Below, in pieces: positions 1 to 64,000 of a DNA stretch of 64,000 nucleotides. This DNA is from Spinactinospora alkalitolerans (GTDB lineage Bacteria; Actinomycetota; Actinomycetes; Streptosporangiales; Streptosporangiaceae), in assembly GCF_013408795.1 (NCBI RefSeq), contig NZ_JACCCC010000001.1:3844001-3908000 (forward strand). Reading direction: 5' to 3'. Each line of letters starts with the position of its first letter. Within the stretch, counting starts at the first letter, position 1. The notes beneath the pieces were generated by a model, which worked only from the letters and a program-made list of their open reading frames with translations, had not been told where the DNA came from and ran no database searches. The position numbers were made by a program, and so were the translations under genes.

Positions 1-400
1 GCCAGAGTTTCTGGAAACGCTCGTTGAAGCCATCGACCTCGGTCGAAAGGATCTTGCCGACTCCCTCGCAGAACTTCAGCGTCGCACCGAGATCGAGGGT
101 GCCGTTGCCTTTCGACCGCCATTTCGACTGCACCAGCCACATCCTCGACCTGGTGCTGTCGACGTGGACGGCGTCGATTCCCCCGTCACCGGCTCCGTCG
201 ATGACCGACGCGCCGGCTTCGGCGAGGTCGCAGCCGGAGAGGTGTTTCACCGCGAGTGCGGCGAGCGCGCGGGTCAGGCACTCAGGCGGAGGATCCTCAT
301 CTTCGAGGGAGCGACCGGGGAGATCACTGAAGTCGACGACATCGGCGAAGTGGCGCTGCAGGGCGTTCTGGACGTGTCGCACGGCGATGGGGGCTGCCAT
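1..400 (-). CDS. AIPR-like abortive-infection protein, N-terminal part (runs off left edge)
   Basis: The frame opens with ATG at 398-400 and runs without a stop off the window edge, so only the first 133 residues are visible. Residues 71-77 read GDGGIDA and 90-94 VQSKW, the D...QxK spacing of PD-(D/E)XK nuclease-like folds, followed by a DLG.TLKF.EGV...FN stretch. An opening of this kind is typical of AIPR (abortive infection phage resistance) proteins, usually 500-700 residues, which act against phage-infected cells. The assignment to AIPR is inference from this N-terminal pattern; another restriction-endonuclease-like family is possible. It reads in the same direction as the DUF4429 gene 56 bases upstream, so the two may be cotranscribed. 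Confidence 0.6.
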   Translation of the reverse strand, partial: MAAPIAVRHVQNALQRHFADVVDFSDLPGRSLEDEDPPPECLTRALAALAVKHLSGCDLAEAGASVIDGAGDGGIDAVHVDSTRSRMWLVQSKWRSKGNGTLDLGATLKFCEGVGKILSTEVDGFNERFQKLW

Positions 401-456
401 GCCCGAAAGCCTATCGACGCGGTTTCATCCGCGCCGATATTTCCGCGTTCTCAGCC

Positions 457-924
457 CTACCGGGCTGGGCCGGTCGTCAGCTTGGCGACGGCCTGGTCGT
501 ACTGCTCCTGGGTGAGCGCGCCCTGCTGGAGCAGCGTGTGCAGTTGCCGGATCTGCTCAGGAACGCTCGGTGCGGCCGCCTGGGGGACGCCGGCCCTGGC
601 GATCGCCTGATTGACCGCCGCGTGAAGCTCCTCGAAGTCGGGCTGGTGTCTCTTCAGGAAGTAGACCGACTGCGTGTGCTCGACCACCCGTTTCTTGCGC
701 TGATCACGCCGCGCCTTGCGGTCTTTCCTTTCGGTGACCACGAATTCGATGAATCCGTTCTTCTGGAGATCCGAGCCCTTGAACCGGATGTGGGAGATCG
801 TGCTGACGTGCATCCGGCTCTCTCTGCCACCGCTGAACAGCGCGCTGGGGCCCTTCCTGCGGAGGGTCACCCACTCGCCGTCGAAGCTCACGGCATTGCC
901 CAGGTAGCCCTTGGCGTATATCAC
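457..924 (-). CDS. DUF4429 and SHOCT domain protein
   Basis: This 155-residue protein begins with the DUF4429 pattern (IYAKGYLGNAVSFDGEW, then strands with a basic patch) and ends in a SHOCT helix pair (EQIRQLHTLLQQGALTQEQY). Such proteins are common in actinobacteria; DUF4429 resembles PH-like membrane or nucleic-acid associated domains and SHOCT is a short oligomerisation module, but the cellular role is unknown. I chose the GTG at 922-924, preceded by GGAG, because family members begin directly with the M-I-x-A-x-G strand; the frame continues upstream to an ATG at 966 and a TTG at 975, which would add an unconserved tail. A cluster of Arg/Lys residues (RKDRKARRDQRKKR) lies in the middle. 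Confidence 0.75.
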   Translation of the reverse strand: MIYAKGYLGNAVSFDGEWVTLRRKGPSALFSGGRESRMHVSTISHIRFKGSDLQKNGFIEFVVTERKDRKARRDQRKKRVVEHTQSVYFLKRHQPDFEELHAAVNQAIARAGVPQAAAPSVPEQIRQLHTLLQQGALTQEQYDQAVAKLTTGPAR

Positions 925-1368
925 GCATCTCCAATCACGGGGGAAGTGTGGAGCAGGGGCACGCATGATCCCCAAATCCCCAAGCGCTCAACGGGAGACG
1001 ATCCTACCAAGGTAAAGGCGGCCCGTACCTCCGCCGGGAGATCAGAAAGCGGAGAACCGCGAACCTGCTTCCTCACCTCCGGTGACGGACTCCCGCTGAA
1101 ATGCCGGGTGTTCTGCCCGCCGCTGATCGGCCGCACCGACCGGTCCAGGCCGTAGTGGCTCCGCCCCGCGTGCGCGCGGGGCCTGATCCCTGCGCGCCCA
1201 CGTCCGGGGAGGCGGGGCGGCGGTCTCGCGCTCCAGGTGGTCGAGGACGTCGAGGCCGGTGCGGGCCGAGAGACCGGCAAGGGCCATGGGGCTACTTCGG
1301 GCGGCGTTGCCGCGGCCGGAGTCGGCCGCTTCCCTGACGCACGGCGATCACCGGGTTACCGTTGCACC
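925..1368. other. Intergenic gap without recognisable gene
   Basis: This 444 bp stretch separates two divergent genes (DUF4429 protein leftwards, methyltransferase rightwards). Open frames on both strands are arginine- and proline-rich and show no family resemblance. No convincing promoter or terminator could be singled out. Confidence 0.5.
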
Positions 1369-2475
1369 GTGCCTGATGCCGATGACCTGGCCGTCCTGGC
1401 CGACCACTGGGCGTCCGAGGTCCGCGCCGCGAAGCGCGAGCATTTCATTCCCGATGTGACCCGCGCAGGTCCCATGAGCGGCGGCCCGAGCCACTGGGTC
1501 GACCGGACCGCCGACCCGGAGAAGTGGCGGGCGGCGGTCTACAGCGACACCACGATGCTGACCCAGGTGGACGACGGCGCCACGATGCTGGGCCCGGAGG
1601 CTCCTCCGGGGCTGCCCACGAGTTCGAGCACCGCCCCCTCACTCGTCGTCGAGTTCCTGAACCTGCTCGACCCCTACCCGGGCGACCGCGTCCTGGAGGT
1701 CGGCACCGGCACCGGATGGACGGCCGCCCTCCTCGCGGCCCGCCTCGGTCCCGGCGCCGTCACCACGATCGAGGTCGACGACCAGGTCGCCCGGCAGGCG
1801 GCCATGAACCTCAAGCGTTCCGGATACGAGGCCCGCGTCGTCGTCGGCGACGGCGCGGACGGCTGGGCGGAGGGTGCCCCCTACGACCGGGTGCACGTCA
1901 CCTGTGCGGTAGCCGACATCCCCTTCGCGTGGGTGCGGCAGACCCGCCCCGGCGGCGTGATCGCGCTGCCGTGGGCGCCGACACAGGTGTGGGGCCACAA
2001 GGTCACCTTGACCGTGACCGGGGACGGCCGTGCGGTGGGCCGGTTCCGAGGCGACACGTCGTTCATGATGCTGCGCTCCCAGCGCCCCGCCCTGCCCGAC
2101 GTGAGCGGGCATCCGCGAGAGTCGCGGGCCCGCGTCGACCCGCTGAGAATGACCAGCGCCGACCGCGGCCTGGAGGTCGCCGCAGTAGGGCTGCTGCCCG
2201 GGGTGGACGTCACCGGCCTGGGGGTCGGCGACGACCGGGTGAGCGTGTGGGACCCGGGCAGCGGCTCCTATGCGCTGGCCGTACGCGACGGCAGCGGCTC
2301 CGGCGCCGAGGTCACCGAGTACGGGCCGCGCTCCTTGTGGACAGAGCTGGAGGACACCTACCTGACCTGGGTGGGACTGGGAGAGCCCGGCCGCGAGCGC
2401 TTCGGGCTCCTCGTCGACGCACGGGGACAGCACGTATGGCTGGATCGGTCGGACAACCTGATCGGAGTGAGCTGA
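1369..2475 (+). CDS. Protein-L-isoaspartate O-methyltransferase-like SAM enzyme
   Basis: The 368-residue product carries a class I SAM methyltransferase core: the SAM-binding motif I VLEVGTGTGWTAALLA followed by an acidic strand end (TIEVDD) and VVVGDGADG, as in PCMT-like enzymes. Ahead of it is a PCMT-type region ending in TMLTQVDDGATMLGPEAPP and the PTSSSTAPSLV substrate loop. Actinobacterial proteins of this build are often used in natural-product or RiPP contexts, or as housekeeping repair enzymes; no RiPP precursor is visible here. The GTG at 1369 was chosen because conserved sequence begins just after it; the open frame reaches 1237 without similarity. Its stop overlaps the ATG of the next gene (TGATG), so the two are translationally coupled. 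Confidence 0.75.
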   Translation: MPDADDLAVLADHWASEVRAAKREHFIPDVTRAGPMSGGPSHWVDRTADPEKWRAAVYSDTTMLTQVDDGATMLGPEAPPGLPTSSSTAPSLVVEFLNLLDPYPGDRVLEVGTGTGWTAALLAARLGPGAVTTIEVDDQVARQAAMNLKRSGYEARVVVGDGADGWAEGAPYDRVHVTCAVADIPFAWVRQTRPGGVIALPWAPTQVWGHKVTLTVTGDGRAVGRFRGDTSFMMLRSQRPALPDVSGHPRESRARVDPLRMTSADRGLEVAAVGLLPGVDVTGLGVGDDRVSVWDPGSGSYALAVRDGSGSGAEVTEYGPRSLWTELEDTYLTWVGLGEPGRERFGLLVDARGQHVWLDRSDNLIGVS

Positions 2476-2603
2476 TGGGCGACCATCGCAAAGAGGTCAA
2501 CTGCAACGGATGCAGGGGCACCGGGCGGGTCCAGCAGTCCGATGACGGACGGATGGTGATGGTGCCCTGCACGCTGTGCGGAGGCAGCGGAAAGCAGCCG
2601 TAG
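2475..2603 (+). CDS. Tiny DnaJ-type zinc-ribbon protein
   Basis: A 42-residue protein overlaps the preceding methyltransferase stop by one base. It holds two CxxCxGxG motifs, CNGCRGTG and CTLCGGSG, spaced as in a half DnaJ zinc-finger, which should bind one zinc ion. Proteins of this size with the paired motif are widespread in Streptomyces-like genomes but have no assigned role. Translational coupling suggests it works with, or is produced in step with, the methyltransferase. The strict Cys/Gly spacing in so short a frame argues that it is real. Confidence 0.75.
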   Translation: MGDHRKEVNCNGCRGTGRVQQSDDGRMVMVPCTLCGGSGKQP

Positions 2604-2925
2604 CCGCCCATATCGGGCACGGTGCCCGGCGTGGACGGCCACGCCGAACAGCGCATATGGCTCTGAGACGGCTTCTTCTGCGGTGGTCCGATCGGCGGGG
2701 TCGGTGGAGAGTCCGTGGCTCGGCCACTCCTCGCGGCTGTCGATCGCCGCCGAGAGCGGCGGGATGTCGCCGCTGTTCATCGGCTCCGCCCGCGCGGTCA
2801 TCGCCGCGCTGCCCGCCGCGACTCCCACCGCGTCAAGAAACGTGGAGAGCCCGCCGGCATCCGCCACGACGGGCCGGCCACGATCATGCTCTTCCCCGTC
2901 GCACCTCGCGCAGCATGATCCGGAA
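2604..2925. other. Intergenic gap, no gene recognised
   Basis: Between the zinc-ribbon gene and the xylanase control region there are only low-quality overlapping frames on both strands, none with a ribosome-binding site or family likeness. This part is GC-rich, whereas the sequence after about 2920 becomes markedly AT-richer and carries palindromes described separately. Confidence 0.4.
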
Positions 2926-2948
2926 GTTATCCGAAAATTTTCGATAAC
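2926..2948. promoter_or_regulatory. Palindromic operator candidate upstream of xylanase
   Basis: A 12 bp perfect palindrome, CGAAAATTTTCG (2932-2943), sits inside longer arms GTTATC and GATAAC. CGAAA...TTTCG-type palindromes are known upstream of Streptomyces xylanase genes, where they mediate repression. The site is about 380 bp before the xylanase start, so direct action on that gene is inference. Confidence 0.45.
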
Positions 2949-3078
2949 GTCGGCCCGAACCTTGATCTTCGGACTCGGGCTTCCATCGACCAATCCCGTA
3001 CTCGGTCGGCCAGGTATGCCAGTGACCAGGCGCAATGCCTTTCCGAGAAATCTCTGCCCAAGACAGAGTTTTCGCAAT

Positions 3079-3097
3079 TTTCCGGAAACTGTTGACA
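3079..3097 (+). promoter_or_regulatory. Second palindrome overlapping a TTGACA -35 element
   Basis: TTTCCGGAAA (3079-3088) is a perfect palindrome 4 bases before TTGACA (3092-3097), a consensus -35 hexamer. CACTAT at 3118-3123 could be the -10, but the spacing of 20 is long. A repressor here would block transcription toward the xylanase, leaving about 200 bases of untranslated leader. Confidence 0.4.
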
Positions 3098-3325
3098 ACC
3101 CGACGGAGCCGGACCAACACTATCGGCATCGACAGGCCTCACCCACTGTCAATCCGGGTCACCCACCGCAACCTGATCCTCCGGTCGTCGACCGCACGAC
3201 AACCGGCCCCCGCCGCGCTGTACGACGCCGACGCGCGACGGCCGTCACCCTGGCCACCGACAGCCCCGCCGGGTCGTATCACGCTGCCCGGCCCCCACCG
3301 GCCTTCACGAGGAGGAAGCACGCAC

Positions 3326-4327
3326 ATGAACGACGCCCCCGCCCACCCGGAGAGCCGCAGACGCGGCCGCACCAGGCTGCTCATCGGCCGTGCCTGCGCC
3401 GCCGTAGTAGCGCTGGTCACGGCCACAACGACGCTGCCCGGCATCGCCAACGCGGACATAACCTCCAACCAGACCGGCACCGATAACGGCTACTTCTATT
3501 CATTCTGGACCGACACTCCCGGGTCGGTCTCCATGGAACTGGGATCTGGCGGCAATTACAGCACCTCATGGAGCAACACCGGGAATTTCGTTGCCGGTAA
3601 GGGCTGGAGCACCGGCGGACGCAGGGCCGTGAACTACTCGGGAAGCTTCAATCCGTCCGGCAATTCTTATCTGACTCTCTATGGGTGGACGAGAGACCCA
3701 CTCGTGGAATATTACGTCGTCGACAACTGGGGCACTTATAGGCCCACGGGAACGTACAAGGGCACGGTCACCAGCGATGGTGGTACGTACGACATCTACA
3801 AGACGACGCGATACAACGCCCCCTCCATCGAAGGCACTGCGACTTTTGATCAGTACTGGAGCGTCCGGCAGTCGAAGAGAACGGGCGGAACGATAACCTC
3901 TGGCAACCACTTTGACGCATGGGCCCGTTATGGAATGAATCTGGGCAGCCATGATTACATGATCCTCGCAACAGAGGGATACCAGAGCAGTGGGAATTCC
4001 AATATAACGGTGGGCTCCTCCTCCGGTGGTGGCGGTGGAGGCGGCGGTGGAGGCGGTGGCGGCGGCTGCACCGCGACCCTGTCCGAGGGTGAGAGGTGGG
4101 ACGACCGGTACAACCTCAACGTCTCGGTGTCCGGCTCCGACGACTGGACCGTGACGATGAACGTCCCGGAACCCGCCGAGATCATCGCCACCTGGAACAT
4201 CAGCGCCAGCTACCCCAGCTCCCAGGTACTGACCGCCACGCCCAACGGCAACGGCGACAACTGGGGCGCGACGATCCGGCACAACGGCAACTGGACCTGG
4301 CCGACGGTCTCCTGCAGCGCGAGCTGA
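3326..4327 (+). CDS. Secreted endo-1,4-beta-xylanase GH11 with CBM2 module
   Basis: A 333-residue secreted enzyme that hydrolyses internal beta-1,4 bonds of xylan outside the cell. Residues 1-43 are a long signal peptide with an arginine-rich n-region (RRRGR, possibly Tat) ending ANA. Residues about 44-230 form the GH11 jelly roll, with the nucleophile Glu128 in [12 protein letters not shown] and the acid/base Glu217 in EGYQSSG. A poly-glycine linker (234-247) leads to a CBM2 domain (248-333) with terminal cysteines and the W-rich NWTWP end. Length and order match Thermobifida/Nocardiopsis Xyl11A-type enzymes. The ATG at 3326 has an AGGAGGA site 9 bases upstream. Palindromes upstream suggest repression; no CelR-type 14-mer was seen. 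Confidence 0.93.
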
Positions 4328-4354
4328 CCTCCGAACCCCCGAAGCACCACACCT

Positions 4355-4384
4355 GCGGCGCGGCGGCCATGGCCGCCGCGCCGC
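4355..4384 (+). terminator. 30 bp perfect palindrome terminator after xylanase
   Basis: Arms of 14 bp (4355-4368 and 4371-4384) flank a central AT, 27 bases after the xylanase stop. There is no T tail, as is usual in this GC-rich sequence. Confidence 0.6.
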
Positions 4385-4524
4385 ACCGCTGCCGGCCCGG
4401 CCGCTCGCGGGCCTGGGTGATCCCCGAGGCCGTCGGCACACTCACTCCCTCCCCCTCCGGAGAGGGAGGAGAGCCCTTCCTCCGGGGGAGTCCCCGCCGC
4501 CCGGACGGCGGACAGGATCGCCTC

Positions 4525-5118
4525 ATGAACAACAGCACCCTTTCCTCCCGCGGGCGCTGTGAACGCCCCGCCCCGGCTTCCGTAGGCGTCACGGCGGTGG
4601 CGTGGGCGATCGCCCTGTGGTGTATCGGATTCGCAGCCGTCAACCTCGTATACGAGGCATCAGGACGCTTCTCGGACGGCCCCCTGGCCGAATACGGTCC
4701 GGCGCTCTCGGTGATGACCTGGCTCGTCGTCGTCCTCAAGGTCGCGGGAGCCGGGGTGGCGCTGCTGTCCGTCACCAGGCGCCCGATCCCCGTCCCCGCG
4801 AACCTGCTGGCCGTGCTGGTGTGGGGGGCCTTCGCCCTGCTGGGCCTCTACACGCTGGGCAGCGTCGTCCAGGCGGTCGGCATGGTCACGGGCCTCCTGG
4901 GATCGGCCGATCGGATCGACGCGGCCGCAGTGGGCTACGTGCTCTTCTTCCTCGCCGGTGCCGTCGGATACGGCGTCCTCGCCGTATCCCACTCCAGGCG
5001 CTCCGCCACCCCCACAGCGCCCGTCCTCCTCGGCGTCCTGGGAGCGCCGGTGCTGCTGGGCGTGGTCCTCGTCGCCGTTCCGGCGCTGCTCACCGCGCTC
5101 GGGGTCATGCCCCACTGA
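4525..5118 (+). CDS. Small integral membrane protein, unknown function
   Basis: This 197-residue protein has about five predicted membrane segments (near residues 20-40, 60-82, 93-122, 135-155 and 165-192) separated by short loops and a few basic residues. I do not recognise its family; similar uncharacterised four- to five-helix proteins are common in actinobacteria. The start is ATG 4525, after a weak purine-rich stretch; hydrophobic sequence begins about 18 residues later. It stands between the xylanase terminator and the convergent thyX gene, so it is probably a single-gene unit. Codon use is like that of its neighbours. Confidence 0.65.
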   Translation: MNNSTLSSRGRCERPAPASVGVTAVAWAIALWCIGFAAVNLVYEASGRFSDGPLAEYGPALSVMTWLVVVLKVAGAGVALLSVTRRPIPVPANLLAVLVWGAFALLGLYTLGSVVQAVGMVTGLLGSADRIDAAAVGYVLFFLAGAVGYGVLAVSHSRRSATPTAPVLLGVLGAPVLLGVVLVAVPALLTALGVMPH

Positions 5119-5206
5119 TATGTCGCAGTGCCGTTGCGCGGCGGCGCCCGATGACGGCCAACGGCCGGGCCCGCGGCGCGTCGCCGCGGGCCCGGCGGCA
5201 CGCGTC

Positions 5207-6004
5207 TCACACCTTGCGGTACTTGGGCACCCAGGCGCCGTCGGTGACCTCGTAGTCGCCGAACAGTGCGGGCGCCTCCTCCAGGAGGGTCTCGCCGATC
5301 CTGCCGAACAGCAGGCGGATCTCCTCCTCCGCGCCGGGCGCGGTGCGGGCCTCCAGGGTGTGGCGCAGAGTGCGGACGTTGGCCGTCCAGACCAGGCCGG
5401 TGGCCACGCCCTCGGGGGCGAAGCGGCGCATGAAGGAGGTGCGGTGCTTCTTCTCCGCGAACTTCACGCCCTCTTCGTCCAGGCCGAAGTGCTCGGCCAT
5501 CCAGCCCTGGAACTCCTCCATCCGGTCCAGCATCTCGGTGGCGCGCTTCATCAGCTCGGGGTCGTCCCTGGCCCACTCGGGGAACCAGAACGGCAGGTCG
5601 GTCAGGCGCACGAAGCGCAGCGACTCCTGCGAGACCGCCACGCCGGGGCGGTGCCGGATGAGTTCGTGAGTCAGTACTCTGCTGACGTTGTGCAGGACGA
5701 AGCTGAAGCTGACGTGCTCCAGGACCGAGCCGTGCAGGCTGGCGAGGATGTTGGAGAGGTAGGCGTCCTGGTCGGTGCGCACCCGGGTCACGTTGGGGTT
5801 GAGCCCCGGTTCCCAGGAGCGGTAGCACAGCCGGCCGGCGAACTCCGCGAGGTTCTGCGGGTCGTTGAGCTCGGAGTCGAGCTCGCCGCGGTCCAGCCGC
5901 TCCAGCCAGCTCTGCCCGCCGACGTCGGCGAGATAGCTGGCGATCTCGTCGTAGTCCAGCTGCGGACGCGCGATCAGGTGGACTTCAGGCTCGACGCTCT
6001 TCAC
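5207..6004 (-). CDS. thyX: Flavin-dependent thymidylate synthase ThyX, divergent motif
   Basis: ThyX converts dUMP to dTMP using methylenetetrahydrofolate, NADPH and FAD, and acts as a homotetramer. The 265-residue protein has the ThyX signature region HELIRHRPGVAVSQESLRF at residues 113-131. The canonical motif is RHRx7S; here RHR (117-119) is followed by eight residues before Ser128, a variant seen in a longer actinobacterial ThyX subclass. GTG 6004 was chosen because a GAGGA site lies 5 bases upstream; the frame continues to 6100 without similarity and through a 17 bp hairpin. Whether a ThyA is also encoded in this genome cannot be seen here. Confidence 0.88.
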   Translation of the reverse strand: MKSVEPEVHLIARPQLDYDEIASYLADVGGQSWLERLDRGELDSELNDPQNLAEFAGRLCYRSWEPGLNPNVTRVRTDQDAYLSNILASLHGSVLEHVSFSFVLHNVSRVLTHELIRHRPGVAVSQESLRFVRLTDLPFWFPEWARDDPELMKRATEMLDRMEEFQGWMAEHFGLDEEGVKFAEKKHRTSFMRRFAPEGVATGLVWTANVRTLRHTLEARTAPGAEEEIRLLFGRIGETLLEEAPALFGDYEVTDGAWVPKYRKV

Positions 6005-6089
6005 CGTGTCCTCTTCTCCCCCACACCGGAGCCGGGAGAACCGCTCCCGGGCCTCCTCGGTCCGACATCGTGGCCGGTCGGCGCGCATC

Positions 6090-6125
6090 GGTTCGGACAC
6101 GCGGCCCCGGCCGCGTGTCCGAACC
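6090..6125 (-). terminator. 17 bp perfect hairpin between two leftward genes
   Basis: Arms 6090-6106 and 6109-6125 are perfectly complementary with a two-base loop. It lies downstream of the small membrane protein gene (ending 6203) and upstream of thyX, so it probably ends the first transcript. Confidence 0.6.
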
Positions 6126-6202
6126 TAGCATCGACATGGATGTGAGGGGTTGTGGTCCCGGCGGTCTCGGAGCGGGCGAATCCCACTGCGTGAGTCCGGC
6201 CA

Positions 6203-6343
6203 CTAACCGATCAGGAAGCCGCCGGGGCTGATGATCAGCCCGACGACGATGAGGACCACGCCCCAGAGGATCTGGCGGCGCAGCAGCGCGAAAACACCGG
6301 CGACGATGAGGACGATTCCCAGGATCAGCAGTAAAATACTCAT
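6203..6343 (-). CDS. 46-residue GPGG-like small membrane protein
   Basis: The product is almost entirely two hydrophobic helices (residues 2-20 and 26-39) joined by an LRRQ turn, ending in ISPGGFLIG. It resembles the actinobacterial small membrane proteins with a C-terminal GPGG motif, here SPGG; their role is unknown. The purine-rich AAGGA lies only one base before the ATG at 6343, which is unusually close; no better in-frame start exists. The upstream region (about 6400-6480) is AT-rich and may hold its promoter. It is too short to judge by codon use alone but the topology is clear. Confidence 0.65.
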   Translation of the reverse strand: MSILLLILGIVLIVAGVFALLRRQILWGVVLIVVGLIISPGGFLIG

Positions 6344-6567
6344 GTCCTTCGCATGCCCCTGCTCATCCGGCAAAAACGCCCGAGTGCCGGATAAGCGACG
6401 ACTCCGCTGGTCGCGAAGGTAAAAAAAGGTTAATGAAGATCGCGGCGAAATCATTACCCTAATTCGTCCCGGCCTTTACCCAACCCCTTCCGCTACCCCG
6501 GATGCAAAAGGTCGAACATGCCGTCCGGAGAGTTCCTCACCCGGTTCGCGCCCGTATCGCCCCCGGT

Positions 6568-7374
6568 TCACTCCGGCAGGTGCGGCAGGGTGGACTCGGG
6601 CGAGGCGAACGCGCCGCCCTGCGGGCCGCCGTGCCAGAACGGGTCGTCGTCGGGGAAGCCCGGGGCGAAGCCCGCGGCGTCGTCGACCGGGCGGTAGCCC
6701 AGCTCGTTCTCGCCCGCCGTCAGGTCCCAGAACCTGCGCGCGTTCGCTGAGACGGCGTAGACGGCGGCGAAGGTGACGTTGTCCGTGGTGAGCGCTGCGC
6801 GCACGAAGCCGACGCAGTCGCGGGGGCTGAGCCAGGTCGCCAGGTGCCGGGTCTCGGTCGGCTCGGTCTCGAACGATCCGATCCGCAGCGCCACGACCTC
6901 CAGCCCGAACTTGTCGGCGTACATCTGGCCGAGCGCCTCGACCGCGACCTTGCTGACCCCGTACAGGCCGTCGGGGCGGGGCGGCTCGTCGGGGAAGACG
7001 TGGTGGTGGATCGGGTATCCCCCGGTCACCCGGTTGCTGCCGGCCAGCACGACCCGGCGCACCCCGGTCCGGCGGGCGGCCTCCAGCACGGTGAACGTCC
7101 CCTTGACGTTGGCGTCGAGGAGTTCGTCGAACGGCGCCTCGTCGGGGCGGCCGGCCAGGTGCACGACGGCGTCGGCCCCCTGGAACGCCTTCTGCAGCGC
7201 GTCGAGGTCGTTGATGTCGCCTTCGTGGACGGTCTCGTTGTCGCTGTCCGCGGTCACGGGTTCGCGGTCGAACAGCACCAGCTCGCCGACGTTCTCGCGC
7301 AGCCCTTCGCGCACGGTGGCTCCCATGCGCCCGGCCACTCCGGTGATCACGATCCTGCCAAGGTTCACATCCAT
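6568..7374 (-). CDS. NAD-dependent uronate dehydrogenase-like epimerase/dehydratase
   Basis: The 268-residue protein is a short extended SDR enzyme. It starts with the NAD-binding loop ITGVAGRMG (residues 9-17), has the acidic strand end DREP, and the active-site YGVSK. Later motifs YADKFGLEVVALRIGS, HLATWLSPRD and AVSANARRFWDL closely follow uronate dehydrogenase (Udh), which oxidises D-galacturonate or D-glucuronate to the aldarolactone. That specific activity is inferred from the pattern. ATG 7374 begins the conserved strand; upstream residues in the frame are unrelated. No other uronate catabolic gene is adjacent, so it may be a stand-alone gene. Confidence 0.75.
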   Translation of the reverse strand: MDVNLGRIVITGVAGRMGATVREGLRENVGELVLFDREPVTADSDNETVHEGDINDLDALQKAFQGADAVVHLAGRPDEAPFDELLDANVKGTFTVLEAARRTGVRRVVLAGSNRVTGGYPIHHHVFPDEPPRPDGLYGVSKVAVEALGQMYADKFGLEVVALRIGSFETEPTETRHLATWLSPRDCVGFVRAALTTDNVTFAAVYAVSANARRFWDLTAGENELGYRPVDDAAGFAPGFPDDDPFWHGGPQGGAFASPESTLPHLPE

Positions 7375-7493
7375 GCGCCCGAGCCTACGATCGCGCGGCC
7401 CCCCGTTCACGCATGGCGCGGGGCGACACACCAATCCGATCGGGGTCCGGGTTCGGGCGGCCGGATCCGGCCGCCCGTCCCTCCTCGGCTCTC

Positions 7494-9707
7494 TCAGCGC
7501 GCCAGCCGCAGCGCCCGCTCCACGATCCGCTCCCCCACCGCGGCGGTGAGGATCGACTCGGGGTGGAACTGCACCGCCCAGCGCCTGGCCGCGGCGTCCT
7601 CGATCGCCATGACGACGGGCTCGGCCCCGTCCCCGGCCTCGGTCACGGCGGTCACCCGGAAGTTCTTCACCCGGTCCGGCGTGGTGTAGGTGGAGTGGTA
7701 GCGGGCCGCGGTGAACGCGCCGTCCGCACCGATCCCGGCCAGCAGCTCACCGCCGTCGACCCGGACCCGGCCCGGCTTGCCGTGCACCGGCTCGGCCAGG
7801 GTGCGCAGTTCACCGCCCGCGTGCTCCACCATGGCCTGCAGCCCCAGGCACACCCCCAGCGCGGGCAGCCGGCGCGCGTCCAGCGCGTCCAGCAGCGCGT
7901 CGGTGTCGAAGTCCGAGGGCAGCCCCGGGCCGGGCGAGAGCACCACCAGGTCGGGGGCGAGCTCGTCCAGCAGCGCCGGGTCGAACCCGTGCCGCAGCGT
8001 GGTCACCTGCGCGCCGTGCCGCCGCACGTAGTCGGCGAGGGTGTTGACGAAGGAGTCCTCGTAGTCGACGAGCAGCACCTTCATCCCGGCCCCCGGGGGC
8101 TCGGCCTCCGGCTGCGGCCGCTCCGCCTGCTCCGCGCCCTGCGCGGGGGCCTCGTCCAGGGCGAGGGTCTCCAGCAGCGCGCGGGCCTTGAGGAAGGTCT
8201 CGCGCTCCTCGGCCTCGGGGTCGGAGTCGTAGAGCAGCGTGGCGCCGACCCGGACGGTTGCGACGCCGTCGCGGATCTGGGCGGTGCGCAGGGTCAGGCC
8301 GGTGTTCATCGACCCGTCGAAGCCGATGACGCCCACGGCGCCGCCGTACCAGCGGCGCGGCGTGGTCTCGTTGGCCTCGATGAAGCGCATCGCCCAGGTC
8401 TTGGGCGCACCGGTGACGGTGACCGCCCACATGTGCGTGAGGAAGGCGTCGAGGGCGTCGAACTCGGGGCGCAGGGTTCCCTCGATGTGGTCGACGGTGT
8501 GGATCAGCCTGCTGTACATCTCGATCTGGCGGCGGCCGATGACCCGGACGCTGCCGGGCTCGCACACCCGGGACTTGTCGTTGCGGTCGACGTCGGTGCA
8601 CATCGTCAGCTCCGACTCCTCCTTGGCGGAGGAGAGCAGCTCGCGGATGTTGTCGGCGTCGCCCAGGGCGTCCTCGCCGCGCCGGATCGTGCCGGAGATC
8701 GGGCAGGTCTCCACCCGCTGGCCGCGGCCGGGCGCGCCGGTGACGCGCACGAACATCTCCGGCGAGGCCCCGACCAGGTACTCCCCCTCGCCCAGGTTGA
8801 AGAAGAACTCATAGGGCGCGGGGTTGCGCTCACGCAGGTGCTCGTAGAAGCGGGCCGGGGAGGTGCACGCGCCGTAGGTGCGGTGTCCGGGCACGACCTC
8901 GAACAGGTCGCCGCGGACGAACCTCTCCTTGGCCCTGGCGACGATCTCGGCGTAGGCGCCGGGTTCGGGCTGGGGCGGGACCTGCGCCGCGACGACGGCG
9001 GGGGTGGGGTCGGTGACGCGGGGCAGGTCGTCGGTGCGGGCCTCCCGCGGGGTGCCGGCGAGGTCGGCCGGGACCGTGAAGTCGTAGGAGTGGCGCACGC
9101 ACGTCTCTCGCTTGCGGTCGCGCACGATGATCTCGTCTGGCAGGTGCAGGACGAGATCGCGGTCGTCGGGGGCGCGGTCGAGGACCTGCTCGATCGGCTC
9201 GAACTGGAAGGCGAGGTCGTAGCCGAACGCGCCGTAGAGGCCGAGGTGCGGGTCGTCCTCGGCGAAGAACAGCGCGACGACGGCGCGCAGCACCGAGAAC
9301 ACGCTGGGCCTGCGGCTGCGCTGCTCCTCGGTGAAGAACTCCCCCTCGGCGGGCTCGGGGACGGTGACCCACACGGAGTCGCCGGGGAGACCGGGGCTTC
9401 CGGGGACGACGACGCCATGCTCCGTCAGCGCGCGGACGACGACCGGGAGCAGCACGCGGCCGCGGTCGTTCAGCGCGGTGGCGACGACGGTGCGGCCCCG
9501 GGCGGCCACCTCCAGGCACGGGTCGAGGTAGCCCAGGTGCCAACGGCTGTAGCGGCCGGGGTACTCCATGCCGGAGGACAGGACGCCGCCGCGGCGGTGC
9601 TCCACCGCCTGGACCAGTTCGGTGAGGACGTCGGGGTCGCAGGGCGCGGTGCTGCGGCGGACGGTGACGCCGCCGGCGGTTCGGTAGGAGTGGGAGCTGT
9701 CGTCCAC
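7494..9707 (-). CDS. trpE: Fused anthranilate synthase TrpEG
   Basis: A 737-residue fusion that makes anthranilate from chorismate and glutamine, the first step of tryptophan synthesis. Residues about 30-525 are the TrpE chorismate-binding half with SGTIRRGED, DVDRNDKSRVC and TVTGAPK motifs; after a linker rich in Ala/Glu/Pro, residues about 545-737 are the glutamine amidotransferase, with nucleophile Cys620 in GVCLGLQ and His715/Glu717 in FHPES. This single-chain form occurs in rhizobia, Azospirillum and some Streptomyces. The start is GTG 9707. It is preceded by a leader peptide with tandem Trp codons and an attenuator hairpin, so expression should respond to tryptophanyl-tRNA charging. No other trp gene is adjacent. 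Confidence 0.93.
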   Translation of the reverse strand: MDDSSHSYRTAGGVTVRRSTAPCDPDVLTELVQAVEHRRGGVLSSGMEYPGRYSRWHLGYLDPCLEVAARGRTVVATALNDRGRVLLPVVVRALTEHGVVVPGSPGLPGDSVWVTVPEPAEGEFFTEEQRSRRPSVFSVLRAVVALFFAEDDPHLGLYGAFGYDLAFQFEPIEQVLDRAPDDRDLVLHLPDEIIVRDRKRETCVRHSYDFTVPADLAGTPREARTDDLPRVTDPTPAVVAAQVPPQPEPGAYAEIVARAKERFVRGDLFEVVPGHRTYGACTSPARFYEHLRERNPAPYEFFFNLGEGEYLVGASPEMFVRVTGAPGRGQRVETCPISGTIRRGEDALGDADNIRELLSSAKEESELTMCTDVDRNDKSRVCEPGSVRVIGRRQIEMYSRLIHTVDHIEGTLRPEFDALDAFLTHMWAVTVTGAPKTWAMRFIEANETTPRRWYGGAVGVIGFDGSMNTGLTLRTAQIRDGVATVRVGATLLYDSDPEAEERETFLKARALLETLALDEAPAQGAEQAERPQPEAEPPGAGMKVLLVDYEDSFVNTLADYVRRHGAQVTTLRHGFDPALLDELAPDLVVLSPGPGLPSDFDTDALLDALDARRLPALGVCLGLQAMVEHAGGELRTLAEPVHGKPGRVRVDGGELLAGIGADGAFTAARYHSTYTTPDRVKNFRVTAVTEAGDGAEPVVMAIEDAAARRWAVQFHPESILTAAVGERIVERALRLAR

Positions 9708-9768
9708 GGGCCGGTCCTTTTCGGGCTGTGTCGTGCGCCGCGCCCGAACCGTGGCGGAAATCGAAGAA

Positions 9769-9792
9769 GCGACCGCCGGAACGGGCGGTCGC
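9769..9792 (-). terminator. trp attenuator hairpin
   Basis: Nine-base arms GCGACCGCC (9769-9777) and GGCGGTCGC (9784-9792) form a stem with a six-base loop; in the transcript it is followed by TTCTTCGATTT. It lies between the leader peptide and trpEG, the position of an attenuator. A competing hairpin at 9825-9844 overlaps the end of the leader peptide. Confidence 0.8.
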
Positions 9793-9819
9793 TGGTCAGG
9801 GTCTTGGGGAATGCGAACC

Positions 9820-9876
9820 TTAGCGCGCCGCCGGAAAGCGGCGCCACCACTGGTGGGGTGTCTGAGCGGTTCGCAT
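9820..9876 (-). CDS. trpL: trp leader peptide with tandem Trp codons
   Basis: An 18-residue peptide, MRTAQTPHQWWRRFPAAR, ends in TAA. The two consecutive TGG codons sit in the arm of a first hairpin (CCACC-AGT-GGTGG in the RNA). Ribosome stalling at these codons would free the downstream strand to form an antiterminator and prevent the hairpin at 9769-9792; this is the classic trp attenuation layout and is known for a fused anthranilate synthase in Streptomyces. There is no ribosome-binding site: the ATG lies about where transcription should begin, so translation is probably leaderless. Confidence 0.8.
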   Translation of the reverse strand: MRTAQTPHQWWRRFPAAR

Positions 9877-9883
9877 GGTTGCG

Positions 9884-9912
9884 AGTGTAGCGCCTACGCG
9901 CCGCTGTGCGAA
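9884..9912 (-). promoter_or_regulatory. trpEG promoter
   Basis: On the minus strand, TTCGCA (9907-9912) and TACACT (9884-9889) are separated by exactly 17 bases. Transcription would begin at about 9876-9878, coinciding with the leader-peptide ATG at 9876. Confidence 0.6.
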
Positions 9913-9935
9913 TGACCGCGACGCGGATCGGCGCG

Positions 9936-9989
9936 GAACCGGAACGAACCGAACGAAACTGAACGAAGCTGAAAGAACTGAAAGGAACC
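9936..9989 (+). repeat. Purine-rich low-complexity tract
   Basis: About 54 bases consist of degenerate GAAC/GAAG/TGAA units with a loose ten-base period and almost no T. It lies between the divergent trpEG and HelD-like promoters. Confidence 0.6.
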
Positions 9990-10128
9990 GCCGACAGCGG
10001 TGGCGGTGAGGTCGGCCGAGGAGACGGCCTTCGGCGGGTGGAATGCGACGGTGCCGCGCCAGGCTGGTACGCTACATCACTCGAGAAAACATGCCACATT
10101 ATTCCCTATTTAGGAGTTTAGCAGATAC

Positions 10129-12489
10129 ATGGAGTGTCGTCAATCCGGAAGCACCGGCGGCAGTACCCGCGCCCACGACCCCGCAGACGCCCGCACAGCC
10201 GCGCTGCGCGAGGAACAGGACCACGTCTCCGGGCTCTACGCCCGGCTGGACACCCTGCGCGACCGGGCCCGGGCGGCGATGGACGAGGCGTACGGACGCG
10301 GTGGCGGCGGAACGCTGCAGGCGCGGATCGAGCGCGAGGTGGCGGCCGGCGAGCAGGCCCACCGGTTCACCCGGCTGTCCGGGGTCGAGCGTGGGCTGTG
10401 CTTCGGCCGGATCGACCACCGCGGCGCCGACGGCTCTCCCGGCGACACCTTCTACATCGGGCGCGTCGGCCTGCGCGACGAGGACCACGAACCGGTGCTG
10501 ATCGACTGGCGCGCGCCCGCCGCGCGACTCTTCTACGCCGCGACCCCCGGCTCCCCCGGCACGCTGCTGCGCCGCCGCCACCTGCACACCCGGGGCCGCA
10601 CGGTCGTCGGCATCGACGACGAGGTGTTCGACCTCGACGGGCTCAGCGACACCGACCGGCGCACGCTGGTGGGCGAGGCCGCGCTGCTGGCGACGCTGCG
10701 GCGCGGCCGGACCGGCAGGATGAGCGACGTCGTCGCCACCATCCAGACCGAGCAGGACCGGGTCATCCGCTCCGGCCTGCAGGGCGTCCTGGTGGTGCAG
10801 GGCGGCCCCGGCACGGGCAAGACGGTCGCCGCGCTGCACCGGGCCGCCTACCTGCTGTACACGCACCGCAGGACGCTGGAGCGCCGGGGCGTGCTGGTGG
10901 TCGGACCCAACGCGACATTCCTGCGCTACATCGGACAGGTGCTGCCCTCATTGGGCGAGACCGACGTGGTGCTGTCCACCGTCGGCGGGCTCTACCCGGG
11001 CGTGCGGGCCACCGCGCCGGAGACGCCCGCGGCCGCGGTGGTCAAGGGCGACCTGCGCATGGCCGATCTGGTCGCCGCGGCCGTGCGGGACCGGCAGCGC
11101 GCGCCGGCGGGCGACCTGGAGGTCGAGGCCGACGACATGGTGCTGCGGGTGGACCATGCCACCTGCGCGCACCTGCGGGACCGCGCGCGCGGGCTGGGCC
11201 TGCTGCCGCACAACGTCGCGCGCAAGCTGTTCGTCAACGAACTGCTCCTGGAGCTCGCCCGCGACCAGGCCCGGCAGATGGACCGGCCGGCCGACGCCGA
11301 GGACCTGGAGTACATGCGGGCGAGCCTGTGGGCGGAGGAGTCCGTCAAGGCCGCGGTGGACGGCCTGTGGCCCGACCTCGCGCCGCAGCGGCTGCTGTCG
11401 GAGCTCTTCGCCGACGCCGGAGCCGTGGCCGGGGCCGCGGCGCGGGCCGGATTCACCGAGGAGGAGTGGAAGGCGCTGCCGCGTCCGGCCGGGCACCCGT
11501 GGACCACCGCCGACGTCCCCCTCCTCGACGAGGCCGCCGAACTGCTCGGCGAGGACGACGGCAGGGCCGGGGCCGAGCAGCGCGCCGCCGAGCGCCGGCG
11601 GCGGGCGGAGGAGCGCTACGCCCAGGGCGTGCTGGAGTTCACCGGCCTGTTCGAGGACCAGATGATGGAGGCGCCCGCGCTCGCCGAACGCCACCACGCC
11701 CCGGGGCCGGAGCTGACGACCGCCGACCGGGCCGAGGCCGACCGGCAGTGGGCCTACGGCCACGTCATCGTGGACGAGGCGCAGGAGCTGTCGGCCATGG
11801 CCTGGCGCATGGTGATGCGCAGGGTGCCCACCCGCTCCTTGACGGTGGTGGGCGACGTGGCCCAGACCGGCAGCCCCGCCGGGGCCCGGTCATGGGGCGA
11901 GATGCTGGACACCTACGTGGAGGGCCGCTGGCGAGAGGAGCGGCTGCTGGTGAACTACCGGACGCCGGCCGAGATCATGGAGGTGGCCGCCGACGTCCTG
12001 AGGGCGGTGGCCCCGGAGCAGGAGCCGCCGGAGTCGGTGCGCGGCGGCGAGGCGCCGCCGACCGCCGTGCGGATGACGGATGCGGAGCTGCCGGAGGGCT
12101 TGGCGCCCCTGGTGGAGTCGGAGCTGTCGGCGATCGGCGACGGCCGCCTGGCGGTGCTGACGCCCGACGCCCGCCACAGCGGGATCGCCGCGCTACTGCC
12201 CGCGGCGGCGGCCACGACCCCGCAGGCCCTGGACTCCCCCGCTGTGGTGCTGACGGTGACCCAGGCCAAGGGGCTGGAGTTCGACGCGGTGATCGTGGTC
12301 GACCCCGCGGGGATCATCGCCCAGTCGCCCAAGGGCGGCCACGACCTCTATGTCGCGGTCACCAGGGCGACGAGGCGGCTGACGGTCGTGTACGAGGACG
12401 GCCTCCCGGATGTGCTGGGCCGGCTGGCGGCGCCTCGTCGAGTCGCCGTGGACGGCGCGGGTCGGGTGCGGCCTCGTGAACCTCGGTGA
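10129..12489 (+). CDS. helD: HelD/HelR-like RNA polymerase recycling ATPase (UvrD superfamily)
   Basis: This 786-residue SF1 helicase-like protein has an N-terminal coiled coil (residues about 22-55) that in HelD inserts into the RNA polymerase secondary channel, then Walker A GGPGTGKT (225-232), Walker B-type VIVDEAQE, the motif III region GDVAQTGSP, and C-terminal TQAKGLEFDAV and YVAVTRA motifs. HelD proteins release stalled RNA polymerase from DNA; some actinobacterial relatives (HelR) also displace rifamycins. No rifamycin-associated palindromic element was found upstream, so a drug link is not supported. ATG 10129 lies 12 bases after TAGGAG. The gene is divergent from trpEG and ends at a strong hairpin. 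Confidence 0.85.
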   Translation: MECRQSGSTGGSTRAHDPADARTAALREEQDHVSGLYARLDTLRDRARAAMDEAYGRGGGGTLQARIEREVAAGEQAHRFTRLSGVERGLCFGRIDHRGADGSPGDTFYIGRVGLRDEDHEPVLIDWRAPAARLFYAATPGSPGTLLRRRHLHTRGRTVVGIDDEVFDLDGLSDTDRRTLVGEAALLATLRRGRTGRMSDVVATIQTEQDRVIRSGLQGVLVVQGGPGTGKTVAALHRAAYLLYTHRRTLERRGVLVVGPNATFLRYIGQVLPSLGETDVVLSTVGGLYPGVRATAPETPAAAVVKGDLRMADLVAAAVRDRQRAPAGDLEVEADDMVLRVDHATCAHLRDRARGLGLLPHNVARKLFVNELLLELARDQARQMDRPADAEDLEYMRASLWAEESVKAAVDGLWPDLAPQRLLSELFADAGAVAGAAARAGFTEEEWKALPRPAGHPWTTADVPLLDEAAELLGEDDGRAGAEQRAAERRRRAEERYAQGVLEFTGLFEDQMMEAPALAERHHAPGPELTTADRAEADRQWAYGHVIVDEAQELSAMAWRMVMRRVPTRSLTVVGDVAQTGSPAGARSWGEMLDTYVEGRWREERLLVNYRTPAEIMEVAADVLRAVAPEQEPPESVRGGEAPPTAVRMTDAELPEGLAPLVESELSAIGDGRLAVLTPDARHSGIAALLPAAAATTPQALDSPAVVLTVTQAKGLEFDAVIVVDPAGIIAQSPKGGHDLYVAVTRATRRLTVVYEDGLPDVLGRLAAPRRVAVDGAGRVRPREPR

Positions 12490-12517
12490 ATCCGCCGGAC
12501 ACCGGGGAGCCGTGCGC

Positions 12518-12550
12518 TCCCGGTCCCCGAGGATGCCTCGGGGACCGGGA
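12518..12550. terminator. Bidirectional terminator
   Basis: Perfect 15 bp arms (12518-12532, 12536-12550) around an ATG loop lie between two convergent genes, the HelD-like gene and the small secreted protein. Confidence 0.75.
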
Positions 12551-12570
12551 CATCGCCGTTTCGGGGTGCG

Positions 12571-12705
12571 TCAGCCCCCGATGATGGGAATGCCGCCGAG
12601 GACACCGCCGAGGAGGTCGTTGGCGTAGGCGGTGCCGGTGCCGAGGGTCAGGGTGATGGCCGTGACCAGCCCGACGAACAGCGCGGTGAAGAAGTGACGG
12701 ACCAT
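12571..12705 (-). CDS. Small secreted protein of unknown function
   Basis: The 44-residue product is a signal peptide (positively charged start, hydrophobic stretch 5-21, cleavage likely after AYA at residue 28) followed by a mature part of only about 16 residues, NDLLGGVLGGIPIIGG. The mature peptide is hydrophobic and glycine-rich. I do not recognise it; it lacks the chaplin motif and cysteines. A GGGAGC site lies 6 bases before ATG 12705. It may be a secreted peptide or a cell-wall associated factor. The frame extends upstream to 12846 without a credible start. Confidence 0.55.
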   Translation of the reverse strand: MVRHFFTALFVGLVTAITLTLGTGTAYANDLLGGVLGGIPIIGG

Positions 12706-12903
12706 GACAAGCTCCCTACTCAAGGTTACGGATACATCACAGTGAGTATCCATCATGAGTTGCGGGAAACCGGGGAGCCGGAAGAAATCCTCCGGCCGCG
12801 TCGGCGCTCTCACCGGAGCGCCGACGCGGCCGGGAATCGCCGTCACCGCTGCGGCCCCGGTGCCGCCGGAGTCCGTCCGGCACGCCGGTCGGCGCGGCGG
12901 GGA

Positions 12904-13015
12904 TCAGCCGCCGCCACCACCGCCACCGCCGCCACCGGCGCCGCCGCTTCCACCGCCACCGCCGGCGCCACCGCTTCCACCGCCACCGCCGGCGCCACCG
13001 CTGAAGCCACCGCCG
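12904..13015. repeat. Triplet-rich tandem repeats coding the glycine tail
   Basis: CCACCGCCACCGCC-type blocks with 27 bp units (GCTTCCACCGCCACCGCC plus GGCGCCACC) recur about twice to three times. They encode glycine/serine/alanine on the minus strand and are prone to copy-number change. Confidence 0.6.
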
Positions 13016-13974
13016 CCGAAGCCTCCGCCGCCGCCACCGGACCAGCCGGAGCGGCCGCCGCCCCTGCCGCCCGAACCCGCCTTGATGATCATGAAGACGA
13101 TGATCACCACGACCATCGGGAAGCAGAACATGGAGGACAGGGGGAACACCGTGCTCAGCAGGAAGCCGAAGCCCACGCCGCGGTCCTCGCCGTCCTCGGC
13201 CCCGCCCCCGGAGGCGTCCCGGTCCCGCGGCGTCGGCACCGCGGCGCTGCCCTCGGAGAGGGTCACGTCGACGCTGAACGCCTCGCCCGGTTCGACGGGC
13301 CCGTTCGAGAAGGCCGCCGCGGATCCCGCGCTCTCCGCGCTCGTGCACTCCTGCCGCGAGGACGGCTCGCCCGCGTAGCAGTCGACGAGGTCGATCCCGC
13401 CGGGGACCTCGACCTCAGCGTGCGCGGACTCGATGGGAATCTCCCATTCGGGGCCGACCACGTCCAGGAACAGCCGCGGCCGGCCCTCGGCGCCCTCGAC
13501 GAGCAGGGTCTCGTAGTCGTAGCCGATGACGAACGTCTTCTCCCCCGTCAGCCGGGGGTCCTGCTGCTCCTGTCCGATGCGCACCACGGTCTCGGCACCG
13601 TTGTCCTCGATGTCGACCGCCTCGACGCCGTCGGCGCTCTCGACCTCGACGCCGGTGAGGCCGAAGTCCCGCTCGCCCCCGTCGCCGATGCGGCCGCCCG
13701 CGGGGATGCTCCGGAACATTCCGTCGGCCGGCCCCTGCCCGAACCGGTAGGTGAGCGTCTCACGCACGCTGACCACGCCGTCCTCGCCCACGGCCACGTC
13801 GACGTCGTAGGAGGTGACCGCGCGCTCGCCCTCGGCTGCGGCCGGCGCAGCCGACGGCAGGGCCGACAGCGGTGCCGCGAGCAGCAGGCCCGCCACGGCC
13901 CAGGGGCGCGGCGCCCGCCCCGTCCTCGTCCCCGTCTTCCTTCTTCCCTCGTTCACCGCCACCGTCGCCACCAT
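12904..13974 (-). CDS. DUF2207 membrane protein with glycine-rich tail
   Basis: The 356-residue protein has an N-terminal signal sequence (to about residue 47, APAAAEG), an extracytoplasmic DUF2207 domain (about 50-250) with SYDVDVAVGEDG, ETLTYRFG and FRSIPAG motifs, one membrane segment (about 276-300) and a cytoplasmic tail of repeated glycine clusters. DUF2207 proteins are usually longer, with a second half; this one stops in a tail of three SGGAGGGGG-type units encoded by 27 bp direct repeats. Function is unknown. ATG 13974 is used; in front is the convergent-side neighbour TetR gene reading in the same direction 145 bp upstream. Confidence 0.8.
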   Translation of the reverse strand: MVATVAVNEGRRKTGTRTGRAPRPWAVAGLLLAAPLSALPSAAPAAAEGERAVTSYDVDVAVGEDGVVSVRETLTYRFGQGPADGMFRSIPAGGRIGDGGERDFGLTGVEVESADGVEAVDIEDNGAETVVRIGQEQQDPRLTGEKTFVIGYDYETLLVEGAEGRPRLFLDVVGPEWEIPIESAHAEVEVPGGIDLVDCYAGEPSSRQECTSAESAGSAAAFSNGPVEPGEAFSVDVTLSEGSAAVPTPRDRDASGGGAEDGEDRGVGFGFLLSTVFPLSSMFCFPMVVVIIVFMIIKAGSGGRGGGRSGWSGGGGGGFGGGGFSGGAGGGGGSGGAGGGGGSGGAGGGGGGGGGG

Positions 13975-14119
13975 GGACCTTGGACGGTGCGCGGCGCGCT
14001 CCGGTCGCTCCGCGCCCTGGCCGGATCAGGCCATTCGGCGCGAGCGGTGAACCGGGCCGCAGCCGACCTCGGGCCGGACCCGCGCAGGCCCCGCCGCCCG
14101 GACCGGTCGGCGCGCCCCG

Positions 14120-14800
14120 TCAGCCGGCCCGGCCCGCGATCGCCCCGACGACGGCCCCGGTCAGGTCGCCGATCACGACGTCGTCGGGCACCTCGGGATG
14201 GTCCAGCCACCACTCCCCCGCCGCCTGGACCATGCCGACCACCGCGTGCGCCACGATCTGGGCGCGGACGGGATCGGGGACCTGCCCTTCGGCCACCAGC
14301 ATCTCGGCCAGTTCCTCGCCGAGGCGGCGCACCATCATGCCGAGGTCGCCGCGGGTCCTCGGGTCCTCGGCGGTGGCGCGGTGCATCAGGAACCGGTACA
14401 GGTTCAGGTTCTTGCGGATCATCCCGAGGTAGGCGCCGACGGTGGCGCGGGCGCGCACCCGCAGGTTCGTCCGCCCGTGGAACTCGACGCGGACCCGCTC
14501 CATCAGCGGGTCGACGTGACGTTCGGCCAGCGCCCGGTACAGGCCGCTCTTGTCGCCGAAGTGGCGGTACAGGATCGGCTTGCTGATCCCGGCTTCGACG
14601 GCGATGGCCGACATCGAGGCGTCGGGTCCGTCGCGCTGGATCACCCGGTCGGCCGCGTCCAGGATGGTGCGGCGGCGCTGCGGGTCACGGCCGCGAACGG
14701 CCCGCCCCCGCGTGCGCGCGGGGACGGGCGGCTCGGCGGACGCCGTGCCGTCGGCGGGTCGCGGTCGGCGCAGAGGCCGGTGTGCGGGATCGGGGACCAC
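14120..14800 (-). CDS. TetR-family transcriptional regulator
   Basis: The 226-residue protein has a basic N-terminal extension, then a TetR helix-turn-helix (about residues 43-90) with SMSAIAVEAGISKPILYRHFGDKSGLY, and an all-helical ligand domain. The family represses neighbouring or distant genes until a small ligand binds. The start is GTG 14798-14800, four bases after the stop of the upstream acyltransferase gene, so the two form an operon and the regulator may control it. The ligand is not predictable. A later internal start would shorten the arginine-rich extension, so the exact start is uncertain. Confidence 0.82.
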   Translation of the reverse strand: MVPDPAHRPLRRPRPADGTASAEPPVPARTRGRAVRGRDPQRRRTILDAADRVIQRDGPDASMSAIAVEAGISKPILYRHFGDKSGLYRALAERHVDPLMERVRVEFHGRTNLRVRARATVGAYLGMIRKNLNLYRFLMHRATAEDPRTRGDLGMMVRRLGEELAEMLVAEGQVPDPVRAQIVAHAVVGMVQAAGEWWLDHPEVPDDVVIGDLTGAVVGAIAGRAG

Positions 14801-14804
14801 AGCG

Positions 14805-15944
14805 TCACACGGTAGCGCGTAGCCCCGGGATCCGCTTGAACACCGCGGTCACGGCGATGCTGATGAGCAGCACGGCGACCGTGTGACCCAGGGCCGTTGC
14901 GACCATGCCGAGGGCGTGGTCGGGGACGCCGGTGAGGTCGCGCAACTGGTAGAGCACGATCACGTGGACGAGGAACACGCCGAAACTGAGGTCGGAGAGC
15001 GTCTTGAGCCTCCGGCGGGCGGGCTCGGTGTCGCGGTCCTCGGCCGTGAACACCGGCAGGTGGGTGCCGACCGCGCGGAACAGCAGGAACGCCGCGATCG
15101 ACATCACCATCACGGTGGGCGAGAGGTAGTCGTAGACGTAGTCGGCCTCGCCGCCCCATCCGCCGGTGGCGCGTGCGATGGCGCCCGCGCCCAGGGCCGT
15201 GGCCAGGATCGAGGCGACGAACACCCCGGCGGTGCCCCAGATCTGGCGGCGGGTCAGGGCGGTGTCGCGCAGCAGGTAGCCCATGACGTAGTAGCCGACG
15301 AAGGGCAGGAAGCGGGTGACGGCGTTGGGCTCGCCGATGCCGTCGAAGGCGGAGACCGCCTGGTCGACCACGCCGAGGGACGACATCATGATCGCGAACC
15401 ACCACAGCGTCCGGGTGGTGGCGTGCAGGGTGATGATCCGCAGGAACGGCGTGAGCACGTACAGGCCGGCCAGCACGAACAGGAAGTACAGGTGCAGCGC
15501 CGGATTGCCCGACAGCACCTCGCGGACCGCGTCGGCGAAGCTGATGCCGCTCCAGTACAGCCGGTCCCAGGTGAGGTAGGCGATCGTCCACACGGCCAGC
15601 GGGACGCCGATCCGGGAGAACCGCCGCCGGTAGAAGACCCGCAGCCCTTCAGGGCGGGGTTTGAGCAGGAGCGCGCCGCTGATCATGATGAAGACCGGGA
15701 CGCACCAGCGGATCGTGGAGTCGGCGGCGTTGGCCGTCCACCAGGTGACCGTGCCGAAGTCGGTGTACTTGGTCGTGACCACGGGCGCGAAGGCGTGCAC
15801 GAGGATCACCGCGAGCATCGCGGCGACGCGGGTCATGTCCAGCCATGCGGTCTTGGCCGGGGCGGCGGGCGACGCGCCGCGTCGCTTGTCCTTCGCGGGA
15901 GCCTGGGGGGCGGACGAAGAAGAGGCGGGGGTGGTCACAGCCAT
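14805..15944 (-). CDS. Acyltransferase 3 family membrane protein
   Basis: This 379-residue integral membrane protein has about ten hydrophobic segments after a short hydrophilic Ala/Ser/Pro-rich start. It shows the AT3 fold signatures: WLDMTRVAAMLAVILVHAFAP near the first helix, containing the conserved His, and RFSRIGVPLAVW in the second. AT3 proteins transfer acetyl or other acyl groups to extracytoplasmic sugars, peptidoglycan or antibiotics. The acceptor is unknown. ATG 15944 has GAGGGA 5 bases upstream; an upstream in-frame start at 16037 lacks one. It is followed four bases later by a TetR gene. Confidence 0.82.
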   Translation of the reverse strand: MAVTTPASSSSAPQAPAKDKRRGASPAAPAKTAWLDMTRVAAMLAVILVHAFAPVVTTKYTDFGTVTWWTANAADSTIRWCVPVFIMISGALLLKPRPEGLRVFYRRRFSRIGVPLAVWTIAYLTWDRLYWSGISFADAVREVLSGNPALHLYFLFVLAGLYVLTPFLRIITLHATTRTLWWFAIMMSSLGVVDQAVSAFDGIGEPNAVTRFLPFVGYYVMGYLLRDTALTRRQIWGTAGVFVASILATALGAGAIARATGGWGGEADYVYDYLSPTVMVMSIAAFLLFRAVGTHLPVFTAEDRDTEPARRRLKTLSDLSFGVFLVHVIVLYQLRDLTGVPDHALGMVATALGHTVAVLLISIAVTAVFKRIPGLRATV

Positions 15945-16263
15945 GCGGGTCCCTCGGTCCAATCGACGGCGGCCGAACGCTCTCAATTGATACCATCTCG
16001 TTACCGTACGCTCAATTTTTCCCCAGGAACCGAGCAATCATTCCCAGCTTCCTCAGATTGCGGTTTGAGCTGGTGTTTTACCCCGGTCGACGCGGAACCG
16101 GGGGCGACGGCGCACGGTTGGAATCCGGAAAATAACTGCGGCAAGAGCCTCGGGAGGGCCCGAACGGCGCGCGGGCCCGCCGGATCCGGCGGGCCCGCGT
16201 CCGAGGGGCGCACGGGTGCGAGGAGAGCAGCGGCGGCGCCGACGGCACCGGACCGGCCGCGGA
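15945..16263. other. Intergenic region with terminator palindrome
   Basis: The left part (15960-16060) is comparatively AT-rich and is where the acyltransferase promoter should lie. The right part holds a 30 bp perfect palindrome (16170-16199). No gene is seen. Confidence 0.4.
16170..16199 (-). terminator. 30 bp perfect palindrome terminator
   Basis: The two 15 bp halves 16170-16184 and 16185-16199 are exact reverse complements. It stands 65 bases after the stop of the hotdog-fold gene and probably ends its transcript. Confidence 0.65.
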
Positions 16264-17007
16264 TCAGCGGCCGATCATGATCCAGACCGCGTTGGCCGCG
16301 GCCATCACGGTGCCGTCGGCGCCGTAGAGCGCGCTGGCGGTGAACGCCTTGCGCCCCTCGACCGCCAGCAGCCGCCCCACGACGACGTGCGGCCTGCCGA
16401 TCGTCGGCGGCTCGCCGACCGCGGCCGTCATCCGTCCCAGCACCATGGGCCGGCCGCTGACGTCGCTGGACCAGCCCCCGGGGCAGTCCAGCGCCGCCCA
16501 GACCATTTCGTCGGGGACCGTCGCCGCGCCCTCGGAGGCGAGTGAGGGGTGCGGCGTCCAGACGCAGGCGACCGTGTCGCACTCCGATTCGCCGGCGACG
16601 ATCGGACCGGCGTGCAGCCGCAGCCCGTCACCCGGCTCCCGATCGGTCCCGCACGTGAAGCAGGTCGGGAACGGGTGGCCCGTCAGTCCGCGGAAGCGCT
16701 GCCGGGCCTCCTCGGCGACGTCGAACGGCACCGGGCCGACCCGCTCCGCCGGTTCCGGCGCGGGGACGGCCTCGGCGATCAGCGCGTCGCCGTCGAGCAG
16801 CAGCAGGCCGTCGGCGTCGCCGCGGCGCACGGCCATCGGGGTGTCCAGCGGCGGCGGTCTGCGCAGCGTCACCTCCGCGGCCGCTCCGCCGAGCCGCCGG
16901 GCGAGCAGGCCGCTGACGTAGCCGCCGTTGGCCGAGCCCGGCGGGCCGTTGAAGCGGGAGGCGGCGGTCAGTTCGGCGCGGACCTCGTCGTCCGTCGTGT
17001 CGATCAT
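16264..17007 (-). CDS. Hotdog-fold (thioesterase-like) protein
   Basis: The 247-residue protein begins FNGPPGSANGGYVSGLLA (residues 19-36), a typical hotdog thioesterase opening, and has two halves, as in double-hotdog acyl-CoA thioesterases. Between them is PTCFTCG with Cys116 and Cys119, followed by GDGLRLHAGP, a feature of an actinobacterial subgroup that could bind metal. The role is likely acyl-CoA or acyl-ACP handling, but catalytic residues are not certain. ATG 17007 begins conserved sequence; the frame continues far upstream without similarity. It is divergent from the SMR pump operon. Confidence 0.65.
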   Translation of the reverse strand: MIDTTDDEVRAELTAASRFNGPPGSANGGYVSGLLARRLGGAAAEVTLRRPPPLDTPMAVRRGDADGLLLLDGDALIAEAVPAPEPAERVGPVPFDVAEEARQRFRGLTGHPFPTCFTCGTDREPGDGLRLHAGPIVAGESECDTVACVWTPHPSLASEGAATVPDEMVWAALDCPGGWSSDVSGRPMVLGRMTAAVGEPPTIGRPHVVVGRLLAVEGRKAFTASALYGADGTVMAAANAVWIMIGR

Positions 17008-17234
17008 GGAAGCCAGAGTAGGCAGTGCCCCCGCTCCCCGCTGTCCCCGCCCCGGTTCTTCCCGGCACGGCGGGTGGCGCCAGGACGCCCGCCGTGCCGG
17101 AGAACGACGCCGCGGCGCCTCGGGAGTGGCGGGACCGGAGGACGAGGCCTCTCCGCCGACGGCTCCCAGGAGGCCCCGGTGGTCGAGGAGCGGGGCCGAC
17201 GTCCAGGACGGCGTGCGGGGTCGCCCCGAACCAC

Positions 17235-17286
17235 ATTTATCTGTACGATCGTGCAGATATTTACCTGCACGATCGTACAGATAAAT
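17235..17286 (+). promoter_or_regulatory. Double TetR operator in a perfect 22 bp inverted repeat
   Basis: Arms 17235-17256 and 17265-17286 are exact reverse complements around an 8 bp spacer. Each arm holds CTGTACGATCGTGCAG or its complement, itself a near palindrome and so a plausible TetR dimer site; two sites lie 30 bp apart. They sit 37 bp before the SMR gene and are most likely bound by the TetR protein encoded at 17643. Confidence 0.75.
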
Positions 17287-17322
17287 GTCGCCGAATGGCC
17301 CCACTCCCTCTTGGAGGAACCC

Positions 17323-17646
17323 ATGACCCTGCTACTGCTCCTCGGCGCGATCCTCTCCGAGGTCATCGGCACCACCGCCACTCGCTTCTCCGAAGGGTTC
17401 ACCAGGCTCGTCCCTTCAGCCATCGCCGTCACCGGCGTCGTCGGCGCCTACTACCTGCTGTCCCTGGTGCTGAAGAACGGCATGAGCATCGGGGTGGCCT
17501 ACGGAATCTGGGCCGCCATGGGCGTCAGCCTGGTGGCGCTGATCGGGGCGGTCTTCCTTGGTGACGGCCTAACCTGGGTGCAGGCGGTCGGGCTGGCCCT
17601 GGTCATCAGCGGCGTCCTGGCCCTGGAACTGGGAGCCGCACATTGA
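17323..17646 (+). CDS. Small multidrug resistance (SMR) efflux protein
   Basis: A 107-residue four-helix membrane protein of the EmrE/QacE family, which exchanges protons for cationic lipophilic compounds as an antiparallel dimer. The essential membrane Glu13 is present in LSEVIGTTATRFSEGFT, and the helix-three signature SIGVAYGIWAAMGV and the GDGLTW loop are intact. ATG 17323 has TTGGAGGA 5-6 bases upstream. It overlaps the following TetR gene by four bases, forming a two-gene operon under the paired operators at 17235-17286. It is probably drug-inducible. Confidence 0.92.
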   Translation: MTLLLLLGAILSEVIGTTATRFSEGFTRLVPSAIAVTGVVGAYYLLSLVLKNGMSIGVAYGIWAAMGVSLVALIGAVFLGDGLTWVQAVGLALVISGVLALELGAAH

Positions 17647-18203
17647 GCCAATGGCACGACACCGACGGACGCCGTGCGCGCGGTGAGCGCAAGCGCGCGG
17701 AGATCATCGCGGCCGCCCTGCGCGTCGTCGAACGCGATGGCGTCGCGGGGGTCACGCATCGCACCGTGGCGCGCGAGGCCGCGGTCTCCCCCAGTGCCAC
17801 CAACTACCACTTCGCGACCTTGGACGACCTGCTCGTAGCCGCTCTCACCGAAGCGGTCCGCGACTACGCCGATCAGCTCGAGGCCCTGGTCGACAGCGGA
17901 TGCGACGCCATCGACGGGCTCGCCGCGCTGACCGCCGATGCCGGGGGCAGCGGGCGCGGGCGCGCCCTGGCCGAACGCGAGCTCACCCTGCTCGCGGCCC
18001 GCCGCCCCGCTCTGCGTCCCGTCGCCCGGCACTGGCGCGAAACCGTCGCCGGAGTGGCCCGGCGCCACACCCACGACCAGGTCAGGATCCAGGCCATGGT
18101 GGCCGCCGCCGACGGCGTCTGCGCGCGGGTCCTCCTTGACGACGAGAAGGTCACCGCCGCCGAGGTGCGCGCGGTGCTGCGCAGCGCGCTGGGACTGGAC
18201 TGA
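17643..18203 (+). CDS. TetR-family regulator of the SMR pump
   Basis: The 186-residue protein has the TetR DNA-binding domain in its first 65 residues (RAEIIAAALRVVERDG, then VTHRTVAREAAVSPSATNYHF) and a helical effector domain. It starts at TTG 17643, overlapping the SMR stop by four bases, which points to translational coupling. The twin palindromes 360 bp upstream are its probable binding site, giving autoregulation of a self-contained efflux operon. The inducing compound is unknown. Confidence 0.88.
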   Translation: MSQWHDTDGRRARGERKRAEIIAAALRVVERDGVAGVTHRTVAREAAVSPSATNYHFATLDDLLVAALTEAVRDYADQLEALVDSGCDAIDGLAALTADAGGSGRGRALAERELTLLAARRPALRPVARHWRETVAGVARRHTHDQVRIQAMVAAADGVCARVLLDDEKVTAAEVRAVLRSALGLD

Positions 18204-18363
18204 CGGTCCGCGGCCGAGCCTCGGCACCGAACTCTCCCGGAGCTCTCCCGCCTTGCCGGGAAAAGCGGGTCCGTTGCGGAGTAGAGCAGGCGCCGGATCG
18301 GCGGTTTCGACGCCGGCGGCCCGCCCTACTCCACGGCCCGGATCGGCGGAGGGGCGGCGGACC

Positions 18364-19614
18364 TCAGCGCACAGGCAGGCCGGTGACGCTGCGGCCGATG
18401 ATGAGGCGCTGGATCTCGCTGGCGCCCTCGAAGATGGTGAAGATGGCGGCGTCGCGGTGCCAGCGCTCCACCGGGTACTCCCGGGTGTAGCCGTTGCCGC
18501 CGAGCACCCGGATGGCCTCCTGGGTGACCCAGGTGGCCGTCTCGCTGGCGAAGAGCTTGCTCATCGACCCCTCGGCCTGGCCGAACTCCTTGTTGTTGCG
18601 GCCCATCCACGCCGCGCGCCATACCATCAGCCGGGCGGCGTCGATGCGGGTGGCCATGTCGGCCAGGGTGAACGCGACCGCCTGGTTGTCGCCGATGGGC
18701 CGGCCGAACTGCTCCCGGTCCCTGGCGTAGTCGCGGGCGTACTCGAAGGCCGCCCGCGCACAGCCGACGGCCATCGCGCCCACGGCGGGCCGCGACGCCT
18801 CGAACGTCTTCATGGCCGCCTGGCCCCCCGAGCGCCCGCCCTCGCGGACCCGGGCGAGCCGCTCGTCGAGCCTGTCCTTGCCGCCGAGCAGGCACCCGCC
18901 CGGCACCCGGACGTCGTCGAGCACGACCTCGGCGGTGTGGGAGGCGCGGATGCCGTGCTTGCTGAACTTCTGGCCCTGCGACAGCCCGGGGGTGCCCGGC
19001 GGGACGACGAAGCTGGCCTGGCCGCGCGAGCCCAGCTCGGGGTCGACCGAGGCGACGACCACGTGCACGTCGGCGATGCCCCCGTTGGTGGCCCAGGTCT
19101 TGGTGCCGTTGAGCACCCACTCGTCGGCGGCCTGGTCGTAGACGGCGCGGGTGCGGATCGCGCCGACGTCGCTGCCGGCCCCCGGCTCTGAGGAGCAGAA
19201 GGCGCCGAGCTTGACGTCGTCGGCGCTGCCGAACATCTGCGGCGCCCACTCGAAGAGCTGGTCCTGGGTGCCGTTGGCGGCCACCGCGACCGCGGCCAGC
19301 GTCGTACCGGTCAGCGCCAGGCCGATGCCGGGGTCGCCCCAGTACAGCTCCTCGTAGGCCACCGGGATCCCGATACCGCTGGGCTCCAGCCACTGGTTGG
19401 CGTAGAAGTCGAGGGAGTACAGCCCGATCTTGGCGGCCTCCTGCAGGACCGGCCACGGGGTCTCCTCGCGCTCGTCCCACTCGGCCGCGGCCGGGCGGAT
19501 GACGTCGCGGGCGAACTCGTGCACCCAGTCGCGGATCTCCCGGATGTCCTCGTCGGGTTCGAGGTTGAACGGAGTCGGGGCCTCGGGGGCGGGCTGTCCT
19601 GCGCTGTCGGTCAT
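18364..19614 (-). CDS. Acyl-CoA dehydrogenase
   Basis: A 416-residue FAD enzyme that introduces a trans-2 double bond into an acyl-CoA and passes electrons to ETF. It shows the family signatures GAFCSSEPGAGSDVG and GGNGYTREYPVERWHRDA, and the likely catalytic base Glu396 in FEGASEIQ. The MGRNNKEFGQAEGSMSKLFASE stretch is typical of medium-chain-type acyl-CoA dehydrogenases of actinobacteria. ATG 19614 was chosen; the upstream frame is unrelated. A 21 bp palindrome 198 bp upstream (19812-19832) may be its operator. No other beta-oxidation gene is adjacent. Confidence 0.9.
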   Translation of the reverse strand: MTDSAGQPAPEAPTPFNLEPDEDIREIRDWVHEFARDVIRPAAAEWDEREETPWPVLQEAAKIGLYSLDFYANQWLEPSGIGIPVAYEELYWGDPGIGLALTGTTLAAVAVAANGTQDQLFEWAPQMFGSADDVKLGAFCSSEPGAGSDVGAIRTRAVYDQAADEWVLNGTKTWATNGGIADVHVVVASVDPELGSRGQASFVVPPGTPGLSQGQKFSKHGIRASHTAEVVLDDVRVPGGCLLGGKDRLDERLARVREGGRSGGQAAMKTFEASRPAVGAMAVGCARAAFEYARDYARDREQFGRPIGDNQAVAFTLADMATRIDAARLMVWRAAWMGRNNKEFGQAEGSMSKLFASETATWVTQEAIRVLGGNGYTREYPVERWHRDAAIFTIFEGASEIQRLIIGRSVTGLPVR

Positions 19615-19811
19615 GTGTGGCACGCGTCCTTCGGTGTGGTGGCGCCCTGAGCGCTGTGCGGCCGCGGGCGGGGATCGGGGCGGGTCCGAGGAGGACCGGG
19701 CCCGTGCGCGGACGGGCCCGGCCGGCTCGGAGGTGTTCACTTGGCGCGGGCGGCGGCCGGGCGGGTGGGCGGCGCCGGCCACGCGGGTCCGGTGGCTCGG
19801 GCGCCACCAGG

Positions 19812-19832
19812 AGTGTTACCAACGGTAACACT
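19812..19832. promoter_or_regulatory. 21 bp palindromic operator candidate
   Basis: AGTGTTACC and GGTAACACT are perfect 9 bp arms around AAC. The form is that of a TetR-family operator for fatty-acid genes in actinobacteria. It lies between the leftward acyl-CoA dehydrogenase and the leftward VOC gene. Confidence 0.6.
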
Positions 19833-19902
19833 GAGCCGTCCGCCCGCACAACGAGGGCCGGGGCGCATCCGCCCCGGCCCCGCAGTCCCCGCCGCGCCGG
19901 AC

Positions 19903-20310
19903 TCAGCCGCCGGCGGCGTCGCGCCAGTAGGTCCCGAACCCCCACACGTTGCCCTCGGGGTCGCGCGCCGCGTACTCCCGAGAGCCGTACTCCTGGTCCG
20001 TGGGCGGCATGACGATCTCGGCCCCCGCGGCCCTGGCCCGGTCGTGGTGGGCGTCGGGGTCGTCGACGACCGCGAACAGCATCTGCGGCGCGGGGTCGAT
20101 CGCCATCGGCCACTCGGCCGCCGCCTTGGCCGACCCCAGCATGATCGCGCCGCCGCCCAGGCTCAGCTCGGCGTGGTCGACGCGCTCCCCCTCCTCCGGG
20201 TGGCAGAAGTCGACCGTGAACCCGAACGCCTCGGTCAAAAAGCCGATGGCCGCCCGCGCGTCGCGGTAGTAGAGCACCGGGAAGACACCCGGATTTGCGG
20301 AGTTTTCCAT
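19903..20310 (-). CDS. VOC-family (glyoxalase/bleomycin resistance-like) protein
   Basis: The 135-residue product has the paired beta-alpha-beta-beta-beta modules of the vicinal oxygen chelate fold: PVLYYRDARAAIGFLTEAFGF near the start and an ending YAARDPEGNVWGFGTY that carries the conserved Glu. The start resembles PhnB/DUF1428-like members that bind small ligands or metals; the substrate cannot be predicted. ATG 20310 has GAGGGAG 6 bases upstream. It may be cotranscribed with nothing; the acyl-CoA dehydrogenase operator lies 70 bp after its stop. Confidence 0.82.
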   Translation of the reverse strand: MENSANPGVFPVLYYRDARAAIGFLTEAFGFTVDFCHPEEGERVDHAELSLGGGAIMLGSAKAAAEWPMAIDPAPQMLFAVVDDPDAHHDRARAAGAEIVMPPTDQEYGSREYAARDPEGNVWGFGTYWRDAAGG

Positions 20311-20450
20311 GATGGACTCCCTCGAATCGCACAACCGATCGAGTCTGAAGCTACGCCGCGCGCCGCCCTCCGGCTTGGAAAAACGGGACCCGAAATGATT
20401 CAATCATTCAGGCATATGGCGAGATAATAATTCCAGTACGGAAGCGGGCC

Positions 20451-21584
20451 ATGCTCTACGCCACTCCTGCCCTTGACAGCGCAGATCAGCAGGTACTCGC
20501 CGAGAGCGGAGAGATCCGGCGGGACCTGCGTCACCAGCTCGCCGAGCCGCATCGATGGGACGGGCAACTCCGGCGCAACCTGGAAGCACGCGCCGTGCAG
20601 GGCTCGAATTCGATCGAGGGGTACCACGCGACCCTGGAGGACGTGGAGTCCGTCGTGGCCGGCGAAGTCCCTTTGGAGGCCTCGGCCCAGGTCTCCCGCG
20701 AGCTGGTCGGCTACCGGCAGGCTCTGAGCTACATCCAGGTCCTGGGATGCACCCGGCACTTCCGGTACGAAGCGACCCTGCTGCACGCGCTCAACTTCAT
20801 GATGATCGGTCACCACACGGGCAAGGCCCCGGGCACGCCGCGCCCCGGCTGCGTCTTCATCCGCAACGGCGCCACCGGTGAGACCGTCTACGAGGGACCG
20901 GACGCCGAACGAGTGCCCGCGCTCATGGACGAACTCGTCACCTGGCTCAACGAGGGGGACCTGGATGCGCACGTGTACGTCCGGGCGGCCATGGCGCACC
21001 TGAACCTCGTCAAGATCCACCCGTGGCGCGACGGCAACGCTCGGGGGTCCCGGGCCCTCCAGACGCTCGTGCTCGCCCGCGACGGCGTCCTGTCCCCCCA
21101 GTTCTCCTCGATCGAGGAGTGGCTCGGCGTATCCGAGAACACGGTGGACTACTACCGCGTCCTCGGTGATGTCGGCGGCCGCGAGTGGTCACCGCACCGC
21201 GACACCCACTCCTGGGTGCGCTTCTGCCTGCGCGCCCACCACATGCAGGCCCAGGCCGTCCGGCAGCGGCTGCGCGAGGCCGCCGATGTGTGGTGCCGAC
21301 TCGACGAGCGGATCGAGGCCGAAGGACTGCACTCCCGGTGCGTCAGCGCGCTTTACCAGGTCTTCGTCAGCCGCCGGCTGCGCCGGGCGACCTACCAGTC
21401 CGACGAGGTCCTCAGCCCCGGTCAGGCGACCCGCGACCTCAGGGAACTGGCGAAGCGGGGGTGGCTGGCGCCCTACGGCGAGACCAAGGGGCGCTTCTAC
21501 GCTCCGGGGCCGCTGATGATGGAGATCCGGGCCGATTTCGAGCGCAGGCGGGAGCCGTTGCGCGATCCCTACCGGCGCGGTTAG
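20451..21584 (+). CDS. Fic-family protein with variant active-site motif
   Basis: Fic proteins usually transfer AMP from ATP to a hydroxyl of a target protein. This 377-residue protein has an N-terminal inhibitory helix with SNSIEG (Ser52-Gly57, the [S/T]xxxE[G/N] rule with Glu56), which places it in class II, and the core motif HPWRDGNARGSR at 190-201. The usual motif is HPFx(D/E)GNGRxxR; here Phe is Trp and the second Gly is Ala, which sits in the phosphate-binding loop. A winged-helix-like C-terminus (about 300-365) is typical of the larger Fic proteins. ATG 20451 is used. An 11 bp palindrome, TGATTCAATCA, lies at 20396-20406. Its stop overlaps the convergent AraC gene. Confidence 0.85.
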   Translation: MLYATPALDSADQQVLAESGEIRRDLRHQLAEPHRWDGQLRRNLEARAVQGSNSIEGYHATLEDVESVVAGEVPLEASAQVSRELVGYRQALSYIQVLGCTRHFRYEATLLHALNFMMIGHHTGKAPGTPRPGCVFIRNGATGETVYEGPDAERVPALMDELVTWLNEGDLDAHVYVRAAMAHLNLVKIHPWRDGNARGSRALQTLVLARDGVLSPQFSSIEEWLGVSENTVDYYRVLGDVGGREWSPHRDTHSWVRFCLRAHHMQAQAVRQRLREAADVWCRLDERIEAEGLHSRCVSALYQVFVSRRLRRATYQSDEVLSPGQATRDLRELAKRGWLAPYGETKGRFYAPGPLMMEIRADFERRREPLRDPYRRG

Positions 21585-22441
21585 GGCGACGCGGGGGAGT
21601 CCCGGCGCTCGGCGCGCAGTCGGGTGGGGGTGCAGCCGGCGAGCGCGGTGAAGTCGCGGTTGAGGTGGGCCTGGTCGTAGTAGCCGCACTCGGCCGCGAT
21701 GGCCGCGAGGGGCGGCGGGTCGGGGGCGAGCAGGAGGCCCTGGGCGCGGTGGAAGCGCAGCACCCGCGCCATCGTCTTGGGCGGCAGGCCCACCTCCCGG
21801 CGGAACAGCGAGGTCAGGTGGCGGCGCGAGTGGCCGGTCGCGGCGCACAGCTCGGTGACCGTGGCCCGGCCGTCGGTGCGCCGCAGCAGCGACCACGCCT
21901 GGACGACCACGGGGTGCGGGGAGGGCGCGCGCTCCAGCCACCGGAGCAGTTCGGCGTCGAGCTCGGCGAAGCGCTCCGGCCAGCCGGGCGCCTCGCCGAG
22001 CCGGGCGACCAGGGCGGCCGCGCGGGCGCCGAGCACGTCCTCCAGCGGCACGACCCGGCCGGCGAGCTCCCTGGAGGGAACGGCCAGCAGCGTGAAGGCG
22101 CCGAGCGGACTCAGGTCGATCTGCATGCCGTACTGGCGCCCGGCGTCGACGGTGAACGCCGCCTCGTCGTGCACGCCGGCGACGAAGGAGGTGACGGTGT
22201 CCACCGGCCGCTCGGGGCGCGCCACCCAGCCCACCCCGATCGGCGGCCCGAATCCGAGGATGACGGTGACCCCGCCGTGGGGCCCCTCGCGGGTCCAGAC
22301 GGGTTCGCCGAGGTCGTAGCGGTAGCCGCAGTAGCCCCGCACCAGGCCGGCCAGCGCCGGGTGCGGGCGCCGCTCGACCATCTCCCGCCGGGCCCGGTCG
22401 GCGTCCGGACCGGCGTGCCCGGTTCCCGCGGTGCCGCTCAC
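21581..22441 (-). CDS. AraC-family transcriptional regulator
   Basis: A 286-residue regulator with an N-terminal ligand domain (REMVERRPHPAL..., including MQIDLSPLGAFTLLAVP) and a C-terminal AraC double helix-turn-helix (about 190-275): TVTELCAATGHSRRHLTSLFRREVGL and AIAAECGYYDQAHLNRDF. The ligand is unknown. The GTG at 22439-22441 is favoured because on the minus strand TTCACA and CATACT, spaced 17 bases, end 6 bases before it, so the mRNA would be leaderless. The stop overlaps the convergent Fic gene by four bases, leaving no room for a terminator between them. Confidence 0.8.
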   Translation of the reverse strand: MSGTAGTGHAGPDADRARREMVERRPHPALAGLVRGYCGYRYDLGEPVWTREGPHGGVTVILGFGPPIGVGWVARPERPVDTVTSFVAGVHDEAAFTVDAGRQYGMQIDLSPLGAFTLLAVPSRELAGRVVPLEDVLGARAAALVARLGEAPGWPERFAELDAELLRWLERAPSPHPVVVQAWSLLRRTDGRATVTELCAATGHSRRHLTSLFRREVGLPPKTMARVLRFHRAQGLLLAPDPPPLAAIAAECGYYDQAHLNRDFTALAGCTPTRLRAERRDSPASP

Positions 22442-22497
22442 CCGACCAGTATGGCCGCGCCGGCCGCCGATGTGAACACCCGTACGAAGGAAGGGGA

Positions 22498-23967
22498 CTA
22501 CTCCGCCCCGTGCCGCTCCAGGAAGGCGTAGACGTCGGTCTCGTCCACACCGGGGAACGTGCCGGGCGGCAGCGCCGCGAGCACGTGGGAGTGGGCGCGA
22601 GCCGACGGCCACACGTTGCCCTCCCAGCGCGCGGCGAGTTCGGCGGGCGGGCGAACGCAGCATTCGCCGGTGGGGCACTCGGACTTGGTGCGGTGGGTGG
22701 TCTCGCGCCCGCGGAACCAGCGCGACTCCTTGTAGGGCACCCCGAGCGTGATCGCGAAGTTGCGCTCCCGGCTGGGGTCGACGTGGGCCACGCACCAGTG
22801 GGTGCCGTTGGGCTTGTCCGTGTACTGGTAGTAGATCGAGTAGCGGTCGGGCGAGGCGAACACCTGGCGCCCGGACCAGTAGCGGCACATCCGCTGGCCC
22901 TCGATCGCCCCGGTGTCGTCGGTGGGGAAGATCAGCCCGTCGTTCTCGTAGGCCTTGTAGATGATCCCGGTCTCGTCGTTGCGGATGAAGTGGCAGACCA
23001 GGTCGAGGTGGCGGCTGGCCAGGTTGGTGAAGCGGTGCGCGGCCATCTCGTAGGAGACGGCGTAGACGTCGCGCAGGTCCTCCACCGACAGGTCGCGGGC
23101 CTGCTTGGCCTCCTGCAGGTAGGGCGCCGCGCTGGACTCGGGGATGAGCACGGCCGCGGCGAAGTAGTTGGCCTCGACGCGCTGGCGCAGGAAGTCGGCG
23201 AAGTCGAGCGGCTGGGCGTGGCCGAGCACGAAGTGGCCGAGGGTCTGCAGCAGGATCGTGCGGGGGGTGTGCATGCCCAGCGACTCGCGTTTGAGGTAGA
23301 GCCGCCGGTTGCGGGTGTCGGTCACCGAGCGGACCGAGCGCGGCAGGTCCTGGACGTAGCGCAGCGTGAACCCGTGGTGGGTGACCATCGACAGGATCAG
23401 CCCCTGGGAGAGCGCTCCCCCGCGGTAGCCGACGGCGTCCAGGGTCTCCTGGGCGGCCTTCTCGATGGTCTCGAAGTAGTTGCCGCGCTCGCGCATCTGC
23501 CGACGCAGGTCGGCGTTGGCCCGGCGGGCCTCCTCAGGGGTGGCGGTGGGCTTGGCGCTGCGCCGCTTGAGCTCGTCGTAGAGGCCGACGATGTGCTCCA
23601 GCACGTCGTTGGGGACGCGCTTGCCGACCTTGAGGTGCGGCAGGTTCAGCGTGTGGTACACGGGGTCGCGCTGGGCCTCCTCCACCGCGATCTCCAACTG
23701 GGCGCGGCGGCTGGGCGGCTGGCGGGAGAGCAGCTCCTCCACCGAGACGCCGAGCGCCTTGGCCAGCGAGGTGAGCAGGGACAGCTTCGGCTCGCGCTTG
23801 CCGTTCTCCAGCAGCGATAGCTGGGACGGGGCACGGCCGACGCGTTCGCCCAGATCGGACAGTGTCATCCCGCGCGCACGACGGAGGTGGCGGAGCCGCT
23901 GACCAAACGTGACGAGATCCAGGTCACTGGGCAAAGTCGGTATTTCTTCGGTCCCAAAGTACGCCAT
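22498..23967 (-). CDS. ramB: RamB-type regulator of acetate and glyoxylate metabolism
   Basis: The 489-residue protein has an N-terminal XRE helix-turn-helix (about 20-78: FGQRLRHLRRARGMTLSDLGERVGRAPSQL) and a long C-terminal region with an IrrE/ImmA-like domain (TLGHFVLGH, an H...GH motif) and a short-chain fatty acyl-CoA regulator domain with conserved cysteines (ECPTGECC). In Corynebacterium and Mycobacterium RamB controls isocitrate lyase and acetate activation genes. Here it is divergent from aceA, 206 bp apart, strongly supporting the assignment. ATG 23967 is used. The Cys cluster near residue 436-444 may bind a metal. Confidence 0.9.
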   Translation of the reverse strand: MAYFGTEEIPTLPSDLDLVTFGQRLRHLRRARGMTLSDLGERVGRAPSQLSLLENGKREPKLSLLTSLAKALGVSVEELLSRQPPSRRAQLEIAVEEAQRDPVYHTLNLPHLKVGKRVPNDVLEHIVGLYDELKRRSAKPTATPEEARRANADLRRQMRERGNYFETIEKAAQETLDAVGYRGGALSQGLILSMVTHHGFTLRYVQDLPRSVRSVTDTRNRRLYLKRESLGMHTPRTILLQTLGHFVLGHAQPLDFADFLRQRVEANYFAAAVLIPESSAAPYLQEAKQARDLSVEDLRDVYAVSYEMAAHRFTNLASRHLDLVCHFIRNDETGIIYKAYENDGLIFPTDDTGAIEGQRMCRYWSGRQVFASPDRYSIYYQYTDKPNGTHWCVAHVDPSRERNFAITLGVPYKESRWFRGRETTHRTKSECPTGECCVRPPAELAARWEGNVWPSARAHSHVLAALPPGTFPGVDETDVYAFLERHGAE

Positions 23968-24029
23968 GCGTTCATCTTAGAGAAAGAATCGAAGATCTTC
24001 ATCAGGAATCGGCTCGAAAAACCCTGGAT

Positions 24030-24039
24030 CTTTGCGAAG
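24030..24039. promoter_or_regulatory. Candidate RamB site in the ramB-aceA gap
   Basis: CTTTGCGAAG is a near-palindrome resembling RamB half-sites that contain TTTGC. It lies in the AT-rich part of the 206 bp shared control region, next to GAAGATCTTC at about 23992-24001. Confidence 0.35.
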
Positions 24040-24173
24040 AATCATAGTTACCGGCGGGGAACAAACCGCCGGGATCGCCTCAGCACCGGCTGACCGGGGC
24101 TACGGCGGTCCCGTACGGGGGATCTCCAGCCGGCGAACTTTCCAGGGGACGAACTCGAAGGCGGGAAGAGACC

Positions 24174-25472
<1,299 letters not shown>

Positions 25473-25549
25473 CGTCCTGGACCTCTTCGTTCCTGATGGC
25501 GGCCCGCCCTGCTTTCGTGGCTGGGGCGCGGCGGGCCGCCGTCCTCCCG

Positions 25550-25590
25550 CCGCCGGCCTCGCGGATTCGTGTCACCCGCGAGGCCGGCGG
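25550..25590 (+). terminator. aceA terminator
   Basis: Perfect 15 bp arms (25550-25564 and 25576-25590) around an 11 base loop begin 77 bases after the aceA stop. Confidence 0.7.
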
Positions 25591-25730
25591 TTCGTCGTGG
25601 GCGGACCGCGGCGGCGCAGACGACCGGGATAACCGGGAGCGGCCGCGGGTAGTCGGGAGGCGACCGGGAAAAGCCGGTGGCGCCGCCGCACGGCCGCCAC
25701 CGCCCGAGCGACTCGACGAGGGAGCGACCC

Positions 25731-26003
25731 ATGCGCATCATCGACGACCTTCCCGCGCTGCCGCGCCGCCTGGCCGCCGCCGGCCTGATCGCCGCGCTCG
25801 CCTTCGGCCCCCTGGCCGCCTGCAACGACACCGAGGACGACGGCGACCAGGACGAGGTCGAGCAGGAGGACGGCGGCGGCGGTTACGGCGGAATGGACGG
25901 AGAGGAGCAGGGAGAGCAGGACGGCGGGGACCAGGACGACCAGCAGGGAGAGCAGGACGGCGGGGACCAGGACGACGAGGAGGGCGAGGAGGACGACGAC
26001 TGA
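25731..26003 (+). CDS. Acidic repeat lipoprotein
   Basis: The 90-residue product has a signal peptide with lipobox LAAC (Cys at about residue 31), so it should be lipid-anchored on the outer face of the membrane. The mature part is nearly all Asp, Glu, Gln and Gly, including two copies of GEQDGGDQDD, and would be disordered and highly negative. No family is recognised; an acidic spacer or cation-binding role is possible. The repeats are encoded by a nearly exact duplication (25908-25940 and 25944-25976). ATG 25731 follows GAGGGAGCGACCC. Confidence 0.7.
   Translation: MRIIDDLPALPRRLAAAGLIAALAFGPLAACNDTEDDGDQDEVEQEDGGGGYGGMDGEEQGEQDGGDQDDQQGEQDGGDQDDEEGEEDDD
25908..25976 (+). repeat. Tandem 36 bp repeat in the lipoprotein gene
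   Basis: Two identical 33 bp segments (25908-25940, 25944-25976) are separated by 3 bases. They encode the duplicated acidic segment. Confidence 0.8.
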
Positions 26004-26092
26004 TCCGCGGCCTCCCCCGCCGGCGCGGACGGGTGCGGCGCGGGGCCCACCCGCGCCGCACGCGTCCGCGCAGCGGTGCGATGATCGCTTCC

Positions 26093-26986
26093 ATGGCCGA
26101 TCCCAAGCCCGAATCGCAGGCCGAATCGCAGCCCGGCCCCGAGGCCGCCCTCCAGGCCCCCTCGTCCGAGACGCCGTCCGCGCGACCCGCGCCGCAGCGG
26201 CGGGACCCGGGCTCCGCCTCCGCCGCGCCGCTGACGCCCGGCCTCATCAAGGCGGAGATCCTGTGCGTGCTCGCGCTGTCGCTGGGCGCCGCCGCCGTCT
26301 CCGCGGCGATCTCGTTCCTCGGAGCGGTCACCGCGCCGGGAGGGCTGGCCCAGCAGAGCGCGAGCCTGGTGGACCCGCAGGCCGCCGCGGAGTGGCCCTG
26401 GCTGGACCTGTCCCGCCAGGTGTACTCGCTGGTCTTCGCCTTCGCGCCCGTGGCGCTGGTGCTGTATCTGCTGCGCCGCAGCCACCAGTCGGCCCGCACC
26501 ATCGGGTTCGACCTGCGCCGCCCCGGCCACGACCTCCTCACGGGCCCCGGCCTGGCCGCCCTCATCGGGTGCGGCGGGCTCGCGGTCTACGTGGTCTCCT
26601 GGCAGCTGGGCATGACCGTGACGGTGCGGCCCAGCACCCTGGAGGAGCACTGGTGGCAGTTGCCCGTCCTGATCCTGCAGGCCGTCAAGAACGGCGTGCT
26701 GGAGGAGGTCATCGTGGTGGGCTACCTGATGCTGCGCCTGGACCAGCTCGGCTGGTCGCCGGTGCGGGCCGCCGTGGCGAGCTCGGTGCTGCGCGCCTTC
26801 TACCACCTGTACCAGGGGGTGGGGATGTTCTTCGGCAACCTCGTGATGGGTCTGGTGTTCTGCTGGTTCTACCGCCGATACGGCCGGGTGATGCCGCTGG
26901 TGATCGCGCACTCCGTCATCGACATCGTGGCGTTCGCCGGGGCGGTCTACCTGATCGGTGAGGTGAGCTGGCTGCCGGGCGGATGA
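26093..26986 (+). CDS. CPBP-family intramembrane protein
   Basis: The 297-residue protein has a hydrophilic Pro/Ala/Glu-rich start of about 50 residues, then about seven membrane helices. The CPBP (Abi/CAAX protease-like) motifs are EE (204-205) in LEEVIVVGYL, FYHLYQG with His238, and IAHSVID with His273. The canonical EExxxR has Val209 in place of Arg, a form I believe is common in an actinobacterial subgroup. Members include intramembrane proteases and bacteriocin-immunity proteins; the substrate is unknown. ATG 26093 was preferred to ATG 26081; neither has a clear ribosome-binding site. Confidence 0.75.
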   Translation: MADPKPESQAESQPGPEAALQAPSSETPSARPAPQRRDPGSASAAPLTPGLIKAEILCVLALSLGAAAVSAAISFLGAVTAPGGLAQQSASLVDPQAAAEWPWLDLSRQVYSLVFAFAPVALVLYLLRRSHQSARTIGFDLRRPGHDLLTGPGLAALIGCGGLAVYVVSWQLGMTVTVRPSTLEEHWWQLPVLILQAVKNGVLEEVIVVGYLMLRLDQLGWSPVRAAVASSVLRAFYHLYQGVGMFFGNLVMGLVFCWFYRRYGRVMPLVIAHSVIDIVAFAGAVYLIGEVSWLPGG

Positions 26987-27002
26987 GCGGGCGGGACCGG
27001 AC

Positions 27003-28283
27003 TCACCCGGCCCCCGTGGAGCCGGCCGCCGGGGCGGCCTCCCGCATGGCCGGCGCGTCCTCCAGGTGGCGCGGGCGGCCCAGGAGCATGCCGACGCCCA
27101 GGTTGAGCAGCGCCGTGGCGAGGAGCATGGCCAGCGGTGCGCGCCAGTCGCCGGTGAGCTCGTGCAGCAGGCCGAACAGGAAAGGGCCGGTTCCGGCCAT
27201 CAGGTAGCCGAGACTCTGGCTGACCGCCGACATCGCCGCGGTCGCCGACGCGGTGCGGGTGCGCACCGCGAAGAAGGTGAGGGCCAGCGGGAAGGTCCCC
27301 ATCCCGATGCCGATCAGGGTCGCCCACAGCCACACGCCCTGCAGCGGAGCGACCCACAGGCCGCCGAATCCGGCGACGTAGCAGACGAAGAAGAACACGA
27401 TGAAGCCGCGGTGGTCGCGCACCCTGGCCATGAGCCCCGGCAGCACGAGCGAGGTCGGGATGGACAGTGCGGTCAGGTAGGACAGCGCGACGCCCGCGGT
27501 CGTGGCGTCCATCCCGCTGTCGCGCAGCAGCTGCGCGAACCAGCCGAACATGATGTAGGCGATCGTGGACTGGGTGCCGAAGAAGACGACGCTCTGCCAG
27601 CCCATGGCGGTGCGCAGCACCCGGCCGATGCCCAGGGACTGCCCCGCGGCGGCACGGGGCGGCTCGTGCCGCAGCACCGCGATCCACGGGACGGCGGCGA
27701 TCAGCCCGAAGACCGCGTAGCAGCCGAGGGCGACGTGCCAGTTCCCGCCCGTGGCCTGGGTGATGGGAACGGTGCCGGCCGCCGCCATGGTGGTCCCCAG
27801 CGCCAGTCCGGTGGTGTAGAGGGTGGTCATCGCGCCGACGCGGTGCGGGAAGTGCTGCTTGACCAGGGTCGGCAGCAGCACGTTGCCCATGGCTCCTCCG
27901 GACAGCGCCAGCGCGCTCAGGGCGAGGAAGAGCCACTGGTCCTGGACCAGGACGCGGCTGCCCAGGCCGGCGGTGAGCGCGAGCAGCGCGGCCAGCAGGA
28001 CGTGGTGCTCGCCGAACCGGCGGATGAGGGCCGGGGTGAGGGCTCCGAACGCGGCGAAGCAGAGCACGGGCAGCGTGGTCAGCAGCCCCGCCATCGCGCC
28101 GGACATGCCGAGGTCCCCGGTGATCTCGTCGAGCACCGGACCGACGCTGGTGATCGCGGTGCGCAGGTTGACGGCCGCGAGCCCGACACCGGCCACCAGC
28201 AGCCACGTCACACGGCGGGGACGCCCGCCCCGAGAGGGTCCACGCACGTCCCCGGACCTCCCAGTCCTCTCCCCACCCGCCAT
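27003..28283 (-). CDS. CynX/NimT-type MFS exporter
   Basis: The 426-residue protein has 12 membrane helices and the MFS pattern of the CynX/NimT (cyanate or nitroimidazole transport) group: VNLRTAITSVGPVLDEI near the start and LTPALIRRFGEHHVLL as the A-motif. Substrates of this group are mostly unproven. It is divergent from a FadR-type GntR regulator at 28684, an arrangement common in Streptomyces in which the regulator controls the transporter. ATG 28283 was chosen; an upstream in-frame start would lie inside a tandem repeat array. It ends beside the convergent CPBP gene, 16 bases apart. Confidence 0.85.
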   Translation of the reverse strand: MAGGERTGRSGDVRGPSRGGRPRRVTWLLVAGVGLAAVNLRTAITSVGPVLDEITGDLGMSGAMAGLLTTLPVLCFAAFGALTPALIRRFGEHHVLLAALLALTAGLGSRVLVQDQWLFLALSALALSGGAMGNVLLPTLVKQHFPHRVGAMTTLYTTGLALGTTMAAAGTVPITQATGGNWHVALGCYAVFGLIAAVPWIAVLRHEPPRAAAGQSLGIGRVLRTAMGWQSVVFFGTQSTIAYIMFGWFAQLLRDSGMDATTAGVALSYLTALSIPTSLVLPGLMARVRDHRGFIVFFFVCYVAGFGGLWVAPLQGVWLWATLIGIGMGTFPLALTFFAVRTRTASATAAMSAVSQSLGYLMAGTGPFLFGLLHELTGDWRAPLAMLLATALLNLGVGMLLGRPRHLEDAPAMREAAPAAGSTGAG

Positions 28284-28308
28284 GGGCACGGCCGTCACTT
28301 CCACCACA

Positions 28309-28445
28309 CATCCGTTGAAAAAATCGCTGTACAGGCATCCGTTGAAAACTCGCTGTACAGGCATCCGTTGAGAAACCCGCTGTACGGGCCATCACCGAAG
28401 AACCCGCTGCACGCGCATCCATGAGGAGTCTGCTGCGCAGACATT
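28309..28445 (-). repeat. Five degenerate 26-27 bp tandem repeats in the exporter control region
   Basis: Units begin at about 28309, 28336, 28362, 28389 and 28416 and share CATCCGTTGA, a variable middle, then CGCTGTACAG. The first three are close copies, the last two degenerate. They occupy the region just upstream of the exporter start, between it and the FadR gene. Confidence 0.8.
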
Positions 28446-28683
28446 CATAGGATGACCCGATGTAGATTCCGAGGATAACGCAGAACCGGGGGTCGGCGCG
28501 GGCCGCGGCGCCGGGGCGCTCCCGCGGCGGACCGCCGTATCGGCGCCGGAGAACCATGTCTTGGCCATGAGAGGACCATGCCTTGGGCAAGACTGGTCTA
28601 AGCTCCCGCTTTAACCGACTTCACAAACCGACTCCGTACCCTATGGCTCACCGGAACGGCCAGCATCCGCAGGAGGTAAGCCC

Positions 28684-29361
28684 GTGCCCCTCGCTTCGAC
28701 GCGTCGAACGGGACTCGTCGACCAGGTCATCAGCCAGTTGAGAACCCAGATCGATTCTGGCGAGTGGTCGGTCGGCGACCGCATCCCCACCGAGTCCGAG
28801 CTCTCCGAGCAACTGGAGGTCGGGCGCAACACCGTCCGCGAGGCGGTCCGCGCGCTCGCCCACGCCGGACTGCTGGAGATCCGCCAGGGGGCCGGCACGT
28901 TCGTGCGCGCCTCCAGCGAGCTCGGCGGAGCACTGCGCCGCAGGCTGGAGCGGTCCCGGCTGCGCGAGAACCTCGAGGTCCGGCGCGCACTGGAGATGGA
29001 GGCCGCGCGCCTGGCCGCCCTGCGCCACACCGACACCGACATGGCCGACATCGACACCGCGATGGGGCTGCGCGACGCCGCCTGGCGCGAGCGTGACATG
29101 GCGGCCTTCGTCGAGTCCGACTTCACCTTCCACCGCGCGGTCGTCAACGCCACGCACAATTCGCTGCTCATCGAGCTCTACGACGACATCGCGCAGGTGG
29201 TCTACGACAGCATCGCGCACACCGCCCACGAGGAGCCCGCCCAGGACGAGGGCATCGACCACCGCGGACTGGCCGAGGCCATCCGGGCCGGCGACCCCGA
29301 GCGCGCGATGCGCGAGGCCGCCTGCTACCTCGACGAACTGCTGACGCTGACCCAGGACTGA
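28684..29361 (+). CDS. FadR-subfamily GntR regulator (FCD domain)
   Basis: The 225-residue protein has a GntR winged helix (about 10-75: RIPTESELSEQLEVGRNTVREAVRAL) and a C-terminal FCD domain (about 95-215) with the metal-binding Asp/His pattern (ESDFTFHRAVV, HRGLAEAIRAGD). Such regulators respond to carboxylates or sugar acids. GTG 28684 has GGAGGT 6 bases upstream. It is divergent from the CynX-type exporter and is likely its regulator, probably acting on the 28450-28680 region or on the repeats at 28309-28445. Confidence 0.87.
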   Translation: MPLASTRRTGLVDQVISQLRTQIDSGEWSVGDRIPTESELSEQLEVGRNTVREAVRALAHAGLLEIRQGAGTFVRASSELGGALRRRLERSRLRENLEVRRALEMEAARLAALRHTDTDMADIDTAMGLRDAAWRERDMAAFVESDFTFHRAVVNATHNSLLIELYDDIAQVVYDSIAHTAHEEPAQDEGIDHRGLAEAIRAGDPERAMREAACYLDELLTLTQD

Positions 29362-29539
29362 ACCGGGGCCGACGCGGCACCGCCCTCAGCGACCCGAGGA
29401 GACGGCGGCGGCGGCGCGGCCGCTCCCGCTATCCGGTCCGCTCCTGCGCAAGCCGCAGAGGCCGACTCAGCGGCTCTCCGGCACTCGACCGTCGAGGTTT
29501 CGCGGTCCCGGTTCAGGGATGGCTCCTGTCCCAGGGTGA

Positions 29540-29655
29540 GGCCCGCCCCAAGAGAAGTGGAAGAGACCTCGACCCCAGGAGGTCTTAAAGGCCCGCCCCA
29601 AGAGAGATGGAAGAAGCCTTGACCCCAGGGGGTCGTGAAGGCCCGCCCCAGGAGG
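29540..29655. repeat. 50 bp tandem repeats
   Basis: Two full units (29540-29589, 29590-29639) and the first part of a third begin with GGCCCGCCCCA and continue AGAGA..TGGAAGA, ..CCT.GACCCCAGG. The two full units agree closely, which is striking because the region is non-coding. Confidence 0.8.
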
Positions 29656-30130
29656 GAGGGCGTGCGGGTGGGCGATTCTCTCGCGTGGCCGAAGGTCCCT
29701 AGACGGAAATCGCCTCACGCGCGCGAGGCGCACGCCGACGCCGTGAACGCGGGACGGCACCGCGGTTTCGGCCCGGCGCCCACGGCGGCGGTGTGCGGTT
29801 GTGTCCTCGGGCCGGGGTTCAAACCCTGTGGCCGGTGTCTCACGCCCTCGGTGGCCGAGGCGAGCGGGCACGGCGGCCCGCGCCCTCACCGCGCACCGAA
29901 ACCACGGTCGCGCCCTGGCGCCCACGGTGGCGGCGTGGGCGGCGCGGCGCCGGGGCGATCCCTGTAGGGGCCTTCGGCCACGCGAGAGGATCGCCCGGTC
30001 ACCGCGGATCCCTCCTTGGGCTGAGCTTCAAGCCCTCGGTGGTCGAGGTTGAACCTCAAGGTCAGGATCGGCTGGGGTTTTCCGGTGCGCGAGAGGATCG
30101 CCCGGTCACCGCGGACTCCTCCTCCGACCG
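29656..30130. repeat. Dispersed repeat family 1, copy A (composite)
   Basis: This span contains blocks that recur at 55325-55580: a GCGGGTGGGCGATTCTCTC block, a GGCGGCGTGGG...GCGATCCCT block and CGAGAGGATCGCCCGGTCACC. The last motif occurs twice here (about 29981-30008 and 30088-30115). No gene is seen between 29362 and 30207. Confidence 0.7.
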
Positions 30131-30207
30131 AGGTCAAAGCCCCCCGACGGCCGAAGGACCTCGGGCACGGCGCCCGCCGCGGCCGGGACCTCGTCTTCGG
30201 CGGACCG

Positions 30208-30885
30208 CTACGGGAGCGCGTCCTCGGCGGGCAGCAGCAGGCTGGTCCCGGTGCGCCACATGACGTCGAGCAGTTCCTCGCGCGGCGGTTCGGCGGGGCC
30301 GCTCAGCGCCTGGGCCATGAGTTCCCGGAAGGCCCCGAGGATCGCGGCCGCGGCGAAGCGCGGCCGGATCGCGGTGTCCAGCTCTCCCCCGCGCTGCCCC
30401 CTCGCGATGCCGCGGGCGGCGATGTCGACCTGGCGCGCCAGGCGTTCGGCGTCGGCCTGGGCCGCGGCCGGCTCGCGCAGTCGGCGCCCGATGATGACCC
30501 TGCCCAGCGCGTCGTCGCACAGGAAGTCGATCTCGCGGCGGAGCCGGAGGTGCTCGGTGACCAGCCAGCCGACCCCGGCGTCGATGCGGGTGGTGAACAC
30601 GGTCTCGTCGTAGCTGTCGTAGAACTCGTTGACGACGGCGCTGACCAGGCCGTCCTTGCTGCCGAAGTAGCGGTAGAGCAGTCCGACCGAGACCTCCGTG
30701 CGGTCGGCCACGTTGGCCACCTCCAGGACGCCGTCACCGGCCAGGATCTCCGCGCGCGCGGCCGCCATCAGCCGTCTGCGGGTCGCGGCGCCGCGCGCCG
30801 ACAGCCCGTGCCGCCGCTGCGCGCCCCGATCGCGCTCCCGTTCCGGCGGCTCCGGCGGTGCGGGACGGTCCGCGGTCTGGCCCAT
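30208..30885 (-). CDS. TetR/AcrR-family regulator
   Basis: The 225-residue protein has a TetR helix-turn-helix (about 34-80: ARAEILAGDGVLEVANVADRTEVSVGLLYRYFGSKDGL) after an arginine-rich start, and a helical effector domain. ATG 30885 has a perfect AGGAGG 5 bases upstream. It is divergent, 350 bp away, from an ABC-2 exporter operon whose ATPase is broken, so it was perhaps the regulator of that exporter. The ligand is unknown. Confidence 0.82.
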   Translation of the reverse strand: MGQTADRPAPPEPPERERDRGAQRRHGLSARGAATRRRLMAAARAEILAGDGVLEVANVADRTEVSVGLLYRYFGSKDGLVSAVVNEFYDSYDETVFTTRIDAGVGWLVTEHLRLRREIDFLCDDALGRVIIGRRLREPAAAQADAERLARQVDIAARGIARGQRGGELDTAIRPRFAAAAILGAFRELMAQALSGPAEPPREELLDVMWRTGTSLLLPAEDALP

Positions 30886-31235
30886 GCGTCCTCCTGAGCA
30901 CAACGGTGCGGCGTCGGTGATCTTCCCTGCGCACAAAGTCTGCCGCCCCACCGGGGGCCGCGTCCGCCGGTGGCCGGAATTCCCGCGCACGCGGCCTGCT
31001 CCGGCCACTCCCCGGCCGCCCGTCCGGCCATTCACTCGGCCGGTCGCCCTGGTCGCCGGGCCCTCCTCAGCGGTCCCGGATCGGCGGGAGCGGGGCGCGG
31101 GAGCCGGGGAGACCGTGATCGACGTCACCGGCCGCCGCGTCCCGTGCTAGGGTCTTTGCTTCGCGGCGCCCTGGACCTGCCCGCCCGCAGGGACGTGCCC
31201 TCCTTCCCGTCTCATTCGATCCAGGAGTCAGGCAC
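30886..31235. other. Divergent control region of TetR and ABC exporter genes
   Basis: No gene is seen. TAGGGT at about 31148 could be a -10 element for the rightward exporter operon. No clear palindromic operator was found. Confidence 0.35.
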
Positions 31236-32036
31236 GTGCGGGTCCATCTCGCGGTGTTCGCCTGCGGGCTGCGCCGTTACTCCACCTATCGCGCCGCGAC
31301 CGCGGCCGGCGTGTTCGTCAATGTCGTGTTCGGCCTGATCAACGCGATGGTGCTGCTGGCGGTCTTCGCCGCCCAGCCCCGGATCAACGGCTACGGCGCC
31401 GCCGACGCCGTCACCCAGGTCTTTCTGGCCCAGGCGCTCATCGGGCCGGTCGCGGTGTTCGGGCCGCCGCTGGACCTGGGCGAGCGCGTCCGCAGCGGCG
31501 AGGTCGCCGTCGACCTGCTGCGCCCGGTGCACCTGATGCTGTGGTGGCTCGCCCACGACCTCGGGCGGGCAGCGTTCAACCTGGTCTTTCGCGGCGTCCC
31601 CACCTTCATCGCCGGGCTGGCCGTCTTCAGCCTGGTACTGCCGCGCGACCCGGTGCGCTGGGCCGCGGCGGCGGCCGCGTTCGCGCTGGCGGTGCTCATC
31701 GGCTTCGCGCTGCGCTACCTGTACGCGCTGCTGGGGTTCTGGCTGATGGACACCCGCGGCGTGAACGCGGTGGCCTGGCTGCTGGGCCCCGCCTGCTCCG
31801 GCATGCTCCTGCCGCTGGTGCTCTTCCCCGACGGGCTGGCCTCGGTGCTGCGGCTGCTGCCGTGGGCGGCCCTGGTTCAGGTGCCCGTTGAGATCTTCCT
31901 CGGCAAGGACACCCTGCCCGGCGGCGGCGCTCTGGGCGGCCTGGCCCACCAGGCCGCGTGGACGGCGGCCCTGCTCGGCCTGGGTGCGCTGCTGACCGCG
32001 CGCGCCACGCGGCGGGTGGTGGTCCAGGGTGGCTGA
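31236..32036 (+). CDS. ABC-2 exporter permease (first)
   Basis: The 266-residue integral membrane protein has about six helices and belongs to the ABC-2 type permeases found as pairs with a Dna/drug-type ATPase in actinobacteria. The motif DLGERVRSGEVAVDLLRPVHL, shared with the second permease, marks the coupling loop. GTG 31236 has AGGAG about 8 bases upstream. It overlaps the next permease gene by 8 bases. The exported substrate is unknown, and the operon's ATPase is truncated. Confidence 0.82.
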   Translation: MRVHLAVFACGLRRYSTYRAATAAGVFVNVVFGLINAMVLLAVFAAQPRINGYGAADAVTQVFLAQALIGPVAVFGPPLDLGERVRSGEVAVDLLRPVHLMLWWLAHDLGRAAFNLVFRGVPTFIAGLAVFSLVLPRDPVRWAAAAAAFALAVLIGFALRYLYALLGFWLMDTRGVNAVAWLLGPACSGMLLPLVLFPDGLASVLRLLPWAALVQVPVEIFLGKDTLPGGGALGGLAHQAAWTAALLGLGALLTARATRRVVVQGG

Positions 32037-32928
32037 GGCAACGGGGCGCGGAGCGGCGGGCATCGCGCCGACCGGTGAGGAGCGAACCGGCGGCGCGGGC
32101 GCCGGGGGCCGCGGGCGGGAGCGCCGGCCGGCCTCCCTCTCGGCCTACCCCCGGCTGGCCTGGGCCTGGTGTCGCGCCGTGGCGCAGTACCCGCTGTCGC
32201 TGGCGCTGCTGACCCTGGCCCAGGCCGCGGCCTCCGGGCTGGAACTGGCCGCGCTGTTCTTCGTGTTCGGCCACGCAGGGCGCCTCGCCGGGTTCGGGCT
32301 GCACGAGGCGCTGCTGATCTACGGGCTGTCGGGCGTGGCGTTCTGCCTGGCCGACCTGCTCATGGGGTCGGTGGAGCGGCTGGGCGAGCACGTGCGCAGC
32401 GGCGCCTTCGACACGATGCTGGTGCGCCCGGTCTCGCCGCTGGTCCAGCTCGCCACCGACGGGTTCTCGCCGCGGCGCCTGGGCAAGGTCGCGCCGAGCG
32501 CGGCCACGCTGGCCTGGGCGCTGGTGGAGCTGGACATCGAGTGGACGCCGGAGCGCGCGCTGCTGCTGCCGGTGCTGATCTGCTCCGGGGTCGCCGTCTG
32601 CGCCGCGCTGTGGATCATCGGCGCGTGCGTGCAGTTCTTCGTCGCCGAGGCCCGCGAGGTCGCCAACTCGGTGACCTACGGCGGGCAGGCGCTGACCGAG
32701 TACCCCCTGGCCGTCTACGGCCGCGACGTGGTGCGCGCGGTGACCTTCCTGGTCCCGCTGGCCTTCGTCAGTTGGCAGCCCGCGCTGTACCTGCTCGACT
32801 GGCCCGACCCGCTCGGCATGGCCGAGTGGCTGCGCTTCGCCTCCCCCGGCGTCGCCGTCGTGCTGTGCCTGCTGGCCGCCCTCGTCTGGCGCACCGGGCT
32901 GCGCCACTACCGATCCACCGGGAGCTGA
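32029..32928 (+). CDS. ABC-2 exporter permease (second)
   Basis: The 299-residue protein begins with a hydrophilic Gly/Arg-rich stretch of about 40 residues and then has six hydrophobic segments. The loop RLGEHVRSGAFDTMLVRPVSPL is paralogous to the same loop in the first permease, supporting a heterodimer. GTG 32029 overlaps the preceding gene by 8 bases, and the ATPase remnant starts two bases after its stop. Function depends on a nucleotide-binding partner that is damaged here or supplied elsewhere. Confidence 0.82.
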   Translation: MAEATGRGAAGIAPTGEERTGGAGAGGRGRERRPASLSAYPRLAWAWCRAVAQYPLSLALLTLAQAAASGLELAALFFVFGHAGRLAGFGLHEALLIYGLSGVAFCLADLLMGSVERLGEHVRSGAFDTMLVRPVSPLVQLATDGFSPRRLGKVAPSAATLAWALVELDIEWTPERALLLPVLICSGVAVCAALWIIGACVQFFVAEAREVANSVTYGGQALTEYPLAVYGRDVVRAVTFLVPLAFVSWQPALYLLDWPDPLGMAEWLRFASPGVAVVLCLLAALVWRTGLRHYRSTGS

Positions 32929-32930
32929 CC

Positions 32931-33488
32931 ATGGCCGCCATCATCGAGGCGCGCGGCCTGGGCCGCGACTTCACCGCCGCGCACGGCCCGGAGCTGCTGG
33001 TGCTGGACGAGCCGACGATCGGGCTGGACGTGGTCAGCAAGGCCGCGATCCGGGAGTTCCTGCTGCGGCTCAACGCCGAGCGCGCCACGACGATCCTGCT
33101 CACCACGCACGACCTCGGCGACGTGGAGCGGCTGTGCCGACGGGTGATGGTCATCGACCGCGGGCGGCTCGCCTTCGACGGCGACCTCGCGGCGCTGCGC
33201 GACACCGCGCCCTCGCCGCGCACGCTCATCGTGGACCTCGACACCGACCGCGGCGCCGGCCCGGCCGCTCCGATCGAGGTGCCCGGCGCCCGCGTGACCC
33301 GGATCGAGGGGCCGCGCCAGTGGCTGGAGTTGAGCGCCAACCCCGCGGCCGTGATCGCCGAGGTGGCGCAGGTCCGCGAGATCGCCGACCTCACCCTGCG
33401 CGAGCCCGACATCGAGGACGTGGTGGCCCGGCTGTACCGCGGGGAGGAGGGCCTGGAGGAGGCCGGCGCCGCCGGGACCGCGCCGTAG
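32931..33488 (+). pseudogene. ABC exporter ATPase with deleted Walker A and signature region
   Basis: The 185-residue product begins like an ABC ATPase (IIEARGLGRDFT, residues 4-15) but at residues 16-20 jumps directly to the Walker B region PELLVLDEPTIGLDVVSKAAI (20-40) and the H-loop TTHDLGD (His60). The Walker A loop, Q-loop and LSxGQ signature, normally about 130-150 residues, are missing, while the frame and the C-terminal domain remain intact. Such a protein cannot bind and hydrolyse ATP in the usual way. It is the third gene of the exporter operon. An in-frame deletion or an assembly collapse explains it. Confidence 0.85.
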
Positions 33489-33495
33489 ACCCCGC

Positions 33496-34170
33496 CTACC
33501 CCGCCCGCTCCGCGGAGCTCTCGGCCGGGACGGCTCGGCCGTGCCAGCCGGTGACCCGGGAGGGGTCGAGGTTGAGCACGTCCAGGGTGCTGCGGCCCGA
33601 GCACAGGGCGTCCAGCACCTCCTGGTCGCGGGAGACCGAGTCCACCGCGTCGGCGACGATCGCGGCGACCCGGCCGCGGGGCAGGCAGACCACGCCGTCG
33701 TCGTCGGCGACCACCCAGTCGCCGCGGCGCACCGGGGTGGGCAGGGAGTCGGTGCCCATGAGCACCTCCTGGCCGACCGCTCCCCCGGCGTCGTGGCTGG
33801 GTTCGCGCACCGAGACCCCGGCGCTGACGAGGGGGAGCCCGCAGCGGGCGATCGCGCCCACGTCGCGCACGCAGCCGTCGATGACGATGCCGGCCACGTC
33901 GCGCATCCGCGCTGCGACGGCGAGGATCTCGTCGACGTAGCCGTACTCCGGCTCGCCGGCGACGTCGACCACCAGCGCGCTGCCGGGGGCCGCCTGCGCC
34001 ACTGCCACGTGCAGCGCGAGGTTGTCGCCCGGAGCGCACCGCACGGGCAGCGCCGTGGCGGCGAAGGCCGCGCCCGGCCAGACCGGGAACAGGTGCGCAC
34101 CGAGCGGGCGCGCTCCGCATCGCGTGAGCGCCGCCGTGCCCATCGCCGTCAAGGTATCCGCAAGCGCCAC
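33496..34170 (-). CDS. RraA-like protein / HMG aldolase family
   Basis: The 224-residue protein has the RraA fold, with VIDGCVRDVGAI near the middle, in which Arg and Asp are the substrate and metal ligands of 4-hydroxy-4-methyl-2-oxoglutarate aldolases, and the D-x-DGVVCLPRGR ending. Family members are either class II aldolases/oxaloacetate decarboxylases or inhibitors of RNase E; the motif favours the enzyme, but the choice is not certain. GTG 34170 has GGGAGG 5 bases upstream and is better than TTG 34188. It converges on the ABC ATPase remnant, with 7 bases between the stops. Confidence 0.8.
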   Translation of the reverse strand: MALADTLTAMGTAALTRCGARPLGAHLFPVWPGAAFAATALPVRCAPGDNLALHVAVAQAAPGSALVVDVAGEPEYGYVDEILAVAARMRDVAGIVIDGCVRDVGAIARCGLPLVSAGVSVREPSHDAGGAVGQEVLMGTDSLPTPVRRGDWVVADDDGVVCLPRGRVAAIVADAVDSVSRDQEVLDALCSGRSTLDVLNLDPSRVTGWHGRAVPAESSAERAG

Positions 34171-34553
34171 GTCAGCCTCCCATTGCAACCGCGCCTGAGC
34201 GGACCGCGGCGCTCGCGCGGCGCGGGACGGAAAGACCGCCGGGGGACAGGGGTCCGCGGCGGCACCGCGCCGTTCGCGAGCCGAGGAGGACAGGTCCCCC
34301 TCGCGGCCCGACTCCCCTCATACTCATGGGTAACTTAAGGGTGACGCAAGACATGCCGAAGGGAAAACCGAAAAAAATGCTACCGGCGGTTACAGGGAGC
34401 GGCCCACCACCGAAGCGTGACTCCGCAGGACCGGCCGGCCACGCAGCGGAGCCACACCCCGGTGGTCCCGCCCCAGCGGGCACGCCCCGCCCCTCCGTTC
34501 CCCGCGGCCCGGCCCGGCGCCGCGGGCGGTCCGGGCGCGGCGCCGGGCCGTCC
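34171..34553. other. Intergenic region
   Basis: No gene is visible. It holds the folP2 terminator at 34510-34550 and, around 34320-34385, a comparatively AT-rich patch that may contain the promoter of the RraA-like gene. Confidence 0.4.
34510..34550 (-). terminator. folP2 terminator
   Basis: Perfect 15 bp arms (34510-34524, 34536-34550) begin four bases after the folP2 stop. Confidence 0.65.
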
Positions 34554-35459
34554 TCAACGGTCGGCGCCGCGGCCCTGGCGCTCCATGGCCGCCACCGCGT
34601 CCAGCGCTCGGCGGGCCGCTGCGGTGTCGTGCACCCGGAACACCCGCGCCCCCTGCCACGCCGACACCGCGAGCACGGCCAGCGTCCCGGCCAGGCGGTC
34701 GGTGACCGCGGCGTCGAGGGTCTCGCCGATGAAGTCCTTGTTGGAGACCGCGACCAGCACCGGCCATCCGGTGCCGACCAGTTCGTGCAGGCGCCGGGTG
34801 AGCAGCAGCGAATGATAGGTGTTCTTGCCGAAGTCGTGCGTGGGGTCGATCAGGATCCGGTCCGGGCCGACTCCGAAGGAGACCGCCCGCTCGGCCAGGG
34901 CCACCACCGTGTCCCTGACGTCGGCCACCACGTCGGCGTAGGCGACGCGGTGCGGGTCGGTGCGCGGGGCGAGGCCTCCGCTGTGGCTGCACACCAGGCC
35001 GACGTCGAACTCGGCGGCCACCCTGGCGAGGTCGGGATCGGCCCCGGCCCAGGTGTCGTTGACCAGGTCCGCGCCTGCCGCGGCACACGCGCGCCCCACG
35101 GCGGCCCGCCAGGTGTCGACCGAGATGACGACGCCGGGATGGCGCCGGCGCAGCTCCGTCACGAACGGAACGGTGCGCCGGATCTCCTCCTCGACCGGGA
35201 CGTCCTCGCCGTAGCCGGCCTTGACGCCGCCGACGTCGATGATGTCGGCGCCCCGCGCCACAGCGGTGTCGGCGGCCCGCACGGCGGCGTCGAAGGCGAA
35301 GGTTGCGCCCCGGTCGTAGAAGGAGTCGGGGGTCCGATTGATCACCGCCATCACGGCGTGGGAGCCGGGGCCGAAGGTGCGGCCGCGCAGGCGCAGCACG
35401 CCCGAGGGCGTCATCGGCTCCGGCCCTCCGATCGACCGCTCCCTCGCCGCGGCGCCCAT
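34554..35459 (-). CDS. folP2: FolP2-type dihydropteroate synthase homolog
   Basis: The 301-residue TIM-barrel protein resembles dihydropteroate synthase but carries the FolP2 signatures MAVINRTPDSFYDRG (where FolP1 has NVTxDSFSDGG) and IIDVGGVKAGYG. Known: mycobacterial FolP2 lacks measurable dihydropteroate synthase activity, so the folate function should not be assumed. Other DHPS elements (SVDTWRAAV, NDTWAG, LIDPTHDFGKNT) are present. ATG 35459 has GGAGG close upstream. It lies 10 bases after the double AsnC-domain regulator, so the two form an operon ending at 34510. Confidence 0.85.
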   Translation of the reverse strand: MGAAARERSIGGPEPMTPSGVLRLRGRTFGPGSHAVMAVINRTPDSFYDRGATFAFDAAVRAADTAVARGADIIDVGGVKAGYGEDVPVEEEIRRTVPFVTELRRRHPGVVISVDTWRAAVGRACAAAGADLVNDTWAGADPDLARVAAEFDVGLVCSHSGGLAPRTDPHRVAYADVVADVRDTVVALAERAVSFGVGPDRILIDPTHDFGKNTYHSLLLTRRLHELVGTGWPVLVAVSNKDFIGETLDAAVTDRLAGTLAVLAVSAWQGARVFRVHDTAAARRALDAVAAMERQGRGADR

Positions 35460-35469
35460 GCGTCCTCCC

Positions 35470-36471
35470 TCACTGCGCGGATTCCCGCTCCTCTGCGACC
35501 TCTCCCCCGGCCCTCCCGCCCGCGGCCGCCCGCCTCCGGGAGAGGGGCGCCTGCTCCCGCGGCCTCCCCTCGGCGGTGCGGGAGCCGCCGTCGGCCCGGT
35601 GCCGCTCCTTGGCCACCGACAGGTGCTCCCACGTCTCCGCGTAGGTCACCTCGGGGCAGGAGCGGATGGCCTCCAGCGCCTCCACCAGCGTCGGCCGGTC
35701 GGCGGCCGAGGCGCTGCCGACGATGTCGTAGCGCCCGAAACCGGTGGTCACGAAGGACACCCCGGACAGGTTACCCAGTCGCCCGGCGATCGCCTCGGCG
35801 TCGCCCCGGCAACGCAGCCCGAACCCGAGGTGCTCGTTGGCGCCCACCGCCGACGGCTCGATCAGGGCGGTGACGTGGACGACGCCCGCGTCGATCAGCC
35901 GGACCACCCGCGAGCGCGCCGCGGCCTGGGACAGGCCCACGCAGCGCGCGAGCTCGGCGTAGGACGCGCGCCCGTCGACCTGCAGCCGGCGGATGAGCCG
36001 CCAGTCGAGCGGGTCGATGCCGACCTCGCGCAGCGCGCGCACGCTCGAGTAGGCGTCCTTGACGATCGTGTCGCCGCGGAACACCTCGGCCCCGGTCACA
36101 CCGGGGAGCCCGCGCAGCTCGGTGAGTTCCGCGGCCAGCGCCGCGTCGTCGCAGACCCGCACGTGCGCCACCGCGGGGAAGCGTCCGGCGGTCAGCGCGG
36201 CGAACGTGACCGCCTCCCGGTGGGCGAGTTCGGCCATGACCGGGCGAACCGGACCGGAAACACGAAATGAAATGTGTCCGAATACCTCCATCCCCATGAC
36301 GCCCGCGTGCAGCACACCGACGATTCGGATCGCCCCGGCCGCGATCAGGTGCCTGACCCGGGCGCGAACCGCCGTGCGCGACAGCCCGACTCCGTCGGCC
36401 AGCGCCTGGTACGTAGCTCTTCCATCCCCCTGCAGCGCCCTGACGAGCGCGGCATCGACCGCATCGAGCAC
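35470..36471 (-). CDS. Lrp/AsnC-family regulator with two AsnC modules
   Basis: The 333-residue protein consists of two tandem Lrp/AsnC units: helix-turn-helix at about 5-50 (LVRALQGDGRATYQALADGVGLSRTAV) with an effector domain, then a second helix-turn-helix at about 150-200 (LIRRLQVDGRASYAELARCVGLSQAAA) and effector domain, and a charged tail. Such duplicated Lrp regulators occur in Streptomyces. The ligand is likely an amino acid or related metabolite. GTG 36471 starts it. It precedes folP2 by 10 bases. Confidence 0.85.
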   Translation of the reverse strand: MLDAVDAALVRALQGDGRATYQALADGVGLSRTAVRARVRHLIAAGAIRIVGVLHAGVMGMEVFGHISFRVSGPVRPVMAELAHREAVTFAALTAGRFPAVAHVRVCDDAALAAELTELRGLPGVTGAEVFRGDTIVKDAYSSVRALREVGIDPLDWRLIRRLQVDGRASYAELARCVGLSQAAARSRVVRLIDAGVVHVTALIEPSAVGANEHLGFGLRCRGDAEAIAGRLGNLSGVSFVTTGFGRYDIVGSASAADRPTLVEALEAIRSCPEVTYAETWEHLSVAKERHRADGGSRTAEGRPREQAPLSRRRAAAGGRAGGEVAEERESAQ

Positions 36472-36829
36472 GATGAGTGCCTTTCATTCGCATGACGGCG
36501 CCCAGCTCCCCCCGGGCGCCGCCCCCTCCTGCGGCCAGATCATGGCAGTTGTAGCGACGCTTAACTACTGATCACGAAAGAAACAAGCCTGACTTTGGTC
36601 CGCTATGCCCGGAGAACCGGGCATCGAGCACCTCCATCGGACATAACGGACGTCCGGCGGTCGGGTCGCCGTCGGAGGCCGGTGTGCGAACAACTCCGAC
36701 AAAGCGCCACACTGTATGCGCATTAACAGCGCGCCTGTGCGGTAGGAAAAAGATGACGGCCCATCGCACACGACCAGCATCCCCGATGCCGGGCGCCACT
36801 TTGGGACCGACAGCAGAAGGGATCCCCCC
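36472..36829. other. Divergent control region between AsnC regulator and LCP gene
   Basis: No gene is seen. AT-richer stretches at 36555-36600 and 36700-36770 are likely promoter areas for the two divergent genes; no clear operator was found. Confidence 0.4.
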
Positions 36830-38380
36830 ATGCCCGAGCAGCGGGACGAGCAGCGGCGCGAGCGCCCGAACGGAACGGGGCGGGCCCTGTTGTGGACGGC
36901 CGGATCCACCCTTGTTCCGGGCATCGCCCACCTGCGTACCGGACGCCGCTGGGCCGGAGGACTGATCCTCTTCTGCTACGTCGCCCTCATCGCCGCTGCG
37001 GTCGTCGGCGCGGTCCTGCTCAACGGCGACGTCATCCGGGGCGCGCGGATCGCCGTCCAGGGCCGCTGGCTGCTGACCGCCGCGGCCCTCGCCTTCGCCG
37101 TCGCGGTGCTGTGGATGACGGTGATCATCCACTCCTACGTGATCACCCGGCCCCCGAACGCGGGCGTGCTGCGCAGGTTCGCCGCCGGCGCGGTGGTCAC
37201 CGTGCTGTGCCTGGTCGTCGCCGCCCCCGCGGCGGCGGTGATGCGCACCTCCTACACCGCCCACGACATGTTCTCCTCGGTGTTCAGCGGCGCCGCCGAC
37301 CCCGCCGAGCCGCACGACGACACCGATCCCTGGGCCGGCCGCGACCGGGTGGACGTACTGCTGATCGGCGGAGACTCCGGGGACAACCGCTACGGCATGC
37401 GCACCGACTCCATGATGGTGGCCAGCATCGACGTCGAACACGGCGACGTGGTGCTGATCGGGCTGCCGCGCAACCTGGAGAACGCGCCCTTCCCCGAGGA
37501 CAGCGCGCTGGCCGAGCTCTACCCCGAGCCCCAGGGCTTCAGCGATCTGCTCAACGAGGTCTACCAGACGGTCGCCGAGGACCCCGAGGAGCTCGCGATC
37601 GACCCGACCGTGCAGGACCCGGCGGCCGACACCCTCAAGCAGACCATCGGCCACGCCATCGGCATCGACATCGACTACTACGCGCTGGTCGACATGCAGG
37701 GGTTCGAGGACCTCGTCGACGCCATCGGCGGCATCGACGTCTACATCGAGGACCCCATCCCCTACGGCCAGGAGGACGATGTCCTGGAGACCGGCCGGCA
37801 GCACCTCGACGGCAACGAGGCGCTGTGGTACGGCCGCAGCCGCGTCAACAGCGACGACTACACCCGGATGGGCCGGCAGGGCTGCCTGGTCAAGTACATG
37901 GCCGAGCAGGTGGACCCCACCCTGGTCCTCACCGGTTTCCAGGACCTGGCCGGCGCGACCAAGCGCACCCTGCGCACCGACATCCCGCAGCCGAAGGTGC
38001 CGCACTTCGTCGACCTGGCCGACCTGGCCGCCGAGGGCGGCATGAAGACCCTCCAGTTGTCGCCGCCGCAGGTCGACACCGCCTATCCGGACTGGGAGAA
38101 GATCCGCGGACTGGTCGACGCCGCCATTCGGGAGCAGGAGGAGAGCCGGTCCTCGAGTGGCGAGAGCACCGGCAAGGACGGCAGCGGCGGGAACCCCGAG
38201 GACGAGGACATGGCCGACCTGGCCGGGCCGAGCCCGTCGGCGAGCGCCCCGGGCTCCCCTTCGCCCTCCGCCGGCGACACCGAGTGGCAGGAGTACACCG
38301 GCCTGCCCGACCCCTCGCCGACCACGCCGGGCCGTCAGGTCGGCGACGAGGCGACCTCACTCGACCGGCTCTGCCCGTAG
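36830..38380 (+). CDS. LytR-CpsA-Psr (LCP) family cell-wall ligase
   Basis: The 516-residue membrane protein has three to four N-terminal helices (about 40-150) and an extracytoplasmic LCP domain (about 165-420): VDVLLIGGDSGDNRYGMRTDSMMVASID, GLPRNLE and the LWYGRSR-type catalytic stretch (ALWYGRSRVNSDDYTRMGRQ). LCP enzymes transfer teichoic acids, arabinogalactan or other glycopolymers from lipid carriers to peptidoglycan. A Ser/Pro/Glu-rich tail follows. ATG 36830 is used. It is a single gene between the AsnC-type regulator and gdhA. Confidence 0.92.
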   Translation: MPEQRDEQRRERPNGTGRALLWTAGSTLVPGIAHLRTGRRWAGGLILFCYVALIAAAVVGAVLLNGDVIRGARIAVQGRWLLTAAALAFAVAVLWMTVIIHSYVITRPPNAGVLRRFAAGAVVTVLCLVVAAPAAAVMRTSYTAHDMFSSVFSGAADPAEPHDDTDPWAGRDRVDVLLIGGDSGDNRYGMRTDSMMVASIDVEHGDVVLIGLPRNLENAPFPEDSALAELYPEPQGFSDLLNEVYQTVAEDPEELAIDPTVQDPAADTLKQTIGHAIGIDIDYYALVDMQGFEDLVDAIGGIDVYIEDPIPYGQEDDVLETGRQHLDGNEALWYGRSRVNSDDYTRMGRQGCLVKYMAEQVDPTLVLTGFQDLAGATKRTLRTDIPQPKVPHFVDLADLAAEGGMKTLQLSPPQVDTAYPDWEKIRGLVDAAIREQEESRSSSGESTGKDGSGGNPEDEDMADLAGPSPSASAPGSPSPSAGDTEWQEYTGLPDPSPTTPGRQVGDEATSLDRLCP

Positions 38381-40092
<1,712 letters not shown>

Positions 40093-40149
40093 GGGAAAGG
40101 GGCGCGCCCGCCTCATCGGGTCGTGACCGCTGCGCCCGCAGGGCGAGGC

Positions 40150-40240
40150 GGGACTTTCAGGGCCCGGATCCGCCGTGCCGCCGGCGCTGCGTGCACTGCG
40201 GCGGCCGCCCCTTTGCGCGAACCCGATCGCCGGACATCGG
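40150..40240 (+). repeat. Dispersed repeat family 2, copy B
   Basis: This about 90 bp element begins near CTTTCAGGGC and ends in CCGGACATCG; its core is GTGCCGCCGGC. Two related copies lie at 60058-60148 (same strand) and 47333-47423 (opposite strand). It fills the gap between convergent gdhA and flavin reductase genes. Confidence 0.75.
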
Positions 40241-40840
40241 TCAGGCGTCGAAGCGGCCGTAGCGGCTGCGGTGGTAGAGCAGCGGCCGGCCGTCCTCGCT
40301 GACGGAGGCGTCGGCCACCCGTCCGACCACGAGCCAGTGGTCGCCCACGGCGAGCAGGTCGTGGCGCAGGCACAGCACGTGGCCGACGGCGCCGTGAAGC
40401 AGCGGGAGGCCCTCGGGGCCGTGGCTCCAGCGCGTCGGCGGGGCGAACCGGTCGGTCCCCTTGGCCGCGAAGCGGGCTGCGGTGTCGTGCTGGCGCTCGT
40501 CCAGGATGTTGACGGCGAAGGCGCCGGCGTCGCGGATGCCCGGCCACGACCCGGATCCGGCGTTGACGTAGAAGGAGACCAGGGGCGGGTCGAGGCTGAC
40601 GCTGGTGAAGGACGTCGCCGTCATGCCCACCGGGCCGGCGGCCGGGTGGGCGGTGACGACCACCACGCCGGCGGCGTGCGAACCGAGGGCCCTGCGGAAC
40701 AGGTCGGCCGGGACGGCGCCGTCACGGGGCAGCCGGGAGGCGGTCCGCGCGGCGGAGTCCGCCGCGGGCTCCCGCCCGGGGGCCTCGTCGGCTCCGCCGG
40801 TCCTGCCTGCCGGCGATCCCGTCATCGGCGATGACCACAC
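40241..40840 (-). CDS. Flavin reductase-like FMN-binding protein
   Basis: The 199-residue protein has the flavin reductase (HpaC-like) domain at about 55-195: SHAAGVVVVTAHPAAGPVGMTATSFTSVSLDPPLVSFY, FAVNILDERQ, and a GDHWLVVGRV end. Members supply reduced flavin to two-component monooxygenases, or act as oxygenases; no partner monooxygenase is adjacent. GTG 40840 was chosen because GGAGG lies 7 bases upstream; ATG 40825 lacks a site. The first 50 residues are low-complexity. Confidence 0.82.
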   Translation of the reverse strand: MWSSPMTGSPAGRTGGADEAPGREPAADSAARTASRLPRDGAVPADLFRRALGSHAAGVVVVTAHPAAGPVGMTATSFTSVSLDPPLVSFYVNAGSGSWPGIRDAGAFAVNILDERQHDTAARFAAKGTDRFAPPTRWSHGPEGLPLLHGAVGHVLCLRHDLLAVGDHWLVVGRVADASVSEDGRPLLYHRSRYGRFDA

Positions 40841-41240
40841 TTGCGCGCCTCCGCTTTGCCGTGCCTGTGCCGCTGCCAACCCTCACAACAGCCGTTGCCG
40901 GGAGCGGGGTATTCCCGCCGCCGTCCCGGCGCCGTTGCGGGGACCCGGGCCGGGTCGCGGCCGGGCTCCGCGCGGCCGTTGCGAGGGCCACTGCGACCGA
41001 GTGCGATTCGCATCCGATCCGCATCGTAGGAACAGCGTGCCGCACCGCGCCACGATCCAGTTCACACCGGCGCGGTCCGGCCGGGGCGGGAGGGGCGGGA
41101 GGGGCCGCGGGGACGGGCGAAGACGGGTGGGGACCGCGCGGCCGCGACCGAATCCGGCCGGGTCGCGCCAGAGGGTTGATCGGCCTGTAACAGCGTGTGA
41201 CGATCCCGGTGACGCGTCCGCGAACGCCGAACGGAGCTCC
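40841..41240. other. Divergent control region, flavin reductase and membrane protein genes
   Basis: No gene is supported. TGCGATTCGCA (41002-41012) is an 11 bp perfect palindrome embedded in repeated GATCCGCATC-like words and may be an operator. The right end before 41241 contains CGGAGCTCC close to the ATG. Confidence 0.4.
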
Positions 41241-41963
41241 ATGACCGCGGGCCAGATGTGGGTTCTGATCGGGTTGGGGATCTTCCACGGGGTCAATCCC
41301 GGGATGGGCTGGCTGGTGGCCGTCTCTCGCGGGCTGCAGGAGCGCAGCCGCGCCGCGGTGCTGCGGTCGCTGCCGGCCATCGCCGGCGGGCACGCGGCCT
41401 CCATCGCGGTGGTCGCGGTGCTCATCACCGCGACCGGTTCGGCGGCGGCCTCGCGGTGGTTCTCGGTCGCCGGCGGGGCCGTCGTGGTGGCGGCGGGCCT
41501 GTGCCTGCTCGTGGCCCGCCGGCACTCCCACCGGGACGGCGTGCGGCTGTCGCTGTGGCAGTTGTCCGCCTGGTCGTTCCTGATGTCCTCGCTGCACGGG
41601 GCCGGCCTGATGCTGCTCCCGGTGCTCGCGGGGCAACTGGCCGAGGGCCCCGGCGCCGGCGCGGGGCGGGCCGGTCACGGCGGCCACGCCCACGGGGCGC
41701 CGCCGCCCTCGGCCGGAGACGGCGCGGGATCGGGCCCCGGGCACGCGGATGCGCTCCGCTGGGACCTCTTCGACGCGACTCTCCTGGGCCTGGCGGCCAC
41801 GGCCGTGCACACGGTCGCGATGTTCGTCGCCGCCGGGGTCGTGGCGCTGGTCGTGCACGACTTCCTCGGCGTGCACGCGCTGCGGGCGCGCTGGGTCACC
41901 ATGGACCGCGTCTGGGCGGTCGCCCTGATCGGGGGCGGCGTGTTCGTCCTGCTCACGGCGTGA
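41241..41963 (+). CDS. Membrane protein with histidine-rich loop, possible metal transporter
   Basis: The 240-residue protein has about six hydrophobic segments. It begins MWVLIGLGIFHGVNPGMGWLVAV, with a buried HG.NP motif, and has a long central loop of Gly/Ala/His (HGGHAHGAPP). Histidine-rich loops and HxxxN-type helix-one residues recall NicO/UreH-type nickel-cobalt or urease-accessory transporters, but the NicO motif is not complete, so the function is inference. ATG 41241 is used. Its stop is followed immediately by a 15 bp hairpin. Confidence 0.6.
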   Translation: MTAGQMWVLIGLGIFHGVNPGMGWLVAVSRGLQERSRAAVLRSLPAIAGGHAASIAVVAVLITATGSAAASRWFSVAGGAVVVAAGLCLLVARRHSHRDGVRLSLWQLSAWSFLMSSLHGAGLMLLPVLAGQLAEGPGAGAGRAGHGGHAHGAPPPSAGDGAGSGPGHADALRWDLFDATLLGLAATAVHTVAMFVAAGVVALVVHDFLGVHALRARWVTMDRVWAVALIGGGVFVLLTA

Positions 41964-41998
41964 GGCGCGGGGCCCGGTGCTCGACCGGGCCCCGCGCC
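41964..41998. terminator. Bidirectional terminator
   Basis: Perfect 15 bp arms (41964-41978, 41984-41998) lie between convergent genes, directly after the membrane protein stop and 42 bases after the chitinase stop. Confidence 0.75.
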
Positions 41999-42040
41999 GC
42001 GAGGAGTCGCGGCTCGCCGAATCCGCGGCTTCGCGCGCGA

Positions 42041-43078
42041 TCAGCCGGGGAAGCCGGCGGTGATGCGGGTGAACTCCCATTCCTGCTGGTCGATGCCGCC
42101 GCAGGAGGCACTCGCGCCGCCGCCGGGGCAGGGCCGGTCGCGGTTGACCGCCCAGAACGTGAACCGGTCCATGCCGGAGTCTCGCGCGAAGTCGCGCATT
42201 TCGCTGTAGGCGGCCGGTGTGACGGTCTCACCGGTGTCGGTGGTGCCGTTCATGGAGCTGATGCCCTGCATGGCGTAGGCCTGGGCTCCGGAGATCCCGT
42301 AGGCCGAGGCGATGTGGGCGTTGAGGCCCTCCGAGGCGCTGCGGGTCGCCGCGGCCATGTCGCCGCCGCCGAAATTGAAGGGCATGATCGTCCAGGTGTC
42401 GACGCCGGCGCCGGTCTCGGCCGCGCGCGAGATCAGCCGCTCGCCCCAGTGGTTGGGTCCTTCGGTGGTGGTGCCCAGGGTCATGATCACGTCGAGGCCG
42501 GGGTTGTCGGCCTTGATGATCTTGACCGCGGCGAGCACGCGGTCCTGGGTCTGCTCGTTCTCGATCTCGCTCGCCTCGATGTCGATGTCGATCGCCTTCA
42601 GGTCGTAGGCGTCGACGACCTGCTGGTAGGCGGCGGCGAGGGACTGGGCGTCGGCGCAGTTCTCACCGAGTTTGGCGCCGCTCCAGCCGCCGACGGAGGG
42701 GATGACGTCGCCGCCGGCGGCCCTGATCTCGGCGATGCGGTCGGCGTCGGCCCCGTCCAGCGGGCGGGTCCCGTCCCAGGCCGGCGCGCACCCGCCGTCG
42801 GACAGGATGAAGGCGAGGGTGAACCAGCGCACGCCGGTCTCCTGCATGAGCCGGACGGCATCGGGGGGATCGCCCCAGCCGTAGTAGAGGTAGGGTGCCG
42901 CGCCCATCGCCTCGGGATCGGCGGTGGAGTCGTTGGCGACGACGGTCTCGGCGACCTCCGCGGACACGCCGGCCGCGGGGGTGATCTCGGCGGCCGGCGC
43001 GTCCATCGTGCCGGCGGCCCACAGGCCGACCGGCAGGACGGCCACGGCCGCCAGTGCGCTGAGCAGTCTGGTTCTCAT
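42041..43078 (-). CDS. Secreted GH18 chitinase-like protein
   Basis: The 345-residue protein has a signal peptide (to about residue 30) and a GH18 TIM barrel: [28 protein letters not shown] (the SxGG strand) and AIDIDIEAS. The catalytic DxxDxDxE reads KxxD164xD166xE168, so only its first Asp is replaced (Lys161); Glu168 is the likely acid. The MPFNFGG strand also matches. It hydrolyses chitin or a related polymer outside the cell, and no binding domain is present. ATG 43078 is used. The upstream gap to 43366 holds no recognised operator. Confidence 0.85.
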
Positions 43079-43366
43079 GAGCGGGTCTCCACGGTCTGTT
43101 TCGGGAGGGAGAAGCAGAACGGAAATCGAGTGGAAGCGGTGGGACCGAACGGGTCGGTGCGCACCGACCGAAATAGGAAGGTTTGTTTCGCGATATCGCG
43201 GACGCGACGCTAGACCGCCCGAATCCCCTGAGTCAACACAGAGTCACCGATTCGCCACGATGAGGTGTAACGATCGACTCGTCACCCCATGTCATGAAAT
43301 GACCGCCGAAGCCGGACGGGTGCAGGGGCGGCGCGAGCGGTGCGGCGCTGTCGCTAAAGTCGCGGT

Positions 43367-44146
43367 ATGCACGCGCGGTCACGGAGTCGGGGTCGGGGTC
43401 GGGGTCGGGTCGGAGGCTTCGTCAAGGGCGTCGCCGCCGCGGCGGTGCTGGCCGCCGTCGTCGTGGGCGCCGCGCTGGTGGGCGTGCCATGGCTGGCGGA
43501 CCGGTCCGGACTGGACTCCACCGCGCTGCCCTGGGGACCGCCGTGCTCGGTGCAGACGGCCGACGGCACCGTGGGGCTGACGGTCGAGGAGGCGCAACTG
43601 GCCACCACCGCCGTGGCCCTGGAGGCGCGCGGCGAGCAGCCGCCCGACACCGGCTCGGTCGACGCCGCCGCGCTGGAGCGGCTGCGCGAGGGACCGCCCG
43701 GCGACGCCGGTCCGAGCCTGACGTGCACGGCCGAGGCCGCCGACGGCCTGGCCGCACAGGAGATGACCGAATCGGGCCTGACCCCGCGCGCCGAGCGGCT
43801 GCGCGAGGCGATGGCCGAGGTGTTCGGCGAGCAGAGCCTCGGCGGGTTCCAGCCGGGCGGCGTCGACAGCGGCCACGGCGCCGACTCCGCGCACTACGAC
43901 GGCCGGGCCGTCGACGTCTTCTACCGTCCGGTCGACGAGGACAACCGCCGCGCGGGCTGGCTGCTCGCCCACTGGCTGGTGGCCCACGCCGAGGAGCTGG
44001 ACATCGCCGTGGTCATCTTCGACGACCGGATCTGGAGCGTCCGCTTCTCCATCGCCGGCTGGCGCGACTACGACTCCCCCGACCCCGGCAACGAGATCCT
44101 GCGCCACCTGGACCACGTCCACGTCGACGTGCAGTCCGGCACCTGA
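43367..44146 (+). CDS. Membrane-anchored M15-like (VanY/DD-peptidase fold) protein
   Basis: The 259-residue protein starts with an Arg/Ser/Gly basic stretch (encoded by GGTCGG hexamer repeats), has one membrane helix at 21-42, and an outer domain. Near the end, SAHYDGRAVDVF (His176, Asp183) and HLDHVHVDV (His250, His252) reproduce the zinc-binding geometry of M15/Hedgehog-type peptidases, so a peptidoglycan peptidase is possible. The overall family is uncharacterised, and the activity is inference. ATG 43367 is used; it ends 205 bp before the TldD gene. Confidence 0.6.
   Translation: MHARSRSRGRGRGRVGGFVKGVAAAAVLAAVVVGAALVGVPWLADRSGLDSTALPWGPPCSVQTADGTVGLTVEEAQLATTAVALEARGEQPPDTGSVDAAALERLREGPPGDAGPSLTCTAEAADGLAAQEMTESGLTPRAERLREAMAEVFGEQSLGGFQPGGVDSGHGADSAHYDGRAVDVFYRPVDEDNRRAGWLLAHWLVAHAEELDIAVVIFDDRIWSVRFSIAGWRDYDSPDPGNEILRHLDHVHVDVQSGT
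43383..43410 (+). repeat. GGTCGG hexamer repeats at the 5' end of the M15-like gene
   Basis: About four to five near-perfect GGTCGG/GGTCGG units encode part of the RSRSRGRGRGR start. Copy-number change would stay in frame. Confidence 0.6.
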
Positions 44147-44164
44147 TCCGGGAGGGTGCCGCGG

Positions 44165-44300
44165 CGCCGTCTTGGGCTCCAGGCCGAAACCACGGTGCCG
44201 GTGCGCGCCCAAGGTGGCGCGCCTGCTCCGGCCTGGGGCGGGCCTCGAAACCCCCTTGGGCCAAGGCCGAAGCTCACGATCGGCGCGGAACCGGTGACCA
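44165..44300. repeat. Possible dispersed repeat family 1 remnant, copy C
   Basis: Partial resemblance to the 29880-29940 block (CCGAAACCACGGT...GGTGGCG) between the M15-like and TldD genes. The similarity is limited and the assignment tentative. Confidence 0.35.
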
Positions 44301-44351
44301 CGTCCCCTCCCTTGTGGCATCGGGAGCGCGGCGGGCGCTACGTTTTCAGGC

Positions 44352-45839
44352 GTGCGTGACATCGACCACGAATTCCTCGCCCTGCCTCTGCGCCCGCTCG
44401 CCGACGCGGCGTTGCAGCGCGCCCGCGACCTCGGCGCCGACCACGCCGACTTCCGACTCGAACGCATCCGCGGCCAGGGGCTGATCCTGGCCGACGGCGC
44501 GGTGGAGACGGCCGCCGACTCCGACACCCTCGGATTCGCCGTGCGGGTGATCCACAACGGCACCTGGGGCTTCGCTTCGAGCACCCTGCTCACCCCCGAC
44601 TCGGCCGCCGCGACCGCCGCGCGGGCCGTGGAGGTCGCCAAGGTCGCCTCGGCGATCAACACCGAGCGGATCGAGCTGGCGCCCGAGCCCGCCCACACCG
44701 ACGTCACCTGGGTCTCCTCCTACGAGATCGACCCCTTCGAGGTTGCGACCCGGGACAAGACCGACCTGCTGGCCGACTGGAGCCGGCGCCTCCTGGCCGA
44801 CGCCCGCGTCTCCCACGTCGACGCCAGGCTGCTCCAGGCCAAGGAGCAGAAGTTCTACGCCGACACCGCCGGGACGGTCACCACCCAGCAGCGCGTCCGC
44901 CTGGCGCCGGAAGTGGAGGTGGTCTCCACCCGCGACGGCCGGCTGGATTCCATGGAGACGATCTCGCCGCCGGCCGGCCGGGGCTACGAGTACCTGCCGA
45001 CGGTGGCGGCCGAACTGGATGAGCTGCCGGAGCTGCTGGCGCAGAAGCTGGCCGCGCCCAGCGTCGATCCCGGCCGCTACGACCTGGTGATCGACCCCTC
45101 CAACCTCTGGCTGACCATCCATGAGTCCATCGGCCACGCGACCGAGCTCGACCGGGCCCTCGGCTACGAGGCCGCCTACGCCGGCACCTCCTTCGCCACC
45201 GTGGACGGGCTCGGGTCGCTGCGTTACGGCTCACCGATCATGAACGTCACCGGCGACCGCACCGTCGAGCACGGCCTGGCCAGCATCGGCTACGACGACG
45301 AAGGCGTGGCCGCGTCCTCCTTCGACCTGGTCCGCGACGGCGTGCTGACCGGCTACCAGCGCGACCGGCGCATCTCGGCGCTGCAGGGCCACGGCCGCTC
45401 CAACGGCTGCGCGTTCGCCGACTCGCCGGCGACCATGCCCATCCAGCGCATGGCCAACGTCTCCCTTGCGCCCGCCCCCGGGGGCCCTTCGACCGAGGAG
45501 CTGATCGGCGGGGTGGAGCGCGGCATCTACATCGTGGGCGACCGCAGCTGGTCGATCGACATGCAGCGGTACAACTTCCAGTTCACCGGGCAGCGGTTCT
45601 ACCGGATCGAGGGCGGCCGGATCGCCGGGCAGGTGCGCGACGTCGCCTACCAGGCCACCACGACCGACTTCTGGAACTCGATGGCGGTCCTGGGCGGCCC
45701 GCAGACCCACGTGCTGGGCGGCACGTTCATATGCGGCAAGGGCCAGCCCGGTCAGGTGGCCGCCGTCAGCCACGGCTGCCCCAGCGCGGTGTTCGAGGGC
45801 GTGCGCGTCCTCAACACCGTCCAGGAGGCCGGTACGTGA
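44352..45839 (+). CDS. tldD: TldD-type metalloprotease subunit
   Basis: TldD pairs with TldE (PmbA) to form a zinc protease that degrades unfolded peptides and, in several systems, trims RiPP precursors such as microcin B17. The 495-residue protein has HESIGH (His257, Glu258, His262), an HExxxH zinc site, and the usual C-terminal beta-barrel with GGTFICGKGQPG. GTG 44352 is used. The paired TldE gene starts 73 bases after its stop. No peptide precursor gene was recognised nearby. Confidence 0.92.
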   Translation: MRDIDHEFLALPLRPLADAALQRARDLGADHADFRLERIRGQGLILADGAVETAADSDTLGFAVRVIHNGTWGFASSTLLTPDSAAATAARAVEVAKVASAINTERIELAPEPAHTDVTWVSSYEIDPFEVATRDKTDLLADWSRRLLADARVSHVDARLLQAKEQKFYADTAGTVTTQQRVRLAPEVEVVSTRDGRLDSMETISPPAGRGYEYLPTVAAELDELPELLAQKLAAPSVDPGRYDLVIDPSNLWLTIHESIGHATELDRALGYEAAYAGTSFATVDGLGSLRYGSPIMNVTGDRTVEHGLASIGYDDEGVAASSFDLVRDGVLTGYQRDRRISALQGHGRSNGCAFADSPATMPIQRMANVSLAPAPGGPSTEELIGGVERGIYIVGDRSWSIDMQRYNFQFTGQRFYRIEGGRIAGQVRDVAYQATTTDFWNSMAVLGGPQTHVLGGTFICGKGQPGQVAAVSHGCPSAVFEGVRVLNTVQEAGT

Positions 45840-45912
45840 CCAGAGCACAGGACCGAAACGACCTTTTCTTCCGTACCGAATCCCGGAGCACGGCGCGAAC
45901 ACGAGGTGCACT

Positions 45913-47331
45913 GTGAACGAGCCCCTGTCCCCCCAGGCCACGGTCGAGCGCGTGCTGGAACTGTCGCGCGCCGACGCCTGCATGGTGCTGGTGACCGAGA
46001 CCGGCACGGCCAATCTCAGGTGGGCCGGGAACACGCTGACCACCAACGGGGTCAGCCGGAACCGCGGCGTCACGGTGATCGCCCTGACCGGCGGCGCCGG
46101 TCCGGCCGCCGGCGCGGGCATGTCTGCGGGCGTCGTCAGCCGCACCGGCCTGCGCGACGACGAGCTGGAGGACCTCGTGCGCGCGGCGGAGGCGGCCGGC
46201 CGCGCCGCCGCGCCGGCCGAGGAGGCCCGGCCGCTGCTCGGCCCGGAGGCGGCGCACCCTCCGGCGGCCGACTGGGACGCGCCGTCGGCCGACACCGGGA
46301 TCGGGGTGTTCGAGCGGTTCGCGCCGGGGCTGGGGCGGGCGTTCGGCCGGTGCGCCGAGTCCGCGACCCGGCTCTACGGCTATGCCGAGCACACGATGAC
46401 CTCCACCTTCTTCGGCTCCTCCACCGGAGTGCGGCTGCGGCACGACCAGCCGACGGGGACGGTGGAGCTCAACGCGAAGTCGGCCGGAACCGGCCACTCG
46501 GCCTGGGTGGGCCGGGCCACCCGGGACTTCACCGACGTCGACGCCGAGGCGCTGGAGGCCGAACTGGCCCGCCGGATGCAGTGGGCGCGGCGGCGGGTGG
46601 AGCTGCCGGCGGGCCGCTACGAGACGCTGCTGCCGCCCGAGGCGGCCGCCGACCTGATGATCGCCCTCTACCGGGAGGCCGGAGCCAGGGACGCCCACGA
46701 GGGGCGCACGGCGCTCTCCGCACCGGACGGCGGTACCCGGGTCGGCGAGCGGCTGTCACCGCTGCCGCTGACGCTGCGCAGCGATCCGGCCGAGCCCGGC
46801 CTGGAGTGCGCCCCGTTCGTGCTCACCGGTGCGCCGGGGCGCCGGATCACGGCGTTCGACAACGGGCTGCCGCTGGGGCGCTCGGCCTGGATCGACGGCG
46901 GCACGCTGTCCGCGCTGTGCCAGACCCGCCGATCGGCGGAGCTGACCGGGCTCCCGCTGACCGCCCACACCGACAACCTCGTCCTGGAGCAGCCCGGCCG
47001 GACCGCGACGCAGGAGGAGATGGTGGCGGGGACCGAACGCGGCCTGCTGCTGACCTGCCTGTGGTACATCCGCTCGGTGGACCCGCAGACGATGCTGCTG
47101 ACCGGCCTGACCCGCGACGGGGTGTACCTGGTGGAGGACGGCGAGGTCACGGGCGCGGTGAACAACTTCCGGTTCAACGAGTCCCCGGTGAGCCTGCTGG
47201 GCCGGGTCACCGAGGTGGGGGCCGCCGTCCCGGCCCTGTCCCGCGAGTTCAACGAGGACTTCTCCCGCACGGCCATGCCGACCATGCGGATCCCGGACTT
47301 CAACATGTCCACGGTGAGCAAGGCGTCCTGA
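45913..47331 (+). CDS. tldE: TldE/PmbA-type protease subunit
   Basis: The 472-residue partner of TldD lacks the zinc motif but has the family barrel, starting MNEPLSPQATVERVLELSRADAC and ending MRIPDFNMSTVSKAS. It caps the TldD chamber in the heterodimer. GTG 45913 begins it, and the operon ends in the region holding the dispersed repeat at 47333 and the hairpin at 47467. The arrangement TldD-TldE supports cotranscription. Confidence 0.9.
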   Translation: MNEPLSPQATVERVLELSRADACMVLVTETGTANLRWAGNTLTTNGVSRNRGVTVIALTGGAGPAAGAGMSAGVVSRTGLRDDELEDLVRAAEAAGRAAAPAEEARPLLGPEAAHPPAADWDAPSADTGIGVFERFAPGLGRAFGRCAESATRLYGYAEHTMTSTFFGSSTGVRLRHDQPTGTVELNAKSAGTGHSAWVGRATRDFTDVDAEALEAELARRMQWARRRVELPAGRYETLLPPEAAADLMIALYREAGARDAHEGRTALSAPDGGTRVGERLSPLPLTLRSDPAEPGLECAPFVLTGAPGRRITAFDNGLPLGRSAWIDGGTLSALCQTRRSAELTGLPLTAHTDNLVLEQPGRTATQEEMVAGTERGLLLTCLWYIRSVDPQTMLLTGLTRDGVYLVEDGEVTGAVNNFRFNESPVSLLGRVTEVGAAVPALSREFNEDFSRTAMPTMRIPDFNMSTVSKAS

Positions 47332-47332
47332 C

Positions 47333-47423
47333 GGATGTTCGGCGACCGGGTCCGCACAGGGGGTCGGCTGTCGCGGTGTGCGCAAGCCGCCGGCGGCACA
47401 GCGGGTCCGGCCCTGAACGTCCC
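47333..47423 (-). repeat. Dispersed repeat family 2, copy C (inverted)
   Basis: On the minus strand it reads GGGACGTTCAGGGC...CTGTGCCGCCGGCGGC...CCTGTGCGGACCCGG, matching the copies at 60058 and 40150. It begins 1-2 bases after the TldE stop. Confidence 0.85.
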
Positions 47424-47466
47424 CCTCGCCCCGGGAGCGCAGCGGCCACAACCCGATGAGACCGGA

Positions 47467-47505
47467 CGCGGGGTGGGCGCCGCCGTCGGCGGCGCCCACC
47501 CCGCG
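47467..47505. terminator. 18 bp stem bidirectional terminator
   Basis: Perfect 18 bp arms (47467-47484, 47488-47505) around GTC lie between convergent TldE and dodecin genes. Confidence 0.8.
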
Positions 47506-47539
47506 GGGCCTCGGGTCGCCGGGGCCCCGGACGCGCGCC

Positions 47540-47749
47540 CTACTCCTCCAGCCGGAACCCCACCTTCAGCCCCACCTGGAAATGCCCGATCTCGCCGTTC
47601 TCGATGTGGCCGCGCACCTCGGTGACCTCGAACCAGTCGAGTTCGCGCAGGGTCGACGAGGCCCGGCTGACCCCGTTGCGGATCGCCTGCTCGACGCCCT
47701 CCGGCGAGGTGCCGACGATCTCGGTGACGCGGTAGGTGTGGTTGGTCAT
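47540..47749 (-). CDS. Dodecin
   Basis: The 69-residue protein matches the dodecin family: TYRVTEIVGTSPEGVEQAIRNG, then LRELDWFEVTEVRGHI and a closing FQVGLKVGFRLEE. Dodecins form hollow twelve-subunit shells that bind and store flavins (or CoA in actinobacterial members). ATG 47749 is used. It is a single gene, convergent with TldE. Confidence 0.92.
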   Translation of the reverse strand: MTNHTYRVTEIVGTSPEGVEQAIRNGVSRASSTLRELDWFEVTEVRGHIENGEIGHFQVGLKVGFRLEE

Positions 47750-48045
47750 GCTGCTGCTCCTCTACGCCCTTCGCTGCGGCCGTGTACCCGGCGCCTGGTG
47801 GCACGCTTCCCGCGCGGCGGCGGACCAATCCCCGCGCGGCCAGGAACGGCCCGGAGCCCTCCGCGGCGCTTGGCGGCCGCTTGGCCGCCGCTTGACCCCC
47901 GCTTGGCCGTTCCCCGTCCGAAGGTGGCCGTTTCCCGACCGGCGATTCCGGGAACCCCCGCGGCGAACGCGGCGAATGATGGCGGTTCGGGACCATTGGC
48001 CCGGAAAAGCGCGGGACTCTCCCGAGATCACGTCGTAACAGAGTC

Positions 48046-48077
48046 TTGACGTACAAGGGGGATCGGCGGTGTAGATT
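48046..48077 (+). promoter_or_regulatory. Promoter of the 6C-like small RNA
   Basis: TTGACG (48046-48051) and a -10-like TGTAGATT (48070-48077) precede the first hairpin by about 8 bases. The spacing is 18 to TGTAGA or 20 to TAGATT. No frame starts in the next 180 bases. Confidence 0.6.
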
Positions 48078-48082
48078 GGGAA

Positions 48083-48196
48083 TCAGCGCTTCGGTCCCCC
48101 GTCGAAGCGCACGGCCGGTGTTTCGAGCCCCCGTCGAAACACCGCCCGCGACGTCGGGTGGTTTGCCCCCGTAGCCACCCGGCGTCGCTTTTTATT
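48083..48196 (+). ncRNA. 6C RNA-like small RNA with three C-loop hairpins
   Basis: Hairpin 1 (48086-48110) has an 8 bp stem and loop GTCCCCCGT; hairpin 2 (48116-48144) has a 10 bp stem and loop AGCCCCCGT; hairpin 3 (48148-48188) has a 14 bp stem with one wobble, loop containing CCCCCGT, and is followed by TTTTTATT as an intrinsic terminator. Known: 6C RNAs are an actinobacterial small-RNA family defined by two stem-loops with runs of cytosines in the loops. The pattern, promoter and terminator all point to a discrete transcript of about 110 bases on this strand. Target RNAs are likely G-rich regions but are not identified. Confidence 0.75.
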
Positions 48197-48261
48197 GCGC
48201 GGGAATCGGCCTTGACCATTCCTTGCCGAAGACCACGGTTTCCCGACCTCGGGGGTAAACA

Positions 48262-48495
48262 ATGCGGAATGACCTTGCGACCGGCGAAATGACGTCCGAG
48301 GACGCGCACTGCTCACGGAGGGGCTGCCGGGCGCCCGCCCAATGGGTGCTGGTGTGGAACAACCCCAAGATCCACGCGCCCGACCGCCGCAAGACCTGGC
48401 TCGCCTGCGATGAGCACCGCGAGTACCTCGCGGCCTTTCTCGACGCCCGCGGCTTCCTGCGCGAGACGGTGGCCTTCACCGACTTCGCGGGCTGA
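48262..48495 (+). CDS. Small conserved actinobacterial protein with Cys/His residues
   Basis: The 77-residue protein contains CSRRGCRAPAQWVLVWNNPKIH and TWLACDEHREYL, a Cys-x4-Cys ... Cys-x2-His layout that probably binds zinc. Homologs of this type are widespread in Streptomyces, sometimes mislabelled acetone carboxylase, and have no known function. ATG 48262 follows the small RNA by about 65 bases, so it may be transcribed from its own start. A pair of tandem palindromes follows the stop. Confidence 0.7.
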   Translation: MRNDLATGEMTSEDAHCSRRGCRAPAQWVLVWNNPKIHAPDRRKTWLACDEHREYLAAFLDARGFLRETVAFTDFAG

Positions 48496-48506
48496 GCGCC
48501 CGGACC

Positions 48507-48560
48507 GCCGCCGGGGCCGGCCCCGGCGGCCGCGCACCGGACCGCGCGGTCCGGTGCGCG
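48507..48560. terminator. Twin tandem palindromes between convergent genes
   Basis: Two directly adjoining perfect palindromes, 24 bp (48507-48530) and 30 bp (48531-48560), lie between the small zinc protein and mobA and probably end both transcripts. Confidence 0.7.
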
Positions 48561-48563
48561 GAC

Positions 48564-49157
48564 TCAGCCGTCGCGCCGCTCGTGCAGAGCCTCCAGGGCG
48601 GCGCGGGCCTCGGCCAGCGCCTCGGGGGTGTCGCAGTCGAACGCGGTCATGTCGCCGGCCTCCCCCGGGACGATCCGGTTGGGATCCAGCGGGCCGAGCA
48701 GGCCGCGCACGGAGTGGCCGGCGTAGTCGGTCAGCGCGGCACGCACGGTGGCGGTGTGCCACACCCCGATGAGCCACTGGGGACGCCCCTCGGCGTCGAC
48801 CAGGAGCGCCCCGCAGTGGCCCATCGCCGAGGAGCGCAGAAGGGTGACGTGCGCGGGCTCCAGGAACGGCAGGTCCCCCGCCAGCAGCGCGAACCAGGGC
48901 GCGTCCACCTCGGCCAGGCCGGCCCGCAGGGCCGGGACCGGGCCGGAACGCGGCGGGTCCTCGCTCACGTAGCGGGCGGCCGGGCTGGGGCGCCGCGGCC
49001 CGACGACCACGGTCGAGTCGGCGCCCGACGCGGCGGCGGCCACCCGTTCCAGCAGTGTGGCGCCTGCGACCTCGAGTGCGGGCTTGTCAGCCCCGCCCAG
49101 CCGCCGACCCGCTCCTCCGGCCAGGATGACCGCGTCGAAGGCTTCCAGCACGGGCAT
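48564..49157 (-). CDS. mobA: Molybdenum cofactor guanylyltransferase MobA
   Basis: MobA attaches GMP to molybdopterin. The 197-residue protein has the nucleotide-binding LAGGAGRRLGGADKP loop near residue 13-27 and the PVPALRAGL and LAGDLPFL motifs, the latter with the Mg-binding Asp. ATG 49157 has AGGAG 5 bases upstream; an in-frame ATG at 49172 does not. moaA, another molybdopterin gene, lies 4 kb to the right, so the region has scattered cofactor genes. Confidence 0.85.
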   Translation of the reverse strand: MPVLEAFDAVILAGGAGRRLGGADKPALEVAGATLLERVAAAASGADSTVVVGPRRPSPAARYVSEDPPRSGPVPALRAGLAEVDAPWFALLAGDLPFLEPAHVTLLRSSAMGHCGALLVDAEGRPQWLIGVWHTATVRAALTDYAGHSVRGLLGPLDPNRIVPGEAGDMTAFDCDTPEALAEARAALEALHERRDG

Positions 49158-49217
49158 GGGTCTCCTCGTCATCGGGGCCGGCTCACCGAGCTCGACGATA
49201 TGCGCCCAGGGACGCGC

Positions 49218-49625
49218 CTAACGGGTCGGCGCCGTTGTTCTGCGGGGGCCGCGGTGCGGTGGGCGCCGCCGCGGCGAGCGGTCGGCCACCGCCCAGGCGT
49301 CGATGCGGATGCCCGACACCCCCAGCGGCCTGAGCATCGACCGCAGCGCGGGTTCGGCCAGCCGCGTCCACGGCTGATCCGGTCCCATCGCGGCGCGCAG
49401 GCGGGTGAGTTCGGTGAAGGCCAGGGCCACCCGCTCGCCGCTGTCCAGCCGCGCCAGGCGCAGCGCCTCGACGCCGCCGCTGGCGTGGACCGGAACGTAG
49501 AGCGCCGGGCGCGCGCCCGCACCGCGGGAGCGGGAACGGGACTGGGAGTGGCGATGGGTGCGGCTGCGGGACGGGGGACGGGAGGTGGGGGCTGCGTCGG
49601 TCCGCATGGTATGGGCGTCCTCCAT
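49218..49625 (-). CDS. SAV_915-like family protein
   Basis: The 135-residue protein matches the actinobacterial SAV_915 family: RPALYVPVHASGGVEALRLARLDSGERVALAFTELTRLRAAMG, then EPALRSMLRPLGVSGIRID. The role is unknown. The start is rich in Arg/Ser/Thr, and the ATG at 49625 was chosen, with ATG 49607 as an alternative. Nothing in the neighbourhood shows a function. It is divergent from a GNAT acetyltransferase gene. Confidence 0.6.
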   Translation of the reverse strand: MEDAHTMRTDAAPTSRPPSRSRTHRHSQSRSRSRGAGARPALYVPVHASGGVEALRLARLDSGERVALAFTELTRLRAAMGPDQPWTRLAEPALRSMLRPLGVSGIRIDAWAVADRSPRRRPPHRGPRRTTAPTR

Positions 49626-49730
49626 GGTGTGGACGTGTCCTTTCCTGCTGTGGGGGCGAGGGCGGCTTGGGCGGGGGTGCGGGCGCCACCCGGTCGGCCC
49701 GCGGTCGCGGTGATGCGGTTTGATGGCGGC

Positions 49731-50243
49731 ATGCTGGTACGGAATGCGCGCGCCGAGGAGATGGCGCGGGTGGGAGATCTGCGGGTCCGGACCTATCTGG
49801 CACAGGAGCTGCTGGAACCCGACTCCCCATATGTCGAGACGCTGCGCGGACTGGGGCGAGGGGACCGCGGCGAGGTCCTGGTGGCGGCCGACGGCGACGA
49901 CGTCCTCGGCACCGTCACCCTCCGGCCTCACCGGGACGACAGCGAGGTCACGCGGTCCTGCGCCGAAGGCGAGGTCCGCGCCCTCGCCGTCGCCCCGGAG
50001 TCCCAGGGGCGCGGTGTCGGCCGACTCCTGCTGCACGCCGTGCGCGACCGCGCGGCGGCGGCCGGGATGCGCCACCTCGTGCTGTCGACCCAGCCCGCCA
50101 TGGTCGCCGCCCAGCGGCTGTACGAGTCCGAGGGGTTCGGGAGGCTGCCCGAGCGCGACTGGACGGTGCACCCGGGGCTCACCCTGATGGCCTACGGACT
50201 GCTCCTCGCCCCGTTGCGGCCGAGCGGGGGCCCGGTCCGGTAA
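49731..50243 (+). CDS. GNAT-family N-acetyltransferase
   Basis: The 170-residue protein has the GNAT core with acetyl-CoA binding motif APESQGRGVGRLLLHAV (QGRGVG) and motif B RLYESEGFGRLPERDW. It transfers acetyl groups to an unknown amine. ATG 49731 begins conserved sequence; ATG 49713 is an alternative 6 codons upstream. The stop codon lies inside a 13 bp hairpin (50229-50255) that should end the transcript. Confidence 0.82.
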   Translation: MLVRNARAEEMARVGDLRVRTYLAQELLEPDSPYVETLRGLGRGDRGEVLVAADGDDVLGTVTLRPHRDDSEVTRSCAEGEVRALAVAPESQGRGVGRLLLHAVRDRAAAAGMRHLVLSTQPAMVAAQRLYESEGFGRLPERDWTVHPGLTLMAYGLLLAPLRPSGGPVR

Positions 50244-50255
50244 CCGGACCGGGCC
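50229..50255 (+). terminator. Hairpin overlapping the GNAT stop codon
   Basis: Arms 50229-50241 and 50243-50255 are perfect complements with a one-base loop, and the TAA stop (50241-50243) sits at its tip, so translation termination and transcription termination overlap. Confidence 0.65.
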
Positions 50256-50269
50256 TCCTCGGGAAGGCG

Positions 50270-50932
50270 TCACCCCTTGGTGCTCAGGAGCTGGTTGAGG
50301 AAGGTGCGGTAACTGCGCAGGGCCAGCCTCAGGTCTTCGGTCTGGGCCTCCCCCTCGCGCCCCCACTGGCCCTCCAGCCTGCGTTTGTGCTCGGCGAAGT
50401 TGGCGGTCAACGTGTCGAGGATGCGCCCGACGAGGACGTCGGCGTCGTGCACGGCCTTGCGCGGGTCGTCGACGAAGTCGCCCTGCAGATCGCGCCACTG
50501 ATGGCGGAAGGTGTCGACCTCGTCGGGCGAGAAGAGCCTGGCCCCGATGTCGTCACCGTTGTGCTGCTGCGGCGCACCGGCGGCCGATGCGCTCCCGGGC
50601 GCGTCGGCGGCGGGCTCGGCCTCCTCTTGCGCGGCCGGCGGCCGCACCGGCGGCTCCCCGGTCTCCGACGCCGACCGCGGGGCCGGCGTGCGGGCGGCCT
50701 CGGACACGGAGGTCGGCGCCTCGCGCCGCTCCGGGCGCTGCGCCGCCGCGTCGGGGCCGGGCTCGGAGGCCTTCGCCTCGCTGCGGGCCTGGTCGGCCCG
50801 TCTGCGTTCGGAGCGGCGGAAGTTCCAGCGCGCTTCGCGCTTGCTCGCCAAGGCCTCGGAGTCGTCCGCGTGGCTCCTCGTCCCACCGGGTTCGGGAACG
50901 GCGCCCGGAGGGGTCTCACCGTCTCGGTTCAC
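50270..50932 (-). CDS. Conserved actinobacterial protein, paralog of the upstream gene
   Basis: The 220-residue soluble protein has a long low-complexity Ala/Glu/Arg/Pro start (1-140) and a helical C-terminal domain (about 140-215) with WRDLQGDFVDDPRKAVHDADVLV and LALRSYRTFLNQLL. This domain recurs in the neighbouring membrane protein at 51011-51688, so the two are paralogs. Function is unknown. ATG 50932 is used. The gene is 78 bases downstream of its paralog, in the same direction, and likely in its operon. Confidence 0.6.
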   Translation of the reverse strand: MNRDGETPPGAVPEPGGTRSHADDSEALASKREARWNFRRSERRRADQARSEAKASEPGPDAAAQRPERREAPTSVSEAARTPAPRSASETGEPPVRPPAAQEEAEPAADAPGSASAAGAPQQHNGDDIGARLFSPDEVDTFRHQWRDLQGDFVDDPRKAVHDADVLVGRILDTLTANFAEHKRRLEGQWGREGEAQTEDLRLALRSYRTFLNQLLSTKG

Positions 50933-51010
50933 GGGAATGCGTCTCCTTTCCGGACCGTGTGGTCCGCGTGGTCCGCCGCTGCGCGCGGTCCGCGCCGGCC
51001 GGCGGACCCG

Positions 51011-51688
51011 TCAGCGCGGGTGCGGCTCGTCCCGGCCCGGGTCGCCCGGTGCCGCGTCGGACGGCGGCCCGGTCTCGGCGTATCCGTCGCTGCCCTCGGG
51101 CGTGTTCGGGTCGGCGGCGTGCCTGCCCTGCCCGCCGCCGTTGCCGCTGAGGTCGCGGTCCAGCAGGTCGGAGAAGAGCGTGCGGTAGTGGACCATCGCG
51201 GTGCGCAGCTCCTCGGTCGTGGACTCGCCGCGCTCGCTGCGCTCGCTGATGTCGCGCGCGGCGCGGTAGTGGTCGATCGTGCGCGCGTGCTCCACCGAGA
51301 GGTCGGCGGCCTGCTGCTCGAACCCCTCCGTGGGGTAGCCCCGGTCGGCCATCAGCCGTGTCACCAGGCTGTCGGCTTCGGCGACCGCTTCGACGGGGGC
51401 GTCGACGAACCGCTCCTGGATCCGGACCCAGCCCTGGGCGTAGCCGTCCCGGGCCTCGGGGGACAGGGGGCGGAGCTTCAATCTGGAGTGGCGCTTCTCC
51501 CGGCCCGCCAGTTCGCGCTCGGCGGCCTTGGGATCGTGGTGGCGCTCGACCGCCCGATCGTATTCCGGGCCGAATTTCTCCCTCAGGCGCCGCCTGCGCC
51601 GCCCGGGCACAATCACGGCCACGGCGGCGACGATGAGTACCAGGACAATGGCGGCCACCACGATGCCGATGATCAGGCCCGTGTCCAT
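51011..51688 (-). CDS. Conserved actinobacterial membrane protein of unknown function
   Basis: The 225-residue protein starts with one membrane helix (TGLIIGIVVAAIVLVLIVAA), then a basic stretch with LREKFGPEYDRAVERHHDPKAAERELA, and a helical domain GWVRIQERFVDAPVEAVAEADSLVTRLM...YRTLFSDLLDRD. It is a widespread Streptomyces-type family without a known role. ATG 51688 has AGGAGG 6 bases upstream. Its helical domain is shared with the downstream gene. Confidence 0.7.
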   Translation of the reverse strand: MDTGLIIGIVVAAIVLVLIVAAVAVIVPGRRRRRLREKFGPEYDRAVERHHDPKAAERELAGREKRHSRLKLRPLSPEARDGYAQGWVRIQERFVDAPVEAVAEADSLVTRLMADRGYPTEGFEQQAADLSVEHARTIDHYRAARDISERSERGESTTEELRTAMVHYRTLFSDLLDRDLSGNGGGQGRHAADPNTPEGSDGYAETGPPSDAAPGDPGRDEPHPR

Positions 51689-51910
51689 TCGTGCCTCCTG
51701 CGGGTTCAGGGCCGGACCGCCGGGGCCCGACGTTCGAGGCTTCATGATGTTGGCTGCCCCGGAGAAAATGCGCGAAACTCGCGATGCCGCGCATTGCGGT
51801 AAAATGCCAGCTCCGCCGGGCAAGAAGCGCGATAAGGCGTCTCGATTCGGCATTCCCGTACGGGGACACGATGCGGGTGAGCGCCCGTCCGCAACCCCCT
51901 CGGCCGCACA

Positions 51911-51949
51911 CGGCGGGCCCCCGGAGCCGGATGCTCCGGGGGCCCGCCG
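51911..51949 (-). terminator. rtcB terminator
   Basis: Perfect 17 bp arms (51911-51927, 51933-51949) begin 11 bases after the rtcB stop. Confidence 0.8.
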
Positions 51950-51959
51950 GCCGGACCGG

Positions 51960-53147
51960 TCAGCCCTTGACGCAGATCACCTGGCGCAGGTGGGCCACGA
52001 CCTCGACCAGGTCGGTCTGGGCGTCGATCACCTCGGAGAGGTCCTTGTAGGCGGCCGGGATCTCATCGAGCACGCCCCTGTCCTTGCGGCACTCCACGCC
52101 CTTGGTCTGCTCGATCAGGTCGGCCTCGGTGAAGGTCTTCTTCGCCTTGTTGCGGCTCATCCGCCGTCCGGCCCCGTGCGAGGCGGAGTTGAACGAATCG
52201 GGGTTGCCCAGTCCGCGCACGATGTAGGTGCCGGTGGCCATGGACCCCGGGATGATGCCGAGGTCGCCGCGGCCGGCCCGGATGGCGCCCTTGCGGGTGA
52301 CCAGCACGTCGACGCCGTCGTAGCTCTCCTCGGCCACGTAGTTGTGGTGGCAGGAGATCCACTGGTCGAACGTCACGCGCGGGAACTCCCTGCGCAGCAC
52401 GTCGCAGGTCAGGCCCATCATCACGTCGCGGTTGCGCCGGGCGTAGTCCTGGGCCCAGAACAGGTCGCGGCGGTAGGCCGCCATCTGGGGCGTCCCCGAC
52501 ACGAACACCGCGAGGTCCCGGTCGGGCAGGTCCCGGTTGTGCGGCAGCCCGCGGGCCTGCTCGATGTGGTACTCGGCGAGCTCCTTGCCGATGTTGCGCG
52601 ACCCCGAGTGCAGCACCGCCCAGACGGCGCCCCCGTCGTCGAGGCAGACCTCCAGGAAGTGGTTGCCGCCCCCGAGGGTGCCCACCTGCTTGGCCGCGCG
52701 GTCGCGGCGGTCCTGCACGGCCGGGGCGAGGGAACCGAACTCCGCCCAGAACCGGTCCCAGTCGGCCGTCTTGAGCCCGTGCACCCGCCGGGGGTCGACG
52801 GGGTCCCGGTGCATCTGGAACCCGACGGGGACGGCCTTCTCCAGCGCCGAGCGCAGCGCGCCCAGGTCGTCGGGCAGGTCCTCGGCCGTCAGGGAGGTCC
52901 GAACCGCGGTCATGCCGCAGCCGATGTCGACGCCCACGGCCGAGGGCGACACGGCGCCGCGCATGGCGATCACCGAGCCGACGGTGGCGCCCTTGCCGTA
53001 GTGCACGTCGGGCATCACGGCCAGGCCGTGCACCCACGGCAGCATGGTGACGTTGCGGAGCTGGTCCATCGCGGCCGGCTCGACCGTCTGCGGGTCGGCC
53101 CACATCCGGATCGGGACGCGCACTCCGGAACTCTCGGTGTAGGGCAT
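51960..53147 (-). CDS. rtcB: RNA-splicing ligase RtcB
   Basis: RtcB joins RNA 2',3'-cyclic phosphate or 3'-phosphate ends to 5'-hydroxyl ends with GTP and Mn(II), and repairs cleaved tRNA or rRNA. The 395-residue protein has the metal site VGVDIGCGM (Cys), GGGNHFLEV, HSGSRNIGK and HHNYVAEE, and the guanylylated His in SASHGAGRRMSR. ATG 53147 has GGAGG 6 bases upstream. No archease partner is adjacent. It is a single gene ended by the hairpin at 51911-51949. Confidence 0.95.
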   Translation of the reverse strand: MPYTESSGVRVPIRMWADPQTVEPAAMDQLRNVTMLPWVHGLAVMPDVHYGKGATVGSVIAMRGAVSPSAVGVDIGCGMTAVRTSLTAEDLPDDLGALRSALEKAVPVGFQMHRDPVDPRRVHGLKTADWDRFWAEFGSLAPAVQDRRDRAAKQVGTLGGGNHFLEVCLDDGGAVWAVLHSGSRNIGKELAEYHIEQARGLPHNRDLPDRDLAVFVSGTPQMAAYRRDLFWAQDYARRNRDVMMGLTCDVLRREFPRVTFDQWISCHHNYVAEESYDGVDVLVTRKGAIRAGRGDLGIIPGSMATGTYIVRGLGNPDSFNSASHGAGRRMSRNKAKKTFTEADLIEQTKGVECRKDRGVLDEIPAAYKDLSEVIDAQTDLVEVVAHLRQVICVKG

Positions 53148-53246
53148 GGGCCACCTCCCCTTCTCAGACGCCGGGCCCGCGCGGAACGCCTTCGCCGTCC
53201 GCGCCCCCACAATGACGCCAGAACCGGCCCGGCGGGGCAACCGGTT

Positions 53247-53279
53247 TTCCCGTGCGCGCACCCGGGGCGCGCACGGGAA
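53247..53279 (-). terminator. moaA terminator
   Basis: Perfect 13 bp arms (53247-53259, 53267-53279) lie between moaA (stop at 53285) and rtcB. Confidence 0.75.
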
Positions 53280-53284
53280 CGCGG

Positions 53285-54274
53285 TCAGCCTCCGATCGCG
53301 GACATGGGGCGCGCCGGCTGCAGGAAGCTGGGGTCGTTGATGCCGTGGCCGGGCAGTTTGGCGGCCACGGCGGCGCGCCAGCGGTCGGCGATCTCGGCAT
53401 CGGAGGCGTCGGAGCGCAGGAGCGCGCGCAGGTCGGACTCCTCTCGGGCGAACAGGCAGTTGCGGATCTGGCCGTCGGCGGTGAGCCGGACCCGGTCGCA
53501 GGCGCCGCAGAACGGCCGGGTCACCGAGCCGATGACGCCGACCTTGGCGGGGCCGCCGTCGACGTGGAAGATCTCGGCGGGCGCGCTGCCGCGCTCGGCG
53601 GCGTCGGCGGGCTCCAGGGTGAAGGCCGCGCCGAGCCGGTCCAGGATCTCGTCGGCGGTGATCATGTTCTCGCGCCGCCAGCCGTGCTGGGCGTCCAGCG
53701 GCATCTGCTCGATGAAACGCAGCTCGTAGCCGTGGTCGAGGCAGTAGCGGAGGAGCTCGGGCGCCTCGACGTCGTTGACGCCGCGCATCAGCACCGCGTT
53801 GACCTTGACCGGGGTGAGCCCGGCCGCCGCGGCGCCGGCCATGCCCTCCAGGACGTCGTCCAGCCGGCGGCGGCGGGCCAGCTTCTCGAAGACGTCGGGA
53901 CGCAGCGTGTCGAGGGAGACGTTGACCCGGTCCAGCCCGGCCTCGGCCAGCGCCGGCGCCATCCGGGCCAGGCCGATGCCGTTGGTGGTCAGCGCGGTCT
54001 GGGGACGCGGGCGCAAAGCGGTGGTGGCCGCGACGATGCCGGGCAGGCCCTTGCGCAGCAGCGGCTCGCCGCCGGTGAACCGGATCTCCTCGATCCCCAG
54101 CAGGGTGACGCCGATGCGGATCAGGCGCAGGAGTTCGTCGTCGGTGAGCAGTTCGGGCTTTGGCAGCCAGTCCAGTCCTTCGGCCGGCATGCAGTAGGTA
54201 CAGCGCAGGTTGCAGCGATCGGTGAGGGAGACCCTCAGGTCCGTGGCCACTCTCCCGTAGGAATCGGCCAGCAC
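53285..54274 (-). CDS. moaA: GTP 3',8-cyclase MoaA
   Basis: MoaA is the radical SAM enzyme that rearranges GTP in the first step of molybdopterin synthesis. The 329-residue protein has the radical SAM cysteines C21xxxC25xxC28 (CNLRCTYC), the C-terminal cluster CGACDRVRLTADG and C-terminal Gly-Gly (PMSAIGG), needed for activity. GTG 54274 has GGAGGTG 6 bases upstream, which decides it over an in-frame GTG at 54283. mobA lies 4 kb away; no molybdoenzyme is in the window. Confidence 0.95.
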   Translation of the reverse strand: MLADSYGRVATDLRVSLTDRCNLRCTYCMPAEGLDWLPKPELLTDDELLRLIRIGVTLLGIEEIRFTGGEPLLRKGLPGIVAATTALRPRPQTALTTNGIGLARMAPALAEAGLDRVNVSLDTLRPDVFEKLARRRRLDDVLEGMAGAAAAGLTPVKVNAVLMRGVNDVEAPELLRYCLDHGYELRFIEQMPLDAQHGWRRENMITADEILDRLGAAFTLEPADAAERGSAPAEIFHVDGGPAKVGVIGSVTRPFCGACDRVRLTADGQIRNCLFAREESDLRALLRSDASDAEIADRWRAAVAAKLPGHGINDPSFLQPARPMSAIGG

Positions 54275-54481
54275 GGGCTTCACCTCCAGCTCTCTGGTGC
54301 GGCGGGTGCGAAAAGCGGCGCGCCCTCCGCCGCGTGCCCCCCAGCCTAGAAGAAGCCGGCGACGGTTTCCCAAGACCGCGGCCGGATTTCGCGCGACGGG
54401 AGGGCGCGCCGCCCGGCCTCGAACCGCGCGGAAGGAGCCCGTAAGGTCGGGACCGGCGAAGAACTGCGGGAGAGGACGCAC

Positions 54482-55318
54482 ATGACCGGTGACGTGAGCA
54501 CGCGGGAATGGGAGCTGCCGGGCGGACCCCAGGGGTCGGGGCGGCTGCACGCCAGGGCGTGGGTGGACGGTTCGGCCGATCCCACCTGGCTGGCGGTGCT
54601 GGTGCACGGCTACGGCGAGCACATCGGCCGCTACGACGGCGTCGCCCGGCTGCTGTGCGCCGAGGGCGCCGCGGTCTACGGGCCGGACCACCGGGGGCAC
54701 GGGCGCTCTTCGGGCGAGCGGGTGCTCATCGAGGACTTCGCCGACGTCGTCGAGGACGTGCACCGCGTGGTCACCCAGGCGCGCAGCGCCTACCGGTCCA
54801 TCCCCCTGGTCGTCATCGGCCACTCCATGGGCGGCCTGATCGCGGCCCGCTACGCCCAGCGGTACCGGGGCGACCTGGCGGGGCTGGTGCTGTCCGGGCC
54901 GGTGCTGGGGCGCTGGAGCGCGATCGAGGAGCTGGCCGGCCTGGAGGAGATCCCCGACGCCCCGATCGATCCGGCGACGCTCTCGCGCGACCCCTCGGTG
55001 GGGGCCGCCTACACCGCCGACGAGCTGGTCTGGCACGGCCCGTTCAAGCGCCCCACGGTCCTGGCGATCGTGCGCGAGATGGAGCGCGCCGCCGCCGACG
55101 GGACGGTGGACGGGCTGCCGCTGCTGTGGGTGCACGGCTCCGACGACCGGCTGGTGCCGGTCTCGGGCACCAAGGTCGGCATCGAGTCGCTGGCCGGTCC
55201 CGACTTCACCGCCCGGATCTTCCCCGGGGCGCGCCACGAGGTCTTCAACGAGGTCAACCGGGACGAGGTGCTGGAGGAGGTCACCCGGTTCGCCCGCCGC
55301 TGCGCCGGGCGCGGGTGA
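54482..55318 (+). CDS. Alpha/beta hydrolase, monoacylglycerol lipase-like
   Basis: The 278-residue protein shows the serine hydrolase motifs VLVHGYGEHIGRYDGVA, the DHRGHGRS strand, the nucleophile elbow GHSMGG and the acid/base pair DDRLVP ... ARHEVFNE. It resembles monoacylglycerol lipases or lysophospholipases (hydrolase_4/S33 type). The substrate is probably a lipid ester, by inference. ATG 54482 has GAGAGGACGCAC upstream. The stop is followed by dispersed repeat copy B. Confidence 0.88.
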   Translation: MTGDVSTREWELPGGPQGSGRLHARAWVDGSADPTWLAVLVHGYGEHIGRYDGVARLLCAEGAAVYGPDHRGHGRSSGERVLIEDFADVVEDVHRVVTQARSAYRSIPLVVIGHSMGGLIAARYAQRYRGDLAGLVLSGPVLGRWSAIEELAGLEEIPDAPIDPATLSRDPSVGAAYTADELVWHGPFKRPTVLAIVREMERAAADGTVDGLPLLWVHGSDDRLVPVSGTKVGIESLAGPDFTARIFPGARHEVFNEVNRDEVLEEVTRFARRCAGRG

Positions 55319-55324
55319 AAAAGG

Positions 55325-55580
55325 TGGCGTGCGGGTGGGCGATTCTCTCGCGTGGCCGCCGGGCCCGTAGACGAAAAATCGCCCACCCGCACGCGAAGTA
55401 GACCCGCACCTCGGGTGCACACCGACACCGCGGTTACGGTCCGGAGCCCATGGTGGCGGCGTGGGTTGCGCGGCGCCGGTGCGATCCCTACGAGGGGCCT
55501 TCGGCCACACGAGAGGATCGTCCAGTCACCGCGACTTGTGGTCTTCGGCTGAGCTTTCGGGCCCTCCGCCGATAAGGGCC
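55325..55580. repeat. Dispersed repeat family 1, copy B
   Basis: This 250 bp gap is almost completely composed of sequence that recurs in 29656-30130, in a compact order. It contains a hairpin (55327-55344/55377-55394, 18 bp arms, GCGGGTGGGCGATT..) that may also act as a terminator for the hydrolase gene. Confidence 0.7.
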
Positions 55581-55581
55581 T

Positions 55582-57456
55582 TCAGCTCCCGTACAGCTCG
55601 TCGATGGCGTCGGCGTACTTGGTCTGGATCACCCTGCGCTTGAGCTTGAGCGTGGGGGTGAGCTCCTCGCTCTCGGCCGTCCACTCCACCGGCAGCAGCC
55701 GCCACCGCTTGACCTGCTGCACCCGGGCCAGTCGGCGGTTGGCCTCGGTCACGGCCCTCTCCACCTCGGCCAGCACGGCCGGGTGCTGGGCGAGCTCGGC
55801 CAGGTCGGAGACGCCGAGCCCGGCCGAGCCCGCCCAGCCGGGCGCCACCTCGGCGTCCAGCGTCAGCAGCGCCACCGGGTAGGGGCGGCGGTCGCCGTAG
55901 GCCAGCGCCTGGCCGATCAGCGGGTGCTCCTTGAGCAGGCTCTCGATGCCGGCCGGGGCGATGTTCTCCCCGCCTGCGGTGATGATCAGCTCCTTCTTGC
56001 GGTCCACCACGTAGAGGAACCCGTCGTCGTCCATCCGGCCGATGTCGCCGGTGTGCAGCCACTGGTCCTCGTCGATCAGCGCCGCGCTCTCCTCGGGCCG
56101 GTTGAGGTAGCCGGTGACGTTGATCGGGCCGCGCACCATGATCTCGCCGTCCTCGGCGATGCGGACCTCGATGCCGTCCAGGGGCAGGCCCACGCTGCCG
56201 AACTTGTAGCCGTCCTCTCGGTTGACCGTCACCGCGCCGCAGTTCTCGGTCATGCCGTAGATGTCGCGGACGGTGATCCCCAGCCCGGAGAAGAAGCGCA
56301 GCACCTCTTCGGGCATGGGTGCCGCGGCGCTGGCGAAGAACTCCGCGCGGTCCAGTCCGATCAGGGCGCGGATGGGCTTGAGCACCTGCTCGTCGACCCG
56401 GGCGAAGCGCTCGGCCAGCTCGGGGTCGCGCTGCCGCCCGTACTGCCCGGCGGCGATGTGGGCCCTGGAGACCTCGGCCGCGGCCTCGATCGCGTCGCGC
56501 TGCTCCTGCGGGGCCGCGCCCAGCGCGGCGGTCAGGCCGGCCTGCAGCTTCTCCCAGACCCTGGGGACGCCGAACAGCCCGTTGGGCCGCACCAGGCCCA
56601 GGTAGGCGCCGACCTGCACGGGGTCGGGGCAGAAGTGGATGTGGGCGGAGACCCTGATCGGCATGTAGACGCTGAGGACCCGTTCGGCGATGTGGGCCAG
56701 CGGCAGGTAGGACAGCGTGATCCCGCGGTGCGGCAGGCGTGTGGCCCGCATGGCGACGGTGACCTGGTAGAGCACCTGGTGGTGGGTTTCGGCGACGCCC
56801 TTGGGGCTGCCGGTGGTGCCGGAGGTGTAGAGCATGGTGGCGGCGTCCCCGGGCCGCAGCCCGGCCATCCGCTCCTCGACCTCGGAGGGGTCGGCGGCGT
56901 GGCGGCGGCGCCCGGACTCGCAGAAGTCGTCCCAGGAGACGAACCGCGGGCCGCCGCCCTGAGGCGGCGGGGGCAGCACCGCGGCGTCGCGCACCACGAC
57001 GGTGTGCAGCTCGGGCAACTGGTCGAGGACCGGCTGCCAGCGGGCGAGCTGGTCGGCCCCGTCGATCACCGCGACCTTGGCCCGGCAGTCCGCGGCGACG
57101 TAGGCGATCTGCTCGGGGGCGAACGTGGCGTAGACGGTCAGCGGCACCGCCGCGGCGTGCACCGCGCCGAGGTCGGCGAGCAGGTGCTCGGAGCGGTTGG
57201 GCAGCATCAGCGCCACGACGTCGCCGTGGCGCACCCCGGCCTCGATGTAGGCCGCCGCCAGCTCCAGGGCGGTCTGGCGGTACTCCCCCCAGGTCAGCGT
57301 CTTCCAGTGGTCGCCGGAGGTGTCGCTGATCCGGTCCGAGAGCGCCGGCGCGTCGGCGTCCTGGCGCGCCGCGTCGCGGAACCAGTCCACCAGCGTCCGG
57401 CCGCGGATCTCCGCTTCCACCTCCGTGCGCGCTCTCAGTACCTCGGAATGCCCCAT
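55582..57456 (-). CDS. Long-chain fatty acid-CoA ligase (FadD-like)
   Basis: The 624-residue AMP-binding enzyme activates fatty acids with ATP and CoA. Motifs include the P-loop YTSGTTGSPKGV, DIYGMTENCG, the hinge YVVDRKKELIITAGGENIAP and TGDIGRMDD, as in the FadD15-type long-chain ligases. ATG 57456 has GGAG 7 bases upstream. Neighbouring genes give no pathway, but an acyl-CoA dehydrogenase and glyoxylate enzymes are elsewhere in the window. Confidence 0.9.
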   Translation of the reverse strand: MGHSEVLRARTEVEAEIRGRTLVDWFRDAARQDADAPALSDRISDTSGDHWKTLTWGEYRQTALELAAAYIEAGVRHGDVVALMLPNRSEHLLADLGAVHAAAVPLTVYATFAPEQIAYVAADCRAKVAVIDGADQLARWQPVLDQLPELHTVVVRDAAVLPPPPQGGGPRFVSWDDFCESGRRRHAADPSEVEERMAGLRPGDAATMLYTSGTTGSPKGVAETHHQVLYQVTVAMRATRLPHRGITLSYLPLAHIAERVLSVYMPIRVSAHIHFCPDPVQVGAYLGLVRPNGLFGVPRVWEKLQAGLTAALGAAPQEQRDAIEAAAEVSRAHIAAGQYGRQRDPELAERFARVDEQVLKPIRALIGLDRAEFFASAAAPMPEEVLRFFSGLGITVRDIYGMTENCGAVTVNREDGYKFGSVGLPLDGIEVRIAEDGEIMVRGPINVTGYLNRPEESAALIDEDQWLHTGDIGRMDDDGFLYVVDRKKELIITAGGENIAPAGIESLLKEHPLIGQALAYGDRRPYPVALLTLDAEVAPGWAGSAGLGVSDLAELAQHPAVLAEVERAVTEANRRLARVQQVKRWRLLPVEWTAESEELTPTLKLKRRVIQTKYADAIDELYGS

Positions 57457-57837
57457 AACCGCGCTCCACTCGTCAGGTGTGGCATGAATCACCACGGATT
57501 CGGAAATCGCACCATGTTCGGGTGAGCGGTTTCAAGGTGAAGGTCGATGATTCGTCCGTTCCTCAGATGATCGGCGATAATTTCTCCGCCGCTCCGTCCC
57601 CGGTCCCGCGCCCGCCGCGACGCCGCAGCGCCATCCGGGCCAGCGGCCACAGCAGCGGAAGCACGATGGTCACGTGGACGCCGATGCTGAGCGGCGAGGT
57701 GGCCGGCCCCGGCAGCGATCCGTCGCCGAGCTGCGGCGCCCGGCGCCCGGAAGGCGCGGCCTGAAGGCGCGGGCGGTCTCATCGCCCGCAGCGCCGAGAT
57801 CGGTGCGCAGCGGAGCGGTGGCGCCGGCCGAGCGCGG
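57457..57837. other. Intergenic region, possible remnant
   Basis: On the minus strand between about 57570 and 57760 there is an open frame without a start codon whose end reads SIGVHVTIVLPLLWPLARMA, a hydrophobic stretch that might be the remnant of a small membrane protein. Otherwise nothing was recognised. Confidence 0.3.
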
Positions 57838-59268
57838 TCAGACGTAGAGCTCGCGCGGGGCCGGGGCGGGTTTGGCGACGGTGTCGGCGTAGGCGTCGGC
57901 GAGCCGGCGCACAGCGTCGGCCAGCGCCTCCGGCGGCTGGGTGTGGACCAGGCGCACGTAGTGCTCCAGCGTGCCCTCGGCGCCGAAGACGGGGCCGGGC
58001 GCGAGGTGCACACCGTGCCGGCTCGCGGCCTCGCCGAGCGCGGTGGCCACGGGCCGGGGCATCTGCGCCCACAGCACCAGGCCGCCGCTGGGCGTGTCGA
58101 AGCGCCACTCGGGCAGCCGGTCGCGCAGCGCGGCGGCCAGCGCGTCGCGGTTGCGGCGCAGCTGCCTGCTGCGCTCGGTGCGGATGCGCATGAGGTCTGC
58201 GAGCAGGTGGGTGACGACGAGCTGCTCCAGGATCGGGGTGGACAGGTCGAACCGCTGCCGCAGTGCCATGAGCCGCGAGACCATGGGCGGGGTGGCCCGG
58301 ATCCAGCCGACGCGCAGGCCGCCCCACAGCAGCTTGGTCGCTGAGCCGACGCTGAACACGCGGCCGTCCCGGTCGTGGGCCGCCATGGGCGCCGGCTGGT
58401 CGCCGGAGTCGATCGCGAGCTCGGCCACGGTCTCGTCGACGATGATCGAGGTGCCGGCCTTCGCGGCCTCGGCGACGACGGTGGCGCGCTCGCGGTCGTC
58501 CATCAGCGCGCCGGTGGGGTTGTGGAAGTCGGGGACGAGGTAGGCCAGGTTCGGACGCCACTGCCGGAACGCGTCGACGACGTTGTCCATCTCCCAGCCG
58601 CCGCGCGGCACCCCGACGGTCCGCAGGCGCGCCCCCAGATGGCGGGCCGTGGCCAGCGGGTGCGGGTAGGTGGGCGACTCCACCAGGACGCCGTCACCGG
58701 GTTCGATCAGCAGCTCCATCAGCAGCGCGACCGCGTGCTGGGCGCCGTTGGTGACGAAGATCTGCTCGGGCGTGGTGGGCAGGCCGCGCTCGACGTAGCG
58801 GCGGGCGATCGCGTGGCGCAGCTCCGGGAGCCCGAACAGGGCGTAGCCCTGCCCGCCGACGTGCGCGGCGAGCTGGTCGACCGCCAGCCGGGCGGCCGCC
58901 TCGACGCCCTCGATGGCCGGCAGGGCCGCCACGCCCAGGTCGATGTGCTCGGTGACGGGCACGAACGGCGCCCCGGCGCCGGCCCCGGTGTCGGGCAGCG
59001 CGGTCCAGCTCCCTGCGCCCTGGCGGCTGTCCAGGTAGCCGTTCTCGCGCAGCCAGGTGTAGGCGGCGGTGACGGTGTTGCGGCTGAGCCGCAGCGCGGC
59101 GGCCAGGTCGCGCTCGGCGGGCAGGCGGGTGTGGGTGGGGATGCGGCCGTCGAGGACCAGCCCGCTGATCGCCCGCCCCACGGCGAGGTAGTAGGGCCGT
59201 TCCCGCGCCTTGGCGCCGATCAGCCTGGCCAATAGGTGCCCGTTGATCCGTCTTTCTCCGACCGCCAT
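57838..59268 (-). CDS. MocR/PdxR-type PLP-dependent GntR regulator
   Basis: The 476-residue protein joins a GntR winged helix (about 25-85: RLPAERDLAAALRLSRNTVTAAYTWL) to an aminotransferase-like fold with PLP-binding Lys312 in SVGSATKLLWGG and FHNPTGALM. MocR proteins regulate B6, GABA or amino-acid genes and often a neighbouring transporter. ATG 59268 has GGAAAG 7 bases upstream. It is divergent from the YczE-like gene, 60 bp apart, the classical MocR-transporter arrangement. Confidence 0.9.
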   Translation of the reverse strand: MAVGERRINGHLLARLIGAKARERPYYLAVGRAISGLVLDGRIPTHTRLPAERDLAAALRLSRNTVTAAYTWLRENGYLDSRQGAGSWTALPDTGAGAGAPFVPVTEHIDLGVAALPAIEGVEAAARLAVDQLAAHVGGQGYALFGLPELRHAIARRYVERGLPTTPEQIFVTNGAQHAVALLMELLIEPGDGVLVESPTYPHPLATARHLGARLRTVGVPRGGWEMDNVVDAFRQWRPNLAYLVPDFHNPTGALMDDRERATVVAEAAKAGTSIIVDETVAELAIDSGDQPAPMAAHDRDGRVFSVGSATKLLWGGLRVGWIRATPPMVSRLMALRQRFDLSTPILEQLVVTHLLADLMRIRTERSRQLRRNRDALAAALRDRLPEWRFDTPSGGLVLWAQMPRPVATALGEAASRHGVHLAPGPVFGAEGTLEHYVRLVHTQPPEALADAVRRLADAYADTVAKPAPAPRELYV

Positions 59269-59283
59269 GGTGCCACTTTCCGG

Positions 59284-59320
59284 TATTGGCCCTATCAAAT
59301 CGGACCTGGAAGTACCAATA
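59284..59320. promoter_or_regulatory. Shared MocR/YczE divergent promoter
   Basis: TATTGG (59284-59289) and CCAATA (59315-59320) form an inverted repeat whose arms hold the -10 elements for both genes: CAATAC leftward and CAATAT rightward. Binding by MocR here would affect both. The rightward start lies very near the ATG at 59329. Confidence 0.55.
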
Positions 59321-59328
59321 TCACCTAC

Positions 59329-60027
59329 ATGGCCCAGTTTGACACCCTCTCAACAGCGATTTCGCGCCAATTGTCCTCTCTCACCCGGCAGGCCCGCCGC
59401 GTCTTCATCACGCCGGCCCTGCCGCGCCCCCGCTTCCGCCGCCTCTGGCGGCTCTACCTGGGCCTGCACCTCTTCGGACTGGGCGCTGCGCTGCAGGTCG
59501 CCTCCGCTCTCGGGGCGGCCCCGTGGGACGTGCTGCACCAGGGGCTGTCCCGGCAGACGGGCCTGTCGATCGGCACGTGGAGCGTGATCGTCGGCGCGCT
59601 GCTGATGCTGCTGTGGATTCCGCTGCGCCAGCGCCCCGGCATCGGCACGCTGAGCAACGTCGTGGTGGTGGGGGTCTCGGTCGACATCTCACTGTGGTGG
59701 CTGCCGACGCCGGAGGACCTGCTCGCGCGCTGGGCGCTGCTGGTCCTGGGCATCGTGGTCACCGGCGTGGCGACGGGCTGCTACATCGGCGCGCGGCTGG
59801 GCCCCGGCCCGCGCGACGGGCTGATGACCGGCCTGGCCGAGCGCGGGATCTCGGTCCGGTCGGCGCGCACCGGCATCGAGGTCGCCGTCGTGATCGTCGG
59901 CTTCCTGCTCGGCGGCACCGTCGGCGTGGGCACCCTGCTCTTCGCACTGGCCATCGGCCCGCTGGCGCAGGTCTTCCTGCCGATGCTCGCGATCGAGGAG
60001 GAGAGGGACGGCGAGAGGAGCGCCTGA
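59329..60027 (+). CDS. YczE/YitT-type membrane protein
   Basis: The 232-residue protein has five to six hydrophobic segments, with a start of about 45 polar residues. The stretch LHLFGLGAALQVASALGAAPWDVLHQG, the GP....GLMTGLAERGISVRSART region and the final FLPMLAIEEE resemble YczE, the partner of MocR-type regulators in Bacillus and actinobacteria, thought to transport an amino acid or vitamin B6 compound. ATG 59329 follows CAATAT closely and has no obvious ribosome-binding site, so it may be leaderless. Confidence 0.75.
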   Translation: MAQFDTLSTAISRQLSSLTRQARRVFITPALPRPRFRRLWRLYLGLHLFGLGAALQVASALGAAPWDVLHQGLSRQTGLSIGTWSVIVGALLMLLWIPLRQRPGIGTLSNVVVVGVSVDISLWWLPTPEDLLARWALLVLGIVVTGVATGCYIGARLGPGPRDGLMTGLAERGISVRSARTGIEVAVVIVGFLLGGTVGVGTLLFALAIGPLAQVFLPMLAIEEERDGERSA

Positions 60028-60057
60028 CTGATGTCCGACCGATGGATTCGCGGGCGG

Positions 60058-60148
60058 GGCTTTTAGGGCTCGGTCCCTCTGTGCCGCCGGCGGCTTGCGC
60101 GCCTGCGACAGCCGCCCCCCCTGTGCGGACCCGGTCGTCGGACATCGC
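60058..60148 (+). repeat. Dispersed repeat family 2, copy A
   Basis: This copy is followed by GACATCG and preceded by ATGTCCGACC, giving short inverted ends GATGTCCGAC. It lies after the YczE-like gene. Confidence 0.85.
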
Positions 60149-60164
60149 CGGGCCCCGCCCCCAT

Positions 60165-60210
60165 CGCGGAACCGGTCCCCCCGCCCGCCCGGCGGGGGAC
60201 CGGTTCCGCG
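60165..60210 (+). terminator. Strong terminator hairpin
   Basis: Arms 60165-60181 and 60194-60210 are perfectly complementary, 17 bp, around a 12-base loop. Confidence 0.75.
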
Positions 60211-60525
60211 AAGCGCGTTACGGACCGTCCTGATCAGGGCCGAAACAAGTGGCCACACGGCGCGATGTCCGTTGCTTCACAATTCGACCGCATCGCTCCT
60301 GACCGCTCGGAGCGGCCGGTACCGTGGGCGGAACGCCGTGCGAAGGGGATCTCGATGCGCGCGGCCGGCCGCGACGGCGATGATCGGCACGACTAACCTC
60401 GCCGGTACTGGAAATGGGCCCCCCATGGAGATCCAGGGTGTCCTGCGCGCTGCCGAGAGTTGGATACGGTACGTCCGCGACTACGTGATCTTGAATTCAT
60501 GACTCGGTTATTGGGGGTGAGCCGC

Positions 60526-62322
60526 GTGTCTGGCAGGATTGAGGACTACGCGCTGATCGGCGACATGCAGACCGCTGCTCTGGTCGGGCGGGACGGCTCC
60601 ATCGACTGGCTGTGCCTGCCCCACTTCGACTCCCCCGCCTGCTTCACGGCCGTCCTGGGCGACGAGCAGAACGGCAACTGGTGGATCCGGCCGGCCAGCG
60701 GCGAGCCGCGCGCCACCCGTCGGCGCTACCGGCCCGAGACGCTGATCCTGGAGACCGAGTGGGAGACCCACGAGGGCACCGTCCGGGTCATCGACTTCAT
60801 GCCCCCGCGCGGCGGCGTCCCGCACATCGTCCGCATCGTCGAGGGCGTGCGCGGCACCGTGCGGATGAACACCGCGCTGCGGCTGCGCTTCGACTACGGC
60901 AACGTGGTGCCCTGGATGCACCGCAACGGCACCGAGCTCGTGGCCGTCGCGGGGCCCGACTCGGTGTGGGTCAGCTCGCCGGTGCCCCTGGAGGGCCACA
61001 ACTTCATGCACGACGCCACGTTCACCGTGAGCGAGGGCCAGCGCGTGCCGTTCGTGATGACCTGGCACCCCTCCCACGCCGAGGAGTCCGACCACCTCGA
61101 CGCCGAGAAGGCCCTCTCCCGCACCGAGCGGTTCTGGCGGGAGTGGGTGGAGCAGTGCACCTACGAGGGCGAGTACCGCGACGCCGTGGTGCGCTCCCTG
61201 ATCACGCTCAAGGCCCTCACCTACCGCCCCACGGGCGGCATCGTCGCCGCGCCGACCACCTCCCTGCCCGAGGACATCGGCGGCATCCGCAACTGGGACT
61301 ACCGCTACTGCTGGCTGCGCGACGCCACCATCACGCTCGAGGCGCTGATGCGCAGCGGCTACACCGACGAGGCGCGGGCCTGGCGCGAGTGGCTGGTGCG
61401 CGCGGTGGCCGGCGAGCCGCAGCACATCCAGATCATGTACGGCGTGCGCGGCGAGCGGCGGCTGGCCGAGTGGGAGGCCGACTGGCTCCCCGGCTACGAG
61501 GACTCCCGCCCGGTGCGCATCGGCAACGCCGCCGTCGGCCAGTACCAGTTGGACGTCTACGGCGAGGTCATGGACGTCCTGCACCTGGCGCGGCGCTCGG
61601 GCCTGCAGGGCGAGGAGCACGTCTGGGGGCTGCAGCGCTCCCTGGTCAACTACCTGGAGTGGTGCTGGGACGAGCCCGACGAGGGCCTGTGGGAGGTCCG
61701 CGGCCCGCGCGAGCACTTCGTGCACTCCAAGGTCATGGCCTGGGTCGCCGCCGACCGCGCGGTCCGCATGATCGAGGAGTTCGGCAAGGAGGGCCCGGTG
61801 GAGCGCTGGCGTGCGCTGCGCGACACCATCCACGCCGAGGTCTGCGAGTACGGCTACGACTCCCGGCGCAACACCTTCACGCAGTACTACGGCGCCACCG
61901 AACTCGACGCGTCGCTGCTGCTCATCCCCGAGGTGGGGTTCCTGCCCTACGATGACCCGCGGGTCATCGGCACCATCGAGGCGATCCGCGAGGACCTGAT
62001 GGTGGACGGGTTCGTGCTGCGCTACCGGACCGACCGCGACGAGGTGGCCGACAAGCTCCCCGGCGACGAGGGCGCGTTCCTGGCGTGCAGCTTCTGGATG
62101 GCCAACGCGCTGCTGTCGATCGGCAGGGAGAAGGAGGCCCGCGAGCTGTTCGACCGGCTGCTGGCGCTGCGCAACGACGTCGGGCTGCTCGCCGAGGAGT
62201 ACGACCCCCGGATCGGCCGCCAGGTGGGCAACTTCCCCCAGGCGTTCAGCCACGTCCCCCTGGTCACGACCGCGCTGAACCTCTCCCACCAGAACGGGCA
62301 CCGGCGCGCCGAGACCGACTGA
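60526..62322 (+). CDS. Glycoside hydrolase family 15 (glucosidase/trehalase-like)
   Basis: The 598-residue protein begins MSGRIEDYALIGDMQTAALVGRDGSIDWLCLPHFDSPACF, the standard opening of GH15 trehalase- or glucoamylase-like proteins, and has the barrel motifs WDYRYCWLRDATITLEAL with a catalytic Asp/Glu and AEEYDPRIGRQVGNFPQAFSH. It hydrolyses alpha-linked glucosides such as trehalose. GTG 60526 has GGGGGTG 6 bases upstream and best fits the family; upstream starts at 60460 and 60499 do not. No trehalose operon is visible. Confidence 0.92.
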   Translation: MSGRIEDYALIGDMQTAALVGRDGSIDWLCLPHFDSPACFTAVLGDEQNGNWWIRPASGEPRATRRRYRPETLILETEWETHEGTVRVIDFMPPRGGVPHIVRIVEGVRGTVRMNTALRLRFDYGNVVPWMHRNGTELVAVAGPDSVWVSSPVPLEGHNFMHDATFTVSEGQRVPFVMTWHPSHAEESDHLDAEKALSRTERFWREWVEQCTYEGEYRDAVVRSLITLKALTYRPTGGIVAAPTTSLPEDIGGIRNWDYRYCWLRDATITLEALMRSGYTDEARAWREWLVRAVAGEPQHIQIMYGVRGERRLAEWEADWLPGYEDSRPVRIGNAAVGQYQLDVYGEVMDVLHLARRSGLQGEEHVWGLQRSLVNYLEWCWDEPDEGLWEVRGPREHFVHSKVMAWVAADRAVRMIEEFGKEGPVERWRALRDTIHAEVCEYGYDSRRNTFTQYYGATELDASLLLIPEVGFLPYDDPRVIGTIEAIREDLMVDGFVLRYRTDRDEVADKLPGDEGAFLACSFWMANALLSIGREKEARELFDRLLALRNDVGLLAEEYDPRIGRQVGNFPQAFSHVPLVTTALNLSHQNGHRRAETD

Positions 62323-62447
62323 CCGGCGGCCGGGCGGGCGCGCCGGCGGCGGTGCCGGCGATGTCCGCGGTAAGACTCGTCTGACCCGTGGGGAAGAGAG
62401 TGCCCCGCCGCCGTTACGCCCGACGCCTGTAGGTCAGGGGATCGGGC

Positions 62448-63896
62448 ATGAGCGTCACGACCGACATCCCCGCCCGGCTCGACCGCCTCCCCTGGGCCCG
62501 CTGGCACTGGCTCATCCTCCTCGGACTGGGCAGCGTGTGGATCCTGGACGGCCTCGAGGTCACGATCGTCGGCGCGATCGGATCGCGTATCACCGAGGAG
62601 AGCAGCGGACTCGGCATCACCGAGGCCCAGGTGGGCCTGGCCGCGTCGGTCTACGTGGTCGGCGCCTGCCTCGGGGCGCTGTTCTTCGGCCACCTCACCG
62701 AGCAGTACGGTCGGCGCAAGATCTTCCTGGTCACCCTGGGTGTGTACCTGGCGGCCACGGTCCTGACCGCGTTCTCCGGCAACGCCCTGTGGTTCTACGC
62801 CTGCCGGTTCTTCACCGGGTTCGGCATCGGCGGCGAGTACGCGGCGATCAACTCCGCGATCGACGAGATGATCCCGGCCCGGCTGCGCGGCCGGATCGCG
62901 CTCATCGTCAACGGGTCCTACTGGCTGGGCGCCGCGGCCGGCGCCGCGATGGCCTACCCCATGCTCAACCCCGAGGTGCTGCCGGAGGACATCGGCTGGC
63001 GGATGCTGTTCGCGATCGGCGGCGTGCTGGGCCTGATCATCCTGGTGGTGCGGCGCATCGTGCCCGAGAGCCCGCGCTGGCTGGTGATCCACGGCCGCGA
63101 CGACGAGGCCGAGCGGGTGGTGCACGGCATCGAGGACGAGGTCGAGGCCGAGACCCACCGCGACCGGCTGCCCGAGCCCGACCCCGAGCGCACCCTGACC
63201 CTGGAGCAGCGCAGCTCCACCACGTTCCGCGAGCTCGCCGCCACCATGGTGCGGATCTACCCGCGGCGCACCGTTCTGGGCCTGTCGCTCTTCGCCGGCC
63301 AGGCGTTCCTGTACAACTCGATCTTCTTCACCCAGGCGCTGGTGCTCACGACCTTCTTCGACGTCTCCTCGGCGATCGCGCCGCTGTTCATCGTGCCGCT
63401 GGCGCTGGGCAACTTCCTCGGACCGGTCCTGCTCGGCCCCCTCTTCGACATCCTGGGCCGCAAGCCCATGATCTCGGGGACCTACATCGGCTCGGGGCTG
63501 CTGCTGGTCGGCACGGGCGTGCTGTTCCAGAACGAGGCGCTCAGCGCCGTCACGCTGACCGCCTGCTGGTGCGCGGTCTTCTTCGTCGCCTCCGCCGGCG
63601 CCAGCTCCGCCTACCTGACCGTGAGCGAGATCTTCCCGATGGAGACCCGGCCGCAGGCCATCGCGCTGTTCTACTCGGTGGGCACGGCGCTGGGCGGCAT
63701 CCTCGGCCCCGGGCTGTTCGGCGTGCTGGTGGGCAGCGGCGAGATCGGACAGGTGGCGTTCGGCTACTACCTGGGCGCCGGACTGATGGTCGCCGCCGGG
63801 CTGGTCGAACTGCGCATCGGCGTCGAGGCGGCCCGGCGCTCGCTGGAGGACATCGCCGATCCGCTGAGCAAGAAGAAGACCGTCACGTCGATGTGA
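62448..63896 (+). CDS. MFS transporter (metabolite:proton symporter type)
   Basis: The 482-residue protein has 12 predicted helices and MFS motifs: the loop 2-3 GHLTEQYGRRKIFL, GYWLGAA-like central region and the GRKPM loop. Its sequence, with VWILDGLEVTIVGAIGS and YLTVSEIFPMETR, belongs to the metabolite:H+ symporter group that takes up sugars, carboxylates or aromatic acids. The substrate is unknown. ATG 62448 follows AGGGGATCGGGC. It is the last complete gene in the window; nothing can be resolved in the remaining 104 bases. Confidence 0.88.
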   Translation: MSVTTDIPARLDRLPWARWHWLILLGLGSVWILDGLEVTIVGAIGSRITEESSGLGITEAQVGLAASVYVVGACLGALFFGHLTEQYGRRKIFLVTLGVYLAATVLTAFSGNALWFYACRFFTGFGIGGEYAAINSAIDEMIPARLRGRIALIVNGSYWLGAAAGAAMAYPMLNPEVLPEDIGWRMLFAIGGVLGLIILVVRRIVPESPRWLVIHGRDDEAERVVHGIEDEVEAETHRDRLPEPDPERTLTLEQRSSTTFRELAATMVRIYPRRTVLGLSLFAGQAFLYNSIFFTQALVLTTFFDVSSAIAPLFIVPLALGNFLGPVLLGPLFDILGRKPMISGTYIGSGLLLVGTGVLFQNEALSAVTLTACWCAVFFVASAGASSAYLTVSEIFPMETRPQAIALFYSVGTALGGILGPGLFGVLVGSGEIGQVAFGYYLGAGLMVAAGLVELRIGVEAARRSLEDIADPLSKKKTVTSM

Positions 63897-64000
63897 GTCC
63901 GGCGGCGGCCGGGCGGAGCCGCGCGGAAGCGGAAACGGACGGGGCGGGCCGGGCCCGCGCGGACCTCGAACCGTGGAGGAGCGTGAGAGCGGTGGAGGCA

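Follow-up and report, generated by a model that had tools for sequence, protein, structure and literature searches.

Do three successive hairpins that expose the same short run of cytosines constitute an RNA gene, to which family does this RNA belong, and what might its loops bind? The question is raised by a locus of Spinactinospora alkalitolerans within a stretch of 64,000 nt (hereafter the window), for which an earlier note had proposed a discrete small RNA of the 6C type. Few small RNAs of actinobacteria are understood, and a covarying RNA gene present in 196 of 200 genomes of a family offers a concrete locus to probe. We conclude that positions 48086-48193 (+) of the window very probably contain the gene of a small regulatory-type RNA that occurs across many actinobacteria and that here presents the same C-rich loop three times.

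The three-hairpin RNA corresponds to C1:3892082-3892194 (+) of its own genome. Hairpin 1 (48086-48110, +) has nine pairs and the loop UCCCCCG at 48095-48101, hairpin 2 (48116-48144, +) has eleven pairs and the loop GCCCCCG at 48127-48133, and hairpin 3 (48148-48188, +) is a terminator-like stem of 16 pairs with the loop UGCCCCCGU at 48164-48172. It is followed by five Ts (48189-48193, +), by sequence the tail of a probable intrinsic terminator. The three stem-loops with CCCCCGT that the earlier note had described could be confirmed, except that the T of hairpins 1 and 2 can pair, and so could its T-tailed stem carrying the third C-loop. The minimum free energy of the RNA is -67.9 kcal/mol compared to a mean of -39.0 for shuffled sequences (z = -8.1), and none of 200 shuffles folded as stably. 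CCCCCG is found at 101 sites on both strands of the window, five of which are flanked by a stem of at least eight pairs (G-T allowed); three of these five are hairpins 1-3. In 40 dinucleotide shuffles of the window a mean of 0.9 such hairpins was obtained (maximum three), with no triple within 110 nt. The two other stem-flanked sites are located at 7019 and 37224 (+) and have stems of 8 and 10 pairs.

Of 200 genomes from the same family, 196 gave a BLASTN match to 48050-48200, and the four genomes without a match are assemblies of 250-960 contigs with 72-93% stated completeness. Fifty family loci were compared, the 30 best-scoring BLASTN loci and 20 chosen for divergence; 46 of them, 26 of the former and the 20 others, were aligned, and L013, L019, L020 and L026 were omitted as close to others. 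RNAalifold recovers all three hairpins from this alignment. Altogether 99.5% of 1656 cells are paired (99.9% in hairpin 3), and 18 of 36 base pairs show changes on both sides, namely 7 of 9 in hairpin 1, 5 of 11 in hairpin 2 and 6 of 16 in hairpin 3. The shuffled mean is 5.6, and none of 500 shuffles reached any of the measures. Sliding the structure by one to three columns left 36-53% of the cells paired and one to four double-changed pairs, a comparison in which the structure is favoured by its derivation from the same alignment and the sequences are related; the double-sided changes are the stronger evidence. These data strongly support that 48086-48193 (+) specifies a structured RNA.

Mean identity amounts to 0.997 in the loops, 0.917 in the stems and 0.362 in the linkers. 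The loops are the most conserved part, as a role in binding would lead one to expect. All 50 loci have an identical loop 3; they were located by script through this very loop, which was absent from none of them. Loops 1 and 2 each have five Cs in 49 of the 50 loci and four in one; the single-contig genome G021 (locus L016) has four Cs in loops 1 and 2, five in loop 3 and a retained promoter-like sequence. The z-score of the fold, the covariation and the loop identity indicate that C-run loops displayed on stable hairpins are under selection. Translation of the region was considered and is thought unlikely, as indels between the hairpins are not multiples of three and base changes preserve the pairs. 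Two reading frames are free of stops across the RNA in 36 and 37 of the 50 loci, which in about 120 nt of GC-rich DNA is weak evidence for translation.

The conserved sequence upstream of hairpin 1 makes a promoter plausible. The -35-like hexamer TTGACG (48046-48051, +) reads TTGAC(G/T/A) in 47 of 50 family loci, TTGATG in two and TTGCAC in one, and the -10-like hexamer TAGATT (48072-48077, +), taken as the best-scoring hexamer at spacings of 15-22 nt, conforms to TANNNT in all 50. The spacer measures 20 nt in 48 loci and 19 and 21 nt in one each. This is longer than the optimum for sigma-70, and a simple sigma-70 scan, which allows spacers of 16-18 nt only, listed no promoter at the locus. 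The preceding promoter claimed in the earlier note stands as a plausible and conserved TTGACG-20 nt-TAGATT, and not as a hit of such a scan. A run of at least four Gs is seen within the spacer (48052-48071) in many family members. At the other end, a simple terminator scan did not list hairpin 3 with its five Ts; in the 46-sequence alignment close relatives have a clear T-tract 3' of hairpin 3, which is weak in several of the distant family members.

An 11-bp direct repeat, GTAAC-n6-TTGAC (48035-48050, +), overlaps the -35-like element and resembles boxes of the GlnR/MtrA type. Of the 50 family loci, 34 have GTNAC-n6-TTGA(C/T) on the -35, 11 have a relaxed form and 5 have none. The repeat is similar to the GlnR box, described as GTnAC-n6-GTnAC or gTnAc-n6-GaAAc in the accessible part of PMC10704036, and less closely similar to the MtrA consensus GTAACCNNNNNGTAACC as it appears in the accessible part of PMC12323332. 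It is our guess that an OmpR-type regulator of the GlnR/MtrA kind might control the RNA through the GTNAC-n6-TTGAC box.

How far does this RNA extend beyond its family? A covariance model built from the 46 family sequences (R1) matched 83 of 296 genomes of the class sample at E 0.01, comprising 28 genomes of the own family, at about 1e-17 or better, and 55 others with far weaker values of 1e-8 to 0.01. R1 also matched 146 of 150 genomes of the order sample at E 0.001, nearly all of which belong to one family; one of the four genomes from outside it was matched. One further family of the order matches over the full length, and one own-family genome (G010) was matched by BLASTN and missed by R1. 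Inspection of 22 non-family or second R1 matches (L080-L101) revealed mostly two-hairpin relatives, in which a penultimate hairpin with a CCCCCG loop precedes a terminator-like hairpin with UUCCCCCGU or CUCCCCCCGU; in family f18 the homologues inspected consist of two hairpins, which carry five and six Cs. At L081, L087, L091, L099 and L101 the terminator C-loop alone is evident, and the number of C-loops thus ranges from one to three among the loci examined. L090 is a second match within an own-family genome; it has no C-loops and probably arose by chance.

A second model (R2), built from 16 of the sequences found with R1, none of them from the own family, matched 120 of 296 genomes of the class sample at E 0.01. 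It recovers the same 28 own-family genomes (E 6e-8 to 3e-6), with the match in the own genome (G000) at this very locus; since the training set had itself been found with R1, this is a consistency check and not a fully independent test. R2 further matched 27 genomes of family f18 (E 5e-13 to 1e-11), some of which had supplied training sequences. In a phylum sample 10 of 296 genomes were matched, all of the own class; none of about 270 genomes outside the class had a match at E 0.001 among the matches listed, which doubles as a control for false positives. Hairpins 2 and 3 hence have relatives throughout the class, hairpin 3 being the most widely kept, and hairpin 1 with its C-loop was seen only in the own family among the loci inspected. 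The 5' hairpin looks like a lineage-specific addition. The suggestion that a third C-loop in the terminator extends a two-hairpin motif was accordingly right as to the presence of the third loop, and the direction of the extension is partly reversed by the relatives, in which the terminator loop is the most widely kept and the 5' hairpin the added one.

A pattern scan of titled genome records found at least 118 loci; the scan demands two C-loops and says nothing on absence. The 80 loci with named genomes are mostly from Streptomyces and also from Kitasatospora, Streptacidiphilus, Actinacidiphila, Jiangella, Saccharothrix, Nocardiopsis trehalosi, Marinitenerispora and metagenome-assembled genomes, one of them of the Streptosporangiaceae. 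Streptomyces and other families carry relatives with two hairpins, many of which share the locus.

The gene order at these loci lends independent support. In the window the RNA is preceded by a tldD/pmbA pair and a dodecin gene (47540-47749, -; PF07311, E 2.8e-29; NCBIfam dodecin over cut-off) and followed by a small gene (48262-48495, +) and a MobA-like gene. At the f18 locus L089 the order is tyrS, a Transgly_assoc gene, DUF3099, the RNA, the small gene and moaA. The small gene encodes a conserved protein of unknown function, 77 aa in the window, that is syntenic in many relatives; searches assigned it neither to a Pfam family at E 0.001 nor to an NCBIfam family above the cut-off. The protein has 77-82 aa in actinobacteria (L089: 1697-1945, -) and the motif W-L-WNNP-H-P-RRK-W-C-EH, and the copy in the window has a weak, below-cut-off likeness to TrpM over 13 residues. 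By tblastn the small gene was found at 29 of 50 family loci and 9 of 22 other loci (L080-L101). Regex tests within 900 and 1200 nt of the 118 listed pattern-scan loci detected the small-protein motif downstream in 103 (within 900 nt), a convergent moaA tail in 97 and a DUF3099-like motif upstream in 79. The shared position supports orthology of the two-hairpin relatives. As moaA of S. coelicolor is SCO1821 according to the accessible text of PMC4021200, the orthologue of the RNA in this species should adjoin SCO1821.

No description of the three-hairpin RNA was found in the accessible open-access literature text, supplementary tables aside. The text of PMC3765725, as far as accessible, reports two groups of conserved and expressed Streptomyces sRNAs with C-rich loops, scr5583/sar2652/svr5279 and scr1434/sar6912/svr1031. 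These are named by the gene on their right-hand side (SCO5583 and SCO1434, compared to moaA, SCO1821, for the present RNA), and it is by this naming that they are set apart here. A Streptomyces orthologue may be among the unnamed transcripts of Table S3 of that publication. The same source, in its accessible part, names RNAIII-type regulators with C-rich loops; these target mRNAs by such loops and are from Staphylococcus aureus, a member of another phylum, so that the likeness is one of analogy.

What could the loops do? We consider it fairly probable that the locus encodes an sRNA in its own right, which uses its C-loops for pairing with G-rich ribosome-binding regions. With orthologues in a large part of the class and the same CCCCCG(U) loop on three rigid hairpins, the RNA would on this reading be transcribed from a promoter of its own, with a length of about 110 nt. 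Each loop would pair with a G-rich stretch, for instance CGGGGG, in the ribosome-binding region of an mRNA and would block its translation. The RNA would act without Hfq, as is reported for the 6C/B11 loops in mycobacteria, and the third loop would double as intrinsic terminator such that every terminated transcript would end in a target-binding element. The 6C/B11 RNA is said to be independent of RNA chaperones, to go by the title of a study of Mai et al. from 2019. For B11/6C of Mycobacterium abscessus, repression by pairing of a C-loop with a G-tract in the 5' UTR was demonstrated by compensatory mutations, as stated in the accessible part of PMC10470900, and Streptomyces has no Hfq orthologue according to that of PMC11678152. 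Given that the same exposed C-loop is presented three times here, blocking of ribosome-binding sites is our best guess. At this locus it can be tested whether actinobacteria use C-loop pairing as a general mode of regulation outside 6C as well, and whether the strength or breadth of regulation depends on the loop number.

Small tests for such targets gave no clear support for pairing with ribosome-binding sites. ACGGGGG-n4-9-ATG was counted at 50 places and ACGGGGG-n24-29-ATG at 62, with two G-runs counted twice, so that the motif is no commoner at the Shine-Dalgarno spacing; the reversed patterns gave 13 and 36, and the resulting ratios of 50 to 13 and 62 to 36 leave an enrichment at the Shine-Dalgarno distance ambiguous. 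A rule based on codon composition classified 17 of the 50 places as likely real frames, some with unconvincing starts. For one candidate target, the L259 protein, CGGGGG is kept in none of 13 relatives and five Gs in a row in 4 of 13, in an alignment where 3 of the 13 rows begin at residue 14, so that their start is not placed. For dodecin, a single locus (L046) among 35 shows CGGGGG in the ribosome-binding site at the aligned start. A target in cis was considered and rejected: the CGGGGG at 48250-48255 (+), close to where the downstream small gene begins, is complementary to the loops and is present in 3 of the 29 loci with the gene, hence not conserved, with start codons uncertain in several.

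An alternative, which we regard as unlikely, is that the RNA binds a protein or serves as a decoy, its C-loops recruiting an RNA-binding protein or soaking up G-rich RNAs. A repeated short loop is the layout of known titration RNAs, and the present RNA indeed carries one short loop in several near-invariant copies. The variation of the loop number between one and three from locus to locus and the outcome of the above target tests would fit as well. However, pairing is the mode of action of B11/6C, the analogue that has been studied best (PMC10470900, accessible part).

Very unlikely is a role in cis, be it as a leader or attenuator of the downstream small gene or as a mere strong intergenic terminator. 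In favour of it, only 68 nt separate the T-tail from the small gene in the window, and the motif of this gene lies no more than 900 nt downstream at the mentioned 103 of 118 loci. Yet the gene was not found at 21 of the 50 family loci, and several loci have a convergent gene as the next one detected; the RNA is therefore not simply a leader, and the absence of the gene argues for a stand-alone RNA. A mere terminator, for its part, needs neither hairpins 1 and 2 nor invariant loops nor a conserved promoter-like sequence of its own.

For the stand-alone sRNA that pairs with ribosome-binding regions, a wider picture can be drawn tentatively, to which we assign somewhat less than an even chance. 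The RNA would belong to a class-wide sRNA family that exists alongside 6C and independently of it. In this sRNA family the terminator would be the ancestral target-binding C-loop, and identical C-loop hairpins would have been added in some lineages, to give one, two or three. The outcome would be a global regulator of G-rich ribosome-binding sites that is multivalent and needs no Hfq, in the own family perhaps under the control of an OmpR-type nutrient regulator.

It remains to place the RNA relative to 6C. The covariance model RF01066 does not match anywhere in the window at its gathering score (47 bits), nor within 47900-48350 at E values up to 10, and no other family of Rfam 15 matched the RNA at gathering score. 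Five weak Rfam matches (miRNA families, PyrR206 and anti-hemB; E 0.022-8.3) are far below the gathering scores and look like chance hairpins. RF01066 is also without a match at gathering score in the 19 loci L080-L098 (among them L090), while the positive control L001, the genuine 6C of the own genome, matches with 50.7 bits at C1:24138-24214 (-). The accessible part of PMC8388888 defines 6C by two stem-loops with six or more Cs each; the present RNA has three stem-loops with five Cs each, followed by G(U). R1, in turn, scores 18.4 bits on the real 6C and 130 bits on its own locus. The locus differs too, being situated between dodecin or DUF3099 on one side and the small gene, moaA or mobA on the other. 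With RF01066 silent, the two RNAs at different places of one genome, five Cs per loop and the R1 scores so far apart, it is most improbable that the RNA is a 6C member overlooked by the Rfam model, a reading favoured by the general layout shared with L001, and its identity as Rfam 6C is rejected. From the earlier proposal of a discrete 6C-like RNA we retain the C-loop RNA gene, on the basis of conservation and covariation, and 6C-like action as a fair analogy; membership of 6C is dropped. Both are short actinobacterial RNAs with consecutive hairpins bearing C-run loops, the last of them terminator-like. They are nevertheless separate RNAs, perhaps with a similar mode of action, and may share a very old origin. 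Note that 6C was detected in 142 of 296 genomes of the class sample at E 0.001, in 112 of them over the cut-off. Family f4 contributes 24 genomes with a 6C match and none with an R2 match among the matches listed. In the own family 20 of 28 genomes carry both 6C (E 0.001) and the three-hairpin RNA, and the other eight, all of genus g46, have the three-loop RNA only, with no 6C match at E 0.001. L001 itself displays two C-loops, the second of which sits on a terminator-like stem.
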